From the NCBI GenBank assembly GCA_002786855.1, contig PCUU01000046.1:1-64000 (forward strand): a stretch of 64,000 nucleotides of DNA, written 5' to 3'. Positions 1 through 64,000 of this stretch are shown here, in pieces. A program made the position numbers and the translations under genes. Position 1 is the first letter of the stretch. Every line of letters begins with the position of its first letter. The notes below the pieces were generated by a model. The model did not search any database, had not been told where the DNA came from, and saw nothing but the letters and a program-made list of their open reading frames with translations. Source of the stretch: Cytophagales bacterium CG12_big_fil_rev_8_21_14_0_65_40_12 (GTDB lineage Bacteria; Bacteroidota; Bacteroidia; Cytophagales; Cyclobacteriaceae).

Positions 1-102
1 CCATTCAGTTTATCAATAAATTTGACTTCAGCAGGAATATTAACAACCTCAAAATTCAAATCATTTAATTTCACCCAACGGGTATCAATTACTTAATTAA
101 GA
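1..102 (-). other. possible remnant reading frame at the window edge
   Basis: Read on the minus strand, about the first 100 bases stay open and give a protein-like stretch (VIDTRWVKLNDLNFEVVNIP and on), directly preceded by a stop and with no ATG at its head. It could be a gene fragment running out of the window. It does not resemble the C-terminus of TrpE, which one would expect before trpG, and the plus strand here also lacks a TrpE-like end. I cannot assign it. Confidence 0.2.
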
Positions 103-124
103 ACAAACAGGAAAAACCATAAGA

Positions 125-180
125 CCTGATGCACGGATTGCTGATCCCTGTTTTACGGATATACTGATACCTGACAACTG
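125..180. repeat. degenerate 7-bp tandem repeat upstream of trpG
   Basis: The spacer divides into eight consecutive heptamers (cctgatg, cacggat, tgctgat, ccctgtt, ttacgga, tatactg, atacctg, acaactg) that share a CTGAT/CTG theme at a constant 7-bp period. It ends just before the trpG start. It belongs to the class of heptad repeats seen in many spacers of this window. Confidence 0.5.
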
Positions 181-186
181 AACAAA

Positions 187-816
187 ATGAAAATACTAAT
201 ACTAGATAACTACGATTCATTCACTTACAACCTTGTGCATTACTTGCGCGAGTTGGGGCATGGGGCTGATATGACTGTTCTACGGAACGATCAAATGACA
301 CTAGATGAAGTAGAGGCTTACGATAAAATTCTACTTTCTCCAGGGCCAGGTATTCCAGAGGAAGCGGGGATAATGCCAGCATTGATCAAACGGTTTGGAC
401 CGACAAAGAGCATTTTGGGTGTTTGCCTAGGTCACCAAGGCATTGCGGAAGCTTATGGAGCTCAGCTGTACAATATGCCTGAAGTACTTCATGGAGTTTC
501 GAGCAAGCTTAAAGTAATAAAAGCCGATGATAGGTTGTTTTCTGGAATTCCAGAAGAATATATCATCTGTCATTACCACAGCTGGAATGTGAAGAAAGAA
601 GACTTAGGAGATGAAATTGAAGTAACTGCAATTGATGAATATGGAGAAATCATGGCCATCAGTCATAAAACCTATGATGTAAAAGGCGTACAGTTTCATC
701 CCGAATCCATCATGACAGAGCATGGGCATAAGTTGCTCGAGAATTGGATCAATAATTCAGTAAACAGTAAAACGGTGATCAGAAAACAGGAATTTAATAA
801 TTCCATTAAAGCCTGA
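187..816 (+). CDS. trpG: anthranilate synthase component II (glutamine amidotransferase)
   Basis: This subunit hydrolyses glutamine and passes ammonia to TrpE for anthranilate formation, the first committed step of tryptophan synthesis. The 209-aa protein is a full-length class I glutamine amidotransferase: it starts with LILDNYDSFTYNL, has the SPGPG loop near residue 51, the nucleophile Cys80 in GVCLGHQ, and His171/Glu173 in FHPES. In some bacteria the same subunit also serves para-aminobenzoate synthase; its position ahead of trpD, trpC and trpF favours the tryptophan role. trpE itself is not in the window, so its usual partner must lie upstream or elsewhere. The stop codon lies inside a 7-bp tandem repeat. 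Confidence 0.95.
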   Translation: MKILILDNYDSFTYNLVHYLRELGHGADMTVLRNDQMTLDEVEAYDKILLSPGPGIPEEAGIMPALIKRFGPTKSILGVCLGHQGIAEAYGAQLYNMPEVLHGVSSKLKVIKADDRLFSGIPEEYIICHYHSWNVKKEDLGDEIEVTAIDEYGEIMAISHKTYDVKGVQFHPESIMTEHGHKLLENWINNSVNSKTVIRKQEFNNSIKA

Positions 817-845
817 TCCCTGATTTTCTAATCCACTGATCTCTG
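811..845. repeat. degenerate 7-bp tandem repeat between trpG and trpD
   Basis: Five heptamers in register (gcctgat, ccctgat, tttctaa, tccactg, atctctg). The first unit contains the trpG stop codon, so the repeat overlaps the end of the gene. Confidence 0.4.
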
Positions 846-858
846 AAAACAAAACAAG

Positions 859-1845
859 ATGAAAGAAATACTAAACCAACTGATAGAATACAAATCGCTT
901 GATAAAAGCACGGCCAAGGAGATTTTGACGAATCTGGCTTTGGGCAAATACAACCAAAGTCAGGTGGCGGCTTTTCTTACGGTGTATCTTATGCGTAGCA
1001 TCACGGTTGAGGAACTTGAAGGTTTTCGCGATGCGATGCTTGAGCTATGTATCCCAGTCGAAATTCCTGAATACGATGCAATCGACCTTTGCGGTACTGG
1101 AGGTGATGGCAAGAATACATTCAATATTTCGACACTTTCGTCATTTATTGTGGCGGGTGCCGGACAGCATGTGGCCAAGCACGGTAACAATGGTGTTTCA
1201 TCAGTTTCGGGTTCTTCTAACCTGATGGCGCATTTTGGTTATGAATTCACCAATGATGTGGGCAAACTGAAAAAGAGCCTTGATGAATGCGGAATCGCTT
1301 TCCTGCACGCTCCATTATTTCACCCAGCGATGAAAAACGTTGCGCCCATTCGTAGAGATTTAGGGGTGAAAACCTTCTTCAATATGCTTGGCCCAATGGT
1401 AAATCCTTCCTTTCCGAAAAAACAATTGGTTGGAGTATTTAGTCTTGAATTGGCCCGACTGTATGGCTATCTCTACCAAAAAACCGATAAACAATTTGTG
1501 ATTCTACATGCGCTAGATGGCTATGATGAAGTTTCTTTGACAGGGGCATTCAAGAAAATCACTCATCTTCAAGAAGAAATTGTTCAACCCGAGGATTTAG
1601 GAATGAACCGCATTCAACCGGAAGCGATTTTTGGAGGAGAAACGGTGGAAGAATCGGCTAAAATTTTTGAAAATATATTAAAAGGAGAAGGAACAAAAGC
1701 CCAGAACAATGTGGTGATAGCCAACTCGGCCATGGCACTACAATGCGGAAAAGGCTATTCTACCGCAGAGGCATTAGAGCGGGCGACTGAATCGCTCGAA
1801 TCAGGAAAAGCATTAAAGGTATTTAAACGAATTTTAGAATTATAA
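859..1845 (+). CDS. trpD: anthranilate phosphoribosyltransferase
   Basis: It transfers phosphoribosyl from PRPP to anthranilate, the second step of the tryptophan pathway. The 328-aa protein has normal family length. Visible motifs are the PRPP-binding CGTGGDG (residues 78-84) followed by NTFNIST, the KHGNNGVSSVSGSS anthranilate/PRPP loop near 107-120, and the RRDLGVKTFFNMLGPMVNP segment conserved in TrpD. The ATG at 859 lies 42 bases after trpG, consistent with cotranscription. A REP-like palindrome follows the stop codon. No frameshift or missing catalytic segment is seen. Confidence 0.95.
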   Translation: MKEILNQLIEYKSLDKSTAKEILTNLALGKYNQSQVAAFLTVYLMRSITVEELEGFRDAMLELCIPVEIPEYDAIDLCGTGGDGKNTFNISTLSSFIVAGAGQHVAKHGNNGVSSVSGSSNLMAHFGYEFTNDVGKLKKSLDECGIAFLHAPLFHPAMKNVAPIRRDLGVKTFFNMLGPMVNPSFPKKQLVGVFSLELARLYGYLYQKTDKQFVILHALDGYDEVSLTGAFKKITHLQEEIVQPEDLGMNRIQPEAIFGGETVEESAKIFENILKGEGTKAQNNVVIANSAMALQCGKGYSTAEALERATESLESGKALKVFKRILEL

Positions 1846-1852
1846 ATTAGAA

Positions 1853-1972
1853 CGTCTTTGCGAGCGAGTTCATCTTTCGATAGAAAGGAGAACGACCGAA
1901 GCAATCTCGGATTAACGAAAAGAGATTGCTTCGTCACCCACCTTTTTCAAAGGTCGGTTCCTCGCAATGACG
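1853..1972. repeat. REP-like nested palindrome between trpD and trpC
   Basis: The outer arms CGTCTTTGCGAG (1853-1864) and CTCGCAATGACG (1961-1972) are inverted copies with one mismatch. Inner arms GAAGCAATCTC (1898-1908) and GAGATTGCTTC (1922-1932) are perfect inverted copies. The element could fold into a long hairpin in the intercistronic RNA. A related half lies at 3541-3564 and a diverged form at 7388-7473. An ATG inside the right arm (1967) is in frame with trpC but is probably not its start. Confidence 0.75.
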
Positions 1973-1987
1973 AAATCATTGACTAAC

Positions 1988-2803
1988 ATGGACATACTAC
2001 AAAAAATACTAGCACACAAAGAGAAGGAAGTAGCCGAGCGCAAGAGTCTTTTTCCACCAAAATTATTAGAGCAGACAGTTTACTTCGATAGCAAACCCGT
2101 GTCACTCAAGCATTATTTGCTTCGCGAAGATAAGTCTGGGATTATCGCTGAATTCAAGCGTCAATCTCCTTCAAAAGGAGTGATTAACGCCCATGCCAAA
2201 GTGGAACGCACTACAATTGGGTACATGCAGGCAGGCGCTTCGGCCTTATCAATTCTTACAGATTCGGAATTCTTTGGAGGAAAAAATGAAGACCTTTCTA
2301 CTGCTCGGAAATTCAATTTCTGTCCTGTGTTGAGAAAGGATTTTATCATTGATGAATACCAAATCATTGAAGCCAAATCAATTGGTGCGGATGCGATTCT
2401 TTTAATAGCCGCAGCACTGACTCCCGCCAGACTGAAAGAGCTGGCTGCTTTCGCCAAAACGCTTCAGCTCGAGGTGCTTATGGAAATCCATAATGAAGAA
2501 GAATTGCATCCGTATTTATCGGCTGATGTGGATGTTGTAGGAGTGAACAACCGCAACTTGAAAACCTTCGAAACCACCATTCAAACTTCATTGGACTTAG
2601 TCGATAAAATTCCGAATGAATTTGTGAAGATTTCGGAAAGTGGAATCAGTGATCCAGCTACGATTGTAGAATTGAAAAAAGCAGGTTTTCAAGGCTTTTT
2701 AATCGGTGAAACCTTTATGAAAACAGGAAGACCAGAAAGAGCAGCTGCTGAGTTTATCGAGGCAGTTAAGAAACAGTTGATCAGGGAAACAGAAAATAGT
2801 TGA
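1988..2803 (+). CDS. trpC: indole-3-glycerol phosphate synthase
   Basis: It closes the ring of carboxyphenylamino-deoxyribulose phosphate to give indole-3-glycerol phosphate. With the ATG at 1988 the protein is 271 aa and starts MDILQKILAHKEKEV, as TrpC proteins normally do. An in-frame ATG at 1967 would add MTKSLTN, but that stretch comes from the REP-like element, so I reject it. Motifs: IIAEFKRQSPSKG with Glu55 and Lys57, LRKDFIIDEYQI, GVNNRNL, SESGI and LIGETFM, all expected for the TIM-barrel active site. The last residues (QLIRETENS) are encoded by sequence that already follows the 7-bp repeat pattern of the spacer. Confidence 0.95.
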   Translation: MDILQKILAHKEKEVAERKSLFPPKLLEQTVYFDSKPVSLKHYLLREDKSGIIAEFKRQSPSKGVINAHAKVERTTIGYMQAGASALSILTDSEFFGGKNEDLSTARKFNFCPVLRKDFIIDEYQIIEAKSIGADAILLIAAALTPARLKELAAFAKTLQLEVLMEIHNEEELHPYLSADVDVVGVNNRNLKTFETTIQTSLDLVDKIPNEFVKISESGISDPATIVELKKAGFQGFLIGETFMKTGRPERAAAEFIEAVKKQLIRETENS

Positions 2804-2852
2804 TCAGAAAACAGCCCCGAAACATCGGGGAGGAAACTAAGGTTCCTCAAAA
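2775..2852. repeat. spacer element with CCCCGA hairpin, also present at 16290-16347
   Basis: After heptamers (agttgat, cagggaa, acagaaa, atagttg, atcagaa, aacagcc) comes a hairpin with arms CCCCGA (2815-2820) and TCGGGG (2825-2830) around AACA, then a second dyad GAGGAA...TTCCTC. A clearly homologous block follows the FtsX-type gene that ends at 16235. There is no T-run directly after the first hairpin, so it is not a classic intrinsic terminator. Confidence 0.5.
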
Positions 2853-2863
2853 AAGTTCAGCAT

Positions 2864-2912
2864 TAACTGATAACTGATAACTGATAACTGATAACTGATA
2901 ACTGATAACTGA
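2864..2912. repeat. (TAACTGA)x7 perfect tandem repeat upstream of trpF
   Basis: Seven exact head-to-tail copies of TAACTGA end 17 bases before the trpF start codon. A perfect array of this kind can change copy number by slippage and would then change the trpC-trpF spacing. It is the cleanest example of the 7-bp repeat class in this window. Confidence 0.9.
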
Positions 2913-2929
2913 TTAACTAAATACTAAAC

Positions 2930-3562
2930 ATGAAACTTAAAGTCTGTGGCATGAGAGAAAGCGCTAATATCAGCGAGCTGTTAAAGCTGTCGCCTGACTT
3001 TATGGGCTTTATTTTCTTCGCTAAATCAAAGCGAGATGTTGCGGATAGTTTGGATGCTGAGTTATTGGCTTCATTTCCTGATTCAACACAGAAAGTTGGC
3101 GTTTTTGTGAATGCAGAGTTAGATTTTGTAAAAGGAAAAGTGGAGCAATTTGGTTTAGATATGGTGCAATTGCATGGCGATGAGCGCCCTGAATATTGCT
3201 TCGATTTAAAATCAAAGGGTATTAAAGTGATCAAGGTGTTTTCGGTTGCAGAAAGCTTTGATTTCAATCAATTGGAGGCCTATAAGCCTTATGTTGATTT
3301 CTTTTTATTCGATACAAAAGGAAAAGAAAGAGGAGGAAATGGAGTACAGTTTGATTGGTTGATTTTGAAAGGCTATGATCAAGAAATTCAATTCTTTTTG
3401 AGTGGTGGAATTGACCTCGAAAACCTTGAACAATTGAGTGAATTAAAAGGTATGAATTTGCATGCCATTGATGTCAATTCGAAGTTCGAAATTGAACCAG
3501 GTTTGAAGGATGTTGGGAGATTGAAGGAATTGAAGGAGAGATTGCTTCGTGCCTCGCAATGA
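2930..3562 (+). CDS. trpF: phosphoribosylanthranilate isomerase
   Basis: It catalyses the Amadori rearrangement of phosphoribosylanthranilate before the TrpC step. The 210-aa protein shows the family start KVCGM with catalytic Cys6, the MGFIFF strand, QLHGDE, and the general acid Asp128 in FFLFDTKGK, followed by a phosphate-binding FLSGGI loop and a DVNSKFE motif. The usual DVSSGVE reads DVNSKFE here, a mild deviation. The final codons (RLLRASQ and stop) are supplied by a REP-like repeat whose core CTCGCAATGACG overlaps the stop codon, so the C-terminus seems to have been reshaped by repeat insertion. Confidence 0.93.
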   Translation: MKLKVCGMRESANISELLKLSPDFMGFIFFAKSKRDVADSLDAELLASFPDSTQKVGVFVNAELDFVKGKVEQFGLDMVQLHGDERPEYCFDLKSKGIKVIKVFSVAESFDFNQLEAYKPYVDFFLFDTKGKERGGNGVQFDWLILKGYDQEIQFFLSGGIDLENLEQLSELKGMNLHAIDVNSKFEIEPGLKDVGRLKELKERLLRASQ

Positions 3563-3640
3563 CGGTTCACTCAGTCATCCTGAACTTGTTTCAGGATCTG
3601 TCGGAATAACCTGCAGGCGATCGGTCACCGTCACTGCGAG
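3539..3640. repeat. REP-like repeat overlapping the 3' end of trpF
   Basis: GAGATTGCTTCG followed by CTCGCAATGACG (3553-3564) matches the right half of the element at 1853-1972. CGTCACTGCGAG at 3629-3640 is its inverted partner with one mismatch. Between them lies a perfect hairpin TCCTGAA (3578-3584) / TTCAGGA (3590-3596). The trpF stop codon lies within the left arm. Confidence 0.7.
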
Positions 3641-3730
3641 CTCTTTTTCGACCAGAGGAAGAAAAAAGAGAGAAGCAGTCTCAAGTTTCAGGGTCTGTCA
3701 GACTTATTAAAATTAAAAGTTGTACAAACA

Positions 3731-3772
3731 GAATTGAAAACAGAATTGAAAACAGAATTGAAAACAGAATAC
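3731..3772 (+). repeat. 12-bp in-frame tandem repeat at the start of the GNAT gene
   Basis: The 12-mer ttgaaaacagaa is repeated three times at 3734-3769 and encodes the N-terminal Leu-Lys-Thr-Glu units of the following gene. Each copy supplies an in-frame TTG, so copy number changes would alter the start region without shifting frame. Confidence 0.75.
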
Positions 3773-4186
3773 TACATATCAACAGACAAAGCGAAGCTAG
3801 ATATAGCGATGTTGCATGGTTTTTTGAGCCAATCTTATTGGTCGCCAAGTATTCCATTGGAAACGCTCCAAAGAGCAATTGAAAACTCAATTTGTTTTGG
3901 CGCATTTCACCATTCAGGTGCACAAATTGGTTTTGCTAGGGTGGTAAGCGATAAAGCAACATTCGCCTATTTGGCTGATGTATTTGTTTTGCCAGCATTC
4001 AGAGGAAAAGGCATTTCAAACTTAATTATGGAAGCCTATACAAATCATCCTGAATTGCAGAGGTTGAGGAGACATATGCTCGTGACGCGCGATGCCCATG
4101 GCCTTTATAAAAAGTTCGGTTTCACAGAGGCTAAAAACCCTGAAAATTTAATGCAGAAGCATTACCCAGATGTGTATAAACAATAG
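3734..4186 (+). CDS. GNAT-family N-acetyltransferase inside the trp cluster
   Basis: A GCN5-related acetyltransferase of about 150 aa that uses acetyl-CoA; the acceptor is unknown. The acetyl-CoA region is visible in the strand [15 protein letters not shown] (the R-G-K-G pyrophosphate loop) followed by a helix, and the C-terminal LYKKFGF is typical of the fold. No ATG precedes the conserved part. The frame is open upstream and the likely start is one of the TTG codons in the 12-bp repeat (3734, 3746 or 3758), so the exact N-terminus is unsure. The gene lies between trpF and trpB and reaches into the trpB leader, which suggests cotranscription rather than a role in tryptophan synthesis. Confidence 0.8.
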
Positions 4187-4190
4187 AAAG

Positions 4191-5372
4191 ATGAAAGTAC
4201 AAGTAGACGAAAGAGGGTATTACGGTAATTTTGGAGGTGCATTTATTCCAGAAATGCTCTATCCCAATGTGGAGGAGTTGAGAGAAAACTACGAACGAAT
4301 TGTTCAAGAGCCTGACTTCCAAAAGCAGCTCAATCATTTACTAAAAGACTTCGTGGGAAGACCCACACCATTGTATTTGGCAGAAAGACTGTCTGAATTA
4401 TATGGAGCGGAAATTTACTTGAAACGCGAAGACCTTTGCCATACAGGCGCCCACAAGGTCAATAATACTGTCGGTCAGATTCTCTTGGCTCAGCGCTTGG
4501 GCAAAAAGAAGATCATTGCAGAAACTGGCGCAGGTCAGCATGGAGTGGCTACTGCTACGGTTTGCGCCTTGATGGGAGTGGAGTGCATCGTCTACATGGG
4601 TGAGGTAGACATGGCGCGCCAAAAGCCCAATGTTGAGCGCATGCGCATTTTGGGGGCTGAAGTTCGTCCCGCTACAAGCGGAAGCAAAACCTTGAAAGAC
4701 GCAACGAATGAAGCCATGCGCCATTGGATCAACAATCCTACTGACACGCATTATATCATTGGTTCGGTCGTGGGGCCACATCCTTATCCAGAAATGGTGG
4801 CTCGTTTTCAGTCGGTCATTAGCAAAGAAATTAAAGCACAGCTTTTAGAAAAGAAGGGCAAAGAAAACCCCGATTATGTGATCGCTTGTGTAGGTGGAGG
4901 CAGCAATGCGGCTGGCGCTTTCTATCATTATTATAATGAAGAAGACGTAAAACTAGTCGCTGTAGAAGCCGCTGGTTTAGGCAATCATACAGGTGAGTCT
5001 GCGGCAACCACCGTACTCGGAAAACCTGGTATTCTGCACGGTTCAAAGACTCTCTTGATGCAGACAGAAGACGGTCAAGTCGTTGAGCCTTATTCAATAT
5101 CAGCGGGTTTGGATTACCCGGGACTAGGTCCAGTACACGCCCATTTACATGAGACTGGTAGAGCGACTTTCTACAGTGTAACCGATGAGGAAGCCATGAA
5201 AGCTGGGATTCTATTGAGCAGAACTGAGGGGATTATTCCCGCCATAGAAACCGCTCATGCATTTGCAGCGCTCAATCAAATGAGTTTTAATCCTTCAGAT
5301 GTAGTGGTGGTTAACCTCTCTGGCCGAGGCGACAAGGATTTGGATACTTATATAAAATGGGGAAAGTATTAA
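4191..5372 (+). CDS. trpB: tryptophan synthase beta chain
   Basis: This PLP enzyme condenses indole with serine to make tryptophan and works as an alpha2beta2 complex with TrpA. From the ATG at 4191 it is 393 aa and starts [16 protein letters not shown], the normal beginning of TrpB1. An in-frame ATG at 4170 lies inside the upstream GNAT gene and is less likely. The PLP lysine is Lys89 in HTGAHKVNN. The phosphate loop [19 protein letters not shown], and [11 protein letters not shown] are all intact. The start lies 4 bases after the GNAT stop, so translation may be coupled. Confidence 0.97.
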
Positions 5373-5373
5373 A

Positions 5374-5443
5374 GGAGTCATGAGTCTCGGGTATTGAGTC
5401 TTGGGCGTTCCCAATACTCATGACCCAATACACAATACTATCA
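5374..5443. repeat. degenerate 7-bp tandem repeat between trpB and trpA
   Basis: Ten heptamers in register: ggagtca, tgagtct, cgggtat, tgagtct, tgggcgt, tcccaat, actcatg, acccaat, acacaat, actatca. It spans the trpB-trpA spacer. The second half is roughly complementary to the first (GGGTATTGAGT against ACTCATGACCC), so a weak hairpin is possible. Confidence 0.5.
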
Positions 5444-5446
5444 AAA

Positions 5447-6220
5447 ATGAACAGAATAGATCAATTATTTCAAGCGAAGAAAGAGCGAGTGCTCAACGTA
5501 TATTTTACGGCTGGCTATCCTCAACTGCATGACACTGTGACCATCATCGAAGCACTGGAGAAGTCTGGCGCTGACCTCATTGAGATTGGCATTCCATATT
5601 CAGATCCAATTGCTGATGGACCAACCATTCAAGAAAGTAATGGTGTGGCTTTGGCCAATGGCATGAGTTTGAAAGTGCTTTTTAGCCAGTTAAATGACAT
5701 CAGAGCCAAAGTAAAGGTGCCGATTGTGTTGATGGGCTATGTGAACCCGATTGTGCAATATGGCATGGAAGCTTTCTGTGCAAAATGCGAAGAAGTAGGT
5801 GTGGATGGCGTGATTCTTCCTGATTTACCCATGTTTGAATACACTTCTTATTACAAACCCATGTTCGAAAAGCATGGTTTGTACAATGTGTTTTTAATCA
5901 CTCCTCAAACTTCGGAAGCACGGATTCGCGAGATTGACGACAACTCAAATGGATTCATTTACATGGTTTCTTCGGCCAGTACTACGGGAGCTAAAACAAG
6001 TATTTCAATAGGGCAATCAGATTACTTCGCTAGAATAAAAAGCATGAATTTGAAAAACCCAACCCTGATCGGTTTTGGGATTTCTAATGCTGAAACTTTT
6101 GACAAGGCCTGCGAAAATGCCAATGGCGCCATTATCGGAAGTGCCTTTATTAAGGCCATTTCTGAAGAAGGAGATTTGGAGAAGAATATTGAGGGGTTTG
6201 TTAAATCAGTGATTGATTGA
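5447..6220 (+). CDS. trpA: tryptophan synthase alpha chain
   Basis: It cleaves indole-3-glycerol phosphate to indole and glyceraldehyde-3-phosphate and channels indole to TrpB. I choose the ATG at 5447 (MNRIDQLFQAKKERVLNVYF, 257 aa) over an upstream ATG at 5420 that lies in the heptad-repeat spacer. Catalytic Glu46 (IEIGIPYSDP) and Asp57 (ADGP) are present, as are QESNG, VLMGYVNP, DGVILPDLP and the phosphate-binding GFGIS. Length and motifs are normal. Confidence 0.96.
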   Translation: MNRIDQLFQAKKERVLNVYFTAGYPQLHDTVTIIEALEKSGADLIEIGIPYSDPIADGPTIQESNGVALANGMSLKVLFSQLNDIRAKVKVPIVLMGYVNPIVQYGMEAFCAKCEEVGVDGVILPDLPMFEYTSYYKPMFEKHGLYNVFLITPQTSEARIREIDDNSNGFIYMVSSASTTGAKTSISIGQSDYFARIKSMNLKNPTLIGFGISNAETFDKACENANGAIIGSAFIKAISEEGDLEKNIEGFVKSVID

Positions 6221-6314
6221 TCGGGAAACATTAGATCAGGGAAATAGGAAAGTGGTATTAACTAATAAAGAAATCAATTTGTACTCCGTACATCATAATT
6301 CGTAATTCAATAAA

Positions 6315-7325
6315 ATGATCATACAATTCGAAAAAGACATCAATCCGGCTCAGAAAGAAGCCATTGTCAATAGAGTAAAGGGTTTGAAATACAAGCCAAC
6401 TTCAGTGATTACCCAAAAAGGGGAATACCTCATTGGAACAGGAAAAAAGGACTTCGATATCCGTGAAATCGGCCATATGGATGGTATTAGCGATATCCAT
6501 ATTGTGTCGGACGACTACAAGCTTGTTTCAAAAAAATGGAAAGTAAAGCCTACCCTGATTGATTTGGGAGATGGTGTTGTGATTGAAGAAGGCGGTTTCC
6601 AGATTATGGCGGGCCCTTGTTCTATTGAAAATGAAGATCAAATCAGAAAGACCATTGCCCACCTTCAGGAAAATGGCATTTCGATCATGCGCGGTGGCGT
6701 GTATAAGCCGAGAAGTTCACCTTATTCTTTTAGAGGCTTGGGGATTGAAGGCCTTGAATTATGGTACAAACTCGCTAAAGAAGCGGGGATCAAAATTATT
6801 ACCGAAGTAATGCAGGTGTCTCAAATTGCAGAGATGTATCCTTATACCGATATCTACCAAGTAGGAGCAAGGAACACGCAGAACTTCAATTTGCTGGATG
6901 AATTAGGTAAAGTAGACAAGCCAGTAATGATCAAGCGAGGTATTTCTGGGACTATTGATGAACTGCTTTCTTCAGCTGAATATGTATTTAGTGGAGGTAA
7001 CGAGAAGTTACTTCTTTGCGAAAGAGGTATCCGGACTTACGAGAATGCTACGCGAAATACGATGGACTTAAATGCGATTGCTGTATTGAAAGAGAAGACC
7101 CATTTACCAGTAATTGCAGACCCTTCGCATGGCATTGGTATCCGCGATTTCGTGGAGCCGATTGCCTTGGCAAGCATCATGGCTGGTGCTGATGGCGTAA
7201 TCTACGAAACGCACGAAAAGCCCGAAGAGGCCTATTCTGATGGACAACAAACGTTGAATTTCCCTGAATCGAATAAATTGATTCACAGAATGAGAAAGAC
7301 TTTCGAATTGAGAGAGAGTTTTTAA
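6315..7325 (+). CDS. 3-deoxy-7-phosphoheptulonate (DAHP) synthase, class I-beta
   Basis: It condenses phosphoenolpyruvate and erythrose-4-phosphate in the first step of the shikimate pathway, which feeds chorismate to the upstream trp genes. The 336-aa protein has an N-terminal ferredoxin-like regulatory domain of about 70 residues (MIIQFEKDINPAQKEAIV) and a TIM barrel with MAGPCSIE, RGGVYKPRSSPYSFRG, ITEVM, QVGARNTQNF, VMIKRG and ADPSHGIG. This is the Thermotoga-like I-beta architecture. Unlike some Bacteroidota homologues, it has no chorismate mutase domain at the C-terminus. It is placed 94 bases after trpA and is probably cotranscribed. Confidence 0.93.
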   Translation: MIIQFEKDINPAQKEAIVNRVKGLKYKPTSVITQKGEYLIGTGKKDFDIREIGHMDGISDIHIVSDDYKLVSKKWKVKPTLIDLGDGVVIEEGGFQIMAGPCSIENEDQIRKTIAHLQENGISIMRGGVYKPRSSPYSFRGLGIEGLELWYKLAKEAGIKIITEVMQVSQIAEMYPYTDIYQVGARNTQNFNLLDELGKVDKPVMIKRGISGTIDELLSSAEYVFSGGNEKLLLCERGIRTYENATRNTMDLNAIAVLKEKTHLPVIADPSHGIGIRDFVEPIALASIMAGADGVIYETHEKPEEAYSDGQQTLNFPESNKLIHRMRKTFELRESF

Positions 7326-7387
7326 AGGAGGACGTTTTGCCAGTTGAAAGTAAACTGTCTTCGAGAGTATTTTCATTATAATCGCAA

Positions 7388-7473
7388 GTCATCCCGAAGG
7401 GATCTTTTTCAGCATTGTAAGAAAATTACTCCTTGAAACGTGAAAAGATTTCTTCGCTTTGCTTCGAAATGAC
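7388..7473. repeat. diverged REP-like inverted repeat
   Basis: A long imperfect inverted repeat with ends GTCAT (7388) and ATGAC (7473). The left arm has TCCCGAAGGGATCTTTTTC and the right arm AAAAGATTTCTTCG...CTTCGAAATGAC. It resembles the other REP-like elements between the trp genes and lies between the convergent DAHP synthase and antiporter genes. Confidence 0.5.
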
Positions 7474-7540
7474 ATCACAATGGCTGTTTTGTCATTATTG
7501 GCAAACCAAATTTAAAAACTCACTTAATATTGATAGAACG

Positions 7541-7570
7541 GAAAGAGCGAGTGAATTCATTCGCTCTTTC
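7541..7570 (-). terminator. hairpin at the 3' end of the antiporter gene
   Basis: The perfect arms GAAAGAGCGA (7541-7550) and TCGCTCTTTC (7561-7570) enclose a loop that itself contains GAATTC. The hairpin begins at the stop codon of the minus-strand antiporter gene. There is no strong T-run on the minus strand after it, so it may act as a transcript-stabilising or weak termination element. Confidence 0.45.
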
Positions 7571-8823
7571 TATTTCTTACCTAAAACCCATTTCACCAAT
7601 GGGCCGATCGTTAGGCCTTGGCCAATAATGGAAAACACCACGATTATGTAAGTCACGGTAAGGAAAAGTTCACGCTCCATTTCTGGTTTAAGCGATAAGG
7701 CCAAGGCGATGGAAATCCCTCCACGAATACCGCCCCAAGTCATGATCAGGTTAGTTCTTGGTACGAAATCGAGTTTCTTTTTGAAAAGTGCCACAGGCCC
7801 TGCTAAGGCTAAATACCTGGCAATAAGCGAGATCGGAATCGCAATTAAACCAAAGGTGATGTATTCTCCATTGAAGGTGATGACGAGCAATTCTAAACCA
7901 ATCAAAACAAAGAGAATGGCGTTGAGCAGTACATCGAGCAGTTCCCAAAACTTATCTACATAGTTTTGGGTGGTGGCTGACCATGCAATTTTTGGCGACT
8001 TATTGCCAATAAAAATACCTGCTACCACTACGGCCAACGGCCCTGAAACATGGAGCAGATGCGCCAAGGCTGAAAGCCCCATTACCAAAGCCAAAGTAAT
8101 AATCACCTCGGTTTCGTAGTGGTCTATGGTCCTCATCAACTGGAATACAAGCCAACCGCCAATTAGGCCTAGGGCAATTCCACCGACAACTTCTTCAAAA
8201 AAGAGGAAGCTCACTTCCGATGCCTCAACTGAAGCCAAACCTTGTTCGGCAATTTTGTAAATCACCAAGAATACAACCACACCCACGCCATCGTTGAAAA
8301 GTGATTCTCCTACAATTTTGATCTCTAATTTTTTAGGGGCATTTGCTTCCTTCAAAATACCCAAAACAGCGATTGGATCGGTGGGTGAAATTAAAGCCCC
8401 AAATAGTAAACAATAGATATAGTCGATTTCATGGCCTACGGCCATGGCGACATAATACATCAGCGTTCCGATGATAAAAGTAGACACGACCACCCCCATG
8501 GTAGCGAATAGGGCGATGGGAGTTCTGTTCGCCTTAAGGGCATCGAGTTTGGTGTGGAGCGCACCAGCAAAGAGTAAAAAGCTCAGCATTATATCGAGCA
8601 GGGCAGTTTCGAAGTCTATGGAAGCGATAAGTATTTTGGCCTCATCCAGGATATAATGGTTGAAACTGCCAAGAATAGTCAGCACCAGCGTAAAGCAAAT
8701 GGCAATCAACATTAGCCCGATGGTGAAGGGCAGTTTTAAAAACTTGGTATTGATAAAGGCAAAAACTGCCGAAAGAACAATCAGGATGGTGATAATGCTG
8801 AAAACGCCCATTTTTCTTAACAA
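7570..8823 (-). CDS. CPA1-family Na+(K+)/H+ antiporter
   Basis: An inner-membrane cation/proton exchanger of 417 aa with about twelve hydrophobic segments filling the whole protein. The ion-binding motifs of NhaP/NHE-type CPA1 antiporters are visible: SPTDPIAVLGILK and GESLFNDGVGVVVF. The segment RTNLIMTWGGIRGGISIALAL near the C-terminus is also a family hallmark. The start could be the first ATG (8821-8823) or the one at 8811 (MGVFSIITILIVL). There is no cytoplasmic regulatory tail. A copy of the kinase 3' end lies 43 bases upstream of the start. Confidence 0.9.
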   Translation of the reverse strand: MLRKMGVFSIITILIVLSAVFAFINTKFLKLPFTIGLMLIAICFTLVLTILGSFNHYILDEAKILIASIDFETALLDIMLSFLLFAGALHTKLDALKANRTPIALFATMGVVVSTFIIGTLMYYVAMAVGHEIDYIYCLLFGALISPTDPIAVLGILKEANAPKKLEIKIVGESLFNDGVGVVVFLVIYKIAEQGLASVEASEVSFLFFEEVVGGIALGLIGGWLVFQLMRTIDHYETEVIITLALVMGLSALAHLLHVSGPLAVVVAGIFIGNKSPKIAWSATTQNYVDKFWELLDVLLNAILFVLIGLELLVITFNGEYITFGLIAIPISLIARYLALAGPVALFKKKLDFVPRTNLIMTWGGIRGGISIALALSLKPEMERELFLTVTYIIVVFSIIGQGLTIGPLVKWVLGKK

Positions 8824-8854
8824 TTTATTTCTGCGAAAATAGGCAATTTCAATT

Positions 8855-8899
8855 GAAGCAGTGGCGAATTTAACCTTTGAAAGACATTCGGAAACTTGC
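8855..8899. repeat. left direct repeat flanking the beta-propeller insertion
   Basis: This 45-bp segment matches 10839-10883 at 42 of 45 positions; the last 34 bases (8866-8899) are identical. The right copy contains the last codons and stop codon of the histidine kinase gene (minus strand, SFRMSFKG then TAA). The left copy is therefore a duplicated gene end with no gene attached. Confidence 0.85.
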
Positions 8900-9081
8900 C
8901 ATCCAAACTGTCTTAGGTACTGTCATAAAAAGCAAGTATATATTTTAGATTTTTATTAGATTCAAACTACCAAAAGAAGGCTTAGTTTCTTGGCCACAGT
9001 AAGTCGAATAATCTGAACTGAACAGTTCTTCCCTTTTCCAGAGCATGTCATAATTGAAGCTCTGCAATATGGTATTCCTGT

Positions 9082-10254
9082 TTACTTAAACCAATACCTT
9101 ATCAAAACTGGTGCAGAGTTAATGTCTAAGTCTTTTGCAAAATTCATGAAGTTTGATTGAATTTCTGGAGTTTTCCTTTTTTGCCTTTGATATGCATCAA
9201 GAATAATGTTTGAGTCTACCACCGTAGTAATTGAATTATGATCCAAATAATGTATAAAGAGAAAAGGAACACCTTCACTGCTGATATTCGATTTATTATC
9301 AACTGCTAAAGTTTGCCATGATTCATTTATTTTATTGTAAAACAAATAATTCTGCCCACTCAAATTAAAGCCCGTTATGAAAAACTTATCACTCTCGAAA
9401 AGCGAAGGCCTATGGTACATCTTATCAAAGTTAGTGTTCAAAACAGTCATAATATCCTCTATTTTATACTTGTTAATGTCAAGTAACTCACTTGGGAACG
9501 CCCTATTTCCAAACTCTAAAATCAATGTATCACTTATGATCCTTTCGGTAATTCCAAATATTGAGTCTGAGAACATTTTCGAGAACCATGTTCTTGATTT
9601 GTAATTTGTTAGATTATTGCTTTCTTGAATGAAAGGAATTTCTACATTGCTCCTTTCTAAAATGCAGATATTCTCTTTTGTTGTGAGATTGTAAAGAACC
9701 AAGTCGCATGCTACATTTTCTCCAAATGATGAATTCCCAGATTGTTTAGTGTACATTAAATACTCCTCATTACTTATCTTCACAAATTTATCGCAATTAA
9801 AAGGAAGACGTACTTCTTCCTTAAAAATTCCTCTCTGGTCATATTTTAAAATTTTATCAGTGGCATCCAAAATTTCTACACCAAACTCAGTTACAAGAAA
9901 ATCTACAGGTCTTTGGTATTCACCTGGCCCAGGCCCAGCATCATTAATTGAAAATTTGAAAGAACCACTGCTGTCGAAAACATACAATGATTGTGAATGA
10001 ACATAGTCAAAAGCGTAAATATCCGATTTATGAATGATTACCTTATCCACTGCACCTATAAATGTATTAGATGGCAATTGAAGTGATGTCCAACTAACCG
10101 AATCAAAAACAGATTCAAAATCCGAGGGATGGCTCAATTCAAAATCTATTTTAACTAATTTTGAATTTTGAATTCGCTCTGAACTTTTAGAGCAGGAAGC
10201 GAATAACGTCAGGAATACTACAAATGGAATAAGTACAGATCGGTTCATATTCAT
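9082..10254 (-). CDS. 6-bladed beta-propeller lipoprotein
   Basis: A 390-aa predicted outer-surface or periplasmic lipoprotein: an N-terminal hydrophobic segment ends in a lipobox with Cys21 (LFASC). The mature part resembles the 6-bladed beta-propeller (BF2867-like) family of Bacteroidota, with blade-like repeats such as KSDIYAFDYVHSQSLYVFDSSG, the conserved GPGPGEYQRPVDF turn, and VEILDATDKILKYDQRG. The function of the family is unknown. Family members are often encoded next to short exported peptides, and one lies just upstream here. Gene and peptide lie inside a block flanked by 45-bp direct repeats, so they look like an acquired unit. The codon use looks AT-rich compared with neighbours. 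Confidence 0.8.
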   Translation of the reverse strand: MNMNRSVLIPFVVFLTLFASCSKSSERIQNSKLVKIDFELSHPSDFESVFDSVSWTSLQLPSNTFIGAVDKVIIHKSDIYAFDYVHSQSLYVFDSSGSFKFSINDAGPGPGEYQRPVDFLVTEFGVEILDATDKILKYDQRGIFKEEVRLPFNCDKFVKISNEEYLMYTKQSGNSSFGENVACDLVLYNLTTKENICILERSNVEIPFIQESNNLTNYKSRTWFSKMFSDSIFGITERIISDTLILEFGNRAFPSELLDINKYKIEDIMTVLNTNFDKMYHRPSLFESDKFFITGFNLSGQNYLFYNKINESWQTLAVDNKSNISSEGVPFLFIHYLDHNSITTVVDSNIILDAYQRQKRKTPEIQSNFMNFAKDLDINSAPVLIRYWFK

Positions 10255-10314
10255 CTAAATAAAATTGGCTTTGCATAAAACAAAGCCATTAGTGATTAAA
10301 GAATTAAAAATCCA

Positions 10315-10551
10315 TTAAGGAGCTATAATGGGTTCACAAACCTCAGCACATGGTATTTGGTCACTAACTCCGCAAATAGTACCGCCATCGAAATCACATT
10401 TCAGCACCCAAACAAAACACCCTGGATAATTGGTGTATTGACCACAATAATCTAAAGTTCTGTAGTAAGTTGTGGCATTCAAACCAAATGGTAAGGAGGT
10501 CAGTGTTATTAGACCACCGACTAGCATCGCAGTTTTAAATAATTTTCTCAT
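10315..10551 (-). CDS. short exported Cys-rich peptide next to the beta-propeller gene
   Basis: A 78-aa protein if the start is the ATG at 10551 (MRKLFKTAMLVGG). The upstream in-frame extension to 10677 looks like AT-rich leader and is not supported. Residues 1-26 form a signal peptide with likely cleavage after LNA. The mature part of about 50 residues has six cysteines (DYC, GCF, KCD, ICG, PCA, VCE), which suggests disulfides. Its position directly upstream of a 6-bladed propeller lipoprotein mirrors the NVEALA-peptide/propeller pairs of Bacteroides, but no NVEALA motif is present. It may be a peptide ligand or substrate of the propeller protein; this is inference. Confidence 0.6.
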   Translation of the reverse strand: MRKLFKTAMLVGGLITLTSLPFGLNATTYYRTLDYCGQYTNYPGCFVWVLKCDFDGGTICGVSDQIPCAEVCEPIIAP

Positions 10552-10853
10552 ATTGCACATTTTTAACATTAAAAGATATGTGAATGTAATAAAGATAATT
10601 TTTAATACCAAACGCAAATTTACATTCATCGGAACTTCCATAATTCGTCTTAACCCATCATTGACACAATTGACCATGTCCTCATCGAACCAATATGAGC
10701 CGTCTTTTGTAGATCAGCCGTCCGACTGGGTTTTTAGCAGCTCAAGGGACTATGAAGATCAAAAAAGCCCTATTCAAATAAATTTTCTTTATTAGGCAGT
10801 AGTTGGTCTTAGCGTCTCGCTAAGACCAGAGATAAGTGGAAGCCGTGTTGAAT
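10552..10853. other. gene-poor part of the insertion, with a perfect hairpin
   Basis: The stretch is AT-rich near the peptide gene. A 39-codon open frame on + (10676-10795, starting MSSSNQYEPSF) is protein-like but too short and unrecognised. A perfect 10-bp hairpin GGTCTTAGCG (10805-10814), loop TCT, CGCTAAGACC (10818-10827) lies just inside the right direct repeat. It is also downstream of the kinase gene on the minus strand. It has no T-run, so it could mark the end of the inserted unit rather than a terminator. Confidence 0.4.
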
Positions 10854-10883
10854 TTAACCTTTGAAAGACATTCGGAAACTTGC
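10839..10883. repeat. right direct repeat, the kinase 3' end
   Basis: Matches 8855-8899 (42 of 45, with a perfect 34-bp core at 10850-10883). This copy is the functional one, holding the last codons and TAA stop of the sensor kinase gene. The segment between the two copies carries the propeller and peptide genes. Confidence 0.85.
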
Positions 10884-12209
10884 TCCTTTGTCCTTTTCGG
10901 ATTTGACGGTTAAGTCACCTCTGTGCTTTTTCATGATTTGTTTTGAAAGGCTCAGGCCAATTCCAGAACCATTTTCTTTGGTTGAAAAAAAGGGAATAAA
11001 AATTTGATCGATTTTACTCTCGTCAATGCCCGTTCCGTTGTCAGTAATTTCAATTACTTTTTCTGATTCGCGCGAATAGGCACTTATGGTGATCAATGGT
11101 TTTTCGGTGGTTTTTAGGGCATGTTTGGCATTGGTGATTAGATTGATGAGCACTTGCTCAATTAACTTCCTGTCAATGAACAGCTTGAATGAATTTTTGA
11201 GCCGAAGTTCTAGCGTGATTTGCTCTTTTTGAAGCTCTGGCGTCATGAGTTGTGCCATGTTTTCCAATAATTCTGTGGCCTCAACTTGCTCTTGGTCAAG
11301 ATTTTTGACTCGGGTCAGTTTTCTATAGTCTTCTACAAAATGAAGTAAACCTTCGCTTCTGCGCTGTATGGTTTCTAACGAAAAACGGAAGTCATCTAGG
11401 TCTTCTTCCGATAATTCTTGGGCCTTCTTTTCTTTGGTTTCATCCTGTTGCAGCATCATTCGCATGGTTTCTGTAAGCGAGGTAATCGGAGTTACCGAAT
11501 TCATGATTTCATGCGTCAGAATCCTTATCAACTTATGCCAAGCTTCAATTTCCTTTTGTTCGATTTCAGATTTAATGTTCTGGAATGTGATGATGGAATA
11601 CCGATAGTTTAATATTTTCAGGCGAGTAACATGTGCCGAAATTTGAAGCTTTTCTTCCTTGATATTCAATTCGATCAACTTGCGTTCATTGTCCTCCATT
11701 TCAGAGAACTCTCTGGCAAAATCAGGACTGAATTGCACGAACTGTTTCCAATAGTTAGGGGCTGGAATGCTCAAAAGCTGCTGGGCACTTTTGTTCATTA
11801 ATTCAATTTGGTGCTCTTCTTTAATAGCGATAATCCCAACATTGATATTGTCGACAATTACTTTAAGGAATTTGAATTGGGCTTCTTTCTCAACGGATAC
11901 CTTTTTGAAGGCTTCAATAATTTCAACAAAAGCATTCTGCAATTCTTGAAATGACTTGCCGTGTTTTTTGCCTTTAAATGAGATGGAAAAATCGGAATAG
12001 CGAATGGCCAGCAATAGTTTAGCAAGCTCTCGGTTGGTAAACGTAATAAATCGAATCAGTTCCGCGATCTGAATTACGATGATCGAAAGGAGGATAATTT
12101 GGTTGAAGAATAACTCGGTTTTCGCAAAAATAAAGGCCAAAGCAGTCATGCTCAGCATCAGCAAAGTGACGCGTAGAATGACTAGCAAGGCGAATCTTTT
12201 TGAAACCAT
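10854..12209 (-). CDS. membrane sensor histidine kinase, NtrB-like
   Basis: A 451-aa kinase with two N-terminal membrane segments (about residues 9-29 and 37-56) and almost no periplasmic loop. A HAMP-like/linker region and a PAS-like domain follow (about 110-215). The phospho-acceptor is His233 in THEIMNSVTP. Then come the N-box NLITNAKHAL, the G1 box DNGTGID, and the G2 box GSGIGLSLSKQ. This is the NtrB/ZraS-like class that pairs with sigma54 activators. It lies 69 bases downstream of the NtrC-like regulator on the same strand, so it is very probably its cognate kinase. The signal is unknown. Its 3' end is duplicated at 8855-8899. Confidence 0.92.
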   Translation of the reverse strand: MVSKRFALLVILRVTLLMLSMTALAFIFAKTELFFNQIILLSIIVIQIAELIRFITFTNRELAKLLLAIRYSDFSISFKGKKHGKSFQELQNAFVEIIEAFKKVSVEKEAQFKFLKVIVDNINVGIIAIKEEHQIELMNKSAQQLLSIPAPNYWKQFVQFSPDFAREFSEMEDNERKLIELNIKEEKLQISAHVTRLKILNYRYSIITFQNIKSEIEQKEIEAWHKLIRILTHEIMNSVTPITSLTETMRMMLQQDETKEKKAQELSEEDLDDFRFSLETIQRRSEGLLHFVEDYRKLTRVKNLDQEQVEATELLENMAQLMTPELQKEQITLELRLKNSFKLFIDRKLIEQVLINLITNAKHALKTTEKPLITISAYSRESEKVIEITDNGTGIDESKIDQIFIPFFSTKENGSGIGLSLSKQIMKKHRGDLTVKSEKDKGASFRMSFKG

Positions 12210-12221
12210 TATTTTCTGGTA

Positions 12222-12284
12222 CTTAGTATTGAGTCTTTAGTATTGAGACCTCCAACTTCGGTCTTCGGTCTTCGGACTTCACAA
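12222..12284. repeat. degenerate 7-bp tandem repeat between regulator and kinase genes
   Basis: Nine heptamers in register: cttagta, ttgagtc, tttagta, ttgagac, ctccaac, ttcggtc, ttcggtc, ttcggac, ttcacaa. The last unit contains the stop codon of the NtrC-like gene. The CTTCGGT family recurs at 57229, 58591 and 60123. Confidence 0.6.
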
Positions 12285-13652
12285 CCCATATTTCTGCAAT
12301 CTTCTATAAAGCGCTAATCTGTCTAAACCTAAGTCCTTAGCCGCGCGCGTTACGTTGCCGTTGTGCTTGTCTAGCGCTTTTAGAATTAGCCTTTTTTCCA
12401 TTTCCGATAAATCAAGAATATCTTCCTCCAATCGTTTTGATGCCCTGTTAGGTTGAAGCACAAAGTCATCCGCTGTCAACTTATTGCCATCGGCAAGAAT
12501 GATGGCGCGTTCGATGGCATGCTGCAACTCACGAATATTCCCAGGCCAGTGATATTTTTTAAGTTTAGCAACGGTGTTCTGGTCAATGCTGATTTTCGGC
12601 TTTTGGTATTTCTTGCCATACATTTGGATAAAGTGATTGACGAGAATATCCATGTCCTCAATACGCTCTGCCAATGCCGGCATTCTTAATTCAACAGTGT
12701 TGATTCTGTAGAGTAGATCTTGTCTGAAAGTGCCTTCTTTCACCATTTCATAAAGCGGCATGTTAGTCGCACAGATTAGCCTAATGTCTAAGGGAATTTC
12801 TTTACCAGAACCCACTCTGCTTACTTTGCGTTGCTGCAATACGGTAAGGAGTTTTCCTTGCAATGGGAGGGAAAGGTTACCGATTTCATCCAGAAAAATG
12901 GTACCGCCTTTGGCCAGCTCAAACCGCCCTGGCTTATCTTCCTTAGCATCGGTAAAAGCACCACGTACGTGACCAAACAGTTCACTCTCGAAAAGTGATT
13001 CACTGATGGAGCCTAAATCTACATTGATAAAAACCTGATTTTTCCGAAGCGATTGCCTGTGCAAAGCCCTGGCCGCTAACTCCTTGCCTGTTCCATTTTC
13101 ACCTAAAATCAAAACATTCGCATCAGTTGGGCCTACTTTTTCAATTAGTGAAAACACTTTTTGGATAGGAAGCGATTCACCAATGAAGTTCTCAAATTTT
13201 TGATCTAGATCGCCAGAGAGTGTTTTTTGAGTGCTTTTCAATCTGTCAACCTCTAATTTGCTTTGGCGAAGTTGCAAGGCTGATTGAATGGTGCCAAACA
13301 GCTTTTCGTTTTTCCATGGTTTGGGCAAGAAGTCCGTAGCACCGGTCTTAACGGCTTTTACCGCCAAATCAAATTCACCATATGCCGTGATCAGAATAAC
13401 AATGCAGTTCGGGTCGATAGTAAGAATATTACTCAACCATTTAAGTCCTTCTTCACCTTCGTTATCACCCTTTTTGAAATTCATGTCCAAAAGCACAACA
13501 TCAAATGATTCCCTTTCAAAATGAATAGGAATCTGTTCCGGATTATTCTCAATTTGGACTAAGGTAAATTGTTGTTTCAAATACATGCGTGCTGTGTTGA
13601 GCACGTCCATGTCATCATCAACTACCAGAATTTTAGCTTCAATCTTGCTCAT
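12279..13652 (-). CDS. sigma54-dependent response regulator, NtrC-like
   Basis: A transcription activator of 457 aa from the ATG at 13652 (MSKIEAKILVVDDD). A longer frame to 13697 would run through the upstream direct repeats and is rejected. Domains: receiver (1-125) with Asp12-14 and phospho-acceptor Asp56; AAA+ domain with Walker A GENGTGKE, the sigma54-contact loop GAFTDA, and Walker B GTIFLDEIG; then a Fis-type helix-turn-helix at the C-terminus (NVTRAAKDLGLDRLALYRRLQ). Its kinase follows on the same strand. Two direct repeats (13661-13702) begin 8 bases upstream of its start and precede a sigma54-like promoter facing the other way, so it likely controls the divergent permease and perhaps itself. 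Confidence 0.95.
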   Translation of the reverse strand: MSKIEAKILVVDDDMDVLNTARMYLKQQFTLVQIENNPEQIPIHFERESFDVVLLDMNFKKGDNEGEEGLKWLSNILTIDPNCIVILITAYGEFDLAVKAVKTGATDFLPKPWKNEKLFGTIQSALQLRQSKLEVDRLKSTQKTLSGDLDQKFENFIGESLPIQKVFSLIEKVGPTDANVLILGENGTGKELAARALHRQSLRKNQVFINVDLGSISESLFESELFGHVRGAFTDAKEDKPGRFELAKGGTIFLDEIGNLSLPLQGKLLTVLQQRKVSRVGSGKEIPLDIRLICATNMPLYEMVKEGTFRQDLLYRINTVELRMPALAERIEDMDILVNHFIQMYGKKYQKPKISIDQNTVAKLKKYHWPGNIRELQHAIERAIILADGNKLTADDFVLQPNRASKRLEEDILDLSEMEKRLILKALDKHNGNVTRAAKDLGLDRLALYRRLQKYGL

Positions 13653-13660
13653 GTGAAAAC

Positions 13661-13702
13661 TGTATCGAAAACAAACACTTAAATGTATCGAAAACAAACG
13701 AT
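13661..13702 (+). promoter_or_regulatory. twin activator-site candidates upstream of the 13809 permease
   Basis: Two direct repeats: TGTATCGAAAACAAACACTT at 13661-13680 and TGTATCGAAAACAAACGAT at 13684-13702, with starts 23 bp apart. Each contains a TGT-N7-ACA dyad. A near-identical pair with the same 23-bp phase lies at 19020-19061. In both places the first repeat starts exactly 103 bp before the sigma54-like -24 element. These are probable enhancer sites for the NtrC-like regulator whose start lies 8 bases away on the other strand. Confidence 0.75.
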
Positions 13703-13763
13703 AATAAACTAATTTTCTAATCGAATTAATTGTAAGTAATAGATTTACAGTTGTTTATAAAGT

Positions 13764-13779
13764 TGGCAAGCTATTGGCA
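13764..13779 (+). promoter_or_regulatory. sigma54-type -24/-12 promoter for the 13809 permease
   Basis: TGGCAAGCTATTGGCA matches the sigma54 consensus TGGCACGNNNNTTGCA, with GG at -24 and GC at -12 in correct spacing. It ends 30 bases before the permease ATG. The upstream twin repeats and the neighbouring NtrC-like gene support the assignment. Confidence 0.75.
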
Positions 13780-13808
13780 ATACGGCTCAAGTTCTTACTG
13801 AAAAAAAT

Positions 13809-16235
13809 ATGTTCAAAAACTATATTATCACCGCCTTCAGAAACATCATTAGAAACAAGTCATACGCTATGATCAATGTTTTTGGTTTGGCCTTAGGGAT
13901 TAGCGCAGCATTGGTGCTTTTTAAGATCGTACTTTTCGAGAAGAGTTTTGATACCTATTTAACCAATTATGATCGACTCTATAGATTCACTAAAACTGTA
14001 GAAAGTCCTAATCTTATTGAAAAGGAAGGGGGGATTCAAAATCCTTTTACAGCCGCGTTTAAGACTGATTACCCTGATTTGGGCATACCTGTTCGAACAT
14101 TTTATATAGGAGAGAGTCAGTTGAGTGTACAAAATACCATTGGTGATTGGACACATTACGAACAGAAGAAGGGGATCGCTTTTGTAGACCCTGAATTCTT
14201 TAAGTTGTTTGACTATGAGTGGTTCATAGGTAATCCCGAAACGGCAGTGACTAAACCGAAGTCGGCAGTAATATCAGAATCCATAGCTGCCAAGTATTTT
14301 GGAATCACGGATGGAGGCTATGACAGGGCTCTGGGCAAAGAGTTAAAACTTAATGGTAAACTCGATGTGTTTGTAACAGGAGTTGTTTCCGATCCTCCTA
14401 AAAATGCCTCATTGCCATTTCAGGTAATGATCGAGTACGAAGCAATAGAAGCCATTTTCGATTTTTATCAACCCAATTCTTGGACTTCCACTTCCTCAAA
14501 TTCAAATGTCTTTTTTTTGTTGAACGAAAATGTAAGCGAGCAGCAAGTCTTGGATATTTTGCCCAAAATGGTTGAAAAGTATATTCCAGATGGAGAGAAT
14601 AAAACTGCTTTCGAGTTGCAGTCTTTGGCAGATATGCATTTTCAACCTGAATACAATACCTACGATGACTTGGCCAAATCAAAGGATTTTTTGACCGTGC
14701 CGATAGCCATTGGAATCTTTTTGATTTTAACGGCTTGTATTAATTTCATCAATTTATCTACTGCCTTGGCGATTAAGCGATCAAAAGAAGTAGGGATTCG
14801 CAAGGTTTTGGGAGGTGTAAAAGGCCAATTGATTTTTCAATTTTTGGGCGAAACATTCTTGATTACCTCGATTGCAGTATTGATTTCGCTAGGAGTAGCA
14901 GAATTGATCATGACGAACATGGAAAGTCTGGTGGGGTACAACCTTTCACTTGACTTGTTGAATGACGTCAGTTTACTTTTTATCGCAGTAGGAGTACTAC
15001 TCTCGGTCACTCTGCTTGCAGGGATGTATCCTTCACTTATTCTTTCTAGGCTAAAGCCAGTGGCTGTTTTGCATGGGAAAGGGCAGTCATCACTTTCTGG
15101 GAATATCAACACCCGCAGAGGTCTCGTGATTTTTCAATTCTTTATTTCCCAAGTGTTGGTCATTTGTACTTTGGTAGTAATTTCTCAAATGGAGTACTTC
15201 CAATCGCAAGAATTAGGATTCAGAAAATCATCCATCATTACATTTCCATTACCTACCAATGAAGCTGAAAAACTCAACGTCATTAAAAATGATTTGAAAA
15301 ATTATGCTGGTGTAGAAGTGGTGAGTTTTTCATTCGCCAGCCCACTTTCAGATAACAATATTGGATCTACCTTTAAATATGCACCTCTCGAAGCAGAAGG
15401 CAATTTCGAAGCTGCCTTTAAGATTATAGATGAAAACTATTTAGAACTCTATGGAATAGAATTACTGGCGGGACAAAATATTAGTGTGTCGGACACTACG
15501 CTCAAGGAAGCGCTGATTTCATTGCAAGTCATGAAATTAATGGGACTCACTGATCCAGAAGACGCGATTGGAAAAACGCTCGGCACAGGCTTTAATGGTG
15601 ATAAACGCATAGTTGGAGTGTTTAATGATTTCCATAATAAGAACTTAAAAGAGAAAATGGATCCGCTGATTATGGTCAAATATGCGGGTTATAACTACGA
15701 AGGAGCTTTAAGATTTGAAGGTGCTGAAAATGAAATGTCCGCATTGATTGCCGCCCTTGAAAAAACATGGACTGCCCAATATCCTGGCGTTCTTTTCGAT
15801 TATTCTTTGCTATCCGAAAAAATCTTGGAGAACTATAAAAAGGAGGCAGATATGCTCAAGTTGTTTCAGATTTTCTCTGGTGTTGCCATCTTCATTGGTT
15901 GCCTTGGATTGTACGGTTTGGTCTCTTTTATGGCCAATCAAAAAATGAAGGAAATTGGAATCAGGAAAGTGCTAGGTGCTACTGTCAATCAAATACTTGC
16001 CATTTTCTCTAAGGAACTGTTAATACTGATCTGTATCGCTTTCTTACTGGCAGCGCCACTTGGCTACTTTTTTATGCAAAAATGGCTCGATGGCTTTGAA
16101 TATCGAGTGAATTTAGGAATAACTGCGTTTGCCGCAGCTGCCGTTTTTACGCTGGTGATTGGCGCTGTTACAACTGGCTTAAGGTCATTGAAAGCTGCTA
16201 CTTCAAATCCTGTAGATTCATTGAGGAGCGAATAG
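13809..16235 (+). CDS. large FtsX-type ABC transporter permease (MacB-like), copy 1
   Basis: An 808-aa inner-membrane protein made of two fused FtsX/MacB-like units. Each has one membrane helix, a large periplasmic core and three helices: TM near 21-43, periplasmic region to about 280, TMs at about 285-405, TM at 430-450, a second periplasmic domain to about 675, and TMs at about 682-790. The cytoplasmic coupling motif appears in both halves (KEVGIRKVLGGVKGQ and KEIGIRKVLGATVNQ). Such permeases work with a LolD/MacB-type ATPase, which is not encoded nearby. Substrates of this Bacteroidota group are unknown; efflux or envelope stress roles are inferred. A sigma54-like promoter precedes it. Confidence 0.88.
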   Translation: MFKNYIITAFRNIIRNKSYAMINVFGLALGISAALVLFKIVLFEKSFDTYLTNYDRLYRFTKTVESPNLIEKEGGIQNPFTAAFKTDYPDLGIPVRTFYIGESQLSVQNTIGDWTHYEQKKGIAFVDPEFFKLFDYEWFIGNPETAVTKPKSAVISESIAAKYFGITDGGYDRALGKELKLNGKLDVFVTGVVSDPPKNASLPFQVMIEYEAIEAIFDFYQPNSWTSTSSNSNVFFLLNENVSEQQVLDILPKMVEKYIPDGENKTAFELQSLADMHFQPEYNTYDDLAKSKDFLTVPIAIGIFLILTACINFINLSTALAIKRSKEVGIRKVLGGVKGQLIFQFLGETFLITSIAVLISLGVAELIMTNMESLVGYNLSLDLLNDVSLLFIAVGVLLSVTLLAGMYPSLILSRLKPVAVLHGKGQSSLSGNINTRRGLVIFQFFISQVLVICTLVVISQMEYFQSQELGFRKSSIITFPLPTNEAEKLNVIKNDLKNYAGVEVVSFSFASPLSDNNIGSTFKYAPLEAEGNFEAAFKIIDENYLELYGIELLAGQNISVSDTTLKEALISLQVMKLMGLTDPEDAIGKTLGTGFNGDKRIVGVFNDFHNKNLKEKMDPLIMVKYAGYNYEGALRFEGAENEMSALIAALEKTWTAQYPGVLFDYSLLSEKILENYKKEADMLKLFQIFSGVAIFIGCLGLYGLVSFMANQKMKEIGIRKVLGATVNQILAIFSKELLILICIAFLLAAPLGYFFMQKWLDGFEYRVNLGITAFAAAAVFTLVIGAVTTGLRSLKAATSNPVDSLRSE

Positions 16236-16347
16236 GGATAGGGAAGACCGAAGATGGAAGTCGGAAGACCGATGACCGAAGAAAGAGTTGATTAGAAAAC
16301 AACCCGAAACATCGGGGAGGGAATTCCTTCCTTGTGAGAAAGTTCGA
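16234..16347. repeat. 7-bp repeat followed by the CCCGA hairpin block
   Basis: Heptamers agggata, gggaaga, ccgaaga, tggaagt, cggaaga, ccgatga, ccgaaga (16234-16282) follow the permease stop. Then comes a block homologous to 2799-2852: GATTAGAAAACA, a hairpin CCCGA (16303-16307) / TCGGG (16312-16316), and a GGAATTCCTTCC dyad. The same heptad-plus-hairpin order at two unrelated loci suggests a compound repeat element. Confidence 0.55.
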
Positions 16348-16365
16348 CTAATCAATTTTGAATAC

Positions 16366-17517
16366 CTACTTAGCTTGTTTTACTAATTGCTTTTGGAATG
16401 AAGATTCTGCAGTTACCTCACTCTTAGATAAGGCGCAATAAACTCTTCTAATTAAGTTAGGAAGGATCCCCACTGCAAGAAACGATATCCCTAACGTCAC
16501 CAAGATTGGGATGCCCGTAAACAAAGTTCCGGCAGAGAGAATGCCGAGAATCAATAGGGTTGAAAAAGGTAATGAACAGGCCAAGATAAGTATGGCAAAC
16601 TCGGTGTCAAATGTGCGTTTTTGAGCTTTAATGCCATCTGAATCTTCTTTCAAATTGAAGGCCGACATATGCGCAAATGGCCAGAAGCTAACCGCACTCA
16701 AAGGAAAGACCACTGCAAGCATAATGGCCCCCGGAACCGATAAACCAAGGGCCAAAATTATGATTGCACTAATTAAAATCGAGATGCCAGCGCGGCAACA
16801 TAAGATTGAAATGACTGTCCCCAAACCTTTCTTACTCAGCTTCACAGCCAATCCAATAAATATCAAAACCAATGGAGTCATTATTGCGCTAAGTCGAACA
16901 AAGGTTTCGGATAAAAAGGTTGGAAGAGTCGTTAGATTCAGGCCTAAACTCAGTAGTCCAATCGCCAAAAGGATAATGATGTTGATTGGTTCTTTGATCA
17001 ATGAAATCAATAAGCTTTTGAGTTTAGACTTAGAATTTGAGTTGTCGTTGGCGTTGTTGGCATAATACCAGTTCATGGCCATTACGTACAAGAAAATAAG
17101 GACGAAAAACTTGTTGCCTACATCTGCCAAGGCTGCATTGGCCAATTGATCTTCTCCTATATATTCTAGAATAAAAGGAAAACATGAAAGCCCAGGTGCC
17201 AATGAGGGCAAGAGCATCATAAGCGTTCTACCTTTCGGGGATTGCCGCTCAATACTGAAAAGTTTGAGAATACTAGGGGTCAGGAAGTAGAGTAAGAAGT
17301 TGAAAACCAAGGCCAGCAAAGGCATAAATAACAGGCTTGCGTTGATTTTCACCCCCATGAGCGCTACAAAAATGGTAGCAGGCAAGGCTACATTTAGGAT
17401 GATATTCTTTATTCCATTGACCTGCTCATTGCCTTTGAATTTCTTCTTCAGCAAAAAACCGATGGCAATAAGAAGGAGTAAAGTCAACGTTTTGGCCAAG
17501 GCCGAATCTGTGCTCAT
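16366..17517 (-). CDS. AEC-family (auxin efflux carrier type) transporter
   Basis: A polytopic inner-membrane protein of about 383 aa from the ATG at 17517 (MSTDSALAKTLTLLLLIAIGFLLKKK); a start at 17538 would add seven residues. About ten hydrophobic segments are visible, with the LLIAIGFLLKK opening and ILNVALPATIF helix typical of bacterial AEC (bile/arsenite/riboflavin superfamily) permeases. Family members move organic acids or amino acid-like anions; the substrate here is unknown. It starts 29 bases after the stop of an exported aminotransferase gene, so the two are probably one operon and may share a substrate. Confidence 0.82.
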   Translation of the reverse strand: MSTDSALAKTLTLLLLIAIGFLLKKKFKGNEQVNGIKNIILNVALPATIFVALMGVKINASLLFMPLLALVFNFLLYFLTPSILKLFSIERQSPKGRTLMMLLPSLAPGLSCFPFILEYIGEDQLANAALADVGNKFFVLIFLYVMAMNWYYANNANDNSNSKSKLKSLLISLIKEPINIIILLAIGLLSLGLNLTTLPTFLSETFVRLSAIMTPLVLIFIGLAVKLSKKGLGTVISILCCRAGISILISAIIILALGLSVPGAIMLAVVFPLSAVSFWPFAHMSAFNLKEDSDGIKAQKRTFDTEFAILILACSLPFSTLLILGILSAGTLFTGIPILVTLGISFLAVGILPNLIRRVYCALSKSEVTAESSFQKQLVKQAK

Positions 17518-17545
17518 AGATCTGAATAAAATAACCAATCAATTT

Positions 17546-18733
17546 TTAACCTACCACCTTGCCTAAGGCGTCAAGAAAGAGTTTCATTTCCTTCATCGTA
17601 CCCATACTCACTCGACACCATGGTCTATCGTAAATGTCAAATGACCTTACGGCAATACCTTGGGCTGTCATTTTATCTAGGAAAGGTTTGCCTGATATTT
17701 CTTTCAGGGGGAAAATCATAAAACTGGTGTGAGATGGCACTGGCTCAAAACCCATGGCTTTCAATTTTTCGAAAGTGTAAGTTCTGGCCTCTTTGTTCAG
17801 CTCTTTTGATTTGGTTTGAAAAGCCACGTCATCCATGCTTGCATTGGCCGCTGCGATGGTAGTGTTTGAAATCCCCATTCCACCTCGGGTAATGCTATTG
17901 ATGGCTTTTAGAGTTTCTGGCAAGGCTGCGATATAACCAATTCTTAAGCCCGCCATTCCGTGGATTTTAGAGTAAGTACGCGCAATGATTACGTTTTTGC
18001 CTTGCTGAAGCAATTTCACCATGCTTTGTCCGTCAGCGCCTTCTACAAAATCTAAATAGGCTTCATCAATAAAAATGGGCACTTTATCCGCTACTCTAGA
18101 GCAAAAGTCATAAAGTTCATTGTAAGTAGTAATCGTTCCCGTTGGATTGTTCGGGTTACAGATGTAAATAAGTTTTGTATCGCTATCAATTGCGGCTTCC
18201 ATGGCTTTTAAATCATGCGACCAATCGTCTTTCAAAGGAATGCCTTTCCATTTTCCGCCCACGGATTGCACTACATTCATCAACGACATATAAGAAGGAT
18301 CTGCTGAGAGCACGGTGCCACCATTCATAAACATGACCATAGCGGTTTTTTCGAGTAAGTCCGAAGAACCAGGCCCCATCATGATATGGGTTTTGTCGAC
18401 TCCTTCTTTGACACAAATTTTATCAACTAAAGAAGTGAGTGTGCCCCAACCATAACGGTTACCTTCTGTGGCTACGCTTTTCAGTGCTTTGATGCCTTCG
18501 GGCGATGGACCATATGGGTTTTCGTTAGCATTGAGCTTAGCAACAATTTCAGGAGCTTTAACGGTTGAAATGTATTCTTTGAATAAAGGGGTATGAATGA
18601 TCCTTCCTTCTCGATCAATATTAATTGGAGAATTTAAATTTGCTGCCCAGCTTAAATGCGGAAGCATTGACACTCCGCCTATGGTCATTAGGCCTGTTTT
18701 TAACCACTTTCTTCGATTTAATTGCTGCGACAT
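17546..18733 (-). CDS. HisC-like PLP aminotransferase with a Tat signal
   Basis: A class I/II fold aminotransferase of 395 aa similar to histidinol-phosphate aminotransferases. The core has KLNANENPYGPSPEG, GPGSSDLLEK, CNPNNPTGT (PLP site), DEAYLDFV, and the PLP lysine in RTYSKIHGMAGLRIGY. Unusually, it begins with NRRKWLKTGLMTIGG followed by hydrophobic residues and an AxA-like site (LSWA), a twin-arginine export signal. The enzyme would thus fold with PLP in the cytoplasm and act in the periplasm. It is followed by an AEC transporter gene. A role in histidine synthesis is unlikely; the substrate is unknown. Confidence 0.85.
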   Translation of the reverse strand: MSQQLNRRKWLKTGLMTIGGVSMLPHLSWAANLNSPINIDREGRIIHTPLFKEYISTVKAPEIVAKLNANENPYGPSPEGIKALKSVATEGNRYGWGTLTSLVDKICVKEGVDKTHIMMGPGSSDLLEKTAMVMFMNGGTVLSADPSYMSLMNVVQSVGGKWKGIPLKDDWSHDLKAMEAAIDSDTKLIYICNPNNPTGTITTYNELYDFCSRVADKVPIFIDEAYLDFVEGADGQSMVKLLQQGKNVIIARTYSKIHGMAGLRIGYIAALPETLKAINSITRGGMGISNTTIAAANASMDDVAFQTKSKELNKEARTYTFEKLKAMGFEPVPSHTSFMIFPLKEISGKPFLDKMTAQGIAVRSFDIYDRPWCRVSMGTMKEMKLFLDALGKVVG

Positions 18734-19019
18734 AATGTTTGGTTGATTTAGTTAAGTCAGAATTTTTATTGTTTCCTTGGAATTTGAACTCTAAGTTATT
18801 TGGTAATCGACCCAATTTAAAGAATTATGTATGATTATATTTAACTGGTTAAAATATATCTATGGAATCGAATGAAATGCGTATATGTGGGAAAAATAGG
18901 TTTGTAAAACATCCTTTTTTTAGAAAAAATATGTAGAAAATATTGAAATAGGGTAAATAATGATTTTATGACTTGGTAGGTCGGTACTCGGCTTTGTCTA
19001 CAAACAGAATCAAATTAAC
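18734..19019. other. AT-rich spacer, no gene seen
   Basis: Spacer between the divergent aminotransferase and permease genes, left of the activator-site candidates. It is AT-rich with no convincing reading frame, hairpin or tandem repeat. It must hold the aminotransferase promoter, but I see no clear -33/-7 pair. Confidence 0.4.
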
Positions 19020-19061
19020 TGTATCAAAAACAAACACTTGGCTGTATTAAAAACAAACGAT
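19020..19061 (+). promoter_or_regulatory. twin activator-site candidates upstream of the 19177 permease
   Basis: Direct repeats TGTATCAAAAACAAACACTT (19020-19039) and TGTATTAAAAACAAACGAT (19043-19061), starts 23 bp apart. They differ from the pair at 13661-13702 by a few C/T or G/A changes only, while the surrounding DNA is unrelated. Each holds TGT-N7-ACA. The distance to the sigma54-like element is the same as at the other locus (103 bp from first repeat to -24). Confidence 0.75.
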
Positions 19062-19122
19062 ATTTTAAAGGGTTGAACTTTAATAAAGGCTTAACTAATT
19101 GATTGATAGGTATTAATATTCT

Positions 19123-19138
19123 TGGCATAACCATTGAA
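19123..19138 (+). promoter_or_regulatory. sigma54-like -24/-12 element for the 19177-21588 operon
   Basis: TGGCATAACCATTGAA has the -24 TGGCA and TTG at -12 in right spacing, but A replaces the usual C of the -12 GC. On sequence alone it would be weak. Its exact positional match to the promoter at 13764 relative to the twin repeats is the main support. It ends 39 bases before the ATG. Confidence 0.55.
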
Positions 19139-19176
19139 TAAGCAGAGCCAAAGACATCACTCAAAATATCTTTTCC

Positions 19177-21576
19177 ATGGTCAAAAATTACATTCGAATT
19201 CTGCTAAGAAACTTCGCCAGAAACAAAGCATTTACTCTCATCAACATTAGTGGACTCACTTTAGGCATCACCTGTAGTCTGGTCATGTTCCTGATTGTAA
19301 AGCAGGAGAGAAGTTTTAATCGCTACCATTCAAATCTAAACTCCATTTACAGAGTAGGGCGTATCGATGTTCAAGATGGTAGAGAGTATTCTGGTGGAGG
19401 TATTCCGCTTATTATGCCAGGCGTGCTGAAATCAGATATAGTCGGTTTAAAAGAGGTGACTTTAGTTTCTCATGAGCGTTATGGGCTGATTTCTATCACC
19501 GATGGTAGTGAAATTAAATACTATGAGGAAGACCCGGAGTTGGTTTACATTGAGCCGAATTTCTTTGATGTATTTGATTGGAAAGTGTTGGAAGGAACTG
19601 TTCAATCTGGCTTTGATCAACCTAATGTGGTAGCACTTAACCATACCTTGGCGAAGAAGTACTTCCCGTACAGTTCGGCTATAGGACAGACAATTAAGTT
19701 GAATAAGAAAATAGACTTGAAAGTTATCGCTGTTTTGGAAGATGCACCAAAGAACTCGGATTTCCCCTTTGGTATTTTTATTTCGATGGAAACTAAAAAA
19801 GGCCCAGAACCTTGGAAAAATAGTGAATGGGGAAGTATTGCTAGCGATAATGTCGCTTTTGTGTTGTTGGATAATAATGTTACCCCAGAGAGTGTCGAAA
19901 GCCAATTTCCAGATTTTGTAGAGAAGTATTGGGATGCTGAAACGCGTGAATCAAGGACTTTCGTTCTCGAACCCTTCCGCGAGTATCATTTTAGCGAGCA
20001 ATTTGGGACTTTTAGTCAACGTTCCGCACCAAAGGCAATCCTCTATGCCTATGTGATTATTGGGATTTTATTGATTGTTACGGCTTGCTTCAATTTCATC
20101 AATATGTCTACGGCCATGGCGGTCAAACGTGCCAAAGAAGTAGGTATGAGAAAAGTATTGGGCAGTTCGCGCAAGCAATTGATCGCTCGTTTTATGGGTG
20201 AAACCTTCGCCATTACCTTGATCTCGCTTTTAATTTCTATTGCACTGACAGAAAGGCTTCTACCGCTAGTTATCAACGATTTTGTGGGTATCGAAATCCC
20301 ATTTAGCCCGCTCACGGACTTTTCATTATTGGCCTATTTGCTTCTCATTTTAGTCTCAGTTTCATTTTTGGCGGGTCTTTATCCTGCCGCTGTGCTTTCG
20401 TCAGCCAAACCCATTGATGCTTTGAAGGGCGGTATGACCAAAGGAAAAGGCAACATGTTTTTTAGAAGGTCTTTAGTTTTTACCCAGTTTCTGATTTGCC
20501 AAGTTTTGATTTTTGGAACTGTGGTTGCGGTGAGGCAAATGAATTATTTCAACTCGGTTGATATGGGTTACGATCAGGAATGGATCATCAATATCAATCT
20601 AGCAGAAAGAGATGAGAAGACCAGAGATTTATGGGAAGCTAAAATTCAAAATTTACCTGGGGTTGTGGCGCATTCATTCAACTATAAACCTCCGTTCTCT
20701 GGTTCTCAATCAGTGACAAATGCGTTTTACACGCCTTCAGATAGTATTCAAACGGAATTGGATATGCATGTAAAAATGGCTGACCATGAATACCAAAAAA
20801 CATATGGACTTCGATTGATTGCTGGCGATTGGTTGATGAAAAGTGATACGGTGAATCAGTTTGTTGTCAATGAGACATTTCTTAAAAAAGTAGGAGTGAA
20901 GGATCCTTACGATGTCATCGGAAAACCTTTGAGATTATGGGGAATGACAGCCCCAATTGTAGGGGTAATCAAGGATTATCATGTCACCACACTTTCGGAA
21001 GCCATTGAACCTGTAGCAATGTTCAATGAATCTCGTGACTTCAGAACTCTAGGTGTTAGGGTGAATGCACAAAGTGCTACCAAAGTGGTGGCTGAACTTA
21101 AAACGATTTGGGGCGAAATTCATGAAGAGTATGAATTCGATTATCAATTTTTAGACAAAGAGATTTATGAATACTATGATAATGAGCGAAAAATGTCGCA
21201 AATGCTTACGGTGTTTGCCTTCATTGCCATTTTTATTGGTTGCTTAGGCTTGTATGGTTTGGTCTCATTTATGGCCAACCAAAAGGCTAAAGAAATTGGA
21301 ATTAGAAAAGTATTGGGCGCCACAGTGGCCAGCATAATGGGCCGTTTTTCCGTGGAGTTTGTTGTTCTTGTGGGCGTATCCTTTCTGTTGTCTGCGCCAT
21401 TGGCCTATTGGGGAATGAACAGTTGGCTGGGGCAATATGAATACAGAATTTCGATTGGGCCGATGATCTTTATCATCAGTATTGGTGCGTCTTTAATGAT
21501 CGCATTGCTTACAACAGGTTATCGTTCGCTTAGAGCGGCCACCGCCAATCCTGTTAATTCACTTAGAGACGAATAA
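19177..21576 (+). CDS. large FtsX-type ABC transporter permease, copy 2
   Basis: A 799-aa paralogue of the 13809 product with the same fused double-FtsX layout: N-terminal helix (FTLINISGLTLGITCSLVMF), a large periplasmic core, three helices, then the unit again. Coupling motifs KEVGMRKVLGSSRKQ and KEIGIRKVLGATVAS are present, and the C-terminal end ANPVNSLRDE is typical. The C-terminal FtsX part (IGCLGLYGLVSFMANQ) is nearly identical to copy 1, the periplasmic parts much less so. It is the first gene of a two-permease operon with copy 3, which starts 11 bases after it. No ATPase is encoded nearby. It shares the twin-repeat/sigma54 architecture with copy 1. Confidence 0.88.
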   Translation: MVKNYIRILLRNFARNKAFTLINISGLTLGITCSLVMFLIVKQERSFNRYHSNLNSIYRVGRIDVQDGREYSGGGIPLIMPGVLKSDIVGLKEVTLVSHERYGLISITDGSEIKYYEEDPELVYIEPNFFDVFDWKVLEGTVQSGFDQPNVVALNHTLAKKYFPYSSAIGQTIKLNKKIDLKVIAVLEDAPKNSDFPFGIFISMETKKGPEPWKNSEWGSIASDNVAFVLLDNNVTPESVESQFPDFVEKYWDAETRESRTFVLEPFREYHFSEQFGTFSQRSAPKAILYAYVIIGILLIVTACFNFINMSTAMAVKRAKEVGMRKVLGSSRKQLIARFMGETFAITLISLLISIALTERLLPLVINDFVGIEIPFSPLTDFSLLAYLLLILVSVSFLAGLYPAAVLSSAKPIDALKGGMTKGKGNMFFRRSLVFTQFLICQVLIFGTVVAVRQMNYFNSVDMGYDQEWIININLAERDEKTRDLWEAKIQNLPGVVAHSFNYKPPFSGSQSVTNAFYTPSDSIQTELDMHVKMADHEYQKTYGLRLIAGDWLMKSDTVNQFVVNETFLKKVGVKDPYDVIGKPLRLWGMTAPIVGVIKDYHVTTLSEAIEPVAMFNESRDFRTLGVRVNAQSATKVVAELKTIWGEIHEEYEFDYQFLDKEIYEYYDNERKMSQMLTVFAFIAIFIGCLGLYGLVSFMANQKAKEIGIRKVLGATVASIMGRFSVEFVVLVGVSFLLSAPLAYWGMNSWLGQYEYRISIGPMIFIISIGASLMIALLTTGYRSLRAATANPVNSLRDE

Positions 21577-21587
21577 ACCTTAAAGCA

Positions 21588-23963
21588 ATGTTCAAAAACA
21601 ACCTTAAACTTATTGTTAGAAAACTAAGGAAAGAGAAGCTCTATTCTTTTGTGAATATTGCTGGGCTCACCGTAGGGCTTACCGCATTTTTGTTGATTGC
21701 GCTTTATGTGAGGGATGAACTAAGTTATGACAAGTTTTATGCTGACCATGAGCAATTATATAGGGTTTACGCCACTGACACTACACGAGGTGTAAAGCAA
21801 GGATCAATTGCCCCTGATTTGGCCGCTATTATTGTTTCAGATATCCCCTCTGTTGAGTCAGCAGTACGCATGGTTGGGGCAGGAGCTAAGAGCCTTTTGA
21901 CGGTTGATCACAAACGTATTTATTCTGACAAGATTATTTTTTCGGATGCCAACTTTTTCGAGATGCTGGATTTTGAACTGGTGGAGGGTCTTGCTCAATC
22001 AGTGCTGAACAAACCTTATCAAGCTGTAATTACTACCGCTTTTGCAGAAAAACTATTTGGTGAAGAAAACCCAATCGGAAGAACTATTAGCCTAAATAAA
22101 GAAAGAGATTTAGTGGTAACCGGAATCAGTGAAACACCACCAAATAATAGTTCGCTTCGGTTCGATGTGGTGATTCGGAGTGGTTTAGCCGAGATGGATA
22201 CTCAAATCCAAGGAAGTATGCGATCTGCGCTTACCTATCTTAAAATTTCAGAAGAGCAAGATAGGGCTCAGGTAGTGAAAATGATCAATGAAATCAGACC
22301 GAAATCTGCTTATGGTTTATTTCTTAAGAATACGGAGTTTGGATTGTTGCCTTTAACCGACCAAAGGCTTCATGCCAATTTCACTTATGCATATTTAACA
22401 GACCAAAGTGACATTCGATTTGTGTATTTATTTTCCGGTATTGGTTTTGTGATTCTGCTTTTGGCGGTGATCAATTACATCAATATGGTAACAGCCAGTT
22501 CGCTGAAAAGGGCGAAGGAAATTGGGCTTAGAAAAGTAATTGGTGCTCAAAAATCTCAATTGGTTTGGTATCAATTGGCAGAATCTGTTGTGGTGACTAC
22601 AATTGCTCTGTTTATGGCTTTTGCGATAACAGAAAGACTGTTACCAAGCATGAATAATTTTTTAGGGAAGGCCATAGAATTGAAATACTTAGGCTTAGAG
22701 TTTTTGCTCTTTGTGCCTTTGATGGGGCTAACTATTGGTCTTTTAACCGGACTTTACCCTTCTTTTTATATTAGTAGATATAAACCATTAGTATTACTGA
22801 AAAACAATATGAGTGGAACCTCTGGAAAAGGTGGGCTAAGAAGAGCCTTGGTTGGTTTTCAGTTTTTGGCAGCAGGGGTTATGATTTTGGTTACACTCAT
22901 TATGCATTCTCAAATGAAGTTTTTGAAAGAGCAGAAGATGGGTTTTGATCAAGAGCTACTGGCGTACGTTCCGCTTTTTGAAGACTTGAAAGGTAAGTCT
23001 CATGTGTTTAAGAACGAGGTGCTTGGTATGTCGGGTGTTTCATCGGCCACCGTAACCAATTGGATGTTTGGAATGCATACTTGGAGTGGCGTTTTTGCTG
23101 GTTACTATGATAGCGATACCGATGAAAGACCACCTTTTGTTGAAGTGTCTTTTGTTCTAGGAGATGAAGATGTGGTCAATACTTTAGGGCTGAAAATATT
23201 GGAGTCAGAAGAGGGTTTTGAAATGAATCAACTTGATTCTACAAAAATCGTGATCAGTAGGCTTGTGGCCGATGGTTTAGGCTGGAAAGATGAAAGTGCG
23301 ATCGGAAAGTACGTATATCAGTATGCGGGTTCTAAAATGAAAGTGGTGGCGGTAATTGAAGATTTTCACTCTTCTTCGTTGAAGGATGAAATTCTACCTT
23401 CTGTGATCTTTAATAGGGAAAGTTGGTCAGATGAAAAATTATTGGTGCGCTTTGAAAACAAAGGACATCAGGCCACACTCAAAGAGATCAAAACGAAATA
23501 TGAAAGCCTTTTAAACCGACCTTTTGAATTTAGTTATGTAGATGACGAAATAGAAAAATACTATAAAGATGAAGCCGATCAAGTGGCATTGTTCAATGCC
23601 TTTTCTGCTTTGGCTATTTTTATTTCCTTATTAGGTTTAATGGCCATGGCAACCTATGCTGCCGAGCAAAGGAAAAAGGAAGTAAGCATAAGGAAAGTTT
23701 TGGGCGCTTCTATGAAGCAACTCATTCTCTTGCTGAATAAGGAGAATGGGGTTTTGGTGATTATCGCCTTTTTAATTGCTACACCTTTTACAGTTTATGT
23801 GATGCAAGACTGGCTATCGGAGTTCAAATATACCGTTACAATTCATCCAGCATTGTTTATTTTGACCTTAGCCGGATTTTTTGCTTTAAACTTGTTGGTT
23901 ACTTTGCTCTTTTCGATGAGGGTATCTAGGGCAAACCCTGCTGATGTTCTGCGAGATGAGTAA
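21588..23963 (+). CDS. large FtsX-type ABC transporter permease, copy 3
   Basis: A 791-aa relative of copies 1 and 2 with the same double-FtsX architecture but more diverged: it starts MFKNNLKLIVRKLRKEK, has LSYDKFYADHEQLYRVY after the first helix, coupling motifs KEIGLRKVIGAQKSQ and KEVSIRKVLGASMKQ, and ends NPADVLRDE. The second FtsX part reads LMAMATYAAEQRKKE instead of the LYGLVSFMANQ of its neighbours, so it belongs to another subgroup. With the 19177 product it may form a heterodimeric permease. It has no promoter of its own in the 11-base gap. Confidence 0.86.
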   Translation: MFKNNLKLIVRKLRKEKLYSFVNIAGLTVGLTAFLLIALYVRDELSYDKFYADHEQLYRVYATDTTRGVKQGSIAPDLAAIIVSDIPSVESAVRMVGAGAKSLLTVDHKRIYSDKIIFSDANFFEMLDFELVEGLAQSVLNKPYQAVITTAFAEKLFGEENPIGRTISLNKERDLVVTGISETPPNNSSLRFDVVIRSGLAEMDTQIQGSMRSALTYLKISEEQDRAQVVKMINEIRPKSAYGLFLKNTEFGLLPLTDQRLHANFTYAYLTDQSDIRFVYLFSGIGFVILLLAVINYINMVTASSLKRAKEIGLRKVIGAQKSQLVWYQLAESVVVTTIALFMAFAITERLLPSMNNFLGKAIELKYLGLEFLLFVPLMGLTIGLLTGLYPSFYISRYKPLVLLKNNMSGTSGKGGLRRALVGFQFLAAGVMILVTLIMHSQMKFLKEQKMGFDQELLAYVPLFEDLKGKSHVFKNEVLGMSGVSSATVTNWMFGMHTWSGVFAGYYDSDTDERPPFVEVSFVLGDEDVVNTLGLKILESEEGFEMNQLDSTKIVISRLVADGLGWKDESAIGKYVYQYAGSKMKVVAVIEDFHSSSLKDEILPSVIFNRESWSDEKLLVRFENKGHQATLKEIKTKYESLLNRPFEFSYVDDEIEKYYKDEADQVALFNAFSALAIFISLLGLMAMATYAAEQRKKEVSIRKVLGASMKQLILLLNKENGVLVIIAFLIATPFTVYVMQDWLSEFKYTVTIHPALFILTLAGFFALNLLVTLLFSMRVSRANPADVLRDE

Positions 23964-23969
23964 TATCAA

Positions 23970-24374
23970 TTAAGCGCGCTTTGGAAAATCTTTCAAAATT
24001 TCGGTGAGCATATCCAGATTAATGGGTTTGACGATATAGTTGCTCACTACTTCATAGGATTTGGCCTTGTTCAAATCCTCTGGATCGATGGAGGATGTGA
24101 CGATATAGACTATAATTTTTTTCGTGGTAGGTATTTGAATAAAGTGGTCGAGAAATTGCCATCCGTCCATCACTGGCATATTTAAATCTAAAAGCACAAC
24201 TTCGGGTAAATTGTCTCCATTCCTCATCAGGGGTTCTAGGCTTTCAAGGGCTTTTTTACCATTATGAAAAACCAAAAAGCTCTCGCAGAAATTAGCCAGG
24301 AGCATCATTCTCTTGGCAGCAAACACAAAAATAGGATCATCATCTATGATACAGGCGGTCTCAATTTTGGTCAT
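23970..24374 (-). CDS. single-domain response regulator
   Basis: A 134-aa stand-alone receiver from the ATG at 24374 (MTKIETACIIDDDPIF). A longer frame to 24563 would lie inside the kinase gene and is rejected. Acidic residues Asp11-13, phospho-acceptor Asp63 (LLDLNMPVMDG), the TSS switch and Lys in VKPIN are present. There is no output domain, so it should act by protein-protein contact or phosphotransfer. Its start overlaps the end of the PAS kinase gene by 14 bases, which implies translational coupling and a cognate pair. Confidence 0.9.
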   Translation of the reverse strand: MTKIETACIIDDDPIFVFAAKRMMLLANFCESFLVFHNGKKALESLEPLMRNGDNLPEVVLLDLNMPVMDGWQFLDHFIQIPTTKKIIVYIVTSSIDPEDLNKAKSYEVVSNYIVKPINLDMLTEILKDFPKRA

Positions 24375-26670
24375 GCTTAAGGTAGATTTTAAATGTGGTT
24401 CCTTGATCGAGAACACTCTCCACAAGAATCTTGCCGCCCATGGTTTCGATTTGGTTTTTTGTGATAAAAAGCCCAACTCCTCGCGCGTCTTCATTGTCAT
24501 GGAACGTTTTGTACATGCCAAATATTTTAGATCCATGGGCCTGAAGGTCAATTCCAATACCATTATCCGTTATAGCGACTATTGTATAAGCGCCTTCTGT
24601 CCATGAAGATATTTTAATGCAGAGCTTTCTTTGTAAGGATCTATATTTAACTGCGTTTGTCAACACATTCAACAATATGCTTTCTAAATAAGCTGGGATG
24701 GCCATCACATAGCTGTCCTCTTTAACGGAGTTGAAGATATAGCCGCCAGTTTCTACCAAGCTTGCCTGAATATTGGCAATTCCTTTTTCCACATATTCCA
24801 CCAAGTTGAGTGATGAAAGATTTTCGTTGGTTTTATTGTTCATGGCCACCACCTCATTCAAATGACTGATGGTTTCCTTTAGGTTTTCTGAAGCTTCGAT
24901 CAACAGTGGGAAGAAGTCGTTTTCGGTAACTTCTGGAATTTCCATTTTGATTAAATCAATAATCATGGATAAGTTTCCTGAGTGAGACCTTAGGTTATGC
25001 GAAACGATGTGTGCAAAATTAAGCAAGCGCTCGTTCTGCTCTTTGGTAAGCGTAAGCAAAGAATTTACCTCAGCTTCGGCCAATTTAATTTGAGAGATGT
25101 CCGTGGCAATGGCCAAAAAACCATTCACATTGCCAAGATTGTTCTTAATGGCCGTGATGGTGAGTAGAATGGGGAAGGTGGCCTTGTCTTTGCGCACATA
25201 AGTCCACTCTCTCGTTTCGAACAAACCCTTGAGGGGATAAGCAAAAACCGAGACTTGCTCGCTAATTTCTTCGCCAAATTCTTTTGATAAAGTGGCAGCC
25301 CTGCTGGCCAATTCTTCTTTCAAATGAAAGAGCGTTACGTTTTCAATATTTACAACTTCTTGGGCGGCATAACCTAGTAAATTCTCTGCACCTTTGTTGA
25401 AGAAGATGATTTTTCCATCTATGTCAAATTCAATGATACACACTTGGGTACTGGCATCTTGAATTCCTTGGAGTTTGCTTAAACTTTCTTGAAGTTGAAA
25501 TTGCGCCAGCTTTCTCTGCGTGATATTGTTGATTTGAGAAATTAAATGGCTTGGCTCGCCTAAATTATTTTTGACCAGCGATACAGAAATCAATACCCAG
25601 ACAATCTGCTGGGCCTTGTTCAAATACCGCTTTTCTACCTGATAGCTATCTATATTCCCTTTGATAAGTTCATCCAATTGTTCCAGCCCCTTTAATAAAT
25701 CATCCTGATAGGTGATATCGCTAAAGGTAAGTAGAGAGAGTTCTTCTTTGGTGTAGCCCAAAATATTGCAAATGCCCTGATTCACTTTTAACCATTTGCC
25801 ATCAAGTCCAATCAGCCCCATTCCGTTGGCGGCAAATTCAAAAGTCTGCCTAAACTGTTCTTCTTGTAGTGCCAAAGCTTTATTGGCTTTGGTCCTTTCA
25901 TCAATGTCTTGAAAAAGCCCATAAACCCGAACGATTTCATCGTTTTCCCAAACTGGAATTCCTGTAGTCTTGATCCATTTTTCAACGCCATTAGTAGTGA
26001 TGATAATCAGTTCGAGGGTAAAGTCTTGGCCATGTTGAGCGCAAGCATTAAAATGTTTGAGGATGGCTTCCCGATTTTCTCCTTCTTTATAAAAGTTGAT
26101 GGCAGTATCAAAACTTGGAATAAAATCATCGGCAACTTCATGGATTTGCTTTGTTACATTGCTCCAAGTAATCAAGTTTTGCTTTAAGTCGGCCTCCCAA
26201 GTGCCGATTCGCGCAGCTTCATTGGTACGCTCCAGCAAATCTTGGTATTTGAAAAGGAGCTCTTCCCTGTACTTGGCTGGGGTAATGTCGGCTGTGAAAA
26301 TCAAGATGCCACCCACGACATGATTTTCGAGATACCAAGGTTTTACATCCCACTTAAACCACTTAACGCTGCCGTCTGATTTTTTATAGAAGTCTTCTTC
26401 TCCACTTTTAGCCTTTCCCATCAAGCATTCCTGATGTACTTTTCGCCAGTCTTCTCTTAAATAAGGCGAAAGGTCATAGTGCGATTTGCCGATGATTTGC
26501 TTGTCAAGGAGGTTATAATCCTTGAGCCATTGCCCCGATGCTGCCAAATAGCGCATATTATTATCGAACATGGCGATTGCTGTTGGCGCCTCGTTGATAA
26601 ACATAACCTGACTGCGGATACTTTCTGGCAGCTTTTCGATGTTAATAAGTTGATTTTTTAAATCAGTCAT
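24361..26670 (-). CDS. cytoplasmic multi-PAS sensor histidine kinase
   Basis: A 769-aa kinase without membrane segments. Four PAS/PAC-like units are visible at about 20-135, 145-260, 270-390 and 400-530 (for example NNITQRKLAQFQLQ and ATDISQIKLAEAE ends). The kinase core has the Bacteroidota-type H-box HIVSHNLRS with His558, N-box LNVLTNAVKYRS, G1 DNGIGIDLQ, and a MYKTFHDNEDARGVGLF segment. Four PAS units suggest sensing of small ligands, redox or light, but no cofactor residue can be named. It overlaps the following single-domain regulator gene and is convergent with the permease operon. Confidence 0.9.
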   Translation of the reverse strand: MTDLKNQLINIEKLPESIRSQVMFINEAPTAIAMFDNNMRYLAASGQWLKDYNLLDKQIIGKSHYDLSPYLREDWRKVHQECLMGKAKSGEEDFYKKSDGSVKWFKWDVKPWYLENHVVGGILIFTADITPAKYREELLFKYQDLLERTNEAARIGTWEADLKQNLITWSNVTKQIHEVADDFIPSFDTAINFYKEGENREAILKHFNACAQHGQDFTLELIIITTNGVEKWIKTTGIPVWENDEIVRVYGLFQDIDERTKANKALALQEEQFRQTFEFAANGMGLIGLDGKWLKVNQGICNILGYTKEELSLLTFSDITYQDDLLKGLEQLDELIKGNIDSYQVEKRYLNKAQQIVWVLISVSLVKNNLGEPSHLISQINNITQRKLAQFQLQESLSKLQGIQDASTQVCIIEFDIDGKIIFFNKGAENLLGYAAQEVVNIENVTLFHLKEELASRAATLSKEFGEEISEQVSVFAYPLKGLFETREWTYVRKDKATFPILLTITAIKNNLGNVNGFLAIATDISQIKLAEAEVNSLLTLTKEQNERLLNFAHIVSHNLRSHSGNLSMIIDLIKMEIPEVTENDFFPLLIEASENLKETISHLNEVVAMNNKTNENLSSLNLVEYVEKGIANIQASLVETGGYIFNSVKEDSYVMAIPAYLESILLNVLTNAVKYRSLQRKLCIKISSWTEGAYTIVAITDNGIGIDLQAHGSKIFGMYKTFHDNEDARGVGLFITKNQIETMGGKILVESVLDQGTTFKIYLKHDQN

Positions 26671-26785
26671 TCAAAGGTCTTGAGCTTGGTTACATTTTGG
26701 CAAATGATGTTTGTAAAAGGAAGCAGGGATCAATTTATGAATTTTTTCTCCACTGCATAACTGTGCTGAGAACTACATTGGGCAT

Positions 26786-26822
26786 AAAAAAAGGTATGAT
26801 GTTGATAATCATACCTTTTTTG
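26786..26822. terminator. bidirectional intrinsic terminator
   Basis: A perfect inverted repeat with arms AAAAAAAGGTATGAT (26786-26800) and ATCATACCTTTTTTT (26808-26822). It has a GC-poor but long stem with a T-run on each strand. It lies after the small coiled-coil gene on the minus strand. Confidence 0.85.
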
Positions 26823-26842
26823 TATCCTGTTATCGCCTTGCC

Positions 26843-27133
26843 TTACATCTCTTCTGCCCTTGGGCCTTTCTTGAAGATTTTTTCAAAAGCTTTACCAATT
26901 TCTTCCATGGCATTTTTTAGATGGAATTTTGCTTCTTCAATTTTAGGCTCATTCTTTTCTCTAAAGGCATCGATTTTTACTTCAAGCTTATCGCGCTGAA
27001 CTTTGAGCTTTTCTATGGTTTCGTCTAGTTCTTCACGCACCTCGCCCGAGGCATCCTTTCCTTTTTCAATTAGCTCATCGATTTTTTCTCTTAATTCAAT
27101 AAGTAATTTCTCGGCATCGTCTTTTAAACTCAT
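26843..27133 (-). CDS. small charged coiled-coil protein
   Basis: A 96-aa protein with a highly charged, lysine/glutamate-rich heptad pattern through its length (EKLLIELREKIDELIEKG, KLKVQRDKLEVKIDAF). It is predicted to be an all-helical coiled coil. No signal peptide or membrane helix is seen. It resembles YtxH- or apolipoprotein-like small stress proteins only in composition, so I give no function. Its start codon overlaps the stop of the TPR gene upstream, so the two are cotranslated. A strong terminator follows. Confidence 0.6.
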   Translation of the reverse strand: MSLKDDAEKLLIELREKIDELIEKGKDASGEVREELDETIEKLKVQRDKLEVKIDAFREKNEPKIEEAKFHLKNAMEEIGKAFEKIFKKGPRAEEM

Positions 27134-28449
27134 TATTCTGAAGGTCTAGTTTTGATTGTTGTACCCACGTTGATCCAGCAGCCTACTTTGATTGGGGCGC
27201 CTTCCTCTAAATTGTTTTCAAATACTTGGGCGATGGTTGGAAATTGAGCTTTGGCCCTTTTCTGTCCTTCACTGTCACCTGCTTTTGTGAACATGTCATA
27301 AGCCGCAAAAAATACAGCCCTATCATTCACTTGACTCTGACCTTGTTTGCAATCATCGAAACTTCCCATATACAAATTACCAATCAAAGTATAGGCTTCC
27401 GATGCCATGGACTTGTCTGTATCAGCCGCTTTCAAGGCTGCGTCTCTTGCTTGTCCCTTTTTTCCTGCAACCGCGTAAGTTCGGGCAGAAGATAGGTAAA
27501 GGTCAGCTTTTTTAGTCGGATCAGTTTCTAGGCTTAAGGCTTCTGCAAAGAACTTTTCTGCCTCATCATATTGCTTCAATGCTGACCTGCGCTTGGCCAG
27601 CAAGCCTGCTATGCCCGCAGTGGGTTCTGCTTTATGTACGATTTCGATTGTTTCTAGGAAGAAATCAGAATCAGAACATTTGGCTGATAATGCCAATTGG
27701 AAAATCTTTTTGGCAAGATTGATATCACTTGGATTTTGTTGCAAAGAGGGGTAGAGCTTTGTGCTGATAAATTCACAGTCTACATTCACCGTGGAGGTGA
27801 GCATTTGGCTCACTACTTCTTTGTAGCGCTCAAGTCGTTCAGCATCTTCTCCTGCGGCAATTTTTTGGTCGATTACCTCATTGATCTTGGCGTAGATGTC
27901 TAAGATTTGTTCTTCGCTTAAGTTTTTCTTTTTCGCATAACTTCTTCTTACAATGTCCATGTAGCCCACAAGGTTATTGTTAATAACTTCCGATGGCTTT
28001 TCATAAGCTCGTGCATAAACTTCAAGTGCCTTGTCATATTTATCGGCATCTTCTTTATAATATTTATAATAGCGATAGGCCAGATTGTTCACTTCCAAGT
28101 CACTCAATCCAAAGAGTTGATCTTTAAGTTCATATGAAATGAACATAGAATCGAGATAAACTTGTTTTTTGGTTGGGTCTGTTTCTGCATCGGAAAGTTC
28201 CTCATAGGCCTTATAGGCATTTACATAAAGGCCATCATAAAGTTTGGGTGTATTGACCATCAACCAGTTCAAAGAATTGGCCGCTTGTCGATATCGCTTG
28301 ATAGACATTTCGTCTACCGAGAGGGCAAACCTCCTTTTCGCTTCGTCTGATAGATTTGGGTCTTGGGGCAGGTTCAGTTGAACTTGACCAAAGCTTAAAA
28401 ATGTGTAAAAACACAGTGCAAGAATGAGGATCGACTTGTTCATATTCAT
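27133..28449 (-). CDS. exported TPR-repeat protein
   Basis: A 438-aa protein from the ATG at 28449 (MNMNKSILILALCFYTFLSFGQ), which gives a clean signal peptide; the frame extends to 28476. The mature part is helical with degenerate TPR units, clearest at PTAGIAGLLAKRRSALKQYDEAEKFFAEAL and DPTKKADLYLSSARTYAVAG. It ends with GCWINVGTTIKTRPSE. Proteins like this in Bacteroidota act as periplasmic scaffolds; no specific partner is evident. It forms an overlapping pair with the downstream coiled-coil gene. Confidence 0.7.
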   Translation of the reverse strand: MNMNKSILILALCFYTFLSFGQVQLNLPQDPNLSDEAKRRFALSVDEMSIKRYRQAANSLNWLMVNTPKLYDGLYVNAYKAYEELSDAETDPTKKQVYLDSMFISYELKDQLFGLSDLEVNNLAYRYYKYYKEDADKYDKALEVYARAYEKPSEVINNNLVGYMDIVRRSYAKKKNLSEEQILDIYAKINEVIDQKIAAGEDAERLERYKEVVSQMLTSTVNVDCEFISTKLYPSLQQNPSDINLAKKIFQLALSAKCSDSDFFLETIEIVHKAEPTAGIAGLLAKRRSALKQYDEAEKFFAEALSLETDPTKKADLYLSSARTYAVAGKKGQARDAALKAADTDKSMASEAYTLIGNLYMGSFDDCKQGQSQVNDRAVFFAAYDMFTKAGDSEGQKRAKAQFPTIAQVFENNLEEGAPIKVGCWINVGTTIKTRPSE

Positions 28450-28522
28450 ACTTTTTGTTGACGGCAATTTAGCCAATTAAGAAATTACTACTTCTTGAGG
28501 TCATTATCAAATTGTGACCAAT

Positions 28523-30148
28523 TTAATTATTGAAAAGAGGTTTAAACTCAAATTTATCTCCATCAAAAAGACCCAAATTGCTAAGCTTGAGTGAAGGTAT
28601 CACTAATAATGCCATAAAAGATAAACTCATAAAAGGAGAGATCAAAGTACTGCCCATTTCTTTAGAAATTTGATCAATGCGGGCATACTTTTCGGCTACA
28701 ATGTAACCATCATCTGCCGACATGATCCCTGCTACAGGAAGAGGCAATAACTCAGCATAAGCCTTGCTGACCGCACTTACACCGCCTTGGGCTTCAATAA
28801 TTAAGTTGATGGCTTTGGCCATTGATTCATCATCGACACCCACCGCAATAATATTATGAGAATCATGGCCTACGCTTGAGGCAATGGCGCCTTCCTTCAA
28901 ACCGAAATTTTTAATAAAAGCTATAGCGGGTACTGAAGGAGCATAGCGATTGATGACAACGAGTTTGAGCACATCATTTTCAATATCTGAAACTGCATTT
29001 CCGTTTTGATCCAGTTTGACTGGGCGTTCAATGCCTTTGGTAATGAGTTGGCCATCAAATGCCTCTATTACATTGATTAGATTTCCTGCTGCTTTTAGTC
29101 GCAAGTCGTCAGCTGAAATGGGCAAACAATTGAAATTATTGACGATATGGTTCGGTGTGGAAGAAATTAGGCTTTTGCCAGCATTGCTCACTTGTGCTCC
29201 GTTAATATAGGTCGCCAGAACGTTGAAGTCACTTAAATTATCAATACAGATAAAGTCAGCGAAGTCACCCTCTTGCAAAGCACCAACATCGAGCTTGTAA
29301 TGATCAATTGGGTTGATACAAGCGGCTTGCAACACATTGAAGAGTTCATGCCCTTTGGCCAGTGCTCTTTTCACCAGCTGATTGATGTGTCCTTCAACCA
29401 AGTTATCGGGATGTTTATCGTCTGAGCAAAACATGATCATGGCTGGATAATCGCTGAGCAATTCAATCAGTGCATCAAAATTTTTCGCGGCACTCCCTTC
29501 ACGAATGGAAATTTTCATGCCGTGCTTCAATTTGTCAAGCGCTTCCTCTTTCGTGAAACATTCATGATCGGTGTAAATCCCTGCTTTAATATAAGCTTCA
29601 GCTTGATCTCCTCGCACTCCTGGTGCATGTCCATCAATGGGTTTACCCAATGATTTGGCAATGGCCAGCTTCTCATAAACTACAGGATCGTTGTAAAGCA
29701 CCCCAGGCCAATTCATCATTTCAGCCAAGTATTTCACCTCGTCTTTTTCAAGTAAATAGCGCACTTGGTCTGGTGTAATTTCAGCTCCAGCAGTTTCGAA
29801 GGTTGTTGCAGGTACGCAGGAAGGAGCACCAAAATTGAATTTGAAATTGACTTGTTTACCATTCTCAATCATGTATTCAACACCTACAACACCCAGTACA
29901 TTACCAATTTCATGAGGGTCAGAAACGGTGGCTACTGTGCCATGTACAACAGCTAACCTGGCGAATTCCGTAGGAACGAGCATGGAGCTTTCGATGTGGA
30001 CATGCGCATCGATAAAACCAGGAATAATGTATTGATCATCCACCTTTTCGTTGGTTTCAATTTTTTTGATTTTGCCGTTTTTGATGTGCAGAATGCCTTT
30101 GAAAAGCCTTCTTTTCCTAACGTCTACTATTGTTCCTGAAATCTGCAT
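28523..30148 (-). CDS. ade: adenine deaminase
   Basis: It converts adenine to hypoxanthine for purine salvage. The 541-aa protein is a full-length AdeC-type amidohydrolase: GFIDAHVHIESSML has the HxH metal site, DPHEIGNVLG, GHAPGVRGDQAEAYI, DHECFTKEEAL, and FCSDDKHPDNL supply further metal ligands, and the C-terminal half has SVGHDSHNIIAVG. Length and motifs agree with the family. It is divergent from cmk with a 205-base spacer in which I see no clear operator. Confidence 0.93.
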   Translation of the reverse strand: MQISGTIVDVRKRRLFKGILHIKNGKIKKIETNEKVDDQYIIPGFIDAHVHIESSMLVPTEFARLAVVHGTVATVSDPHEIGNVLGVVGVEYMIENGKQVNFKFNFGAPSCVPATTFETAGAEITPDQVRYLLEKDEVKYLAEMMNWPGVLYNDPVVYEKLAIAKSLGKPIDGHAPGVRGDQAEAYIKAGIYTDHECFTKEEALDKLKHGMKISIREGSAAKNFDALIELLSDYPAMIMFCSDDKHPDNLVEGHINQLVKRALAKGHELFNVLQAACINPIDHYKLDVGALQEGDFADFICIDNLSDFNVLATYINGAQVSNAGKSLISSTPNHIVNNFNCLPISADDLRLKAAGNLINVIEAFDGQLITKGIERPVKLDQNGNAVSDIENDVLKLVVINRYAPSVPAIAFIKNFGLKEGAIASSVGHDSHNIIAVGVDDESMAKAINLIIEAQGGVSAVSKAYAELLPLPVAGIMSADDGYIVAEKYARIDQISKEMGSTLISPFMSLSFMALLVIPSLKLSNLGLFDGDKFEFKPLFNN

Positions 30149-30353
30149 AAATCTCTCCCTATTTGAAGCGACAAGTTCGTTTTCTTAAGTCATAATGGAA
30201 AGAAAATTCTCCATATCATGGCATTATGCTCACTCCACAGGCCCAAGTGCTTTAGGGTGCATAAGTACGTAATAGACTTCTTGATTTATAATTTCAAGAG
30301 AATCACTCCCAATTACCTTATTGAAACCTTACCTTTGCCAAAATTTTTTTTCA

Positions 30354-31034
30354 ATGCGTAAAATCAACATTGCTATTGATGGTTTTTCTGGCTGTGGTAA
30401 GAGTAGTACAGCCAAAGAAGTAGCCAGAAGACTTGGCTATAAATTTATTGATAGCGGTGCCATGTATCGTGCGGTTACTTTGCACATGCTGAGAGAAAAC
30501 ATTGACCTATCAAGCCAGGCCTTAATATCTGAAGCATTGGCCACCTGCCAAATTGATTTTCAACACAACCCGGAAACGGGAAAAAGTGAAACTATTCTGA
30601 ACGGTGAGAATGTTGAACAAGAGATTCGTAAGATGTACGTTTCCGAAAAGGTGAGTATTGTGGCGGCAGTCAAGGCCGTGAGAGTAGCCATGGTCGCTCA
30701 GCAGCAGGAAATGGGCAAGGCGAGAGGAGTGGTAATGGATGGAAGAGATATTGCCTCGGTTGTTTTTCCAGATGCCGAGCTTAAAGTTTTCATGAAAGCA
30801 AGTGATAAATCCCGCGCCATGCGAAGAAAGCTAGAGTTGGAGGAGAAGGGTGAAAGTCCATCGTTAGAAGAGATCATGGAAAATTTTCAGGATCGTGATT
30901 TACAAGACAGTACGAGGGCAGAAAGTCCTTTGATTCAAGTGCCTGAGGCCGTGGTGATTGATACTTCTGATTTGGCTTTTGAAGATCAGGTCCTTAGGGT
31001 GTTAACTTTGGCAAAAGAAAAGATTGAAGCGTAG
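30354..31034 (+). CDS. cmk: cytidylate kinase
   Basis: It phosphorylates CMP and dCMP using ATP. From the ATG at 30354 (MRKINIAIDGFSGCGKSSTAK) the protein is 226 aa, standard for bacterial Cmk; the TTG at 30321 is not needed. Visible motifs: P-loop GFSGCGKSS, the DSGAMYRAVT CMP-binding region, MDGRDIASVVFPDA, and the lid-region RDLQDSTRAESPL. A TAnnTTTG-type -7 box (TACCTTTG, 30330-30337) lies just upstream of the ATG. ispH follows after 15 bases, so the two are probably one operon. Confidence 0.95.
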   Translation: MRKINIAIDGFSGCGKSSTAKEVARRLGYKFIDSGAMYRAVTLHMLRENIDLSSQALISEALATCQIDFQHNPETGKSETILNGENVEQEIRKMYVSEKVSIVAAVKAVRVAMVAQQQEMGKARGVVMDGRDIASVVFPDAELKVFMKASDKSRAMRRKLELEEKGESPSLEEIMENFQDRDLQDSTRAESPLIQVPEAVVIDTSDLAFEDQVLRVLTLAKEKIEA

Positions 31035-31049
31035 AAAGGAGAGGGAGCA

Positions 31050-31943
31050 ATGGAAATTACAATTGATAAGAATTCAGGTTATTGTTTCGGGGTAGAGTTT
31101 GCCATTCAAATGGCCGAAGACGAAATGCAGGAAGGTGCATTGTATTGCTTGGGCGATATCGTGCACAATAGCATGGAAGTAAAGCGATTGAATGCAAAAG
31201 GTTTAAAAATCATCGATCGCGAAGAGTTGAAGGATATAAAGAATGCCAAAGTTTTGATCAGGGCCCATGGCGAACCCCCAGAAACCTATCAATTGGCCTT
31301 AGAAAACAACATTGAATTGGTTGATGCCTCTTGTCCAGTGGTGCTCAAGCTGCAAAACAGGGTGAAATTAGCGTATGACCGCATGTGCGATGTGGATGGT
31401 CAGATTGTGATATATGGAAAAAATGGCCATGCCGAGGTGATTGGACTGACAGGTCAAACCAATAATGAGGCAATTATTATCATGGAAGATAGCGACCTTG
31501 ATAAAATTGATTTCAATCGTCCTGTGACTTTATATAGCCAGACCACTAAAAGTACAGCTGGGTTTTATCGCATCAGAGCGATGATCGAAGAAAGAATTAA
31601 GGCAGTCAAGGGTGAATTTAATGAGGTCGACTTTAGTGCGAATGACAGTATTTGCCGCCAAGTCTCAAATCGAGAGCCCCAACTAGAAAAATTTTCGCAA
31701 GAACAAGATGTTATAATTTTTGTGAGCGGAAAGAAAAGCTCCAATGGCAAAGCATTGTACAGTGTTTGTCTAAAACAGAATCCCAGAAGTTATTTTGTTG
31801 AAAATGAGGAAGAAGTAGATAAATCGTGGTTCCGAGATACCGATAAAGTTGGTATTTGCGGAGCAACTTCCACCCCAATGTGGCTTATGGAGCAAGTGAG
31901 GAATCACATCGAAAAAACGTTTGAAAAAATACCAGTCGCATAA
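31050..31943 (+). CDS. ispH: 4-hydroxy-3-methylbut-2-enyl diphosphate reductase
   Basis: The last enzyme of the MEP isoprenoid pathway, a [4Fe-4S] protein that makes IPP and DMAPP from HMBPP. The 297-aa protein has the three cluster cysteines Cys12 (GYCFGV), Cys95 (DASCPVV) and Cys202 (DSICRQVSNRE), and also GDIVHN, IRAHGEPP, YGKNGHAEVIG and SQTTKST. Length is normal. It follows cmk closely, and the nqr operon begins 142 bases later. Confidence 0.96.
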   Translation: MEITIDKNSGYCFGVEFAIQMAEDEMQEGALYCLGDIVHNSMEVKRLNAKGLKIIDREELKDIKNAKVLIRAHGEPPETYQLALENNIELVDASCPVVLKLQNRVKLAYDRMCDVDGQIVIYGKNGHAEVIGLTGQTNNEAIIIMEDSDLDKIDFNRPVTLYSQTTKSTAGFYRIRAMIEERIKAVKGEFNEVDFSANDSICRQVSNREPQLEKFSQEQDVIIFVSGKKSSNGKALYSVCLKQNPRSYFVENEEEVDKSWFRDTDKVGICGATSTPMWLMEQVRNHIEKTFEKIPVA

Positions 31944-32085
31944 TTCCTGATTATTATTTTCCTTCCCATTTTTTTTGGACTAAATTGCGCCTCGAAAAGC
32001 TAAAAAAAGGCTTTTTATTGAAGTCGAAAATATTATTTTTGCCTCAATCTTAGATCAACCTTATTTGATTCGCAACTAAAAGAGT

Positions 32086-33453
32086 ATGTCCAAAATCATA
32101 AAGCTTAAAAAAGGCTTTGACATCAATCTGGCAGGAAAAGCTGAGAAGAAAATCTCTTCCTCCGCGCATCCAGACACGTTTGCAATTAAACCCTCCGACT
32201 TTATTGGCATGAAGCGACCTAAGTTACTTGTTAACGAAGGAGACAACGTGAAGGCGGGTACTCCCATTTTGACTGACAAAATGCAGGAGAACGTGATGTA
32301 TTGCTCACCTGTCAGCGGTGAAATTGTCGAAGTGAAAAGAGGCGCCAAAAGAAAGCTTCTAGAAATCAAAATTTTAGCGGATAAAACGATTGAATTCGAG
32401 TCGTTCAAAACCTACAGTCTGTCCGATATCAACGGTTTGAGTAGGGCAGATGCTCAAGCTCAAATGTTGAAAGGCGGGGTATGGCCGAATATCATTCAAA
32501 GGCCATATGGGATTGTAGCTAACGAAAGCGACACGCCCAAAGCCATCCACATTTCTACCTTCGACACACATCCTTTGGCCGCCAATTTGGCCTTTACTTT
32601 ACAAGGGGCAGAAGAAGCGTTCAAATCGGGGATCAGCATTTTGAAGAAATTCACCGATGGTAAAATTCATTTGAACCATGATTTGAATGCAGAAGTGGCC
32701 TCGGTTTTCTCCAATATTGATGGCGTGGAGCACAATAAGTTCTCTGGACCACATCCTGCCGGAAATGTAGGGGTACAAATCCACCACTTAGACCCTATCA
32801 ATAAGGGTGATATTGTTTGGACATTGACTCCCTATGCGGTGGCTCAGATTGGTAAGCTCTTTCTTCAAGGAAAGTATGACGCATCAAGAATCATTGCTGT
32901 GGCTGGTTCCGAGGTCAAAGCTCCTCAATATTATAAAACCTATGTGGGTTCGGCTATCAACAAATTTGTTGAAAATAACCTTAACTCAGACCACGTAAGA
33001 TTTATTTCGGGCAATGTTTTGACGGGTGAAAGGATCGAAAAGGATGGTTATTTAGGTTTTTACTCGAATATGCTTACCGTAATCCCTGAAGGAGATCATG
33101 CCGATTTCTTGGGTTGGATCATGCCTAAAAAGAACGTGTTGAGCTACCATCGTGCATGGGGACTTTTCTCCTTTTTAAACGGCAAGAACAAAGAGTATGT
33201 GCTCGATACCAATACCAATGGTGAAGACAGGGCTTTTGTACAAACTGGTGTTTTCGAAAAAGTTGTTCCAATGGACATTTATCCTACCTATTTGGTAAAG
33301 GCCATCATGTCTGAGGATTTCGATAACATGGAAGCACTTGGTATTTATGAAATTATAGAAGAAGATTTAGCCCTATGCGAATTTGTCGATGTTTCTAAAC
33401 ATGACATTCAACATATGGTTAGAGAAGGTATAGAATTGATGCAAAACGGATAA
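32086..33453 (+). CDS. nqrA: Na+-translocating NADH:quinone reductase subunit A
   Basis: A peripheral subunit of the Na+-NQR complex, which oxidises NADH, reduces quinone and pumps Na+. The 455-aa protein starts MSKIIKLKKGFDINLAGKAEK and has the biotinyl/lipoyl-like NVKAGTPILTDK...YCSPVSGEI segment typical of NqrA. Other family segments are FDTHPLAANLAF, GPHPAGNVGVQIHHLDP and RFISGNVLTGERI. It is the first gene of nqrABCDE. The 142-base leader holds a TAnnTTTG match (32034-32041) without a clear -33 partner. Confidence 0.96.
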   Translation: MSKIIKLKKGFDINLAGKAEKKISSSAHPDTFAIKPSDFIGMKRPKLLVNEGDNVKAGTPILTDKMQENVMYCSPVSGEIVEVKRGAKRKLLEIKILADKTIEFESFKTYSLSDINGLSRADAQAQMLKGGVWPNIIQRPYGIVANESDTPKAIHISTFDTHPLAANLAFTLQGAEEAFKSGISILKKFTDGKIHLNHDLNAEVASVFSNIDGVEHNKFSGPHPAGNVGVQIHHLDPINKGDIVWTLTPYAVAQIGKLFLQGKYDASRIIAVAGSEVKAPQYYKTYVGSAINKFVENNLNSDHVRFISGNVLTGERIEKDGYLGFYSNMLTVIPEGDHADFLGWIMPKKNVLSYHRAWGLFSFLNGKNKEYVLDTNTNGEDRAFVQTGVFEKVVPMDIYPTYLVKAIMSEDFDNMEALGIYEIIEEDLALCEFVDVSKHDIQHMVREGIELMQNG

Positions 33454-33455
33454 GG

Positions 33456-34640
33456 ATGAAGTTTCTACACGATCTTTTACAAAAACAAAAACCCATGTTT
33501 GAAAAGGGTGGTAAGTTTGAAAAACTACACTACCTGTTCGAAGCCAATGAAACATTCTTGTTTTCTCCCGCTTCAACAACCAAAAACAAAGGGGTTCAAA
33601 TCAAAGATGCGATTGATTTGAAAAGAATGATGATGACCGTGGTAATCGCAATGATTCCATGTCTCATCTTCGGTATTTTTAATGTTGGCTATCAGCACAA
33701 CATTGCGACTGGTGGTGCAACCACATTTCTTTCTTTAGACAACTTCCTATTTGGAGCACGCTGGGTATTGCCCATCGTTTTGGCTTCTTACGTGGCAGGT
33801 GGTTTGATCGAAGTAGTTTTTGCCATTATCAGAAAACACCCAATCAATGAGGGCTTCTTGGTAACAGGGATGTTGATTCCTTTGATTGTTCCACCAACAA
33901 TTCCTCTTTGGCAGGTAGCCTTGGCGACAGTTTTTGGTGTTATGGTCGGAAAAGAAATCTTTGGGGGAACAGGAATGAACGTTTTGAACGTTGCCATGAC
34001 AGCCAGAGCATTCTTGTATTTTGCTTATCCATCTCAAATTTCGGGAGCAGTTTGGACGCAATTAGCGGACGCTACTCCTGTGGATGGATATACCGGAGCG
34101 ACTGCTTTGTCAATCGCTTATGATACTTCTACTGCTGGATCAGGTTCGGTAGTTTCGGCCTTGGGAGATTTCTTTAGTCTGAATAACATGTTCATGGGAT
34201 TTATCCCAGGTTCAATCGGAGAAACATCAACACTAATGGCTTTATTAGGAGCTTTGATTTTGGTATTGACCGGGGTTGGAAGCTGGAAAATCATAGTAAG
34301 TGTATTTGGAGGTGCCTTTATCATGGGTGCTATCTTTAATGCAGTTGGGTTGAATGGTTTTATGGATTTACCAGCGCATTATCATTTGGTAATGGGAGGT
34401 CTGGCTTTTGGTGCAGTATTTATGGCAACCGATCCAGTTTCGGCTGCTCAAACAGAGACAGGTAAATGGATTTATGGATTGTTGATTGGTATGTTCACGG
34501 TATTGATCAGGGTAGTAAACCCTGCATATCCAGAAGGTATTATGTTGGCCGTTCTTTTCATGAATGTTTTTGCACCACTTATTGATTACTACGTAGTTCA
34601 AGCAAACAAAAAAAGGAGGTTAGCACGTGCGACAGTCTAA
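33456..34640 (+). CDS. nqrB: Na+-translocating NADH:quinone reductase subunit B
   Basis: The integral membrane subunit that carries covalent FMN and forms part of the Na+ path. The 394-aa protein has about ten membrane helices and the flavinylation motif around the Thr of GYTGATALS. FLVTGMLIPLIVPPTIPLW and FLYFAYPSQISG are also family signatures. It starts 2 bases after the nqrA stop. The last codons overlap the start of nqrC by 14 bases and carry an AGGAGG sequence that serves as ribosome-binding site for nqrC. Confidence 0.96.
   Translation: MKFLHDLLQKQKPMFEKGGKFEKLHYLFEANETFLFSPASTTKNKGVQIKDAIDLKRMMMTVVIAMIPCLIFGIFNVGYQHNIATGGATTFLSLDNFLFGARWVLPIVLASYVAGGLIEVVFAIIRKHPINEGFLVTGMLIPLIVPPTIPLWQVALATVFGVMVGKEIFGGTGMNVLNVAMTARAFLYFAYPSQISGAVWTQLADATPVDGYTGATALSIAYDTSTAGSGSVVSALGDFFSLNNMFMGFIPGSIGETSTLMALLGALILVLTGVGSWKIIVSVFGGAFIMGAIFNAVGLNGFMDLPAHYHLVMGGLAFGAVFMATDPVSAAQTETGKWIYGLLIGMFTVLIRVVNPAYPEGIMLAVLFMNVFAPLIDYYVVQANKKRRLARATV
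34615..34629 (+). promoter_or_regulatory. strong Shine-Dalgarno site with GTG start for nqrC
   Basis: GGAGG (34615-34619) lies 7 bases before the GTG start codon at 34627, inside the 3' end of nqrB. Strong Shine-Dalgarno sites are uncommon in Bacteroidota, so this one decides the nqrC start and suggests its translation needs help in the overlap. Confidence 0.65.
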
Positions 34641-35397
34641 TACATACATCATCATATTCTCCCTAGTACTTACCGCAGTTTTGGGCGGATTACTATCTGG
34701 AGCATCGCAGATTTTGGGTCCAACCCAAAAGAAAGCGCAGGATCTTGATACCAAGAAGCAGATTCTTGGTGCTATTCCAGCTGAGAAAGAGAAAATTGCT
34801 AGCATGTCAGCCGAGGAGATTTTAACTCGCTATGCCGAAGTAATTCAATCTGAAGTAGCAGATTATCAAGGTAATTTGGTTTCGACCAATGAAAAAGGCG
34901 AGCCAATGGTTGCTGAAAATGTGAACATCGAAAAAAACTACAAAAAACCTGCTGAAGAAAGGGTTTACCCTGTTTTTAAGTATGTGAATGGCGGAGAAAA
35001 GGCCTATGTTATTCCTGTTTTTGGGGCTGGCCTTTGGGATGCAATTTGGGGCTTTGTGGCTTTAGAAGAGGACACTCAAACCATCAAAGGGGTGACTTTT
35101 GCCCACAAAGGTGAAACTCCAGGTTTAGGAGCTAGAATTACTACAGACGAAATTCAAGCGAGGTACCAAGGGAAATCAATTTTCGAAGATGGACAGTTGG
35201 TTTCTGTAATAATGGTGAAAGGTGAAAGAACCTCGCCTGATAAGCTTGGGCCAAGTAAGGTAGATGGTATGGCAGGGGCAACCCTAACAGCTAATGGTGT
35301 CAATAGCATGTTGTCGAACTACTTTGGTTATTATCAGAGCTACTTCGATAAGCACGTAAAGGTACCTGCTGACGCAATGACAATGAACAATCAGTAA
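34627..35397 (+). CDS. nqrC: Na+-translocating NADH:quinone reductase subunit C
   Basis: A membrane-anchored subunit with a periplasmic FMN domain. The 256-aa protein starts at a GTG (MRQSNTYIIIFSLVLTAVLGG), with one N-terminal helix, then a periplasmic domain with GAGLWDAIWGFVALE, FAHKGETPGLGARI and the flavinylation motif MAGATLTANGV, whose Thr carries FMN after ApbE action. The maturation gene apbE is not in this window. The gene overlaps nqrB by 14 bases. Confidence 0.95.
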   Translation: MRQSNTYIIIFSLVLTAVLGGLLSGASQILGPTQKKAQDLDTKKQILGAIPAEKEKIASMSAEEILTRYAEVIQSEVADYQGNLVSTNEKGEPMVAENVNIEKNYKKPAEERVYPVFKYVNGGEKAYVIPVFGAGLWDAIWGFVALEEDTQTIKGVTFAHKGETPGLGARITTDEIQARYQGKSIFEDGQLVSVIMVKGERTSPDKLGPSKVDGMAGATLTANGVNSMLSNYFGYYQSYFDKHVKVPADAMTMNNQ

Positions 35398-35408
35398 TAG
35401 AATAAGAT

Positions 35409-36071
35409 ATGAGTACTGAAACTTTAGAGCGACCAATAGTTAAGAAAGAAGCAATCTTTTCGAAACGAAGGAAGAAATTTGTTACAGATCCATTGAGCGA
35501 TGATAACCCGATTACTGTACAGGTATTGGGTATTTGTTCGGCTTTGGCAGTAACCACCCAAATGAAGCCAACAATGGTAATGGCAATTTCGGTAACATTG
35601 GTATTGATGTTTTCGAACTTGATCATTTCATTAATGCGTAATGCAATTCCTTCAAGGGTAAGGATTATTGTACAATTAGCTGTAGTAGCAACACTTGTTA
35701 CCTTGGTTAATGAAGTATTAAAGGCCTATGCATTCGATATGTATAAAGAGTTATCTGTATTTATCGGTCTGATCATTACTAACTGTATTGTAATGGGAAG
35801 ACTTGAGGCTTTTGCTTTGGCCAATAAACCTTATGATTCTGTACTTGACGGTTTGGGTAGTGGCTTGGGATATTCTTGGATTATCTTGACCGTGGCCTTT
35901 TTCAGAGAGATATGGGGATCGGGTAAGGTTTTTGGATATCCTGTTTTCGAAGCCATGGGCATCGAGAATTTTGCAGCAAACGGTTTGATGGTGAGTCCAG
36001 TAGGTGCTTTTATGGTACTAGGGTTTATCATTTGGATCCAAAGAACGAAAACAGGTTACGTAGAACATTAA
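35409..36071 (+). CDS. nqrD: Na+-translocating NADH:quinone reductase subunit D
   Basis: An integral membrane subunit (220 aa, six helices) that with NqrE holds an iron site in the membrane. Conserved cysteines occur in LGICSALAVT and ITNCIVMGR. The DPLSDDNPITVQVLG and NKPYDSVLDGLGSGLGYSW segments are typical of NqrD. The N-terminal tail of about 30 residues before DPLSDDNP is hydrophilic and somewhat longer than in Vibrio NqrD. It starts 11 bases after nqrC. Confidence 0.95.
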   Translation: MSTETLERPIVKKEAIFSKRRKKFVTDPLSDDNPITVQVLGICSALAVTTQMKPTMVMAISVTLVLMFSNLIISLMRNAIPSRVRIIVQLAVVATLVTLVNEVLKAYAFDMYKELSVFIGLIITNCIVMGRLEAFALANKPYDSVLDGLGSGLGYSWIILTVAFFREIWGSGKVFGYPVFEAMGIENFAANGLMVSPVGAFMVLGFIIWIQRTKTGYVEH

Positions 36072-36082
36072 TTTAGGCAATC

Positions 36083-36694
36083 ATGGAATTAATTAACTTA
36101 GGTATTAAATCGATTTTTATAGAGAACATGATCTTCGCCTATTTCTTGGGCATGTGTTCTTTTTTGGCGGTTTCAAAAAAGGTATCTACTGCTTTTGGAT
36201 TGGGATTAGCCGTGGTTTTCGTTTTGGGCATCACCGTGCCAATGAACTGGCTTTTGGATCAGTATGTGTTGAAAGAAGGTGCCTTAACTTGGTTAGGAGA
36301 TAGCTTTGCCACCATTGATCTGTCGTTTTTACGTTTCATCATGTTCATTGCCATCATTGCTGCAATGGTGCAGTTGGTTGAGATGATGATCGAAAAATTC
36401 TCACCATCATTATATGGCTCATTGGGTATTTTCTTGCCTTTGATTGCAGTAAATTGCTCTATTCTAGGTGGAGCTCTTTTTATGGCACAAAGAGATTATT
36501 CTTTATCAGAAGCTACCGTCTTCGGTTTTGGATCTGGAATTGGTTTCTTTTTAGCCATTGTGGCCCTTGCCGCAATTAGAGAGAAATTGAAATATTCTCA
36601 CGTGCCAGATGGGTTGAAAGGTTTGGGTATAACTATGTTCATCACTGGTTTAATGGGTATAGCCTTTATGAGCTTTATGGGGATATCTATTTAA
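36083..36694 (+). CDS. nqrE: Na+-translocating NADH:quinone reductase subunit E
   Basis: An integral membrane subunit (203 aa, six helices), topologically inverted relative to NqrD, sharing the iron site with it. Cysteines are in [11 protein letters not shown] and [35 protein letters not shown] is a clear family signature. It ends the operon here: a terminator follows at once and the next gene is recN on the other strand. The NADH-oxidising subunit gene nqrF, usually next, is absent from this place. Confidence 0.95.
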
Positions 36695-36718
36695 TAGATG
36701 CTCTTTGAAATATTTGAG

Positions 36719-36748
36719 AAGCACTTTCAGCAATGGGAGTGCTTTTTT
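36719..36748 (+). terminator. intrinsic terminator after nqrE
   Basis: Arms AAGCACT (36719-36725) and AGTGCTT (36738-36744) with a 12-base loop, followed by a run of six T. It lies between convergent nqrE and recN. Confidence 0.75.
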
Positions 36749-36771
36749 GTTTCTAAACGGATTTTTTTGTT

Positions 36772-38421
36772 TTATTTCATCAGCTCTCTCGCACTTTCAA
36801 GAGAACTTTCAGAAAACTGATTACCACCGATCATTTGGGCAATTTCAGTCAGTCTTTCCTCATGACTGAGCTTTCTTAAATTACTCGAAGTAACATCTTT
36901 AGCATTGTCTTTGTAAACGAAGTAATGGGATTTTCCTCGCGCTGCGATTTGAGGTAAATGAGTAATGGTAATTACTTGATGATTTTCGGCCATTTTCCCC
37001 ATCATTTGAGCCATTTGGATGGAAATTTCTCCAGAAATCCCCGAGTCAATTTCATCAAAGACAATCGTGGGTAGCGCTGTTTTGTCGGCTAGAATGAATT
37101 TGATGGCAAACATCAATCTGGAAAACTCCCCACCAGAGGCGACTTGTTTTAGCGACTGAGGAGCTATGCCTTTATTTGCAGAAAATAGGAGGTTGACCTT
37201 GTCAATGCCTGATTCATTAGGGCTTTGCACTTCGTGATTGATAACAATGCGCGCATGTGGCATTCCTAGTGAATCTAAAAGTTTACCCACCTCTGTTTCG
37301 AAAGACTTGATTACAGAAAGCCTAGACTTACTTAAGTTGTTGGCATTCGTTTCGACTAACTTAAAAGCCATGGAAGTGCTTTTTTCAGCCTCAGTGATGG
37401 CATCATCTAAGTTTTCTACCCTTAATACCTTGTCTGCCAATTGCTCATGGATCACCAAAAGTCCAGCAATGTCCTCTACTTGATGTTTCTGTTGTAATTT
37501 GTAGATAAGACTAAGTCTGTCTTGTACTTCTAGCGCTCGATTGGGCTCGTACTCCACTTGACCTTCCTCAGTTTCGAGTTCGGCAATAATGTCTTTAATT
37601 TCGATTAAGCTGCTATTCAAGCGCTGAAACAAGCTTTCGTATTCCTTGGTGAATTTGGAAATCGAATTTAATGCTGTTTTGGCGCCTTGTAGCATTTGAT
37701 TGGCGCTAAACTCTGATTGGTCCAGAGCGGCCAAGGCTTCATTCAATTTAAGTTTGATCTCCTCAGCGTTTTCTAGCTTGTTGAGTTCGGTTTCTAGACT
37801 TTCCTGTTCTTCCGCTTTTAGCCCTGCTTTATCAAGTTCCTCAAAAAGAAACTGATGATAATCTGCTTCTTTTCTCAGTTCAGCTGATTCAGAAATAAGT
37901 TGATCCAGAATCTCTTTTTTCGCTTTATAATCTTGATAGGCTTGAGAGTATGCGGTATGAATTGAGCTATTTTGAGCAAATGCATCCAGCAAACTTAATT
38001 GGTATTGATTCGAGCCTAACAATAAATTGTCGTGTTGAGAATGGATGTCCATCAACTGTTTACCAAGCACCTTTAAGAAATCAAGATTGGCAGGGCTATC
38101 GTTGACAAAGGCGCGCGATTTTCCGTTTGGACTTATTTCTCTTCTTACAATGCATTCATCATCATAATCAAGGTCATTTTCTGCAAAGATGGATTGGAGA
38201 TGATATGCCTTGACATCGAATATGCCTTCAATTACGCATTTTTTCTCCTGATCGAGTAGGGATTTGGTGTCGGCCCTGTTGCCTAGGAGAAGACCTAAGG
38301 CACCAAGGATAATTGACTTCCCCGCTCCGGTTTCACCAGTGATGATATTCAACTGGCTATCAGGCTCAATTTCTAATTGCTTGATGAGGGCGTAATTCTC
38401 GATACTGAAACGTTGAAGCAT
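36772..38421 (-). CDS. recN: DNA repair ATPase RecN
   Basis: An SMC-like ATPase that acts in double-strand break repair by recombination. The 549-aa protein has the Walker A loop GETGAGKSIILGALGLLLG near the N-terminus, long coiled-coil arms in the middle, and at the C-terminus the ABC signature ASGGEFSRLMFAIK with Walker B TIVFDEIDSGISG. Length is normal. It is the last gene of the recN-DUF4835-coaBC-omega-bamD cluster, a gene order often kept in Bacteroidota. Confidence 0.96.
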   Translation of the reverse strand: MLQRFSIENYALIKQLEIEPDSQLNIITGETGAGKSIILGALGLLLGNRADTKSLLDQEKKCVIEGIFDVKAYHLQSIFAENDLDYDDECIVRREISPNGKSRAFVNDSPANLDFLKVLGKQLMDIHSQHDNLLLGSNQYQLSLLDAFAQNSSIHTAYSQAYQDYKAKKEILDQLISESAELRKEADYHQFLFEELDKAGLKAEEQESLETELNKLENAEEIKLKLNEALAALDQSEFSANQMLQGAKTALNSISKFTKEYESLFQRLNSSLIEIKDIIAELETEEGQVEYEPNRALEVQDRLSLIYKLQQKHQVEDIAGLLVIHEQLADKVLRVENLDDAITEAEKSTSMAFKLVETNANNLSKSRLSVIKSFETEVGKLLDSLGMPHARIVINHEVQSPNESGIDKVNLLFSANKGIAPQSLKQVASGGEFSRLMFAIKFILADKTALPTIVFDEIDSGISGEISIQMAQMMGKMAENHQVITITHLPQIAARGKSHYFVYKDNAKDVTSSNLRKLSHEERLTEIAQMIGGNQFSESSLESARELMK

Positions 38422-38458
38422 AACGCAAATGTATCAATTACCGAGGCTTGTGACAATA

Positions 38459-39373
38459 CTAGTTTTGAACCATTTTCTGGTATTTGCTTCTTCTGGTGGG
38501 GTCCAGTTTAAGAAGTTCGTTATACACATCTCTTCTAATATTGATTTGGCCCTTCGAAAAGATATTGGTCAGCTCTTCGTTCTTCGCATCCATAAAAGCG
38601 ATGATGAGAATGGCATTAGGCAGCACTCTATTCACTTCTTGGATTTTAATAATTACATCCTTGAAGACTTCTTGCGCAGCTTCTGGTTCGTCTTTGAACT
38701 TATCCAAACCATTGATGTGGTAATCATATAAAACTTGACGAACGGGCTCGTATTGGTTATTGATGCCCAAGTTTTCAATCAGCCAATACCTGTTTCGTCT
38801 ATTTTGAAATTGCCCCCAGCCGTTCCCTCCACTCGTTTGAGCATTGTTCACAACATTCAAGGCTTTTCTGTAGTGCTCTGTTCCTCCCAGCGGACTGAAG
38901 GAATCATAGTCCAGTCCGATTGCGATGTACGCATAATAGGCGAGAAGCGAGGTGATATTGCTGAGGTAGCGATTGTCGTTGAAATCCATGGGCTGGCCTT
39001 GGGTAAATTGAAAATCCCAGTCTCGGTCAGCAAAGTTGAGCAATAGTGTTTCATGAGATGTGCCATAAACCGGTCTGATCACTTGGATTTGGGCATTGGC
39101 AATAAATTGACCTATGGTAGGTTGGCTTTGAATGGTAAGAATAAGGTTGCCTTTGATCTTCTCATTGGTCTGAAAATTATCATTCGTCCAAACCCGATCA
39201 TTTAAAAATTGCTTGAAGGAGGTTTCCATTTCAGCGAAAATGGCCCTCTCTGTGGTTTGCACATTGGTGGCATTAATGCTCACTGAAAATTCTAATTCTT
39301 GTGCCTGTAAAGCTCCAGAGCTAAGTGCCAATAGTAGGCAGAATTTAATGCTGTAGTTTTTGAGTAACTGCAT
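38459..39373 (-). CDS. DUF4835-family exported protein
   Basis: A 304-aa protein from the ATG at 39373 (MQLLKNYSIKFCLLLALSSGALQAQ), which gives a signal peptide cleaved near QAQ. It begins ELEFSVSINATNVQTTERAIF and carries FADRDWDFQFTQGQPMDFNDNRYLSNITSLLAYYAYIAIGLDYDSFS, features of the DUF4835 family found next to coaBC and recN in Bacteroidota. The function is unknown; a periplasmic role in envelope assembly is guessed from conserved context. The start lies within the 3' end of coaBC (28-base overlap). Confidence 0.85.
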   Translation of the reverse strand: MQLLKNYSIKFCLLLALSSGALQAQELEFSVSINATNVQTTERAIFAEMETSFKQFLNDRVWTNDNFQTNEKIKGNLILTIQSQPTIGQFIANAQIQVIRPVYGTSHETLLLNFADRDWDFQFTQGQPMDFNDNRYLSNITSLLAYYAYIAIGLDYDSFSPLGGTEHYRKALNVVNNAQTSGGNGWGQFQNRRNRYWLIENLGINNQYEPVRQVLYDYHINGLDKFKDEPEAAQEVFKDVIIKIQEVNRVLPNAILIIAFMDAKNEELTNIFSKGQINIRRDVYNELLKLDPTRRSKYQKMVQN

Positions 39374-40547
39374 GAATGATGTCTTTCGCAACTTCTTTCT
39401 TTGACTTTAACTCAAAATGCTGAATATTATTCTCTCGGTCAATGATTGTGATTTTATTGGTGTCATGACCGAAGCCAGCACCTTTATCATTCAGAGAATT
39501 GAGCACAATAAAATCGAAATTTTTGTTTTTGATTTTTTGTTGAGCATGCTCTATTTCCGCTTCGGTTTCTAAAGCAAAACCTATGTTGATTTGTGAAGCT
39601 CTTTTTCTTTGGCCAAGTTCACGGGCGATGTCTATGGTTTTGATCAATTCAATGGTCATTTCATCACCCTTCTTTTTTATTTTTTGTTCAGCTACGGTTT
39701 TTGGTGCATAATCTGCCACTGCAGCAGCCATAATGTTGATGTCCATTTGATCGTAAACCGCAATACATTCCTTGTACATCTGTTCTCCAGATTGAACTCG
39801 TATCAGCGTGATATTTGGATGTACAATCGTTAAATGAGTTGGCCCGCTAATTAAGGTGACTTGCGCTCCAAGATTTGCGGCTTCTTCGGCCAGGGCAAAT
39901 CCCATTTTGCCAGTAGAGTGATTTCCAATAAAACGGACGGGATCAATTGCCTCGAATGTAGGGCCAGCCGTAATCAAGGCCTTTTTCCCTTTCAACAATT
40001 CACCTTTAGAGAAGTACTCAGTAATTACACTAACCAAATTTTCGGGCTCGGCCATTCTTCCTTGGCCTATAAGACCGCTGGCCAGTTCGCCATGCTCGGC
40101 TTCAATTAATTGATTACCAAAAGATTGAAGCTTATCGATGTTTTTCAAAACAGATGGATGTTGGTACATATCCAAGTCCATGGCAGGGGCAAAGAATACG
40201 GGGCAACGTGCAGATAAATAGGTGGCCAAGAGTAGGTTATCACAAATACCATTGGCCATTTTACCCAGCGTATTGGCACTTGCTGGCGCAATCACCATAG
40301 CATCTGCCCACAGTCCCAAATCCACATGATTATTCCAATCGCCCGTTTTGCCTTTTACAAAGTCGATTAAAACAGGATTTTTAGATAGGGTAGAAAGCGT
40401 TAAGGGAGTGATGAATTCAGTAGAAGAGGCCGTCATGATTACCTTTACTTCTGCCCCTTCTTTCACCAATAGCCTAACGAAAATAGCAGCCTTGTAAGCT
40501 GCTATACTTCCGGATACTCCCAGAATAATCTTTTTACCCTTAAGCAT
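39345..40547 (-). CDS. coaBC: bifunctional phosphopantothenoylcysteine decarboxylase/phosphopantothenate-cysteine ligase
   Basis: It makes 4'-phosphopantetheine precursors for coenzyme A. The 400-aa protein has the CoaC flavin domain first (GVSGSIAAYKAA, NHVDLGLWADAMVIAPASANT with catalytic His, and PAMDLDMY) and the CoaB ligase domain from about residue 185 (ALITAGPTFEAIDPVRFIGNHSTGKMGF, AAAVADYAP, KIKK). Both active sites look intact. It is 6 bases downstream of the omega-like gene and overlaps the DUF4835 gene. Confidence 0.96.
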   Translation of the reverse strand: MLKGKKIILGVSGSIAAYKAAIFVRLLVKEGAEVKVIMTASSTEFITPLTLSTLSKNPVLIDFVKGKTGDWNNHVDLGLWADAMVIAPASANTLGKMANGICDNLLLATYLSARCPVFFAPAMDLDMYQHPSVLKNIDKLQSFGNQLIEAEHGELASGLIGQGRMAEPENLVSVITEYFSKGELLKGKKALITAGPTFEAIDPVRFIGNHSTGKMGFALAEEAANLGAQVTLISGPTHLTIVHPNITLIRVQSGEQMYKECIAVYDQMDINIMAAAVADYAPKTVAEQKIKKKGDEMTIELIKTIDIARELGQRKRASQINIGFALETEAEIEHAQQKIKNKNFDFIVLNSLNDKGAGFGHDTNKITIIDRENNIQHFELKSKKEVAKDIIHAVTQKLQH

Positions 40548-40553
40548 TTAGGA

Positions 40554-40877
40554 TTATTTTTTTTCTGTTCCTTCTTCAGTGTCTCTCATTCTCCAATAGA
40601 TTTCGCCATTCAAGAATTCTTCCATTGCCATTGCAGAAGGTTTCGGCATTCTTTCGTAAAATTTAGAGATTTCGATTTGCTCTCTGTTCTCGAAAATTTC
40701 TTCGAGGTTGTCGACAGTCGAAGCAAATTCTGAAAGCTTACCATTTAATTCTTCTTTCATGTCGCTCGAAATTTGTTTAGCTCTTTTAGAGATAATTGCA
40801 AGTGACTCGTAAATGTTACCAGTTGGAGCAGCGATTTTGTCGGTGTCTCTAGTAATGATTGATGGGCTAGCTGCCAT
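40554..40877 (-). CDS. RNA polymerase omega-like (Rpb6 family) protein
   Basis: A 107-aa protein with the Bacteroidota omega/Rpb6-like sequence: GNIYESLAIISKRAKQIS in the N-terminal half, EEFLNGEIYWRM at the C-terminus. The omega subunit helps fold the beta' subunit. It is placed between bamD and coaBC as usual in the phylum. I leave the symbol empty because the sequence differs from the proteobacterial RpoZ. Confidence 0.85.
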   Translation of the reverse strand: MAASPSIITRDTDKIAAPTGNIYESLAIISKRAKQISSDMKEELNGKLSEFASTVDNLEEIFENREQIEISKFYERMPKPSAMAMEEFLNGEIYWRMRDTEEGTEKK

Positions 40878-40879
40878 AA

Positions 40880-41713
40880 TTATTCGGATTTATTTAGTTC
40901 TGCTAATTCTTTTATGGACCGAGAGTAATAATCGGCCACTTTTTCACTGTATTCGCTGTTCGGATATTTCTCAACGAACTCTTTATAATAATCTACCGTT
41001 TTGGCGAATCGTTCTTTTTTCTTTGAAGTAATACTGTTATTGGCCAGTTTGAATTCTGTTTCCACCGAAAGGTACAATAGTTCTTCGATGTATTTAGAGT
41101 CTGGAAAATCGTTCTTGAAAGCATCAAAAGTAATCAAAGCAGCCTCTAAATAATTTCTATAAGACAATCCAGAGGTCAATCGATGATATAGTTTGGCTTT
41201 TTGGTATGCTTTGGTCTCAAATCTCACCTGCAGTTCATCAATAATTTTGTTGGCCTCCACATAGTACTTGGAAGCTGGCCATCTATTTAAAAAGTTTTGC
41301 ATTGCGATTACAGCTTCTTCCGAACTGGTCTGATCCAAATTGGCGTCTGGTGCATCTTTATACAAAGAGTAGGCAGCCAAATATTCTGATTCCTCGGCAT
41401 ACTCACTTCTGCCATAAGTTTGGTAAAAGCTTTTAAACCTGAACGATGCTAATTGATAAAGTCCCTGATAATAAAGGCTATACGCCCAGTAAAACTGTAC
41501 TTTTTCAGCGTCTGCTGTTCCTCTGTAGTAGGGTGATATTTTTTCGAACAGCAATTGAGACTTGCCATATTTCCCTTGCTCATAATAGGCAATAGCTCCC
41601 TTGTATAACTCGTCAAAATCATTGCTCTTTTCAAGCTTTGACAACCGTGTAGTTCGGCAGCTCGATAGAGAGATTAGGGTTAGTAAAAGGGCTATAAATA
41701 CCGTTTTTTTCAT
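40880..41713 (-). CDS. bamD: outer membrane assembly lipoprotein BamD
   Basis: A lipoprotein of the BAM complex that inserts beta-barrel proteins into the outer membrane. The 277-aa protein has a lipobox with Cys19 (LISLSSC) followed by five TPR-like repeats (AIAYYEQGKYGKSQLLFEKI, ASFRFKSFYQTYGRSEYAEESEYLAAYSLY, AVIAMQNFLNRWPASKYYVEA). This is normal BamD architecture. It heads the cluster that runs through omega, coaBC, DUF4835 and recN. Confidence 0.92.
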   Translation of the reverse strand: MKKTVFIALLLTLISLSSCRTTRLSKLEKSNDFDELYKGAIAYYEQGKYGKSQLLFEKISPYYRGTADAEKVQFYWAYSLYYQGLYQLASFRFKSFYQTYGRSEYAEESEYLAAYSLYKDAPDANLDQTSSEEAVIAMQNFLNRWPASKYYVEANKIIDELQVRFETKAYQKAKLYHRLTSGLSYRNYLEAALITFDAFKNDFPDSKYIEELLYLSVETEFKLANNSITSKKKERFAKTVDYYKEFVEKYPNSEYSEKVADYYSRSIKELAELNKSE

Positions 41714-41821
41714 AAGAGCGCAAAGTTACCTGTTCTGTCCCATAATTCCAATCTTCTTTGAACTAGGATATTGGCGTAAAGAAAAGGAGTTTTTCGGGGC
41801 TTTTGGGGCGATTAACCATTT

Positions 41822-43333
41822 TTAACGCTTTTCAGTCTGTTTGGCTCTGATGTTTTCGAGCGTAGGTTTTTGCTCAATGAGCCACTTGAAACCTCGAAGT
41901 CTTTTGTCTGGTTTCACAATTTCAGGCTCAGGAATGATCTTGCCGTCCACCTCTCTGTAGGTCCTGAGTTCAGAAACTACATTTCGCTCAAAATAAAGCG
42001 CCATATTGGAGCAGGTGAGCTTGTTCATACTAACAGATCCGTTCTTTTGGTCATAGGCAAAATAGATGCTTTCACCATTGCCAAAAACATCAGTTTTGGT
42101 GATTTGGCCATTTTTGAAATCAACCAACATTTCGCGTCCTTTTATTTGGTTGAAATTCTCTGAAGTGTCTTGTGAAATAACGAAGGAATTCTGCTTCAAA
42201 AACATTTTGGATACCTTGTTATTGGCCAGTTGAATGTTCAAAGAGTCAGCGGAGATTTGGCTATCGGCATTCCATATTAGTGGGGCCTGGAACATGTAAA
42301 TTGTAGAATCCAATAGGTTATAAGAAATCGAGTCGGCAGCGCCTTGAAAATCCGATTTGTATAGCTGTACATTATGAAAAGCACTTAGGTACTTTAGGTT
42401 TTTCTCCTCGTTTTGTACCGACTTAAGTGTGTCCCCTCGGATAAACAAGCTATCACCTTGCATCATTTTCTTGAGGTAAGAGTTCTCATAAACATAGACC
42501 TCGCTCTCATTCTTGTAGTATCGGGCATGTTCGCCATAAACTGTGAGGGAATCGGAATAGGAGAGCATCTCTATATTTCCATCTCCACTGTAGAATTTCA
42601 AGCTATCATCGGCAATAAGTAAATCTCCTTTGATCTCGTAATCCTCCGTTTTGATCCATCCCTCATAGATTTCGCTGTATTTTTCCAACGACCTATAAAG
42701 AAAGCCGGTGTTGGTTTTTAGTGAATCACCATCTGTCGAAACGCCCAAAGTCCTGCCTTTGGTGATTGCTTCTTTTGTGAGGGTTGAGTAATCAAGGCTA
42801 TCCGTGTATAAGTCAAAATCAGGGTTTTTTAAGTAAACTGAGTCTACGAAAAGAGCAGATTTGGTATTCGAGTAATAGTATCCACTTTTGCTGGTGAGCA
42901 CATTGATGCTGTCTACTAATTTGCCTCCATTATAGTAATAGGCCGTTTGTGTGATTCGGGTATAATCCAAGAAATCGGTGTACAAGTTGGTGCTGTCATC
43001 TTTTAAAACAACATTCCTTCTCATTTTGGCAATGCCATTATTCCCTGTGTATTCTAAATATTCACCTCGCAAATCAAGTGAATCAACAGTATCGATGATC
43101 CTTACATTGCCATATGCAATGGCATTATTGGTCTCTTTATAGAGGTAGGCCGAATCACAATAGATATTTGTATTGCCTTCAGTTAACCACACATTACCGA
43201 TCAATCGTTGTGCTTCAACTCCTTTGTTTTTAGACGAAGCAAGAAGGTCCGCTTCCTTCACAATTACCCTTGTTTGGGCGAAAATTATTGAGGGAAAAAT
43301 GGAAAGGAAAAAAAAGAAAAAGTGCTTGATCAT
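41822..43333 (-). CDS. OstA/LptA-like lipopolysaccharide transport protein
   Basis: A 503-aa exported protein (signal peptide MIKHFFFFFLSIFPSIIFAQ). The mature part is made of repeated LptA/OstA-type beta-jellyroll strands, with units such as RLIGNVWLTEGNTNIYCDSAYLY, AYGNVRIIDTVDSLDLRGEYLEY, and LKDDSTNLYTDFLDY. Bacteroidota proteins of this family are thought to form part of the periplasmic LPS bridge, longer than the LptA of Enterobacteria. The C-terminus is basic (RGFKWLIEQKPTLENIRAKQTEKR). It is divergent from tilS; a TAATTTTG -7 box on the minus strand lies at 43354-43347. Confidence 0.82.
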   Translation of the reverse strand: MIKHFFFFFLSIFPSIIFAQTRVIVKEADLLASSKNKGVEAQRLIGNVWLTEGNTNIYCDSAYLYKETNNAIAYGNVRIIDTVDSLDLRGEYLEYTGNNGIAKMRRNVVLKDDSTNLYTDFLDYTRITQTAYYYNGGKLVDSINVLTSKSGYYYSNTKSALFVDSVYLKNPDFDLYTDSLDYSTLTKEAITKGRTLGVSTDGDSLKTNTGFLYRSLEKYSEIYEGWIKTEDYEIKGDLLIADDSLKFYSGDGNIEMLSYSDSLTVYGEHARYYKNESEVYVYENSYLKKMMQGDSLFIRGDTLKSVQNEEKNLKYLSAFHNVQLYKSDFQGAADSISYNLLDSTIYMFQAPLIWNADSQISADSLNIQLANNKVSKMFLKQNSFVISQDTSENFNQIKGREMLVDFKNGQITKTDVFGNGESIYFAYDQKNGSVSMNKLTCSNMALYFERNVVSELRTYREVDGKIIPEPEIVKPDKRLRGFKWLIEQKPTLENIRAKQTEKR

Positions 43334-43346
43334 GTTTTCGAAAGCG

Positions 43347-43373
43347 CAAAATTATCGATTTATGCTAATTTTG
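43347..43373. promoter_or_regulatory. facing -7 boxes of the OstA-like gene and tilS
   Basis: TAATTTTG matches the Bacteroidota -7 consensus TAnnTTTG on the minus strand (43354-43347) and on the plus strand (43366-43373). The plus-strand box lies only 4 bases before the tilS ATG, so a transcript from it would be leaderless or nearly so. No clear -33 boxes could be assigned. Confidence 0.35.
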
Positions 43374-43377
43374 ATTC

Positions 43378-44706
43378 ATGTTGAATCGGTTTTTGCAGTT
43401 TATCAAAAAGCATGCCCTCATTAATAATGGTGAAAAGCTATTATTAGCAGTGAGTGGTGGTTTAGATTCAATGGTATTATTGCATTTGTGTAAGCTAGCC
43501 AAATTTGATGTAAGTGTAGCGCATTGCAATTTTCAGTTAAGGGGCGAAGCGTCAGAAACCGATGCTGATTTTGTGAAAAGAATAAGTTTGGATTTAGGCT
43601 GTCCTTATTTTGAGAAAAGTTTTGAAACTAAATCCTATGCTCGGGCACAGGGTGTTTCCACTCAGATGGCCGCTCGGGATTTACGATACCAATGGTTCAA
43701 CGAGCTTTTGTTGGAGCATCAACTGAACAAGCTCGCGGTGGGGCATCACCTGAATGATAATTTCGAGACTGTTTTGCTCAATCTGGTCAGGGGGACTTCA
43801 ATTGCTGGCCTAAGGGGAATGAAACCCAAAGCGGGCCATCTCATTCGCCCATTATTGGATTTTGAAAGAGACGAGATAGAGCACTATGCAATTTCTGAAG
43901 GAATACTATGGAGAGAAGATAGTTCGAATGCATCGGAAGACTATAAACGCAATTTTATTAGGCATCAAATTATGCCTCGGCTTTCGGAGTTAAATCCTGG
44001 ACTCTTAGAAACTTTTAAAAGGACCACAGAGAAGAATTTAGAGGTTGAAGGAGTTTTTTTGGATCGGATGCTGATGCTGAGTTCTCTTTTGAAAACGGAA
44101 GGAGATAGTGTCGAAATTGCCAAAGAGGATTTGAAACAAAATAATGTGGGTGCATTTCAACTTTCTGAGCTTCTCAAGCCCTTTGGTTTTAACTTTGAGC
44201 AATCAAAGGAGGTTTTAGAAGCCATTGAAGGCATTTCGGGTAAGCAGTTTTTAAGCATAACCCACAAATTGATCATTGATAGATATGCTTTAATCATATC
44301 GCCTGTTGGCCAAAAACCATTCGAACCACTGTACATTACGAGAGAACAAAATTCATTTGAGCTTTCTGGAATCGAATATAAAATTCAGAAGTCCAGTGAT
44401 GTTAAGTCATTGGAGCGAAATGCGGCAACAGCTGAATTGGACAGCGCTAAACTTATATTTCCGTTGGTGGTAAGGGGCTTTCAAGAAGGAGATTATTTTT
44501 TCCCGTTGGGAATGAAAGGCAAAAAAAAGCTAAGCGACTTTATGATAGACGAAAAAATTCCTCTAAACTTAAAAAAAGACGTTCGCGTAATGTTATCCGG
44601 TCAAGAAATCGTTTGGATTATTGGACATAGAATAGATGATCGTTTTAAAGTAACAACCGAGACTCAAGAGTTGATAAGAATCAAGAAAAATGTACAATCC
44701 ATTTAA
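43378..44706 (+). CDS. tilS: tRNA(Ile)-lysidine synthetase
   Basis: It attaches lysine to C34 of the AUA-reading tRNA(Ile). The 442-aa protein has the PP-loop SGGLDS (residues 26-31), VAHCNFQLRG, VGHHLNDNFET and LVRGTSIAGLRGM, then IRPLLDFERDEIEHYA and a C-terminal substrate-binding domain (PLVVRGFQEGDYFFPLGMKGKKKLSDF). The architecture and length are usual. Its last 17 bases overlap the next gene, so translation is coupled. Confidence 0.96.
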   Translation: MLNRFLQFIKKHALINNGEKLLLAVSGGLDSMVLLHLCKLAKFDVSVAHCNFQLRGEASETDADFVKRISLDLGCPYFEKSFETKSYARAQGVSTQMAARDLRYQWFNELLLEHQLNKLAVGHHLNDNFETVLLNLVRGTSIAGLRGMKPKAGHLIRPLLDFERDEIEHYAISEGILWREDSSNASEDYKRNFIRHQIMPRLSELNPGLLETFKRTTEKNLEVEGVFLDRMLMLSSLLKTEGDSVEIAKEDLKQNNVGAFQLSELLKPFGFNFEQSKEVLEAIEGISGKQFLSITHKLIIDRYALIISPVGQKPFEPLYITREQNSFELSGIEYKIQKSSDVKSLERNAATAELDSAKLIFPLVVRGFQEGDYFFPLGMKGKKKLSDFMIDEKIPLNLKKDVRVMLSGQEIVWIIGHRIDDRFKVTTETQELIRIKKNVQSI

Positions 44707-45223
44707 AAGGGCATACAGCCAAAGCGAAAAAGAACAAATCAACTTTTTGAAAGGGGTGGACCCATTCAAGCAGCTGACCGATGATGAACTTTTCATCTTT
44801 GTGCCTTACCTATATCCGAGGAAGTACAAAAGAGATGAAGCAGTCTTTTTCAGTAAAGACCCAAGTCAAGCGGTTTATATTGTAGCGGCAGGTGAGGTTA
44901 AGCTCTGCCTGGCCAGAAATGGCGAGTTTGAGGTGCTACAGCATGCCGAAAAGAATGAATGCTTTGGAGATAACGCATTTATTCTGGGAAACCACAGAAT
45001 TTACAATGCCATTGTGGTGAGTGAAGAAGCCGATCTGCTTGTATTGCCTCAAGGTAATATAAAAGACATTTTTGAATCTTATCCCAAAATCAAAGCCACC
45101 GTATTGGAAAGCCTTGTAAAGCGCTATAATCACTATACCGATCAGCTTTTTAAGGCCTATTGCGACTCCTTCGGATTCTTTGAGTTAAAGCAGGCTTACG
45201 CTTCCATTCACCCGTCTGCATAA
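44690..45223 (+). CDS. cyclic nucleotide-binding domain protein without HTH
   Basis: A 177-aa protein with one Crp-type cNMP-binding beta-barrel (about residues 20-140: FVPYLYPRKYKRDEAVFFSKDPSQAVYIVAAGEVKL, then FGDNAFILGNHRIYNAIVVSEEADLLVLPQ). The phosphate-binding cassette is atypical: FGDNAFILGNHRIYN lacks the usual E and R pair of cAMP binders. There is no DNA-binding helix-turn-helix; the C-terminal part is helical. It may be a signal-binding partner of another protein. It overlaps tilS, a pairing I can report but not explain. Confidence 0.75.
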   Translation: MYNPFKRAYSQSEKEQINFLKGVDPFKQLTDDELFIFVPYLYPRKYKRDEAVFFSKDPSQAVYIVAAGEVKLCLARNGEFEVLQHAEKNECFGDNAFILGNHRIYNAIVVSEEADLLVLPQGNIKDIFESYPKIKATVLESLVKRYNHYTDQLFKAYCDSFGFFELKQAYASIHPSA

Positions 45224-45234
45224 TCTTTGAAAAG

Positions 45235-45269
45235 TTGATTTTATTTAGAACAATGCCTTCTTAACTTTG
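45235..45269 (+). promoter_or_regulatory. probable mdh promoter
   Basis: A TTG -33 element (45235-45237) and TAACTTTG (45262-45269) fit the Bacteroidota TTTG / TAnnTTTG pattern. The 24-base spacing is at the long end of the expected range. The mdh ATG is 31 bases downstream. Confidence 0.45.
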
Positions 45270-45298
45270 TCATGATTAAGTAACTAAACCCTTTAGAA

Positions 45299-46219
45299 AT
45301 GAAAGTAACTGTTGTAGGTGCCGGAGCAGTAGGTGCCAGTTGTGCAGAATATATTGCCATTAAAGATTTTGCCTCAGAAGTAGTTTTAATCGATATCAAA
45401 GAAGGTTTTGCCGAAGGTAAAGCCATGGATTTGATGCAGACAGCATCACTCAATGGTTTCGATACCAAAATTACCGGAACTACAAACGACTACAGCAAAA
45501 CCGCGGGAAGCGATGTGGCTGTGATTACCTCAGGTATTCCACGTAAACCAGGTATGACTCGCGAGGAGTTGATCAGTACGAACGCTGGAATAGTAAAAGG
45601 AGTGGCCGAAAGCTTAATCAAGGCATCTCCAAACGTAATCATCATTGTGGTTTCCAACCCAATGGATACCATGGCTTACCTTACCCACAAAGCTACGGGA
45701 TTGCCCAAAAACAGAATTATTGGAATGGGAGGCGCTTTGGATTCTGCGCGTTTCAAATACCGTTTGGCCGAGGCTTTGGATGCACCAATTTCAGATGTCG
45801 ATGGTATGGTCATCGGTGGGCACAGTGACACGGGCATGATTCCATTGACAAGATTGGCTACAAGGAATAGTGTGCCTGTGAGTCAATTTATCAATGCTGA
45901 ACGCATGGAAGAAGTAAAACAAGAAACAAAAGTGGGAGGTGCAACCTTAACAAAACTACTTGGCACTTCTGCTTGGTATGCGCCAGGTGCTGCGGTTTCA
46001 GCCATGGTTCAGGCCATTGCAACAGACGCTAAGAAAATGTTCCCGTGCTCATGCATGTTGGATGGCGAGTATGGCTTGAGCGATATTTGCATAGGAGTTC
46101 CTGCAATTTTAGGTGCCAATGGTATCGAAAGCATCGTAGAAATAGCATTGACCGAAGAAGAGAATGCTGAAATGATCAGCAGTGCGGATGCGGTTAGAAA
46201 AACCAACGATTTGCTTTAG
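45299..46219 (+). CDS. mdh: malate dehydrogenase (LDH-like)
   Basis: It oxidises malate to oxaloacetate with NAD+ in the TCA cycle. The 306-aa protein has the Rossmann start VVGAGAVGASCAEY, Asp of VVLIDIKEG for NAD, substrate arginines in RKPGMTREELISTN, VSNPMDTMAYL, and the catalytic His in IGGHSDTGMIPL. This is the LDH-like MDH group common in Bacteroidota. It is monocistronic: a promoter candidate lies just upstream and a strong terminator after it. Confidence 0.96.
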   Translation: MKVTVVGAGAVGASCAEYIAIKDFASEVVLIDIKEGFAEGKAMDLMQTASLNGFDTKITGTTNDYSKTAGSDVAVITSGIPRKPGMTREELISTNAGIVKGVAESLIKASPNVIIIVVSNPMDTMAYLTHKATGLPKNRIIGMGGALDSARFKYRLAEALDAPISDVDGMVIGGHSDTGMIPLTRLATRNSVPVSQFINAERMEEVKQETKVGGATLTKLLGTSAWYAPGAAVSAMVQAIATDAKKMFPCSCMLDGEYGLSDICIGVPAILGANGIESIVEIALTEEENAEMISSADAVRKTNDLL

Positions 46220-46240
46220 TCTAAAACGGACTTCATTTAA

Positions 46241-46274
46241 ACAGAAAAGGTGCCTCATTGGGCACCTTTTCTGT
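46241..46274. terminator. bidirectional terminator between mdh and the MORN gene
   Basis: A perfect 14-bp inverted repeat: ACAGAAAAGGTGCC (46241-46254), 6-base loop, GGCACCTTTTCTGT (46261-46274). Its T-rich arms face both ways and it lies between convergent genes. Confidence 0.85.
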
Positions 46275-46290
46275 TGTATAATCTTTGCAA

Positions 46291-46848
46291 TTATTTCACT
46301 TCAATTAAAGTCTTTTTGTTGTCTTTGTCAGTGATTCTATAATTGGTCTGGTTCAGGATGGATATTTGCTCACTATTACTGTAAGTGTCTCCTTTCGGTG
46401 AAACGAAATAGATAATGCCTTCGGAGTAACTTTTGGACTTGTATTTTCCTTTTTTGAGCTCCCCTATAACTACTTGATTTATAATTTCCCCCTGGCCGTA
46501 AGCATTCAGTTTTACATCGAACTGCGCCATGATCTCACCACTTTCGAAGTATTCAGTAAATTGACCATATAACTTACTGACGATATAATTCCTTTCACTT
46601 TTCACTTTTCCTGAGGGATAAAACTCCTTTGCAAGTCCATGAAGCCTGCCATCCAAAACAGCATATCTAAATTTCAGGGTTTCATTTTCGTAATAGTCAA
46701 TGATATCGCCATTGAATATGCGATCATTGTGGTAGTATATCCCGTCAACATATGCGATGTCTTTTATCAGTACGCTTTCAGAAGTTTTATGATTGTCGAA
46801 TACAAGGAATGTTATTAAAATAGAATAAAGTATTGTAGTCAATTTCAT
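46291..46848 (-). CDS. MORN-variant (YwqK-like) exported protein
   Basis: A 185-aa protein with a short N-terminal signal-like segment (MKLTTILYSILITFLVF). It carries about four MORN_2-type units of the YwqK family: GIYYHNDRIFNGDIIDYYENETLKFRYAVLDGRLHGLAKEFYPSGKVKSERNYIVSKLYGQFTEYFESGEIM. The YwqK label as an antitoxin comes from Bacillus and should not be transferred. No partner toxin gene is adjacent. The function is unknown. Confidence 0.65.
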   Translation of the reverse strand: MKLTTILYSILITFLVFDNHKTSESVLIKDIAYVDGIYYHNDRIFNGDIIDYYENETLKFRYAVLDGRLHGLAKEFYPSGKVKSERNYIVSKLYGQFTEYFESGEIMAQFDVKLNAYGQGEIINQVVIGELKKGKYKSKSYSEGIIYFVSPKGDTYSNSEQISILNQTNYRITDKDNKKTLIEVK

Positions 46849-47135
46849 ATAGGTATATCGAATTCTTTAGAAAACTAAGGTCAAAGATAATTTATAATAA
46901 AAATCAGGCCAAACTATTCTATAATTCTTTTGAGTAAAACTAGAACCGAAATATACTTGAACTTGGCGCTTAGCTTTTGACCTATTCAAATTGACCCAGT
47001 TTTGAAAAAATTAGTTGGAAGCAATTTTTAGAAAATTGACTCGATTACTGAATTTATAATCTTTTCAACCGTTCTGTTGAGTAAGTTAGAAATGTGTAAT
47101 TTCGCCATTATTCCATCAAACAAATCTCAATCTCT
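46849..47135. other. AT-rich spacer with a promoter candidate
   Basis: Divergent spacer of 287 bases. Near its right end TTG (47077-47079) and TAATTTCG (47097-47104), 17 bases apart, approach the Bacteroidota promoter consensus for the following operon (one mismatch in the -7 box). I see no open frame, hairpin or repeat in the rest. Confidence 0.4.
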
Positions 47136-49787
47136 TTGAAAACGAAGGTTTTACTCTTGATTACATTAGGCTTAACGATTTTATTCAGTGCCTATTGGTT
47201 TTTTTTGAAGAAATCTGACATTGCTAAAATCGAAACCCTGATTCCAAGCAACAGCTTGGGCTTGGTGATGATCGAAAACCTTGATCAAACCATTCAAAAA
47301 TTTGGCAGTTTTGATTGGTGGGATGAAGCGAAGATTTTGCCCTTTATAGATGGCTTGGTTGAAGCCAACACTCGGGTGGATTCATTGGTGAAGTCTTCAG
47401 TGCTTAAATCCAAAATCAATACAAACCCGCTCTACATTTCATTTCACGTGACCTCGAATAGTGGCATAGAGCCACTGGTTTTTATCGGTGCTCAAGGCTT
47501 TGATTGGATTCCGGCCAATGTACAGTCATTGGCTGAACTTTGGTATGGCGAAAAGACTGAGTTTAATGCAAGGGTTTTTAATGATCAAGTGATTTACGAA
47601 TCGAAGCGAAATGGGAGTGAATGGGGCTTTTTGGTAACAGGCGGTTATCTGGTGCTTTCTTCCAATTCGGTTTTGTTAGAAGATGTCATCAGGACCTTTG
47701 AAGGGGATGATTTCAGGCTGATCAAGTCTTCACTAAAATTCGATTCAAAAGTGAATGGATTAAATTTTGTGCTCAACACCGATCGTCTAACTCGACTTCA
47801 TAACGTATTGACGGGCGGTTCAGCAGTGAAGGACCAAAAGACACTTTCTAGCCTACTCAGTTTTAGCATTGAGCCTAACCAAAACGCTATTAGCTTTAAA
47901 GGAATTGGGGGAATTAGCGAGGAATTTCTATTAGAATTACCCTCAAATGCACCGATCAAGGCAGAAAATTTTATACCGAGTTCTGCCACTTTTGTGAAGT
48001 GGTTTGGTGTAGGGAATAATAAAACGGCTGAATTGCCAAATTTTAATGCAGCTGAGTTCATTGCTTATCAAAATGCGGAGATCTGCGAAATAGAGCTTGA
48101 TTTGGGAGACAAGAATCAATCGAAAGTATTGTTGGCCGAGGTGGCCGATGTAGAAAGTACGAGCAATTTACTCAGTGAATTTTCGCGTGCCAGCCGGGCG
48201 CAAGGGGATACTCTTTTTTCTGAAAATTTCATTTCCAGCGAAATACGATTCATCAATTATCCTGATTTCTTTTCCTCCTTATATGGAAAGGAGTTTCAAG
48301 GGATGGGCAAGCCTTATTACGCATTCTTCAATAATGTGCTTTTGATGAGCGATAAGATCGATGCCTTAAAAGCAGTACTCAACGATTATGAATCCGAAAA
48401 CACATGGGGAAGGATACCCGCCAAAAGACGCTATCTCGACAACCTCGTTCAAGAAGCCAATATCACGCAGCTCAATAATTTTGAATATGCCTTGGATCCA
48501 TTGCTCAATTCCTTCAACCCCAAATGGAAACAGTTTTTTAAAACTCATAACAGGCTTTTTTCATCTTTTGAGAATTTTAGTTATCAGGTGAACGCAAACG
48601 CGAATAGTATTTTGGTCAGTGCTGAATTGACCTTCAATGAGGTCATTCAAACCCAAATAAAGACTCAGCAAGTCGACCGATCGAATGAGGATGTTTTAAA
48701 ACTGACCATCAATGCTTTCGCAGACACCCTAATTACCACTAAACCTTTTGTAGTAAAAAATCATAACAATGGTGAGCAAGAATTGATTTTTCAGGACCAG
48801 ATGAACCAATTGTACCTTGTGAACAGGGCAGGGAATCTACTTTGGAAGAAGAAATTGAATGGAAAAATAAATGGTAGTATTGAGCAGATAGATTTTTATG
48901 CCAATAAAAAGCTGCAATACTTGATGTTTACCGATTCCTCCATTTACATCATCGACAGAAACGGGGATCACGTGGAGGGTTTCCCAAAACCTATTCAAAC
49001 AGAATTGCCAATTATCCAATATAATGTGGTGGACTACGACAATAGCAAGAACTATCGTTATGCCACAACGGACAGAAGGGGCAATGTTTATTTGCTCGAA
49101 AAGAATGGTGATGAGTTAGAAGGCTGGAATCCTAAGCCGATGGGATCAGCGCTTTTGGCTGCTCCAGAGCACGTAAGGATCAGGGGGAGAGATTGTTTTG
49201 TTGCGGTTCAGTCCAATGGTTCGGTGAACCTAATTACTCGAAAAGGAGACTTTTACCCCGGTTTTCCAGTTAATTTGAATAAACGATTGTCAGGCGATTA
49301 TTTTATCAAACAAGGGCCTTCCTTCACTGAATCTAACATTCAATTGGTGAGCGAAGATGGAGAATTGATTACAATTGATTTTAATGGAGCCATTAAAACG
49401 CGCAATCAACTGCTAAAGCCTTCTGTCCAAAGCAAATTTATTGGTGTTCGAGATAAGCTGAATACAAGGCTTTTGGTATTGAAAAGAGACAATCAAAGAT
49501 TGACCTTCTTTGATGAAAAAGGAGCTGAAAAGTTTGAAAAGGATATTCCATCCGATGGTCAGCTCGTTTTTGAGTATTACAATTTCAGAAATGACAGCGA
49601 GCTTTATGTCATTCAAAATCTAACGACAGGCGATTTGAATATTTTTGATGATTCTGGCTCAGACAGGCTTTTCAAAAGTGGGTTCACGAAAAATCCAATT
49701 GGTATTTTTTACTTTCAAAATAAACGAGAATATGAGTTACTTGTGAATTTCGACAATCAAATGGCGATTTATACATTTGCAAAATAA
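47136..49787 (+). CDS. exported 883-aa protein with C-terminal propeller-like repeats
   Basis: The likely start is TTG at 47136 (MKTKVLLLITLGLTILFSAYWFFLKK); no ATG lies near. An N-terminal membrane anchor is followed by a long domain of about 500 residues reminiscent of DUF3352-type proteins (IPSNSLGLVMIENLDQTIQKF). From about residue 560 there are repeats like PQQ/YVTN propeller blades (QLYLVNRAGNLLWKKKLNGKI, SSIYIIDRNGDHVEGFPKP, GNVYLLEKNGDELEGWNP, SVNLITRKGDFYPGFPV). I do not recognise a named family. It heads an operon with an MscS-type channel gene that follows after 3 bases. Confidence 0.65.
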   Translation: MKTKVLLLITLGLTILFSAYWFFLKKSDIAKIETLIPSNSLGLVMIENLDQTIQKFGSFDWWDEAKILPFIDGLVEANTRVDSLVKSSVLKSKINTNPLYISFHVTSNSGIEPLVFIGAQGFDWIPANVQSLAELWYGEKTEFNARVFNDQVIYESKRNGSEWGFLVTGGYLVLSSNSVLLEDVIRTFEGDDFRLIKSSLKFDSKVNGLNFVLNTDRLTRLHNVLTGGSAVKDQKTLSSLLSFSIEPNQNAISFKGIGGISEEFLLELPSNAPIKAENFIPSSATFVKWFGVGNNKTAELPNFNAAEFIAYQNAEICEIELDLGDKNQSKVLLAEVADVESTSNLLSEFSRASRAQGDTLFSENFISSEIRFINYPDFFSSLYGKEFQGMGKPYYAFFNNVLLMSDKIDALKAVLNDYESENTWGRIPAKRRYLDNLVQEANITQLNNFEYALDPLLNSFNPKWKQFFKTHNRLFSSFENFSYQVNANANSILVSAELTFNEVIQTQIKTQQVDRSNEDVLKLTINAFADTLITTKPFVVKNHNNGEQELIFQDQMNQLYLVNRAGNLLWKKKLNGKINGSIEQIDFYANKKLQYLMFTDSSIYIIDRNGDHVEGFPKPIQTELPIIQYNVVDYDNSKNYRYATTDRRGNVYLLEKNGDELEGWNPKPMGSALLAAPEHVRIRGRDCFVAVQSNGSVNLITRKGDFYPGFPVNLNKRLSGDYFIKQGPSFTESNIQLVSEDGELITIDFNGAIKTRNQLLKPSVQSKFIGVRDKLNTRLLVLKRDNQRLTFFDEKGAEKFEKDIPSDGQLVFEYYNFRNDSELYVIQNLTTGDLNIFDDSGSDRLFKSGFTKNPIGIFYFQNKREYELLVNFDNQMAIYTFAK

Positions 49788-49790
49788 GCG

Positions 49791-51410
49791 ATGAGGTACT
49801 TACTTTTTTCATTGATTTTTTTACTGAGTACAGAGACAATTCTAGCGCAAAAGGATAGTCTTCCTTCTCGCTTTAATTCTCCATACGAGGTAATTTATAA
49901 TCATTTAAAATACCTCCAAGAAGACACCTACCTACCGGGGCAAGCGGCAAAGTCGCTTTCTCGTTCAGGCTTTTCTGAAGAGGAGCTAGAAAACCTTTCC
50001 ATTGAGTTGAAACAAATTTTCGATGGTTCTGGAAGCTATATTTACCTTGATGAAGTGCCTCGTAGCAATGATTATTTTGATAGTACGATCTCGAAAAACA
50101 GGTATATACTCTTTAAAGAGTTTCCAGATGTTTATGTTCAAAAGGAAGGAGGGCAATGGCTTTACGCTAGCAAAACCGTACAGCAAATAGACCAAATTCA
50201 CAAGACTGTATATCCTTTCGGGACAGATAAATTACTCAATCTTTTGCCAAAAATCGGATCGAGGAAATTTGTAGGATTGCATCTTTGGCAGTTGGCAGGT
50301 GGTCTGATCATTATCACGATCGCATTTACCTTGCATTTCGTACTCACCATCATTTTGAAGAGTATTATCTTCAAACTCCTCCATCATTATGGAAAAGTAG
50401 ATTTGGCCAATAATCTGATCTTGCCTGTAGCCAAGCCCTTTAGTTTGCTATTGGTTTTTGCGTTTGTCAGTCTTCTGATTCCAACGTTACAATTACCAAT
50501 TGCCTTTTCGAAATATTTGATTTTGGCCCTAAATGCACTGCTTCCATTATTTGCTACCGTATTTTTTTACAAAATGGTGGATATTCTTGGCGCATATTTG
50601 AAACGGGTTGCCGAGAAATCTGAAAATACATTAGATGATCAGCTGGTGCCTTTGGTGCGAAAAATCCTTAAGACTTTTGTGGTTTTGGTGGGCTTTATAG
50701 CAATCCTAAAAGGACTTAAGTTTGATATTTGGCCCTTGATTACAGGGCTTTCAATTGGTGGATTGGCCGTTGCCCTGGCGGCTCAGGATACTCTCAAGAA
50801 TTTCTTTGGCTCTGTGATGATATTTATTGATCGCCCTTTTCAGATTGGCGATTGGATAACTTCTGATGAGGTAGATGGAACAGTGGAAGAAGTAGGTTTT
50901 AGATCAACCCGAATCAGGACTTTCAGAGATTCAGTAATGTATGTACCGAATAGTGTGATTTCTAACCGCACTGTAGATAACCACGGAAGGAGGCAATACA
51001 GACGTTATTTCACAAAGCTGGCCATCACTTACGATACTCCAGCTAATTTGATCGAAGTTTTTGTTCAGGGTATCGAAAAGATAGTTTTAAATCATCCAGA
51101 AACCCGAAAGGATTACTACAATATATTTCTAAATGAATACGGAGCCTCATCTTTGGATGTAATGCTTTATGTGTTCTTTAAGGTCCCGTCTTGGAATGAT
51201 GAATTAAGATGTCGACAAGAAATCATGCTTTCAGTAAATCGCCTGGCCGAACAACTGGGAGTAAGGTTCGCTTTCCCAACTCAGACGATGATGGTGGAAC
51301 AATTCCCCGGCAAAATGTCTTTAACACCTAACTATAACCTCAGTAAAGAAGAAATGAAAAAGCAAATGGAGGCCTTCTTTATTGATAATCAAATGGAAAA
51401 TGGAAAATAA
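49791..51410 (+). CDS. MscS-family mechanosensitive channel with extended N-terminus
   Basis: A small-conductance mechanosensitive ion channel of 539 aa. A signal peptide (MRYLLFSLIFLLSTETILAQ) and a periplasmic region of about 140 residues precede five membrane helices. The pore helix region ITGLSIGGLAVALAAQDTLKNFFGSVMIFIDRPFQIGDW is the MscS hallmark; a beta domain with VEEVGFRSTRIRTF and VPNSVISNR follows, then the C-terminal alpha/beta domain. The gene overlaps the next start by 11 bases. Confidence 0.92.
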   Translation: MRYLLFSLIFLLSTETILAQKDSLPSRFNSPYEVIYNHLKYLQEDTYLPGQAAKSLSRSGFSEEELENLSIELKQIFDGSGSYIYLDEVPRSNDYFDSTISKNRYILFKEFPDVYVQKEGGQWLYASKTVQQIDQIHKTVYPFGTDKLLNLLPKIGSRKFVGLHLWQLAGGLIIITIAFTLHFVLTIILKSIIFKLLHHYGKVDLANNLILPVAKPFSLLLVFAFVSLLIPTLQLPIAFSKYLILALNALLPLFATVFFYKMVDILGAYLKRVAEKSENTLDDQLVPLVRKILKTFVVLVGFIAILKGLKFDIWPLITGLSIGGLAVALAAQDTLKNFFGSVMIFIDRPFQIGDWITSDEVDGTVEEVGFRSTRIRTFRDSVMYVPNSVISNRTVDNHGRRQYRRYFTKLAITYDTPANLIEVFVQGIEKIVLNHPETRKDYYNIFLNEYGASSLDVMLYVFFKVPSWNDELRCRQEIMLSVNRLAEQLGVRFAFPTQTMMVEQFPGKMSLTPNYNLSKEEMKKQMEAFFIDNQMENGK

Positions 51411-52557
51411 CTCTAACACCAGATTTGGAACCAAAGCAGTGCACGCTGGGGTAAAACCAGATCCAACCACAGGCGCTATTATGACGCCCATTTATCAAAC
51501 ATCTACCTATGTACAGCGTTCGCCAGGCGATCACAAGGGTTTTGAATACTCTAGAACTCAAAACCCAACCCGATTTGCCCTGCAAGACAGCATTGCCGCG
51601 TTGGAAAATGCGAAATACGGATTGTGCTTCGGATCGGGATTGGCAGCAATTGATGCTGTAATCAAGCTATTAAAGCCTGGCGATGAAGTTATAACGGGAG
51701 ATGATCTGTATGGAGGTACGTACAGGATTTTCACTAAAATTTTCGCTAAGTATGGCATCAAGTTCCACTTCATTTCGATGGAGGATGTCACTAACATAGA
51801 AAACTACATTAACACCAACACCAAACTGATTTGGATTGAAACACCAACCAATCCAATGATGAATATCATAGACATCAGAGGTGCCGCTGCCATTGCTCAA
51901 GCGCACAAAATACTTTTAGGGGTGGATAATACCTTTGCTACGCCTTATTTACAGAACCCGCTCGATTTGGGTGCTGATATCGTGATGCATTCGGTTACAA
52001 AATATTTGGGTGGACATTCAGATGTCGTTATGGGAGCTTTAGCCCTGAACAACGATAAGTTGGCAGCTGAATTAGCCTTTATTCAAAACTCATGTGGTGC
52101 GGTCTGTGGTCCTCAAGATGCGTTTTTAGTATTAAGAGGCATTAAAACCCTGCACCTGAGGATGCAAAGGCATTGTGAAAATGGAGAGAAGGTAGCCAAT
52201 TACTTGGCCAATCATCCAAAAGTTGGTAAGGTTTACTGGCCTGGATTTGAAACCCATCCCAATCACGAAATTGCAAAGTCGCAAATGCGAGGTTTCGGAG
52301 GAATGATCTCTTTCGTTTTCAAAGAAGACGATATGCAACAATCTTTCAGGGTGATGGAAAAATTCAAACACTTTGCTTTGGCCGAATCGTTAGGTGGGGT
52401 AGAATCGCTTGCAAATCATCCTGCTACCATGACACACGGGGCGATTCCGAGAGAAGAAAGAATGAAAGTAGGGCTGCTAGATTCTTTGATAAGACTGAGC
52501 GTTGGTATTGAAGATGTAGAAGATTTAATAGAAGATTTAAGGCAAGCCATAGGTTAG
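51400..52557 (+). CDS. cystathionine gamma-synthase/lyase-type PLP enzyme
   Basis: A Cys/Met-metabolism PLP enzyme of 385 aa from the ATG at 51400 (MENNSNTRFGTKAVHAG); an in-frame ATG at 51382 lies within the MscS gene. The PLP lysine is Lys201 in HSVTKYLGGHSDVVMG; SSGLAAI-like FGSGLAAIDAV, YGGTYRI, ETPTNPM and the C-terminal SLGGVESLANHPATMTHG are all present. The sequence fits cystathionine gamma-synthase (MetB) or gamma-lyase; the motifs alone do not decide between them. A terminator follows. Confidence 0.85.
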   Translation: MENNSNTRFGTKAVHAGVKPDPTTGAIMTPIYQTSTYVQRSPGDHKGFEYSRTQNPTRFALQDSIAALENAKYGLCFGSGLAAIDAVIKLLKPGDEVITGDDLYGGTYRIFTKIFAKYGIKFHFISMEDVTNIENYINTNTKLIWIETPTNPMMNIIDIRGAAAIAQAHKILLGVDNTFATPYLQNPLDLGADIVMHSVTKYLGGHSDVVMGALALNNDKLAAELAFIQNSCGAVCGPQDAFLVLRGIKTLHLRMQRHCENGEKVANYLANHPKVGKVYWPGFETHPNHEIAKSQMRGFGGMISFVFKEDDMQQSFRVMEKFKHFALAESLGGVESLANHPATMTHGAIPREERMKVGLLDSLIRLSVGIEDVEDLIEDLRQAIG

Positions 52558-52577
52558 CCAAATTAAATTTTTCATTT

Positions 52578-52604
52578 AAGCCTCGACATGTCGGGGCTTT
52601 TTTG
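52578..52604 (+). terminator. intrinsic terminator after the cystathionine synthase gene
   Basis: AAGCCTCGACATGTCGGGGCTT with one G-T pair forms a tight stem around CGACATGTCG and is followed by six T. Confidence 0.8.
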
Positions 52605-52828
52605 TTGGTAATCATTAATTCAATAGATTATTCTGTTTGAGTTTCCTTTATATGGGTTGAAAAAAATATTATTCTTTTTTTACCATGAATGAGAAACTTT
52701 TATTGAACTTTGTCGTCTGATAGAGAGTAGAGATTAAACGCTTAAAAACAGCTTAGAATCAAGCTTAATAGAAGAACCTAAACACAGTAAAAATAAAAGT
52801 GAAAACACAACAAACAACAATTAGTAAA

Positions 52829-53203
52829 ATGGTCATGAAAGGAGTATTAGAACATCAAAAAATGTGGTCGCTGGTAGTAGCAATAGCACTAGCCGTTTTG
52901 ATCACAGTCTTTGCAGCTTTCAATTCATTCGGGGAAACTTCGAATGATGATTTAAACGATGAGGAAAGAGTAGAAATGGAAATTCTTGAAAGAGCATATG
53001 CTGATGTTCAGGAAGAGCCAATCATTGTAGTGGCAGAAGAGATTCAGAAGATTAAAATCTTTGATGCACAAAATAAACTCGTGGCAGAGACTGCCTTGGC
53101 CAAAGGTGATGTTATCGAGGAGGAGAGTCTTAAAGTTTTATTGAACAAGGCAGACCTCTTGGTCAAATCTGGTAGTATCGCGATTTATCGCATCGCAGAG
53201 TAA
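52829..53203 (+). CDS. small single-pass membrane protein A
   Basis: A protein of 124 aa from the ATG at 52829 (MVMKGVLEHQKMW), or 134 aa from a GTG at 52799. A single membrane helix (LVVAIALAVLITVFAAF) is followed by an acidic linker and a C-terminal domain of about 55 residues (IQKIKIFDAQNKLVAETALAKGD ... SGSIAIYRIAE). The C-terminal domain resembles that of the next gene (VKIFDxxxxLVAE versus VKVYDxxxxLIGE, IYRIAE versus IYKVLE). No known family is recognised. A terminator follows, so each gene is a separate transcript. Confidence 0.6.
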   Translation: MVMKGVLEHQKMWSLVVAIALAVLITVFAAFNSFGETSNDDLNDEERVEMEILERAYADVQEEPIIVVAEEIQKIKIFDAQNKLVAETALAKGDVIEEESLKVLLNKADLLVKSGSIAIYRIAE

Positions 53204-53224
53204 GACTTCAAAATATTCAAATGG

Positions 53225-53252
53225 AAAAGCCACCTACAGGGTGGCTTTTTTG
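53225..53252 (+). terminator. intrinsic terminator after small protein A
   Basis: Arms AAGCCACC (53227-53234) and GGTGGCTT (53240-53247) with a 5-base loop and a following T-run. Confidence 0.8.
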
Positions 53253-53405
53253 TTTTAGGTAATTTTGAAATTCACTTCATATAACGTTGATAATTCTGAT
53301 AAAAATACTTTGGTCAGAATAATAGTAGGAATATTCCTTTAAATACAGTACATTCAGTAGTTTTTGATTTGCAACATAGCAATCGATTCCATACACTTAA
53401 AAAAA

Positions 53406-53418
53406 GGAGGGAAATATG
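53406..53418 (+). promoter_or_regulatory. strong Shine-Dalgarno site of small protein B
   Basis: GGAGG (53406-53410) sits 5 bases before the ATG at 53416, within an A-rich leader. Such a strong site is unusual for this phylum and suggests high translation. Confidence 0.6.
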
Positions 53419-53769
53419 AAACTATCAAATGTACAAAAAGCAATGTCAGCACTCGCTTTCATTGGCTTCACCGCCCTCGTTGCATTCCTTGTAGACCGTT
53501 ACAACACCCCGCCAACAATGAATGAAAATACAGCGCTTGATAAGGAACATCAGGCGATTTTGAACAGGGCCATGAAAGATGCCAATTACAACTTTATTGA
53601 AATAGAAGAGGATGTCCAGGATTTGGTCAAAGTCTATGACAAAAGTGATTATTTGATCGGAGAATACACTTTAGAAGAATTCAGAAAAGTGCAGGCTACT
53701 GCGGGTATGCCTAGGGCCAATTATCTTTCCGACCTTAATAACCTTTATATCTATAAGGTTTTAGAGTAA
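53416..53769 (+). CDS. small single-pass membrane protein B
   Basis: A 117-aa protein with an N-terminal membrane helix or signal (AMSALAFIGFTALVAFLVD) and a C-terminal domain (DVQDLVKVYDKSDYLIGEYTLEEFRK ... LNNLYIYKVLE) that looks distantly related to the previous gene product. The shared pattern is a beta strand VK(I/V)(F/Y)D, a strand L(V/I)(A/G)E, then a terminal IY(R/K) strand. No known family is recognised. A strong ribosome-binding site precedes it and a terminator follows. Confidence 0.6.
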   Translation: MKLSNVQKAMSALAFIGFTALVAFLVDRYNTPPTMNENTALDKEHQAILNRAMKDANYNFIEIEEDVQDLVKVYDKSDYLIGEYTLEEFRKVQATAGMPRANYLSDLNNLYIYKVLE

Positions 53770-53831
53770 TCGAACTGTCCTTTATTCGAAGTTGTTCGTT
53801 CCTCCCAAAATTTGTTCCATTCATGTAAAAT

Positions 53832-53854
53832 AAGAGAGCTTAGCTCTCTTTTTG
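53832..53854 (+). terminator. intrinsic terminator after small protein B
   Basis: AAGAGAGC (53832-53839), loop TTA, GCTCTCTT (53843-53850), then T-rich sequence. Confidence 0.75.
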
Positions 53855-53919
53855 CTTTTGAGTTTTTATCTTTTCAGGTAGAGAATTGCGCTGTTTAGCG
53901 TTCACCAAAAATCACAACT

Positions 53920-56900
53920 ATGAATAAGATAAAAACCACTTTTAATCAATTGGGCTTACTTCTGGTTTTCGTTGCTCTGTTGTTTGCATTTGATGCTCAA
54001 GGACAGAAAAGCAGAAAAAACCAGCAGGCTTCCGCTCCCAAGGAAGACCTTCAGTCCAAAATTTACAACCAAATCAATTGGCGCTCTATAGGGCCGTATC
54101 GAGGAGGTAGGGCTGGTACGGTAACAGGCGTGCCCGGCAAACCAAAACTTTTTTATATGGGTGCTACTGGTGGTGGCGTCTGGAAAACTGAAAATGGAGG
54201 AGAAACTTGGGTCAATATATCCGATGGCTTCTTCGGTGGTTCAATAGGAGCCGTTGCTGTAAGTGAGTCAGATAATAAAATCATCTACGTAGGGCAGGGA
54301 GAAGAAACCGTCCGAGGAAATGTTTCTTCAGGTTTTGAAGGCATGTGGAAATCCACCGATGCAGGTAAAACTTGGACGAACATCGGACTTAAAGATGCAA
54401 TGCATGTTGGCCGAATTAAGATCCACCCCACTAATCCTAATGTGGTTTGGGCTGCGGTAATGGGCGATTTGTTCAAATCATCCGATACAAGGGGCATTTA
54501 TAAATCAACAGATGGAGGTAAAAACTGGAAACGTGTGCTTTTCGCCAATGCCGATGCAGGTGCTGTAGATGTGAGTTATGATCCTAATAACCCTGACTTT
54601 ATGATGGCGAGCACATGGAGGGTAAGAAGAACGCCTTATAGCTTGACTTCTGGCGGAGAAGGTTCTGCTATTTGGAAATCAACAGACGGTGGAGAGACTT
54701 GGAAGAATGTAATTGAAAATCAAGGAATGCCTAAAGGCCCAATTGGGATAAGCGGTGTTTCAATTTCTTCTGTAAACCCAGATCGCGTTTATGCCATTAT
54801 TGAAGCAAATGATGGTGGTGTTTACCGCTCTGATGATGCTGGTGAAACATGGAGAATGATGAATTCTGATCGTGGACTAAGACAAAGAGCATGGTACTAT
54901 TCCAGAATATATGCCGATACTCAAGATGAGAATAAGGTCTATGTCATGAATGTTGGCTATCACACTTCAACGGATGGTGGTAGAACTTTCCGACAAAGAA
55001 ACGCACCACATGGTGACCACCATGATTTATGGATTGCCCCAGAAGACAACAACCGCTTGGTCATTGCTGATGACGGTGGCGCACAAGTTTCATACGATGG
55101 TGGAGATGTATGGTCTACGCCTGATAATCAGCCAACTGCGCAATTCTACAGAGTGGTAACAGACAATCATTTCCCTTATAGAATTTATGGCGCACAACAA
55201 GACAATTCTACTGTTCGGATTGCGCATAGATCTTTTGGGCCATTCATCGGAGAGGATGATTGGGAGTCTACTGCTGGTGGAGAAAGTGCTCATATCGCGC
55301 CAGATCCTTCAAATCCAGAAATTGTATATGGCGGTAGTTATGGCGGATTTTTAACCAGACAAGATCATTCAAAAGGTATTGATAGAAACATCAATGCTTG
55401 GCCAGATAACCCAATGGGACATGGTGCTGAAGATTATAAGTACCGTTTCCAGTGGAACTTCCCTATTTTCTTCTCACCTCACAGTGCAAAGAAGCTTTAT
55501 ACTGCTTCTAATCATTTACACGTCACCTACAACGAAGGCCAAAGCTGGGAGCTAATTAGCCCAGATTTGACAAGGGCAGAGCCAGATAAATTGGGTAAAT
55601 CAGGTGGGCCAATTACCTATGATGATACTTCTGTAGAATACTATGCCACTATTTTTGCTGCTACTGAATCGCCTTATGAAAAGGATTTGATTTGGGCTGG
55701 TTCTGATGATGGTTTGATCCACGTGACAAGAGATGGAGGCAAAAATTGGGAAAACGTGACTTCACCAGATATGCCAAAGTACTTAATGATCAATAGCATC
55801 GATGCCGATCCTTTTGTAAAGGGTGGAGCTTATGTAGCGGGTACTCAGTACAAACTTGGCGACTACCAGCCTTACTTATACAGAACAAAGGATTATGGAA
55901 AAACATGGACGAAAATCACCAATGGTATTCCTAATGATTATTTCACAAGAGTAGTTCGTGCAGATCAAAAACGTGCTGGGTTACTTTATGCTGGTACAGA
56001 GCGTGGAATGTTCATTTCGTTCGATGATGGTGCTTCTTGGAAACCTTTCCAAATGAATTTGCCAATTGTGCCCATTACAGATTTGGCCATAAAAGACGAT
56101 AATTTAATTGCGGCTACGCAAGGACGATCTTTTTGGATTATTGATGACCTGACTTTGCTTCACCAATTGTCAGATGAGGTGGCAAGCAAGCCAGTGCATT
56201 TTTTCAAACCCATGGATGCTTATAGAATTAGTGCAGGCTTCCGATTTGGAAGAAGAGGAGGAAGCAGCTTTGATCCAAGCTTGCTGTATGGTACGAACAA
56301 GGCAGGAGGAGCTGAGATGTATTATAACATGAAAGAAGAGCCTGCCAAGGAAGTAAAGGCAAAGATGGAGGTGTATGACAACTTTGGTAAACTGATTAAA
56401 TCCTATCCGTTGAAGCCTAAAGCTGGCCTTAACTCCTTCAACTGGAACATGATGTACGATGATGCTGAAGGTTTTGAAGGACTGATCATGTGGTCTGCCA
56501 GTTTAAGAGGGCCAATGGCTGCCCCTGGAGAATATACTGCAAAACTTATTGTTGGAGACGAGACGCACGAGCAAAAATTCAAATTGTTGAAAGATCCTCG
56601 TTATGGCTCAACAGACGCTGATTTGCAAGCTCAATTCGATTTCTTGATTAAAGTAAGGGATAAGATGACTGAAACGCACAGAGCGATCAAAGATATTCGT
56701 TCGGCACGTGAGCAAATGAATGATTTGATGGGTAAAATCAAAGGTGATGATCAATACAAAGAAGTGGTTGAAGCTGGCAAGACCTTGCTAGAAAAAATGA
56801 CAACTATTGAAGAAGCCCTTTATCAAACCAAGAACAGATCAGGACAAGATCCATTGAACTTCCCAATTCGATTGAACAATAAACTGGGAGCATTGACAGG

Positions 56901-57084
56901 CGTTGTCGGCAGTGGTCATTATGCACCAACAGCTCAGGCAGAGACGGTGAGAGTGGAACTTACACAACAAATTGATGCTGAGTTGGCCCAGCTTAAAACC
57001 ATTATGGAAAATGATTTGCCAGGATTCAATAATTTGGTAAAACAAAAATCTGTAGATGCCATCGTGATCAAAAAATCGAAATAG
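53920..57084 (+). CDS. exported BNR/sortilin-like beta-propeller protein
   Basis: A 1054-aa exported protein (signal peptide MNKIKTTFNQLGLLLVFVALLFAFDAQGQ). The mature part starts INWRSIGPYRGGRAGTVTGVPGKP and contains many BNR/Asp-box and sortilin-like blades (GGVWKTENGGETWVNI, GMWKSTDAGKTWTNIG, GIYKSTDGGKNWKRV, GVYRSDDAGETWRMM). A C-terminal beta and helical part follows (about 760-1054). Databases call this family glycosyl hydrolase or VPS10-like, but the catalytic function is unproven. It is common in Bacteroidota and may degrade or bind polymers outside the cell. Confidence 0.8.
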   Translation: MNKIKTTFNQLGLLLVFVALLFAFDAQGQKSRKNQQASAPKEDLQSKIYNQINWRSIGPYRGGRAGTVTGVPGKPKLFYMGATGGGVWKTENGGETWVNISDGFFGGSIGAVAVSESDNKIIYVGQGEETVRGNVSSGFEGMWKSTDAGKTWTNIGLKDAMHVGRIKIHPTNPNVVWAAVMGDLFKSSDTRGIYKSTDGGKNWKRVLFANADAGAVDVSYDPNNPDFMMASTWRVRRTPYSLTSGGEGSAIWKSTDGGETWKNVIENQGMPKGPIGISGVSISSVNPDRVYAIIEANDGGVYRSDDAGETWRMMNSDRGLRQRAWYYSRIYADTQDENKVYVMNVGYHTSTDGGRTFRQRNAPHGDHHDLWIAPEDNNRLVIADDGGAQVSYDGGDVWSTPDNQPTAQFYRVVTDNHFPYRIYGAQQDNSTVRIAHRSFGPFIGEDDWESTAGGESAHIAPDPSNPEIVYGGSYGGFLTRQDHSKGIDRNINAWPDNPMGHGAEDYKYRFQWNFPIFFSPHSAKKLYTASNHLHVTYNEGQSWELISPDLTRAEPDKLGKSGGPITYDDTSVEYYATIFAATESPYEKDLIWAGSDDGLIHVTRDGGKNWENVTSPDMPKYLMINSIDADPFVKGGAYVAGTQYKLGDYQPYLYRTKDYGKTWTKITNGIPNDYFTRVVRADQKRAGLLYAGTERGMFISFDDGASWKPFQMNLPIVPITDLAIKDDNLIAATQGRSFWIIDDLTLLHQLSDEVASKPVHFFKPMDAYRISAGFRFGRRGGSSFDPSLLYGTNKAGGAEMYYNMKEEPAKEVKAKMEVYDNFGKLIKSYPLKPKAGLNSFNWNMMYDDAEGFEGLIMWSASLRGPMAAPGEYTAKLIVGDETHEQKFKLLKDPRYGSTDADLQAQFDFLIKVRDKMTETHRAIKDIRSAREQMNDLMGKIKGDDQYKEVVEAGKTLLEKMTTIEEALYQTKNRSGQDPLNFPIRLNNKLGALTGVVGSGHYAPTAQAETVRVELTQQIDAELAQLKTIMENDLPGFNNLVKQKSVDAIVIKKSK

Positions 57085-57107
57085 AAAATCACTAACCTTA
57101 AAAGAAG

Positions 57108-57139
57108 CCGTCTGAAAGCAATTTTCAGACGGTTTTTTT
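57108..57139 (+). terminator. intrinsic terminator after the BNR gene
   Basis: Arms CCGTCTGAAA (57108-57117) and TTTCAGACGG (57123-57132) with a 5-base loop and seven T. Confidence 0.88.
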
Positions 57140-57151
57140 ATGTCCTTCCAT

Positions 57152-57514
57152 CTTCGGACTTCCAGCTCTTAGGCCCTTCGTTCCTCAGGGAAAGAAGGCT
57201 TTTTATCGTTGCCTTTGTGGTAAATGGACAGCTTCCGACTTCGGTCTTCCGACTTCGGACTTCCGACTTCGGTCTTCCCTCTTCCGTCTTCAAATATTTT
57301 TCCCTAACTTCTTAGCCACTAATTATTGAATTTTTAAAAGTAATTTCTCACCCTTACCATAACCTATTACAATGAATCAAACGCGCAGAAACTTCATCAA
57401 GTCATCCTCCCTAGTCGCGCTAGGGATGGGGGCATTCCCTCCTTTTTTATTAGCTACTCAAATGGCATCTCAGAATGATATTGTTAATATGGCTGTGATC
57501 GGTTGTAATGGCAT
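57152..57514. repeat. copy A of a ~360-bp direct repeat
   Basis: This segment is a diverged copy of 58514-58872: promoter-side sequence, a heptad repeat array, and the first 47-48 codons of a Gfo/Idh/MocA gene. Over the 143 coding bases I count 15 differences (about 90% identity), mostly at third codon positions. The KilA-N gene lies between the two copies. Confidence 0.9.
57229..57291. repeat. CTTCNGN heptad array, 9 units
   Basis: Nine heptamers in register: cagcttc, cgacttc, ggtcttc, cgacttc, ggacttc, cgacttc, ggtcttc, cctcttc, cgtcttc. The equivalent array in copy B (58591-58660) has ten units in a different order, so units have been gained, lost or changed. Confidence 0.8.
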
Positions 57515-57518
57515 CTAA
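57372..57518 (+). pseudogene. truncated 5' fragment of a Gfo/Idh/MocA oxidoreductase gene
   Basis: The fragment encodes the Tat signal and first beta strand (MNQTRRNFIKSSSLVALGMG then NMAVIGCNG) and stops at a TAA after 48 residues, where copy B continues with GMGWSNIHSH. Differences to the intact gene at 58730 are mostly silent, so this copy was once a working gene, in this genome or another, before truncation. The breakpoint is 31 bases before the KilA-N gene. Confidence 0.85.
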
Positions 57519-57549
57519 GACTAATGAGCATAGGATGAAGTAAATTAAA

Positions 57550-58368
57550 ATGGCAAAAAATAAAGTAATCATTGTAAAGGGGGTTGAAATAGCGATCCTT
57601 CAAAAAGACACATCTGATTTCATCTCCCTTACCGATATGGTAAAAGGTTTTGGTGATGACACCATGATTTACAGTTGGATGCGAAACCGAAATACTTTAG
57701 AGTTTTTAGGCATTTGGGAAGAAATGAACAACCCTGATTTTAAAGGTAACGAATTCGTAACCTTTAAAACCCAAGCTGGATTAAACAGCTTTAACCTAAC
57801 TCCTAAAAAGTGGATAAACGCCACCAACGCCATAGGCATTATATCTAAGGCGGGAAGGTATGGCGGTGGCACTTTCGCTCACAAAGACCTGGCCTTTGAG
57901 TTTGGCAGTTGGTTAAGCCCCGAATTCAAGTTGTATTTAATTAAAGAATTTCAACGCCTCAAGGAAGATGAAAACGACCGACTAAACCTTACTTGGAATT
58001 TGCACCGTACCCTTAGCAAAATCAATTATCGCATACATACTGATGCTATCAAAGAACATATAATACCCAACACCATTACCAGAGAGCAAGCCAACCTAAT
58101 ATATTCCAATGAAGCCGATGTGCTCAACGTAGCCCTATTTGGAAAAACAGCCAGACAATGGAGAGATGAAAATCCAAATACTGAGGGCAATATAAGAGAC
58201 CATGCTACCATTGAGCAATTATTGGTTTTGGCCAATATAGAAAGTATGAATGCCGAATTTATAAAAATGAACTTAGTCCAAAGCGAACGCTTGCTCAAAC
58301 TCAACCAAATTGCCATAAGCCAATTGAAGAGTATTGTGGGGAATGCGCAGATCAAAAAGCTGAAATAA
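57550..58368 (+). CDS. KilA-N domain protein
   Basis: A 272-aa protein with an N-terminal KilA-N (APSES-like) DNA-binding domain at about residues 20-130: DFISLTDMVKGF, MIYSWMRNRNTLEFLGIWE, GRYGGGTFAHKDLAFEFGSWLSPEFKLYLIKEFQRLKEDE. The C-terminal half is helical. KilA-N domains are typical of phages and mobile genes; chromosomal copies are frequent in Bacteroidota and their role is not known. The gene sits alone between the two copies of a 360-bp repeat, which marks it as an insertion. A run of 7-bp repeats starts 57 bases after its stop. Confidence 0.85.
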   Translation: MAKNKVIIVKGVEIAILQKDTSDFISLTDMVKGFGDDTMIYSWMRNRNTLEFLGIWEEMNNPDFKGNEFVTFKTQAGLNSFNLTPKKWINATNAIGIISKAGRYGGGTFAHKDLAFEFGSWLSPEFKLYLIKEFQRLKEDENDRLNLTWNLHRTLSKINYRIHTDAIKEHIIPNTITREQANLIYSNEADVLNVALFGKTARQWRDENPNTEGNIRDHATIEQLLVLANIESMNAEFIKMNLVQSERLLKLNQIAISQLKSIVGNAQIKKLK

Positions 58369-58425
58369 CGGAACAAAACATTACAATAAATACAATCAGT
58401 GAAATGCTGATAATCCACAAAGCTT

Positions 58426-58530
58426 AGTGCTTCGTAATTCGTAATTCGTAATTCGTGCCTAGTGCCTAGTGCCTAGTGCCTAGTGCTCAGTGCCTCATAC
58501 CTCATACTTCGTGCTTCGGACTTCCAACTC
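58426..58530. repeat. 15-unit degenerate heptad repeat
   Basis: Fifteen units in perfect 7-bp register: agtgctt, three cgtaatt, cgtgcct, three agtgcct, agtgctc, agtgcct, catacct, catactt, cgtgctt, cggactt, ccaactc. The array passes gradually from one unit type to another and runs into copy B of the direct repeat. Confidence 0.85.
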
Positions 58531-58872
58531 TTAGGCCCTTCGTTCCTCAGGGAAAGAAGGCTTTTTATCGTTGCCTTTGTAGTAAATGGACAGCTTCGGA
58601 CTTCCGTCTTCGGACTTCCGACTTCCGACTTCCGACTTCAGTCTTCCCTCTTCCGTCTTCAAATATTTTTCCCTAACTTCTAAGCCGCTAATAATGAATC
58701 GTTTTAACCTTTTCCCACAACCTATTACAATGAATCAAACGCGTAGAAATTTCATCAAATCATCGTCCTTAGTCGCGCTAGGGATGGGGGCATTTCCTTC
58801 GTTTTTATCGGCTGCCCAAATGGCATCACAGAATGATATTGTTAACATGGCCGTGATCGGTTGTAATGGCAT
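58514..58872. repeat. copy B of the ~360-bp direct repeat
   Basis: Matches 57152-57514 and runs on into the intact oxidoreductase gene. The stretch between the heptads and the ATG is locally rearranged (copy A has a different sequence around 57325-57360). Confidence 0.9.
58591..58660. repeat. CTTCNGN heptad array, 10 units
   Basis: Ten heptamers in register (cagcttc, ggacttc, cgtcttc, ggacttc, three cgacttc, agtcttc, cctcttc, cgtcttc), one more than in copy A. The outer units are the same in both copies while inner units vary. Confidence 0.8.
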
Positions 58873-60064
58873 GGGCTGGTCGAATATCCACTCTCATTTA
58901 CAAATGAAAAATGTAAGGTGTATCGCTTTGTGTGATGTGGACGATAGCGTATTGGCAAGGCGCAAAGAAGACTATAAGAAATACAGGGACAATGCAATTA
59001 CGACCTACAAAGACTATCGGAAATTATTAGAGAATAAAGACATTGATGCTGTAATCATCGGGACACCAGATCATTGGCATTGCAAAATCATGGTGGATGC
59101 CCTGGAGGCGGGCAAACATGTTTATGTAGAAAAGCCTTTGGCCAATTCTGTTGAAGAATGTTACATCATGGAGGCGGCTGCTCTCAAGTACAACAAGCAG
59201 GTGGTGCAAGTAGGGCAGTGGCAAAGGAGTGGAACACATTATGCCAAAGCCATTGATATCGTTCAAAGTGGTCAGTTGGGTAATATTCGTTTGGTAAAAG
59301 TTTGGGCCTACCAAGGCTGGATGAAACCAGTCGCAGTTCAACCCGACAGTGCTGCACCGAATGGCGTAGACTATAAAATGTGGTTGGGGCCAGCTAAAAC
59401 AAGGGCCTTTAACCCAAATCGATTCCATTTTAATTTCCGCTGGTATTGGGATTATGCTGGAGGCTTAATGACGGATTGGGGTGTTCATGAGATTGACATC
59501 GCCTTGTATGCCATGAAGGCCAGAGCCCCTAAATCAGTAATGGCCTCGGGAGGTAAATTAGCATATCCTGATGACGCCTCGGAAACGCCTGATACGCTCC
59601 AGGCTGTTTTTGAGTACGAAAAATTCAATATGCTTTGGGAACATGCCACAGGCATTGACAATGGAAATTATGGCAGAAATGAGGGCATTGCCTTTATTGG
59701 AAACAATGGAACACTAGTATTGAATAGGGGAGGCTTTGAGGTAATTGTGGAAGATGAACAAGTTGACGGCCAGCGAAAGACTTTTATGACAGAAATTGCT
59801 CCAGCAACCACAAAGGGCAACTATTTGGATTTCCATACACAGAATTTTATCGCGGCCATCGCCAAAGGTGATCCTTCATTTGCCAAATGCCCGCCATCTT
59901 CAGGAAGTACGGCTGCAATCAATGCGCATATGGGCAATATCGCCTTTAAGACGGGGCGCAAGGTGTATTGGGACGAAGCACAAAAGAATTTTGGAACCGA
60001 TACCGAAGCAAATGGTTTAATAGGCGCTCAATACAACAATGGATGGCAGAAACCGAAAATCTAG
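58730..60064 (+). CDS. Tat-exported Gfo/Idh/MocA-family oxidoreductase
   Basis: A 444-aa NAD(P)-dependent oxidoreductase from the ATG at 58730. I reject the longer frames from 58586 and 58694 because they run through the heptad repeat or add residues before the Tat motif. TRRNFIKSSSLVALGMG is a twin-arginine signal. The Rossmann motif is VIGCNGMGW, followed by CDVDDSVLARR, DAVIIGTPDHWH and EKPLANS (catalytic Lys of the family). The C-terminal domain has WYWDYAGGLMTDWGVHEIDIALYAM. Family members act on sugars or glycosides in the periplasm; the substrate is unknown. Its first 143 bases are duplicated at 57372. Confidence 0.9.
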   Translation: MNQTRRNFIKSSSLVALGMGAFPSFLSAAQMASQNDIVNMAVIGCNGMGWSNIHSHLQMKNVRCIALCDVDDSVLARRKEDYKKYRDNAITTYKDYRKLLENKDIDAVIIGTPDHWHCKIMVDALEAGKHVYVEKPLANSVEECYIMEAAALKYNKQVVQVGQWQRSGTHYAKAIDIVQSGQLGNIRLVKVWAYQGWMKPVAVQPDSAAPNGVDYKMWLGPAKTRAFNPNRFHFNFRWYWDYAGGLMTDWGVHEIDIALYAMKARAPKSVMASGGKLAYPDDASETPDTLQAVFEYEKFNMLWEHATGIDNGNYGRNEGIAFIGNNGTLVLNRGGFEVIVEDEQVDGQRKTFMTEIAPATTKGNYLDFHTQNFIAAIAKGDPSFAKCPPSSGSTAAINAHMGNIAFKTGRKVYWDEAQKNFGTDTEANGLIGAQYNNGWQKPKI

Positions 60065-60492
60065 GGAGAAGGTTTTTACCCACAAGGCAAAATGGCTATA
60101 CTCAGTACAGCCCTCGTACCCTGTGCTTCGTGCTTGGTGCTTGGTGCTTGGTGCTCCGTGCTTCGGTCTTCGGTCTTCCGTCTTCTTCCTTCCCTAAAAA
60201 GCCCATCAAATCACTAGGATATTAAGGTTTCAAAAATTACATTCAAATAAAATAAAAACATCTGCTTTAATTACTAAAAAAATCTGCGGCTATAGGCGAT
60301 ATAAACGCAATAGGCACAGTAAGTTGAGTTTATTCAGATGTTTGGGCACATGCTAAAAACCGACCGCACAAATGGCACATTTTGTTCTTTGCGATTAAAC
60401 GAGCCAATGCTGAAAAAGCAAAGCAGCCATTTTTTAACCAACGCATGGACATAATTATGTACTTTGGTAAATTATATTTCGAGAATTAGAGC
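60065..60492. other. spacer with heptad array, no gene
   Basis: The left part has a heptad array at 60123-60185 (gtgcttc, three times gtgcttg/gtgcttc-like, gtgctcc, gtgcttc, two ggtcttc, cgtcttc). The right part (about 60230-60492) is AT-rich with no convincing frame or hairpin and leads to hsdR. It may mark the left border of the restriction island. Confidence 0.55.
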
Positions 60493-62949
60493 ATGAACAA
60501 AAAAGACCTTTCAGAAAGAGATATATGCACCAAGTTCATTACTCCTGCTATTGAAAAATCAGGTTGGGATAAATTGACACAGCTACTTGAAGAAGTATCA
60601 TTCACAGATGGTAAAATCTATGTGAGGGGAAAAATGACTGCAAGAGGTGCGAGAAAACGTGCCGACTATATTCTCTACTACAAACCAAATATTCCAATTG
60701 CAATTGTTGAAGCAAAAGACAATAAACATTCCGTACGTGCAGGAATTCAACAAGCTTTGGACTATGCTAAAATTTTAGACATTCCTTGTGTGTTTAGTAG
60801 CAACGGTGACGGATTTGTTTTTCATGACCGAACGGCAACTGACGGTAATGTTGAAACTGAACTAGGTATTGACAGCTTCCCAACTCCAGAAGAACTGTGG
60901 CAGAAATACAAGAAATACAAAGGCATTGAAACACAAGAAGCTGAAAAGGTAGTTGCACAAGATTACTACTTTGACGGAAGTGGAAGAAGCCCAAGATACT
61001 ACCAACAAATTGCTGTAAACCGAACGGTAGAAGCAGTCGCAAAAGGTCGGGACAGAATTCTGTTAGTTATGGCAACCGGAACGGGTAAAACCTATACAGC
61101 TTTTCAAATCATTCACCGACTTTGGAAAAGTGGTGCCAAAAAGCGGATTCTTTTTTTAGCCGACAGAACTGCTCTAATAGACCAAACTAGAAGAGGTGAC
61201 TTCAGGCATTTCAAGGATAAAATGACAATTATTAAGAAAAAGGTTGTCAGCAGAAATGATGGTAAGGAGGAATTAGTGAGCAACAAGAAAAGAGGAATTG
61301 ATACAGAAGATAAGGCCTATGAGGTTTTTTTAGGTCTATATCAAGGCCTCACAAATGCTGAAGGTGTTGAAGATGCGTATAAAGACTTCTCTCCTGAATT
61401 CTTTGACTTAATTGTTATTGATGAGTGTCACAGAGGAAGTGCAAAAGAAGACAGTGCTTGGAGAGAAATCCTGACCTATTTCAAGAAAGCAATACATATA
61501 GGCTTGACTGCTACACCAAAGGAAACCGATGAAGTTTCGAACAGTGAATATTTTGGAGAACCTCTTTACACCTATTCTCTTAAACAAGGAATTGATGATG
61601 GTTTCTTAGCTCCTTATCGAGTTGTAAGAGTCAACCTGAATGTAGATGCTGAAGGCTGGAGGCCGGAACAAGGTAAAAAGGATAAGGATGGAAATGAGGT
61701 GGAAGACCGGGTTTACAACAGAAAGGATTTTGACAGACATCTGGTTATCGAAGAACGCACCCAGGCTGTAGCACGAAAATTAACCGAGTTTTTAAAAGGG
61801 TACGACCGTTTTGCAAAAACCATTGTATTCTGTACAGATATTGACCATGCAGAACGAATGCGTTCTGCTCTTTCAAACCTGAACGCTGACCTAGTAGCCC
61901 AAAACTACAAGTACATCATGCAGATTACAGGTGACAATGATGAGGGAAAAAGAGAACTCGACAATTTCATTAATCCTGAAGAGCCCTACCCTGTGATTGC
62001 CACAACTTCTGAATTGATGACCACAGGTGTAGATGCACAAACCTGTAAAGTCATAGTGCTGGATGCAGAGATAAAATCTATGACCAAGTTTAAGCAGATT
62101 GTGGGTAGAGGAACCCGTATCAATGAGGAGTTCGGTAAGATGTATTTCACCATAATCGACTTTAGAAATGTCACGGACTTATTTGCAGATAAAGACTTTG
62201 ACGGTGATCCCATCCGCATAAAACCTGTTTCAGAAGAAACAGACCTTGGTGGCATTATAGATGAAGAAGAAAACATTGACACGCCCATCTTTGACGAGGA
62301 AACGGGAGAGGAAATTGAAATAGTACCTGAGATACGATACCCACAACCTCAAACACCTACCAGCAAAGTACACGAACCAAGAGAAAAGGTGTATGTCAAT
62401 GGTGTGGACGTTTCGATCTTGATAAGCAGAGAAATGTATTTCGACAACAACGGCAAACCGATTACAACCAGTCTAAAAGACCACACCAAAGACCTAATAA
62501 AAGGACAATACGCTTCCTTGGATGATTTTCTGAACCGATGGAACAGCATAGACAAGAAAGAAGTCATCATTAAAGAACTGGAAGAGCAAGGCGTGTTGGT
62601 TGAAGCCTTACGAGATGCGGTAAACCGTGAAGTGGATTTATTCGACCTAATCTGTCACGTAGCATTTGAACAACCGCCTCTTACCCGAAAAGAACGAGCC
62701 AACAATGTGAAAAAGCGAGACTACTTCACCAAATATGGTGAACAAGCCAGAAAGGTGTTGGAGACTTTACTCGATAAATATGCAGACGAAGGTGTAACCA
62801 ACATTGAAAGCATGGACATTCTAAAAGTGAAACCATTGACAGATTATGGTTCTGCATTAGAAATTGTAAACGGAATTTTCGGTGGAAAGAAAAAATATGT
62901 TGAGGCAATTAAAGAATTGGAACAAGAACTATATAAAACAGGAGCATAG
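60493..62949 (+). CDS. hsdR: type I restriction endonuclease subunit R
   Basis: The translocase/nuclease subunit of a type I restriction system. The 818-aa protein has an N-terminal nuclease domain with Asp58 and Glu73-x-Lys75 (RADYILYY...IVEAKDNK), a helicase core with Walker A MATGTGKT (193-200), DECH box (310-313), GLTATP, and a C-terminal EcoEI-type domain. This belongs to the EcoAI/EcoEI-like group. The hsdM start lies at 63711; hsdS must be downstream, outside the window. The stop codon overlaps a GTG start of a transposase gene, so an insertion separates hsdR from hsdM. Confidence 0.93.
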   Translation: MNKKDLSERDICTKFITPAIEKSGWDKLTQLLEEVSFTDGKIYVRGKMTARGARKRADYILYYKPNIPIAIVEAKDNKHSVRAGIQQALDYAKILDIPCVFSSNGDGFVFHDRTATDGNVETELGIDSFPTPEELWQKYKKYKGIETQEAEKVVAQDYYFDGSGRSPRYYQQIAVNRTVEAVAKGRDRILLVMATGTGKTYTAFQIIHRLWKSGAKKRILFLADRTALIDQTRRGDFRHFKDKMTIIKKKVVSRNDGKEELVSNKKRGIDTEDKAYEVFLGLYQGLTNAEGVEDAYKDFSPEFFDLIVIDECHRGSAKEDSAWREILTYFKKAIHIGLTATPKETDEVSNSEYFGEPLYTYSLKQGIDDGFLAPYRVVRVNLNVDAEGWRPEQGKKDKDGNEVEDRVYNRKDFDRHLVIEERTQAVARKLTEFLKGYDRFAKTIVFCTDIDHAERMRSALSNLNADLVAQNYKYIMQITGDNDEGKRELDNFINPEEPYPVIATTSELMTTGVDAQTCKVIVLDAEIKSMTKFKQIVGRGTRINEEFGKMYFTIIDFRNVTDLFADKDFDGDPIRIKPVSEETDLGGIIDEEENIDTPIFDEETGEEIEIVPEIRYPQPQTPTSKVHEPREKVYVNGVDVSILISREMYFDNNGKPITTSLKDHTKDLIKGQYASLDDFLNRWNSIDKKEVIIKELEEQGVLVEALRDAVNREVDLFDLICHVAFEQPPLTRKERANNVKKRDYFTKYGEQARKVLETLLDKYADEGVTNIESMDILKVKPLTDYGSALEIVNGIFGGKKKYVEAIKELEQELYKTGA

Positions 62950-63410
62950 TGCCAGGTACTTTCTCCCAAATCTATATTCAAGTGGTCATGGCGGTAAAAG
63001 GTCGTAAGAGCCTAATTCAATACCCGTGGGAAGAAGAATTATATAAGTACATTACAGGGATAGTGACTAACAAGGAACAAAAGCTTTTAGCAATTAATGG
63101 AATGCCCGACCACATCCATATTTTAATCGGCATGCGCCCATCTTGTTGTTTATCCGATTTAGTGAGAGAAATTAAGAAGGCCAGCAATGAATTTGTCAAT
63201 CAGAAAAAATTTGTGAGTGGCAAATTTCAATGGCAAGAAGGTTATGGGGCATTTTCTTATTCCCATTCGGCATTGGATAGTGTGATTGGATATATCAAAA
63301 ATCAAAAAGAGCACCATCAAAAAAGAACGTTCAAAGAAGAGTACAAAGAATTTTTAACCAAGTATCAAATAGAACACAAAGATGAATACCTCTTCGAATG
63401 GATTGAATAA
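62949..63410 (+). mobile_element. IS200-like/REP-associated tyrosine transposase (RAYT)
   Basis: A 153-aa Y1-type HUH transposase with GTG start overlapping the hsdR stop by one base. The HUH motif is His55-Ile-His57 (MPDHIHILIG), and the catalytic tyrosine is Tyr115 in GYIKNQKEHH. WQEGYGAFSYSHSALDSV is a typical signature of the TnpA_REP/RAYT group. No second ORF (TnpB) is seen. Two copies of a three-hairpin palindromic module follow directly and are candidate REP substrates. The gene is located inside a restriction operon, between hsdR and hsdM. Confidence 0.85.
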
Positions 63411-63527
63411 GACCCAGAAAGGGTCAAATGCTTATAGAAAATAAAATGTTTTGATAAGTGCGACCCCGATGGGGTCGGAGATCAATGAACCAATATTTTT
63501 CTATGAACATGAAATCCCTTCGGGATT
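63411..63527. repeat. three-hairpin REP-like module, copy 1
   Basis: Hairpins GACCC-agaaa-GGGTC (63411-63425), CGACCCCgATGGGGTCG (63461-63477) and AATCCCttcGGGATT (63513-63527). It starts directly after the transposase stop codon. Copy 2 lies 154 bp downstream with the same three hairpins. Confidence 0.85.
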
Positions 63528-63564
63528 AGATTTTGAAGAATAAAGCAAGGAGGAGATGGTAAAG

Positions 63565-63682
63565 GACCCAGAAAGGGTCAGATGTTTATAGAAAATGCAA
63601 TGTTGAGATAAGTGCGACCCCGATGGGGTCGAATAAATAAGAATCGAATATTAATCTATAAACATGCAATCCCTTCGGGATT
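63565..63682. repeat. three-hairpin REP-like module, copy 2
   Basis: The same order of hairpins at 63565-63579, 63615-63631 and 63668-63682. The linker sequences are conserved too (for example ttatagaaaat and gataagtgcg), so this is a direct duplicate and not chance palindromes. Confidence 0.85.
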
Positions 63683-63710
63683 TTAAATTGAACGATACAA
63701 AAAGAAATAA

Positions 63711-64000
63711 ATGGCCAATCTCAAAGGAATAATAGATAGCATTCGTAAAATCATGTGGCAAGACACCGGCCTAAACGGTGATGCACAACGCATTGAACAG
63801 TTGGGATGGATGCTGTTTCTCAAAATATTCTCCGACAAAGACAAAGAACTGGAAGTGCTCAATGACGAATACATAAGCCCCATTCCTGATGAACTGCATT
63901 GGGAAGCTTGGGCAGGCAATGATGAAGGCATGACGGGTGACGAGCTGCAACAGTTCGTTGACCAAAAGCTGTTCCCTACGCTACGCAACCTAAAAGTAGG
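63711..64000 (+). CDS. hsdM: type I restriction-modification methyltransferase subunit M (partial, 5' end)
   Basis: The open frame from ATG 63711 runs to the window end (96 codons). MANLKGIIDSIRKIMWQDTGLNGDAQRIEQLGWMLFLKIFSDKDKEL is the start of the HsdM N-terminal domain. The catalytic SAM and NPPF motifs lie beyond the window. It follows the REP-like modules by 28 bases and belongs with hsdR upstream. Confidence 0.9.
   Translation, partial: MANLKGIIDSIRKIMWQDTGLNGDAQRIEQLGWMLFLKIFSDKDKELEVLNDEYISPIPDELHWEAWAGNDEGMTGDELQQFVDQKLFPTLRNLKV

Follow-up and report, generated by a model that had tools for sequence, protein, structure and literature searches.

Twin putative operators and sigma54-type promoters beside an NtrC-type regulator probably control ADOP-like permease genes in Roseivirga

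NtrC-type systems such as NtrC/NtrB, ZraSR and AtoSC rely on regulators that combine a receiver, an AAA+ domain and a Fis-type HTH, and NtrC's own site is TGC-N11-GCA. BceRS-BceAB and MacAB-type modules contain FtsX-fold permeases with cognate ATPases, and the two-component pair of Bce includes an OmpR-type regulator. ADOP-like permeases are, to our knowledge, large families of orphan permeases with neither known function nor ATPase partner, and we know of no dedicated regulator for ADOP (TIGR03434). In Bacteroidia, as in some other classes, the predicted sigma54 targets are enriched in the permease component COG0577 (PMC12316311). Unlike the present work, the accessible part of that survey assigns to these permeases neither a particular regulator nor an operator or gene run; its list of activators was restricted to those with GAFTGA, which it calls invariant, and its class logos may show TTGG. 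GAFTDA is listed as activity-compatible in the accessible part of another paper, which gives this loop for the Desulfovibrio activator DVU2106, whose targets are assigned (PMC4641369). Among the titles listed by an open-access literature search, none concerned the system described here.

The locus lies in a window of 64,000 nucleotides (contig PCUU01000046.1, positions 1 to 64,000) from a marine Cytophagales bacterium of the genus Roseivirga. The window encodes on its minus strand a response regulator of 457 amino acids (12279..13652), whose matches to PF00072, PF00158 (E 5.3e-64) and PF02954 reveal a receiver, a sigma54-interaction AAA+ domain (Sigma54_activat) and a Fis-type HTH. The regulator is therefore NtrC-like, as the first-pass annotation had proposed, and shares its architecture with NtrC/NtrB, ZraSR and AtoSC, while its activator loop, unlike theirs, reads GAFTDA rather than GAFTGA. 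Orthologues with at least 77% identity are found in 16 of 18 congeners. A sensor histidine kinase of 451 amino acids (10854..12209) follows downstream on the same strand, and of the 16 congeners having the regulator, 13 carry a kinase homologue near it; in G006 this position is off the contig. No kinase adjoins the regulator in the neighbourhoods of G007 and G009, where genes for a major facilitator type transporter and an ECF-type sigma factor are found. The rpoN gene is present in all 19 genomes of the genus, this one included.

Three genes on the plus strand encode duplicated permeases: PERM1 (13809..16235, 808 amino acids), PERM2 (19177..21576, 799 amino acids) and PERM3 (21588..23963, 791 amino acids), the last beginning 11 bp after PERM2. 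Two unrelated genes on the minus strand, for an auxin-efflux-type carrier and an aminotransferase (16366..18733), separate the two permease transcripts in this genome. Domain searches agree with the earlier assignment of the targets to the MacB/FtsX type, and each protein contains two FtsX stretches. Whole-length matches to TIGR03434 (E 2.5e-79, 7.1e-80 and 1.3e-59) score 267, 269 and 202 bits, below the curated cut-off of 622.3, and we call these proteins ADOP-like. They share with ADOP the whole-length match, the two FtsX stretches and the want of an ABC ATPase motif pair; unlike ADOP, they come from Bacteroidota and would have a dedicated regulator. A motif check of 22 regions detected no open reading frame with both Walker A and the ABC signature. 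The system has FtsX-fold permeases in common with BceRS-BceAB and MacAB, and with the former also a two-component pair; it differs from them in its sigma54-type activator and in that no ATPase was found.

Upstream of each permease transcript the first-pass annotation had described two repeat copies 23 bp apart, and a search of the 64-kb window found TGTATYRAAAACAAAC free of mismatches at 13661, 13684, 19020 and 19043, that is, with a phase of 23 bp at both sites. Allowing up to 3 mismatches gave 8 matches against 5.2 expected by chance, the remaining four all carrying 3 mismatches. The pair is real, and two dyads describe its copies better than plain direct repeats do. At site 1 the first putative operator dyad (TGTAT-N7-AAACA) occupies 13661..13677 on the plus strand, 8 bp from the regulator ATG, and the second 13684..13700; those of site 2, recognised by repeat match and alignment, occupy 19020..19036 and 19043..19059. 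The assignment of the second dyad of site 1 rests on repeat match, alignment and dyad comparison.

The TGG of a -24 half begins at 13764 and 19123, so that at each locus 103 bp separate it from the first repeat. This part of the earlier claim stands, while the -12 half is weaker than was claimed. The elements, at 13763..13779 and 19122..19138 on the plus strand, have inferred starts at about 13790 and 19149. Site 1 reads TTGGCA-AGCTA-TTGGCA, with the -12 half closer by one base than most congeners have it, and site 2 reads TTGGCA-TAACCA-TTGAA; canonical TTGC at -12 occurs in neither. TTGGCA occurs 74 times in the window on both strands, or about 5e-4 per base on one strand, so its chance recurrence at one given base is unlikely. 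Between the sites, 27 of 58 positions are identical from the repeats to the -24 half, 9 of 17 in the -24/-12 stretch, 14 of 60 in the upstream flank and 4 of 26 in the downstream flank; to call the surrounding DNA otherwise unrelated, as the annotation did, is therefore fair.

The annotation also supposed that the genome probably has more such promoters. In the genome-wide search for the pair (4,058,831 bases, up to 3 mismatches), it was confined to these two places, with none for the reversed control, and a profile built from 26 sites recovered the same two only, the next match being partial (E about 0.001). A larger regulon in this genome is supported by neither pattern nor profile. Counts of -24/-12 patterns in the genome show no excess (2 against 3 in the control, and 1 against 2).

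Within Roseivirga, the twin site is found by pattern in 15 of 18 congeners and as a variant in G018, and it adjoins the orthologous regulator in all 16 congeners that possess it. Two incomplete congener genomes without the regulator contain no pair site, the profile giving only partial or weak matches there. Gap-free alignment over about 127 bp is possible for 25 of 26 Roseivirga sites, and much of the spacer has diverged while TGG at -24 and T.G at -12 are unchanged. The -24 TGG is thus invariant in 26 of 26 sites, as is T.G at -12, which was not imposed in the search. Most sites keep the canonical -24/-12 spacing, and the C of TTGC is mostly G, also A or T. Given the want of TTGC, we say only that these promoters appear to work like sigma54 promoters.

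A blind profile search gave matches beside regulator homologues in six further genera (G033, G029, G034, G027, G054 and G134). The 23-bp phase is kept in all six, three have perfect 7-base arms in copy 2, and each repeat looks like a dyad of NtrC size. The 13-bp dyad TGTTTTnAAAACA, considered as the operator, was set aside because other genera show dyads of 16-18 bp. Near-full-length profile matches occur also in, for example, G129, G053, G028 and G022, with a second in G046, so that the company of a regulator is shown for part of the matches. Beyond the genus the pair pattern gives matches and so does its control; G046, G117 and G089 resemble the site by eye. Compared by eye, homologues with TGTATC-type dyads have a recognition helix different from that of homologues with GTTC-type dyads. 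Over 61 promoters the averaged dyad profile gave little information (best centre 0.393 against a null maximum of 0.361), and a dyad-pair search found a strong pair in 31 of them against a mean of 9.1 (maximum 14) over 30 shuffles. Sixteen of these 31 pairs fall into two clusters, with the first centre at -92 to -97 (nine) or -80 to -85 (seven), and 15 are scattered.

Conserved alignment columns mark an A/T-rich block before the -24 half at both sites (13733..13761 and 19092..19120), and across 81 distinct promoters the A/T maxima are periodic but weak. A hairpin RNA was rejected as the explanation of this block, since the mean z of -0.66 over 27 sites resembles that of neighbouring windows (simple shuffles). 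Some single sites fold well here. The block rather resembles a loose dyad in the DNA whose A/T maxima are phased.

Residues 378 and 383 of RpoN contribute to recognition of the -12 half. In 37 genomes that share the class of the window or stand closer to it, TTGGC was counted 115 times against 54 in the control and TTGCW 74 against 52. A TTGG excess of 63 to 4 was obtained on loci most of which had been collected around a single regulator family, and is therefore biased to the promoters of that family. TTGG as a phylum-wide rule was rejected because of family f35, which shows TTGC (30 genomes; TTGCW 109 against 33, TTGGC 21 against 23). Residue 378 (E to I) was rejected as the cause of TTGG because it is I or V in all 72 Bacteroidota genomes, f35 included, and does not track TTGG.

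The second site had been taken for the start of a separate transcript. Its promoter-like layout before PERM2 holds, and the reading changes in that nine congeners have site 2 within tandem runs of ADOP-like permeases that lack an ATPase; a single contig holds up to 17 of them, and G007 and G009 have the longest runs on one contig. The PERM2 orthologue follows site 2 in these nine congeners; comparison thus shows that the twin site opens the permease run and, in this genome and the nine, recurs before PERM2 or the PERM2 orthologue. Site 2 is absent in G012, G014, G015, G016 and G018, and in G004 and G006 its place falls outside the contig. A terminator-like hairpin follows site 2 in 7 of 10 cases and site 1 in none of 16, so transcription is probably ended and then restarted at site 2.

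That a different DNA-binding protein uses the repeats and TTGGCA, or that this is an ordinary Bacteroidota promoter (TAnnTTTG) rather than a sigma54 one, is unlikely. The non-canonical -12 half would suit such readings, and by eye a sequence close to TAnnTTTG overlaps the -24 half in places. The TA of that motif is unmarked in the 81 distinct promoters (T 33, A 34), whereas TGG and TTG stand at fixed spacing in them, though both belong to the search pattern, and T.G is invariant in Roseivirga where it was not imposed; the constant company of the regulator in 16 of 16 congeners and six further genera argues against another protein. It would be quite surprising if the sites mainly controlled the regulator's own gene, with permease control secondary. 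Operator 1 stands 5-8 bp from the regulator start codon in this genome and 15 congeners, and similarly close in the G018 variant; the spacer TAAA, which all 16 site 1s retain and none of the 10 site 2s has, points to an extra function at site 1. No regulator gene, however, lies next to site 2, and the -24/-12 elements of both sites point at permeases. Site 2 is very improbable as a functionless duplication relic of site 1. The repeat blocks are identical at 37 of 44 positions and related permeases stand behind both promoters, but PERM1 and PERM2 are 38% identical, spacer and flanks have diverged, and yet ten genomes retain the blocks with phase and distance unchanged; site 2 of the congeners also occupies gaps of about 125-205 bp, where other permease gaps are mostly under 30 bp.

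We consider it likely that the NtrC-type regulator, probably answering to the adjacent kinase, controls one module of adjoining ADOP-like permease genes through sigma54-type promoters, a confidence lowered slightly because the kinase is missing beside the regulator in G007 and G009. The kinase (10854-12209) would act on the regulator (12279-13652), which when phosphorylated would bind two dyads of 17-18 bp with a phase of 23 bp, their centres lying about 121 and 98 bp ahead of the inferred start. Bound regulator would then act across about 60 bp of A/T-rich DNA on sigma54 polymerase at TTGGCA..TTGG. As the operators of site 1 also stand shortly before the start codon of the regulator, self-regulation is likely. 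In this genome the module would comprise three permeases, its two promoters driving two separate transcripts. NtrC-type systems likewise have 17-18-bp dyads about 100-120 bp before the inferred start and TGG at -24. Unlike them, this system shows mostly TTGG or TTGA at -12, a near-constant operator-promoter distance and runs of ATPase-less permeases as targets. A broader reading is tentative, and we hold it possible rather than probable: in Cytophagia-type Bacteroidota a G[AS]FTDA loop, a TTGG -12 half and a near-rigid enhancer layout may have changed together into a variant sigma54 activation that commands expanding orphan permease runs with internal terminator-enhancer-promoter relays. The layout in that reading would consist of twin dyads with a phase of 20-23 bp, placed at either of two fixed distances and joined by phased A/T tracts to the promoter.

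A dedicated regulator with its operator would offer a handle on orphan permeases, as an inducing signal would allow the runs to be induced, deleted and assayed. The near-fixed geometry, the TTGG -12 half and the GAFTDA loop suggest that promoters and activators of this group can escape sigma54 searches based on canonical motifs. Site 2, which would fuse operator, terminator and promoter, may represent a case of a very long gene run re-driven half way.

The 16-base repeat occurs without mismatch at 13661 and 13684 (site 1) and at 19020 and 19043 (site 2), and at both loci the first repeat lies 103 bp from the TGG of the -24 element, as the first-pass annotation had described. A pattern search of the source genome (4,058,831 bases in 99 contigs, 99% complete) with up to three mismatches located the repeat pair at these two places only, and the reversed control gave no match. 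Of the positions compared between the two sites, 37/44 are identical in the repeat block, against 27/58 for the spacer, 9/17 for the -24/-12 stretch and 14/60 upstream, so the claim of otherwise unrelated surroundings is a fair one. Because the repeats are exact, the distance is the same, the pair is confined to two places and the DNA beyond the block differs, the layout is considered real.

The NtrC-type regulator (12279..13652, minus strand) possesses receiver, Sigma54_activat and Fis-type HTH domains and is accompanied by a histidine kinase (10854..12209, minus strand). Site 1 precedes the permease gene PERM1 (13809..16235) and site 2 precedes PERM2 (19177..21576) and PERM3 (21588..23963), all on the plus strand. 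These permeases contain MacB_PCD and two FtsX stretches; their nearest NCBIfam is ADOP, matched over the whole length with a score well below the cut-off. The solved structures nearest to PERM2 by sequence are MacB and a related permease, with only the C-terminal quarter matched. No reading frame with both ABC ATPase motifs was encountered by motif search across the 22 regions read. The source genome has 45 ABC_tran against 67 MacB_PCD matches, and 32 PERM2-like matches at E <= 1e-60, all these figures being matches and the domain matches not equivalent to gene counts. From MacB kinship alone, export or envelope protection under stress may be guessed as the role of the permeases. One rpoN was found in the source genome, and each of the 19 genomes available for the genus has the gene.

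When 195 relatives were searched, the pair pattern matched in 15 of the 18 Roseivirga congeners. Eight of these carry two sites 7-22 kb apart, both on the same strand of a single contig, G011 has its two sites on two contigs, and six have a single site; G004 and G007 each show one additional stray match with three mismatches. Orthologues of the regulator, 77-91% identical, are found in 16 of the 18 congeners. G008 and G017, both incomplete genomes, have neither orthologue nor site, and G018 possesses the orthologue together with a variant site missed by the pair pattern. An alignment of the 26 sites from the source genome and the 15 congeners spans about 127 bp and is interrupted by one single-base insertion, in one site; the repeat blocks, the TGG and the T.G of the -12 element are invariant or nearly so, and offsets 45-65, between repeats and promoter, show no conservation.

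The module is longer in the congeners, where permeases of about 800 residues follow one another on one strand, with site 1 at the head and most gaps below 30 bp. G007 has a run of 17 (9 ahead of site 2 and 8 behind it), G005 one of 15, and G009 18 reading frames, two of them overlapping and perhaps representing 17 genes. Runs of 7 or 8 are found in G001, G002, G010 and G013, of 7 in G012, of 6 in G016 and G018, and of 5 in G003; that of G011 extends over two contigs (9 and 11 frames). In nine congeners the PERM2 orthologue is preceded by site 2 within the run. In G012, G015, G016 and G018, which have no site 2, it lies 17-30 bp after the preceding permease, and G014 has a 115-bp gap without a site at the corresponding place. 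The contigs of G004 and G006 stop there; CCTGATTAC tandem repeats, which perhaps broke the assembly, occur at their ends just before the PERM2 orthologue (L157 1-73, L158 1-49).

In 7 of 10 site 2s the second operator copy is immediately followed by a stem of the CGATTTC...GAAATCG type and then 5-7 T (z -4.2 to -9.1 against simple shuffles). Among these ten, the stem is absent in G003, G010 and the window, the last of which also lacks a permease ahead of site 2; it occurs in none of the 16 site 1s. Between species the stem's letters show compensatory changes, such as CGATTCT/GGAATCG and CGTTTCT/GGAAACG. At this hairpin the front transcript likely ends and the rear one restarts.

Of the 16 congeners that have the regulator, 13 carry a kinase homologue in its vicinity, two of them with one extra reading frame in between, and in G006 the contig ends where it would be sought. 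In G007 and G009 the 6 kb examined beside the regulator contain no kinase match, and its place is taken by genes for a transporter of the major-facilitator type and for an ECF-type sigma factor with Sigma70_r2, Sigma70_r4_2 and DUF6596 (L040 2-2130, L042 1-2048). The regulator is thus more firmly linked to the permeases than to this kinase.

A profile built from the sequence of the 26 sites alone was run blind on 118 genomes. Among the matches listed, the strong ones in Roseivirga (E < 1e-15) coincide with the sites already known, at one or two per genome, and the source genome has two. Control of the permeases by the regulator, as proposed in the first-pass annotation, is well supported by comparison; the larger permease regulon also foreseen there is not, the source genome having two sites only by either search. 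Outside Roseivirga, full-length matches adjoin regulator homologues in at least six genera: G033 (E 2.1e-11), G029 (1.8e-8), G034 (3.0e-7), G027 (8.6e-7), G054 (4.8e-6) and G134 (1.7e-4). Those in G046 (1.2e-11) and G060 (1.5e-6) adjoin regulators of this type that are less closely related, at 54% and 49% identity. Regulator company refers to the matches just named; near-full-length ones of comparable strength are also listed, among others in G129, G053, G028, G022 and G046 (its second). A second match in each of G029 (contig C54) and G134 (contig C307) precedes permeases, with no regulator match in view. The 23-bp phase is retained in all six further genera, and copy 2 has perfect 7-base arms in G033, G054 and G134, such as TGTATCGTAAACGATACA; the operator is accordingly best read as two putative NtrC-sized dyads. 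These genera keep TGG at a distance of 103 or 104, except for 92 in G054, shorter by about one helical turn.

Paralogous regulators within Roseivirga (L089, L160, L273, L275-L280) share the promoter core and have other operators, several of the GTGTTCG..TGTACAC type, and seem to form a set of parallel modules. On contig C36 of the source genome (L159, 3700-4800), several copies of a CCCCCTTATCCAAGGGGGAGGC..GTTACCGATGGTTTTA-like repeat lie in the intergenic DNA that separates a paralogous regulator from its run of permeases. Further homologues, from Bacteroidales and other genomes assembled from metagenomes (L071, L076, L078, L084, L087, L094), have twin dyads of TTGTTC..GTACAA or GAACG..CGAAC type, again phased at 23 bp and 102-103 bp from TGGYA, the score favouring TGGYA at 88-110. 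A short dispersed repeat, the GAAGACCGAAG family, is found in the window at 12256-12280, 16243-16282, 57239-57278 and 60161-60179, partly as an inverted pair around the regulator-PERM1 unit, and looks like a REP-type element.

Four features set the system apart from classical sigma54 control. At -12, TTG is followed by G in 63 of 90 intergenic matches from 181 loci and by C in 4, against G 30, T 16, A 12 and C 11 in coding matches; among 81 distinct promoters the counts are G 54, A 14, T 9 and C 4. As the collection of loci centres mostly on a single regulator family, and TTGC is seen in family f35 of the phylum, the G counts as a trait of a lineage or family. GAFTGA is termed invariant and used as a filter in a published survey (PMC12316311), whereas G[AS]FTDA occurs in 91 of 92 activator frames of the collected loci matching the search expression; a Desulfovibrio study (PMC4641369) describes GAFTDA as compatible with activity. 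A/T maxima upstream of TGG lie near -9, -18, -29 and -40, with little information in each column; they would be compatible with DNA curvature or with contacts made by the alpha subunit of the polymerase. A strong dyad pair is present in 31 of 61 distinct promoters lacking the Roseivirga operator (9.1 expected), and 16 of the 31 have their first centre in one of two clusters, -92 to -97 and -80 to -85. Read by eye, recognition helices DRLALYRR or TRTALYRR accompany TGTATC and TGTAC operator types, and TRASLYRR or TRSSLYRR accompany GTTC types, suggesting that helix and operator letters change together.

The comparison establishes the parts, their constancy and their company, and a route of control may be drawn through them: a signal would lead to phosphorylation of the regulator, which would bind both dyads and contact sigma54 polymerase at TTGGCA..TTGG, with transcription predicted to start at about 13790 and 19149. 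The site 1 dyads lie 5-8 bp from the oppositely directed regulator start codon, and the spacer TAAA is kept in 16/16 site 1s against 0/10 site 2s, so that self-regulation at site 1 would fit. Judged from sequence, the system would represent a new form of sigma54 control, one that is linked to permeases of an orphan type.
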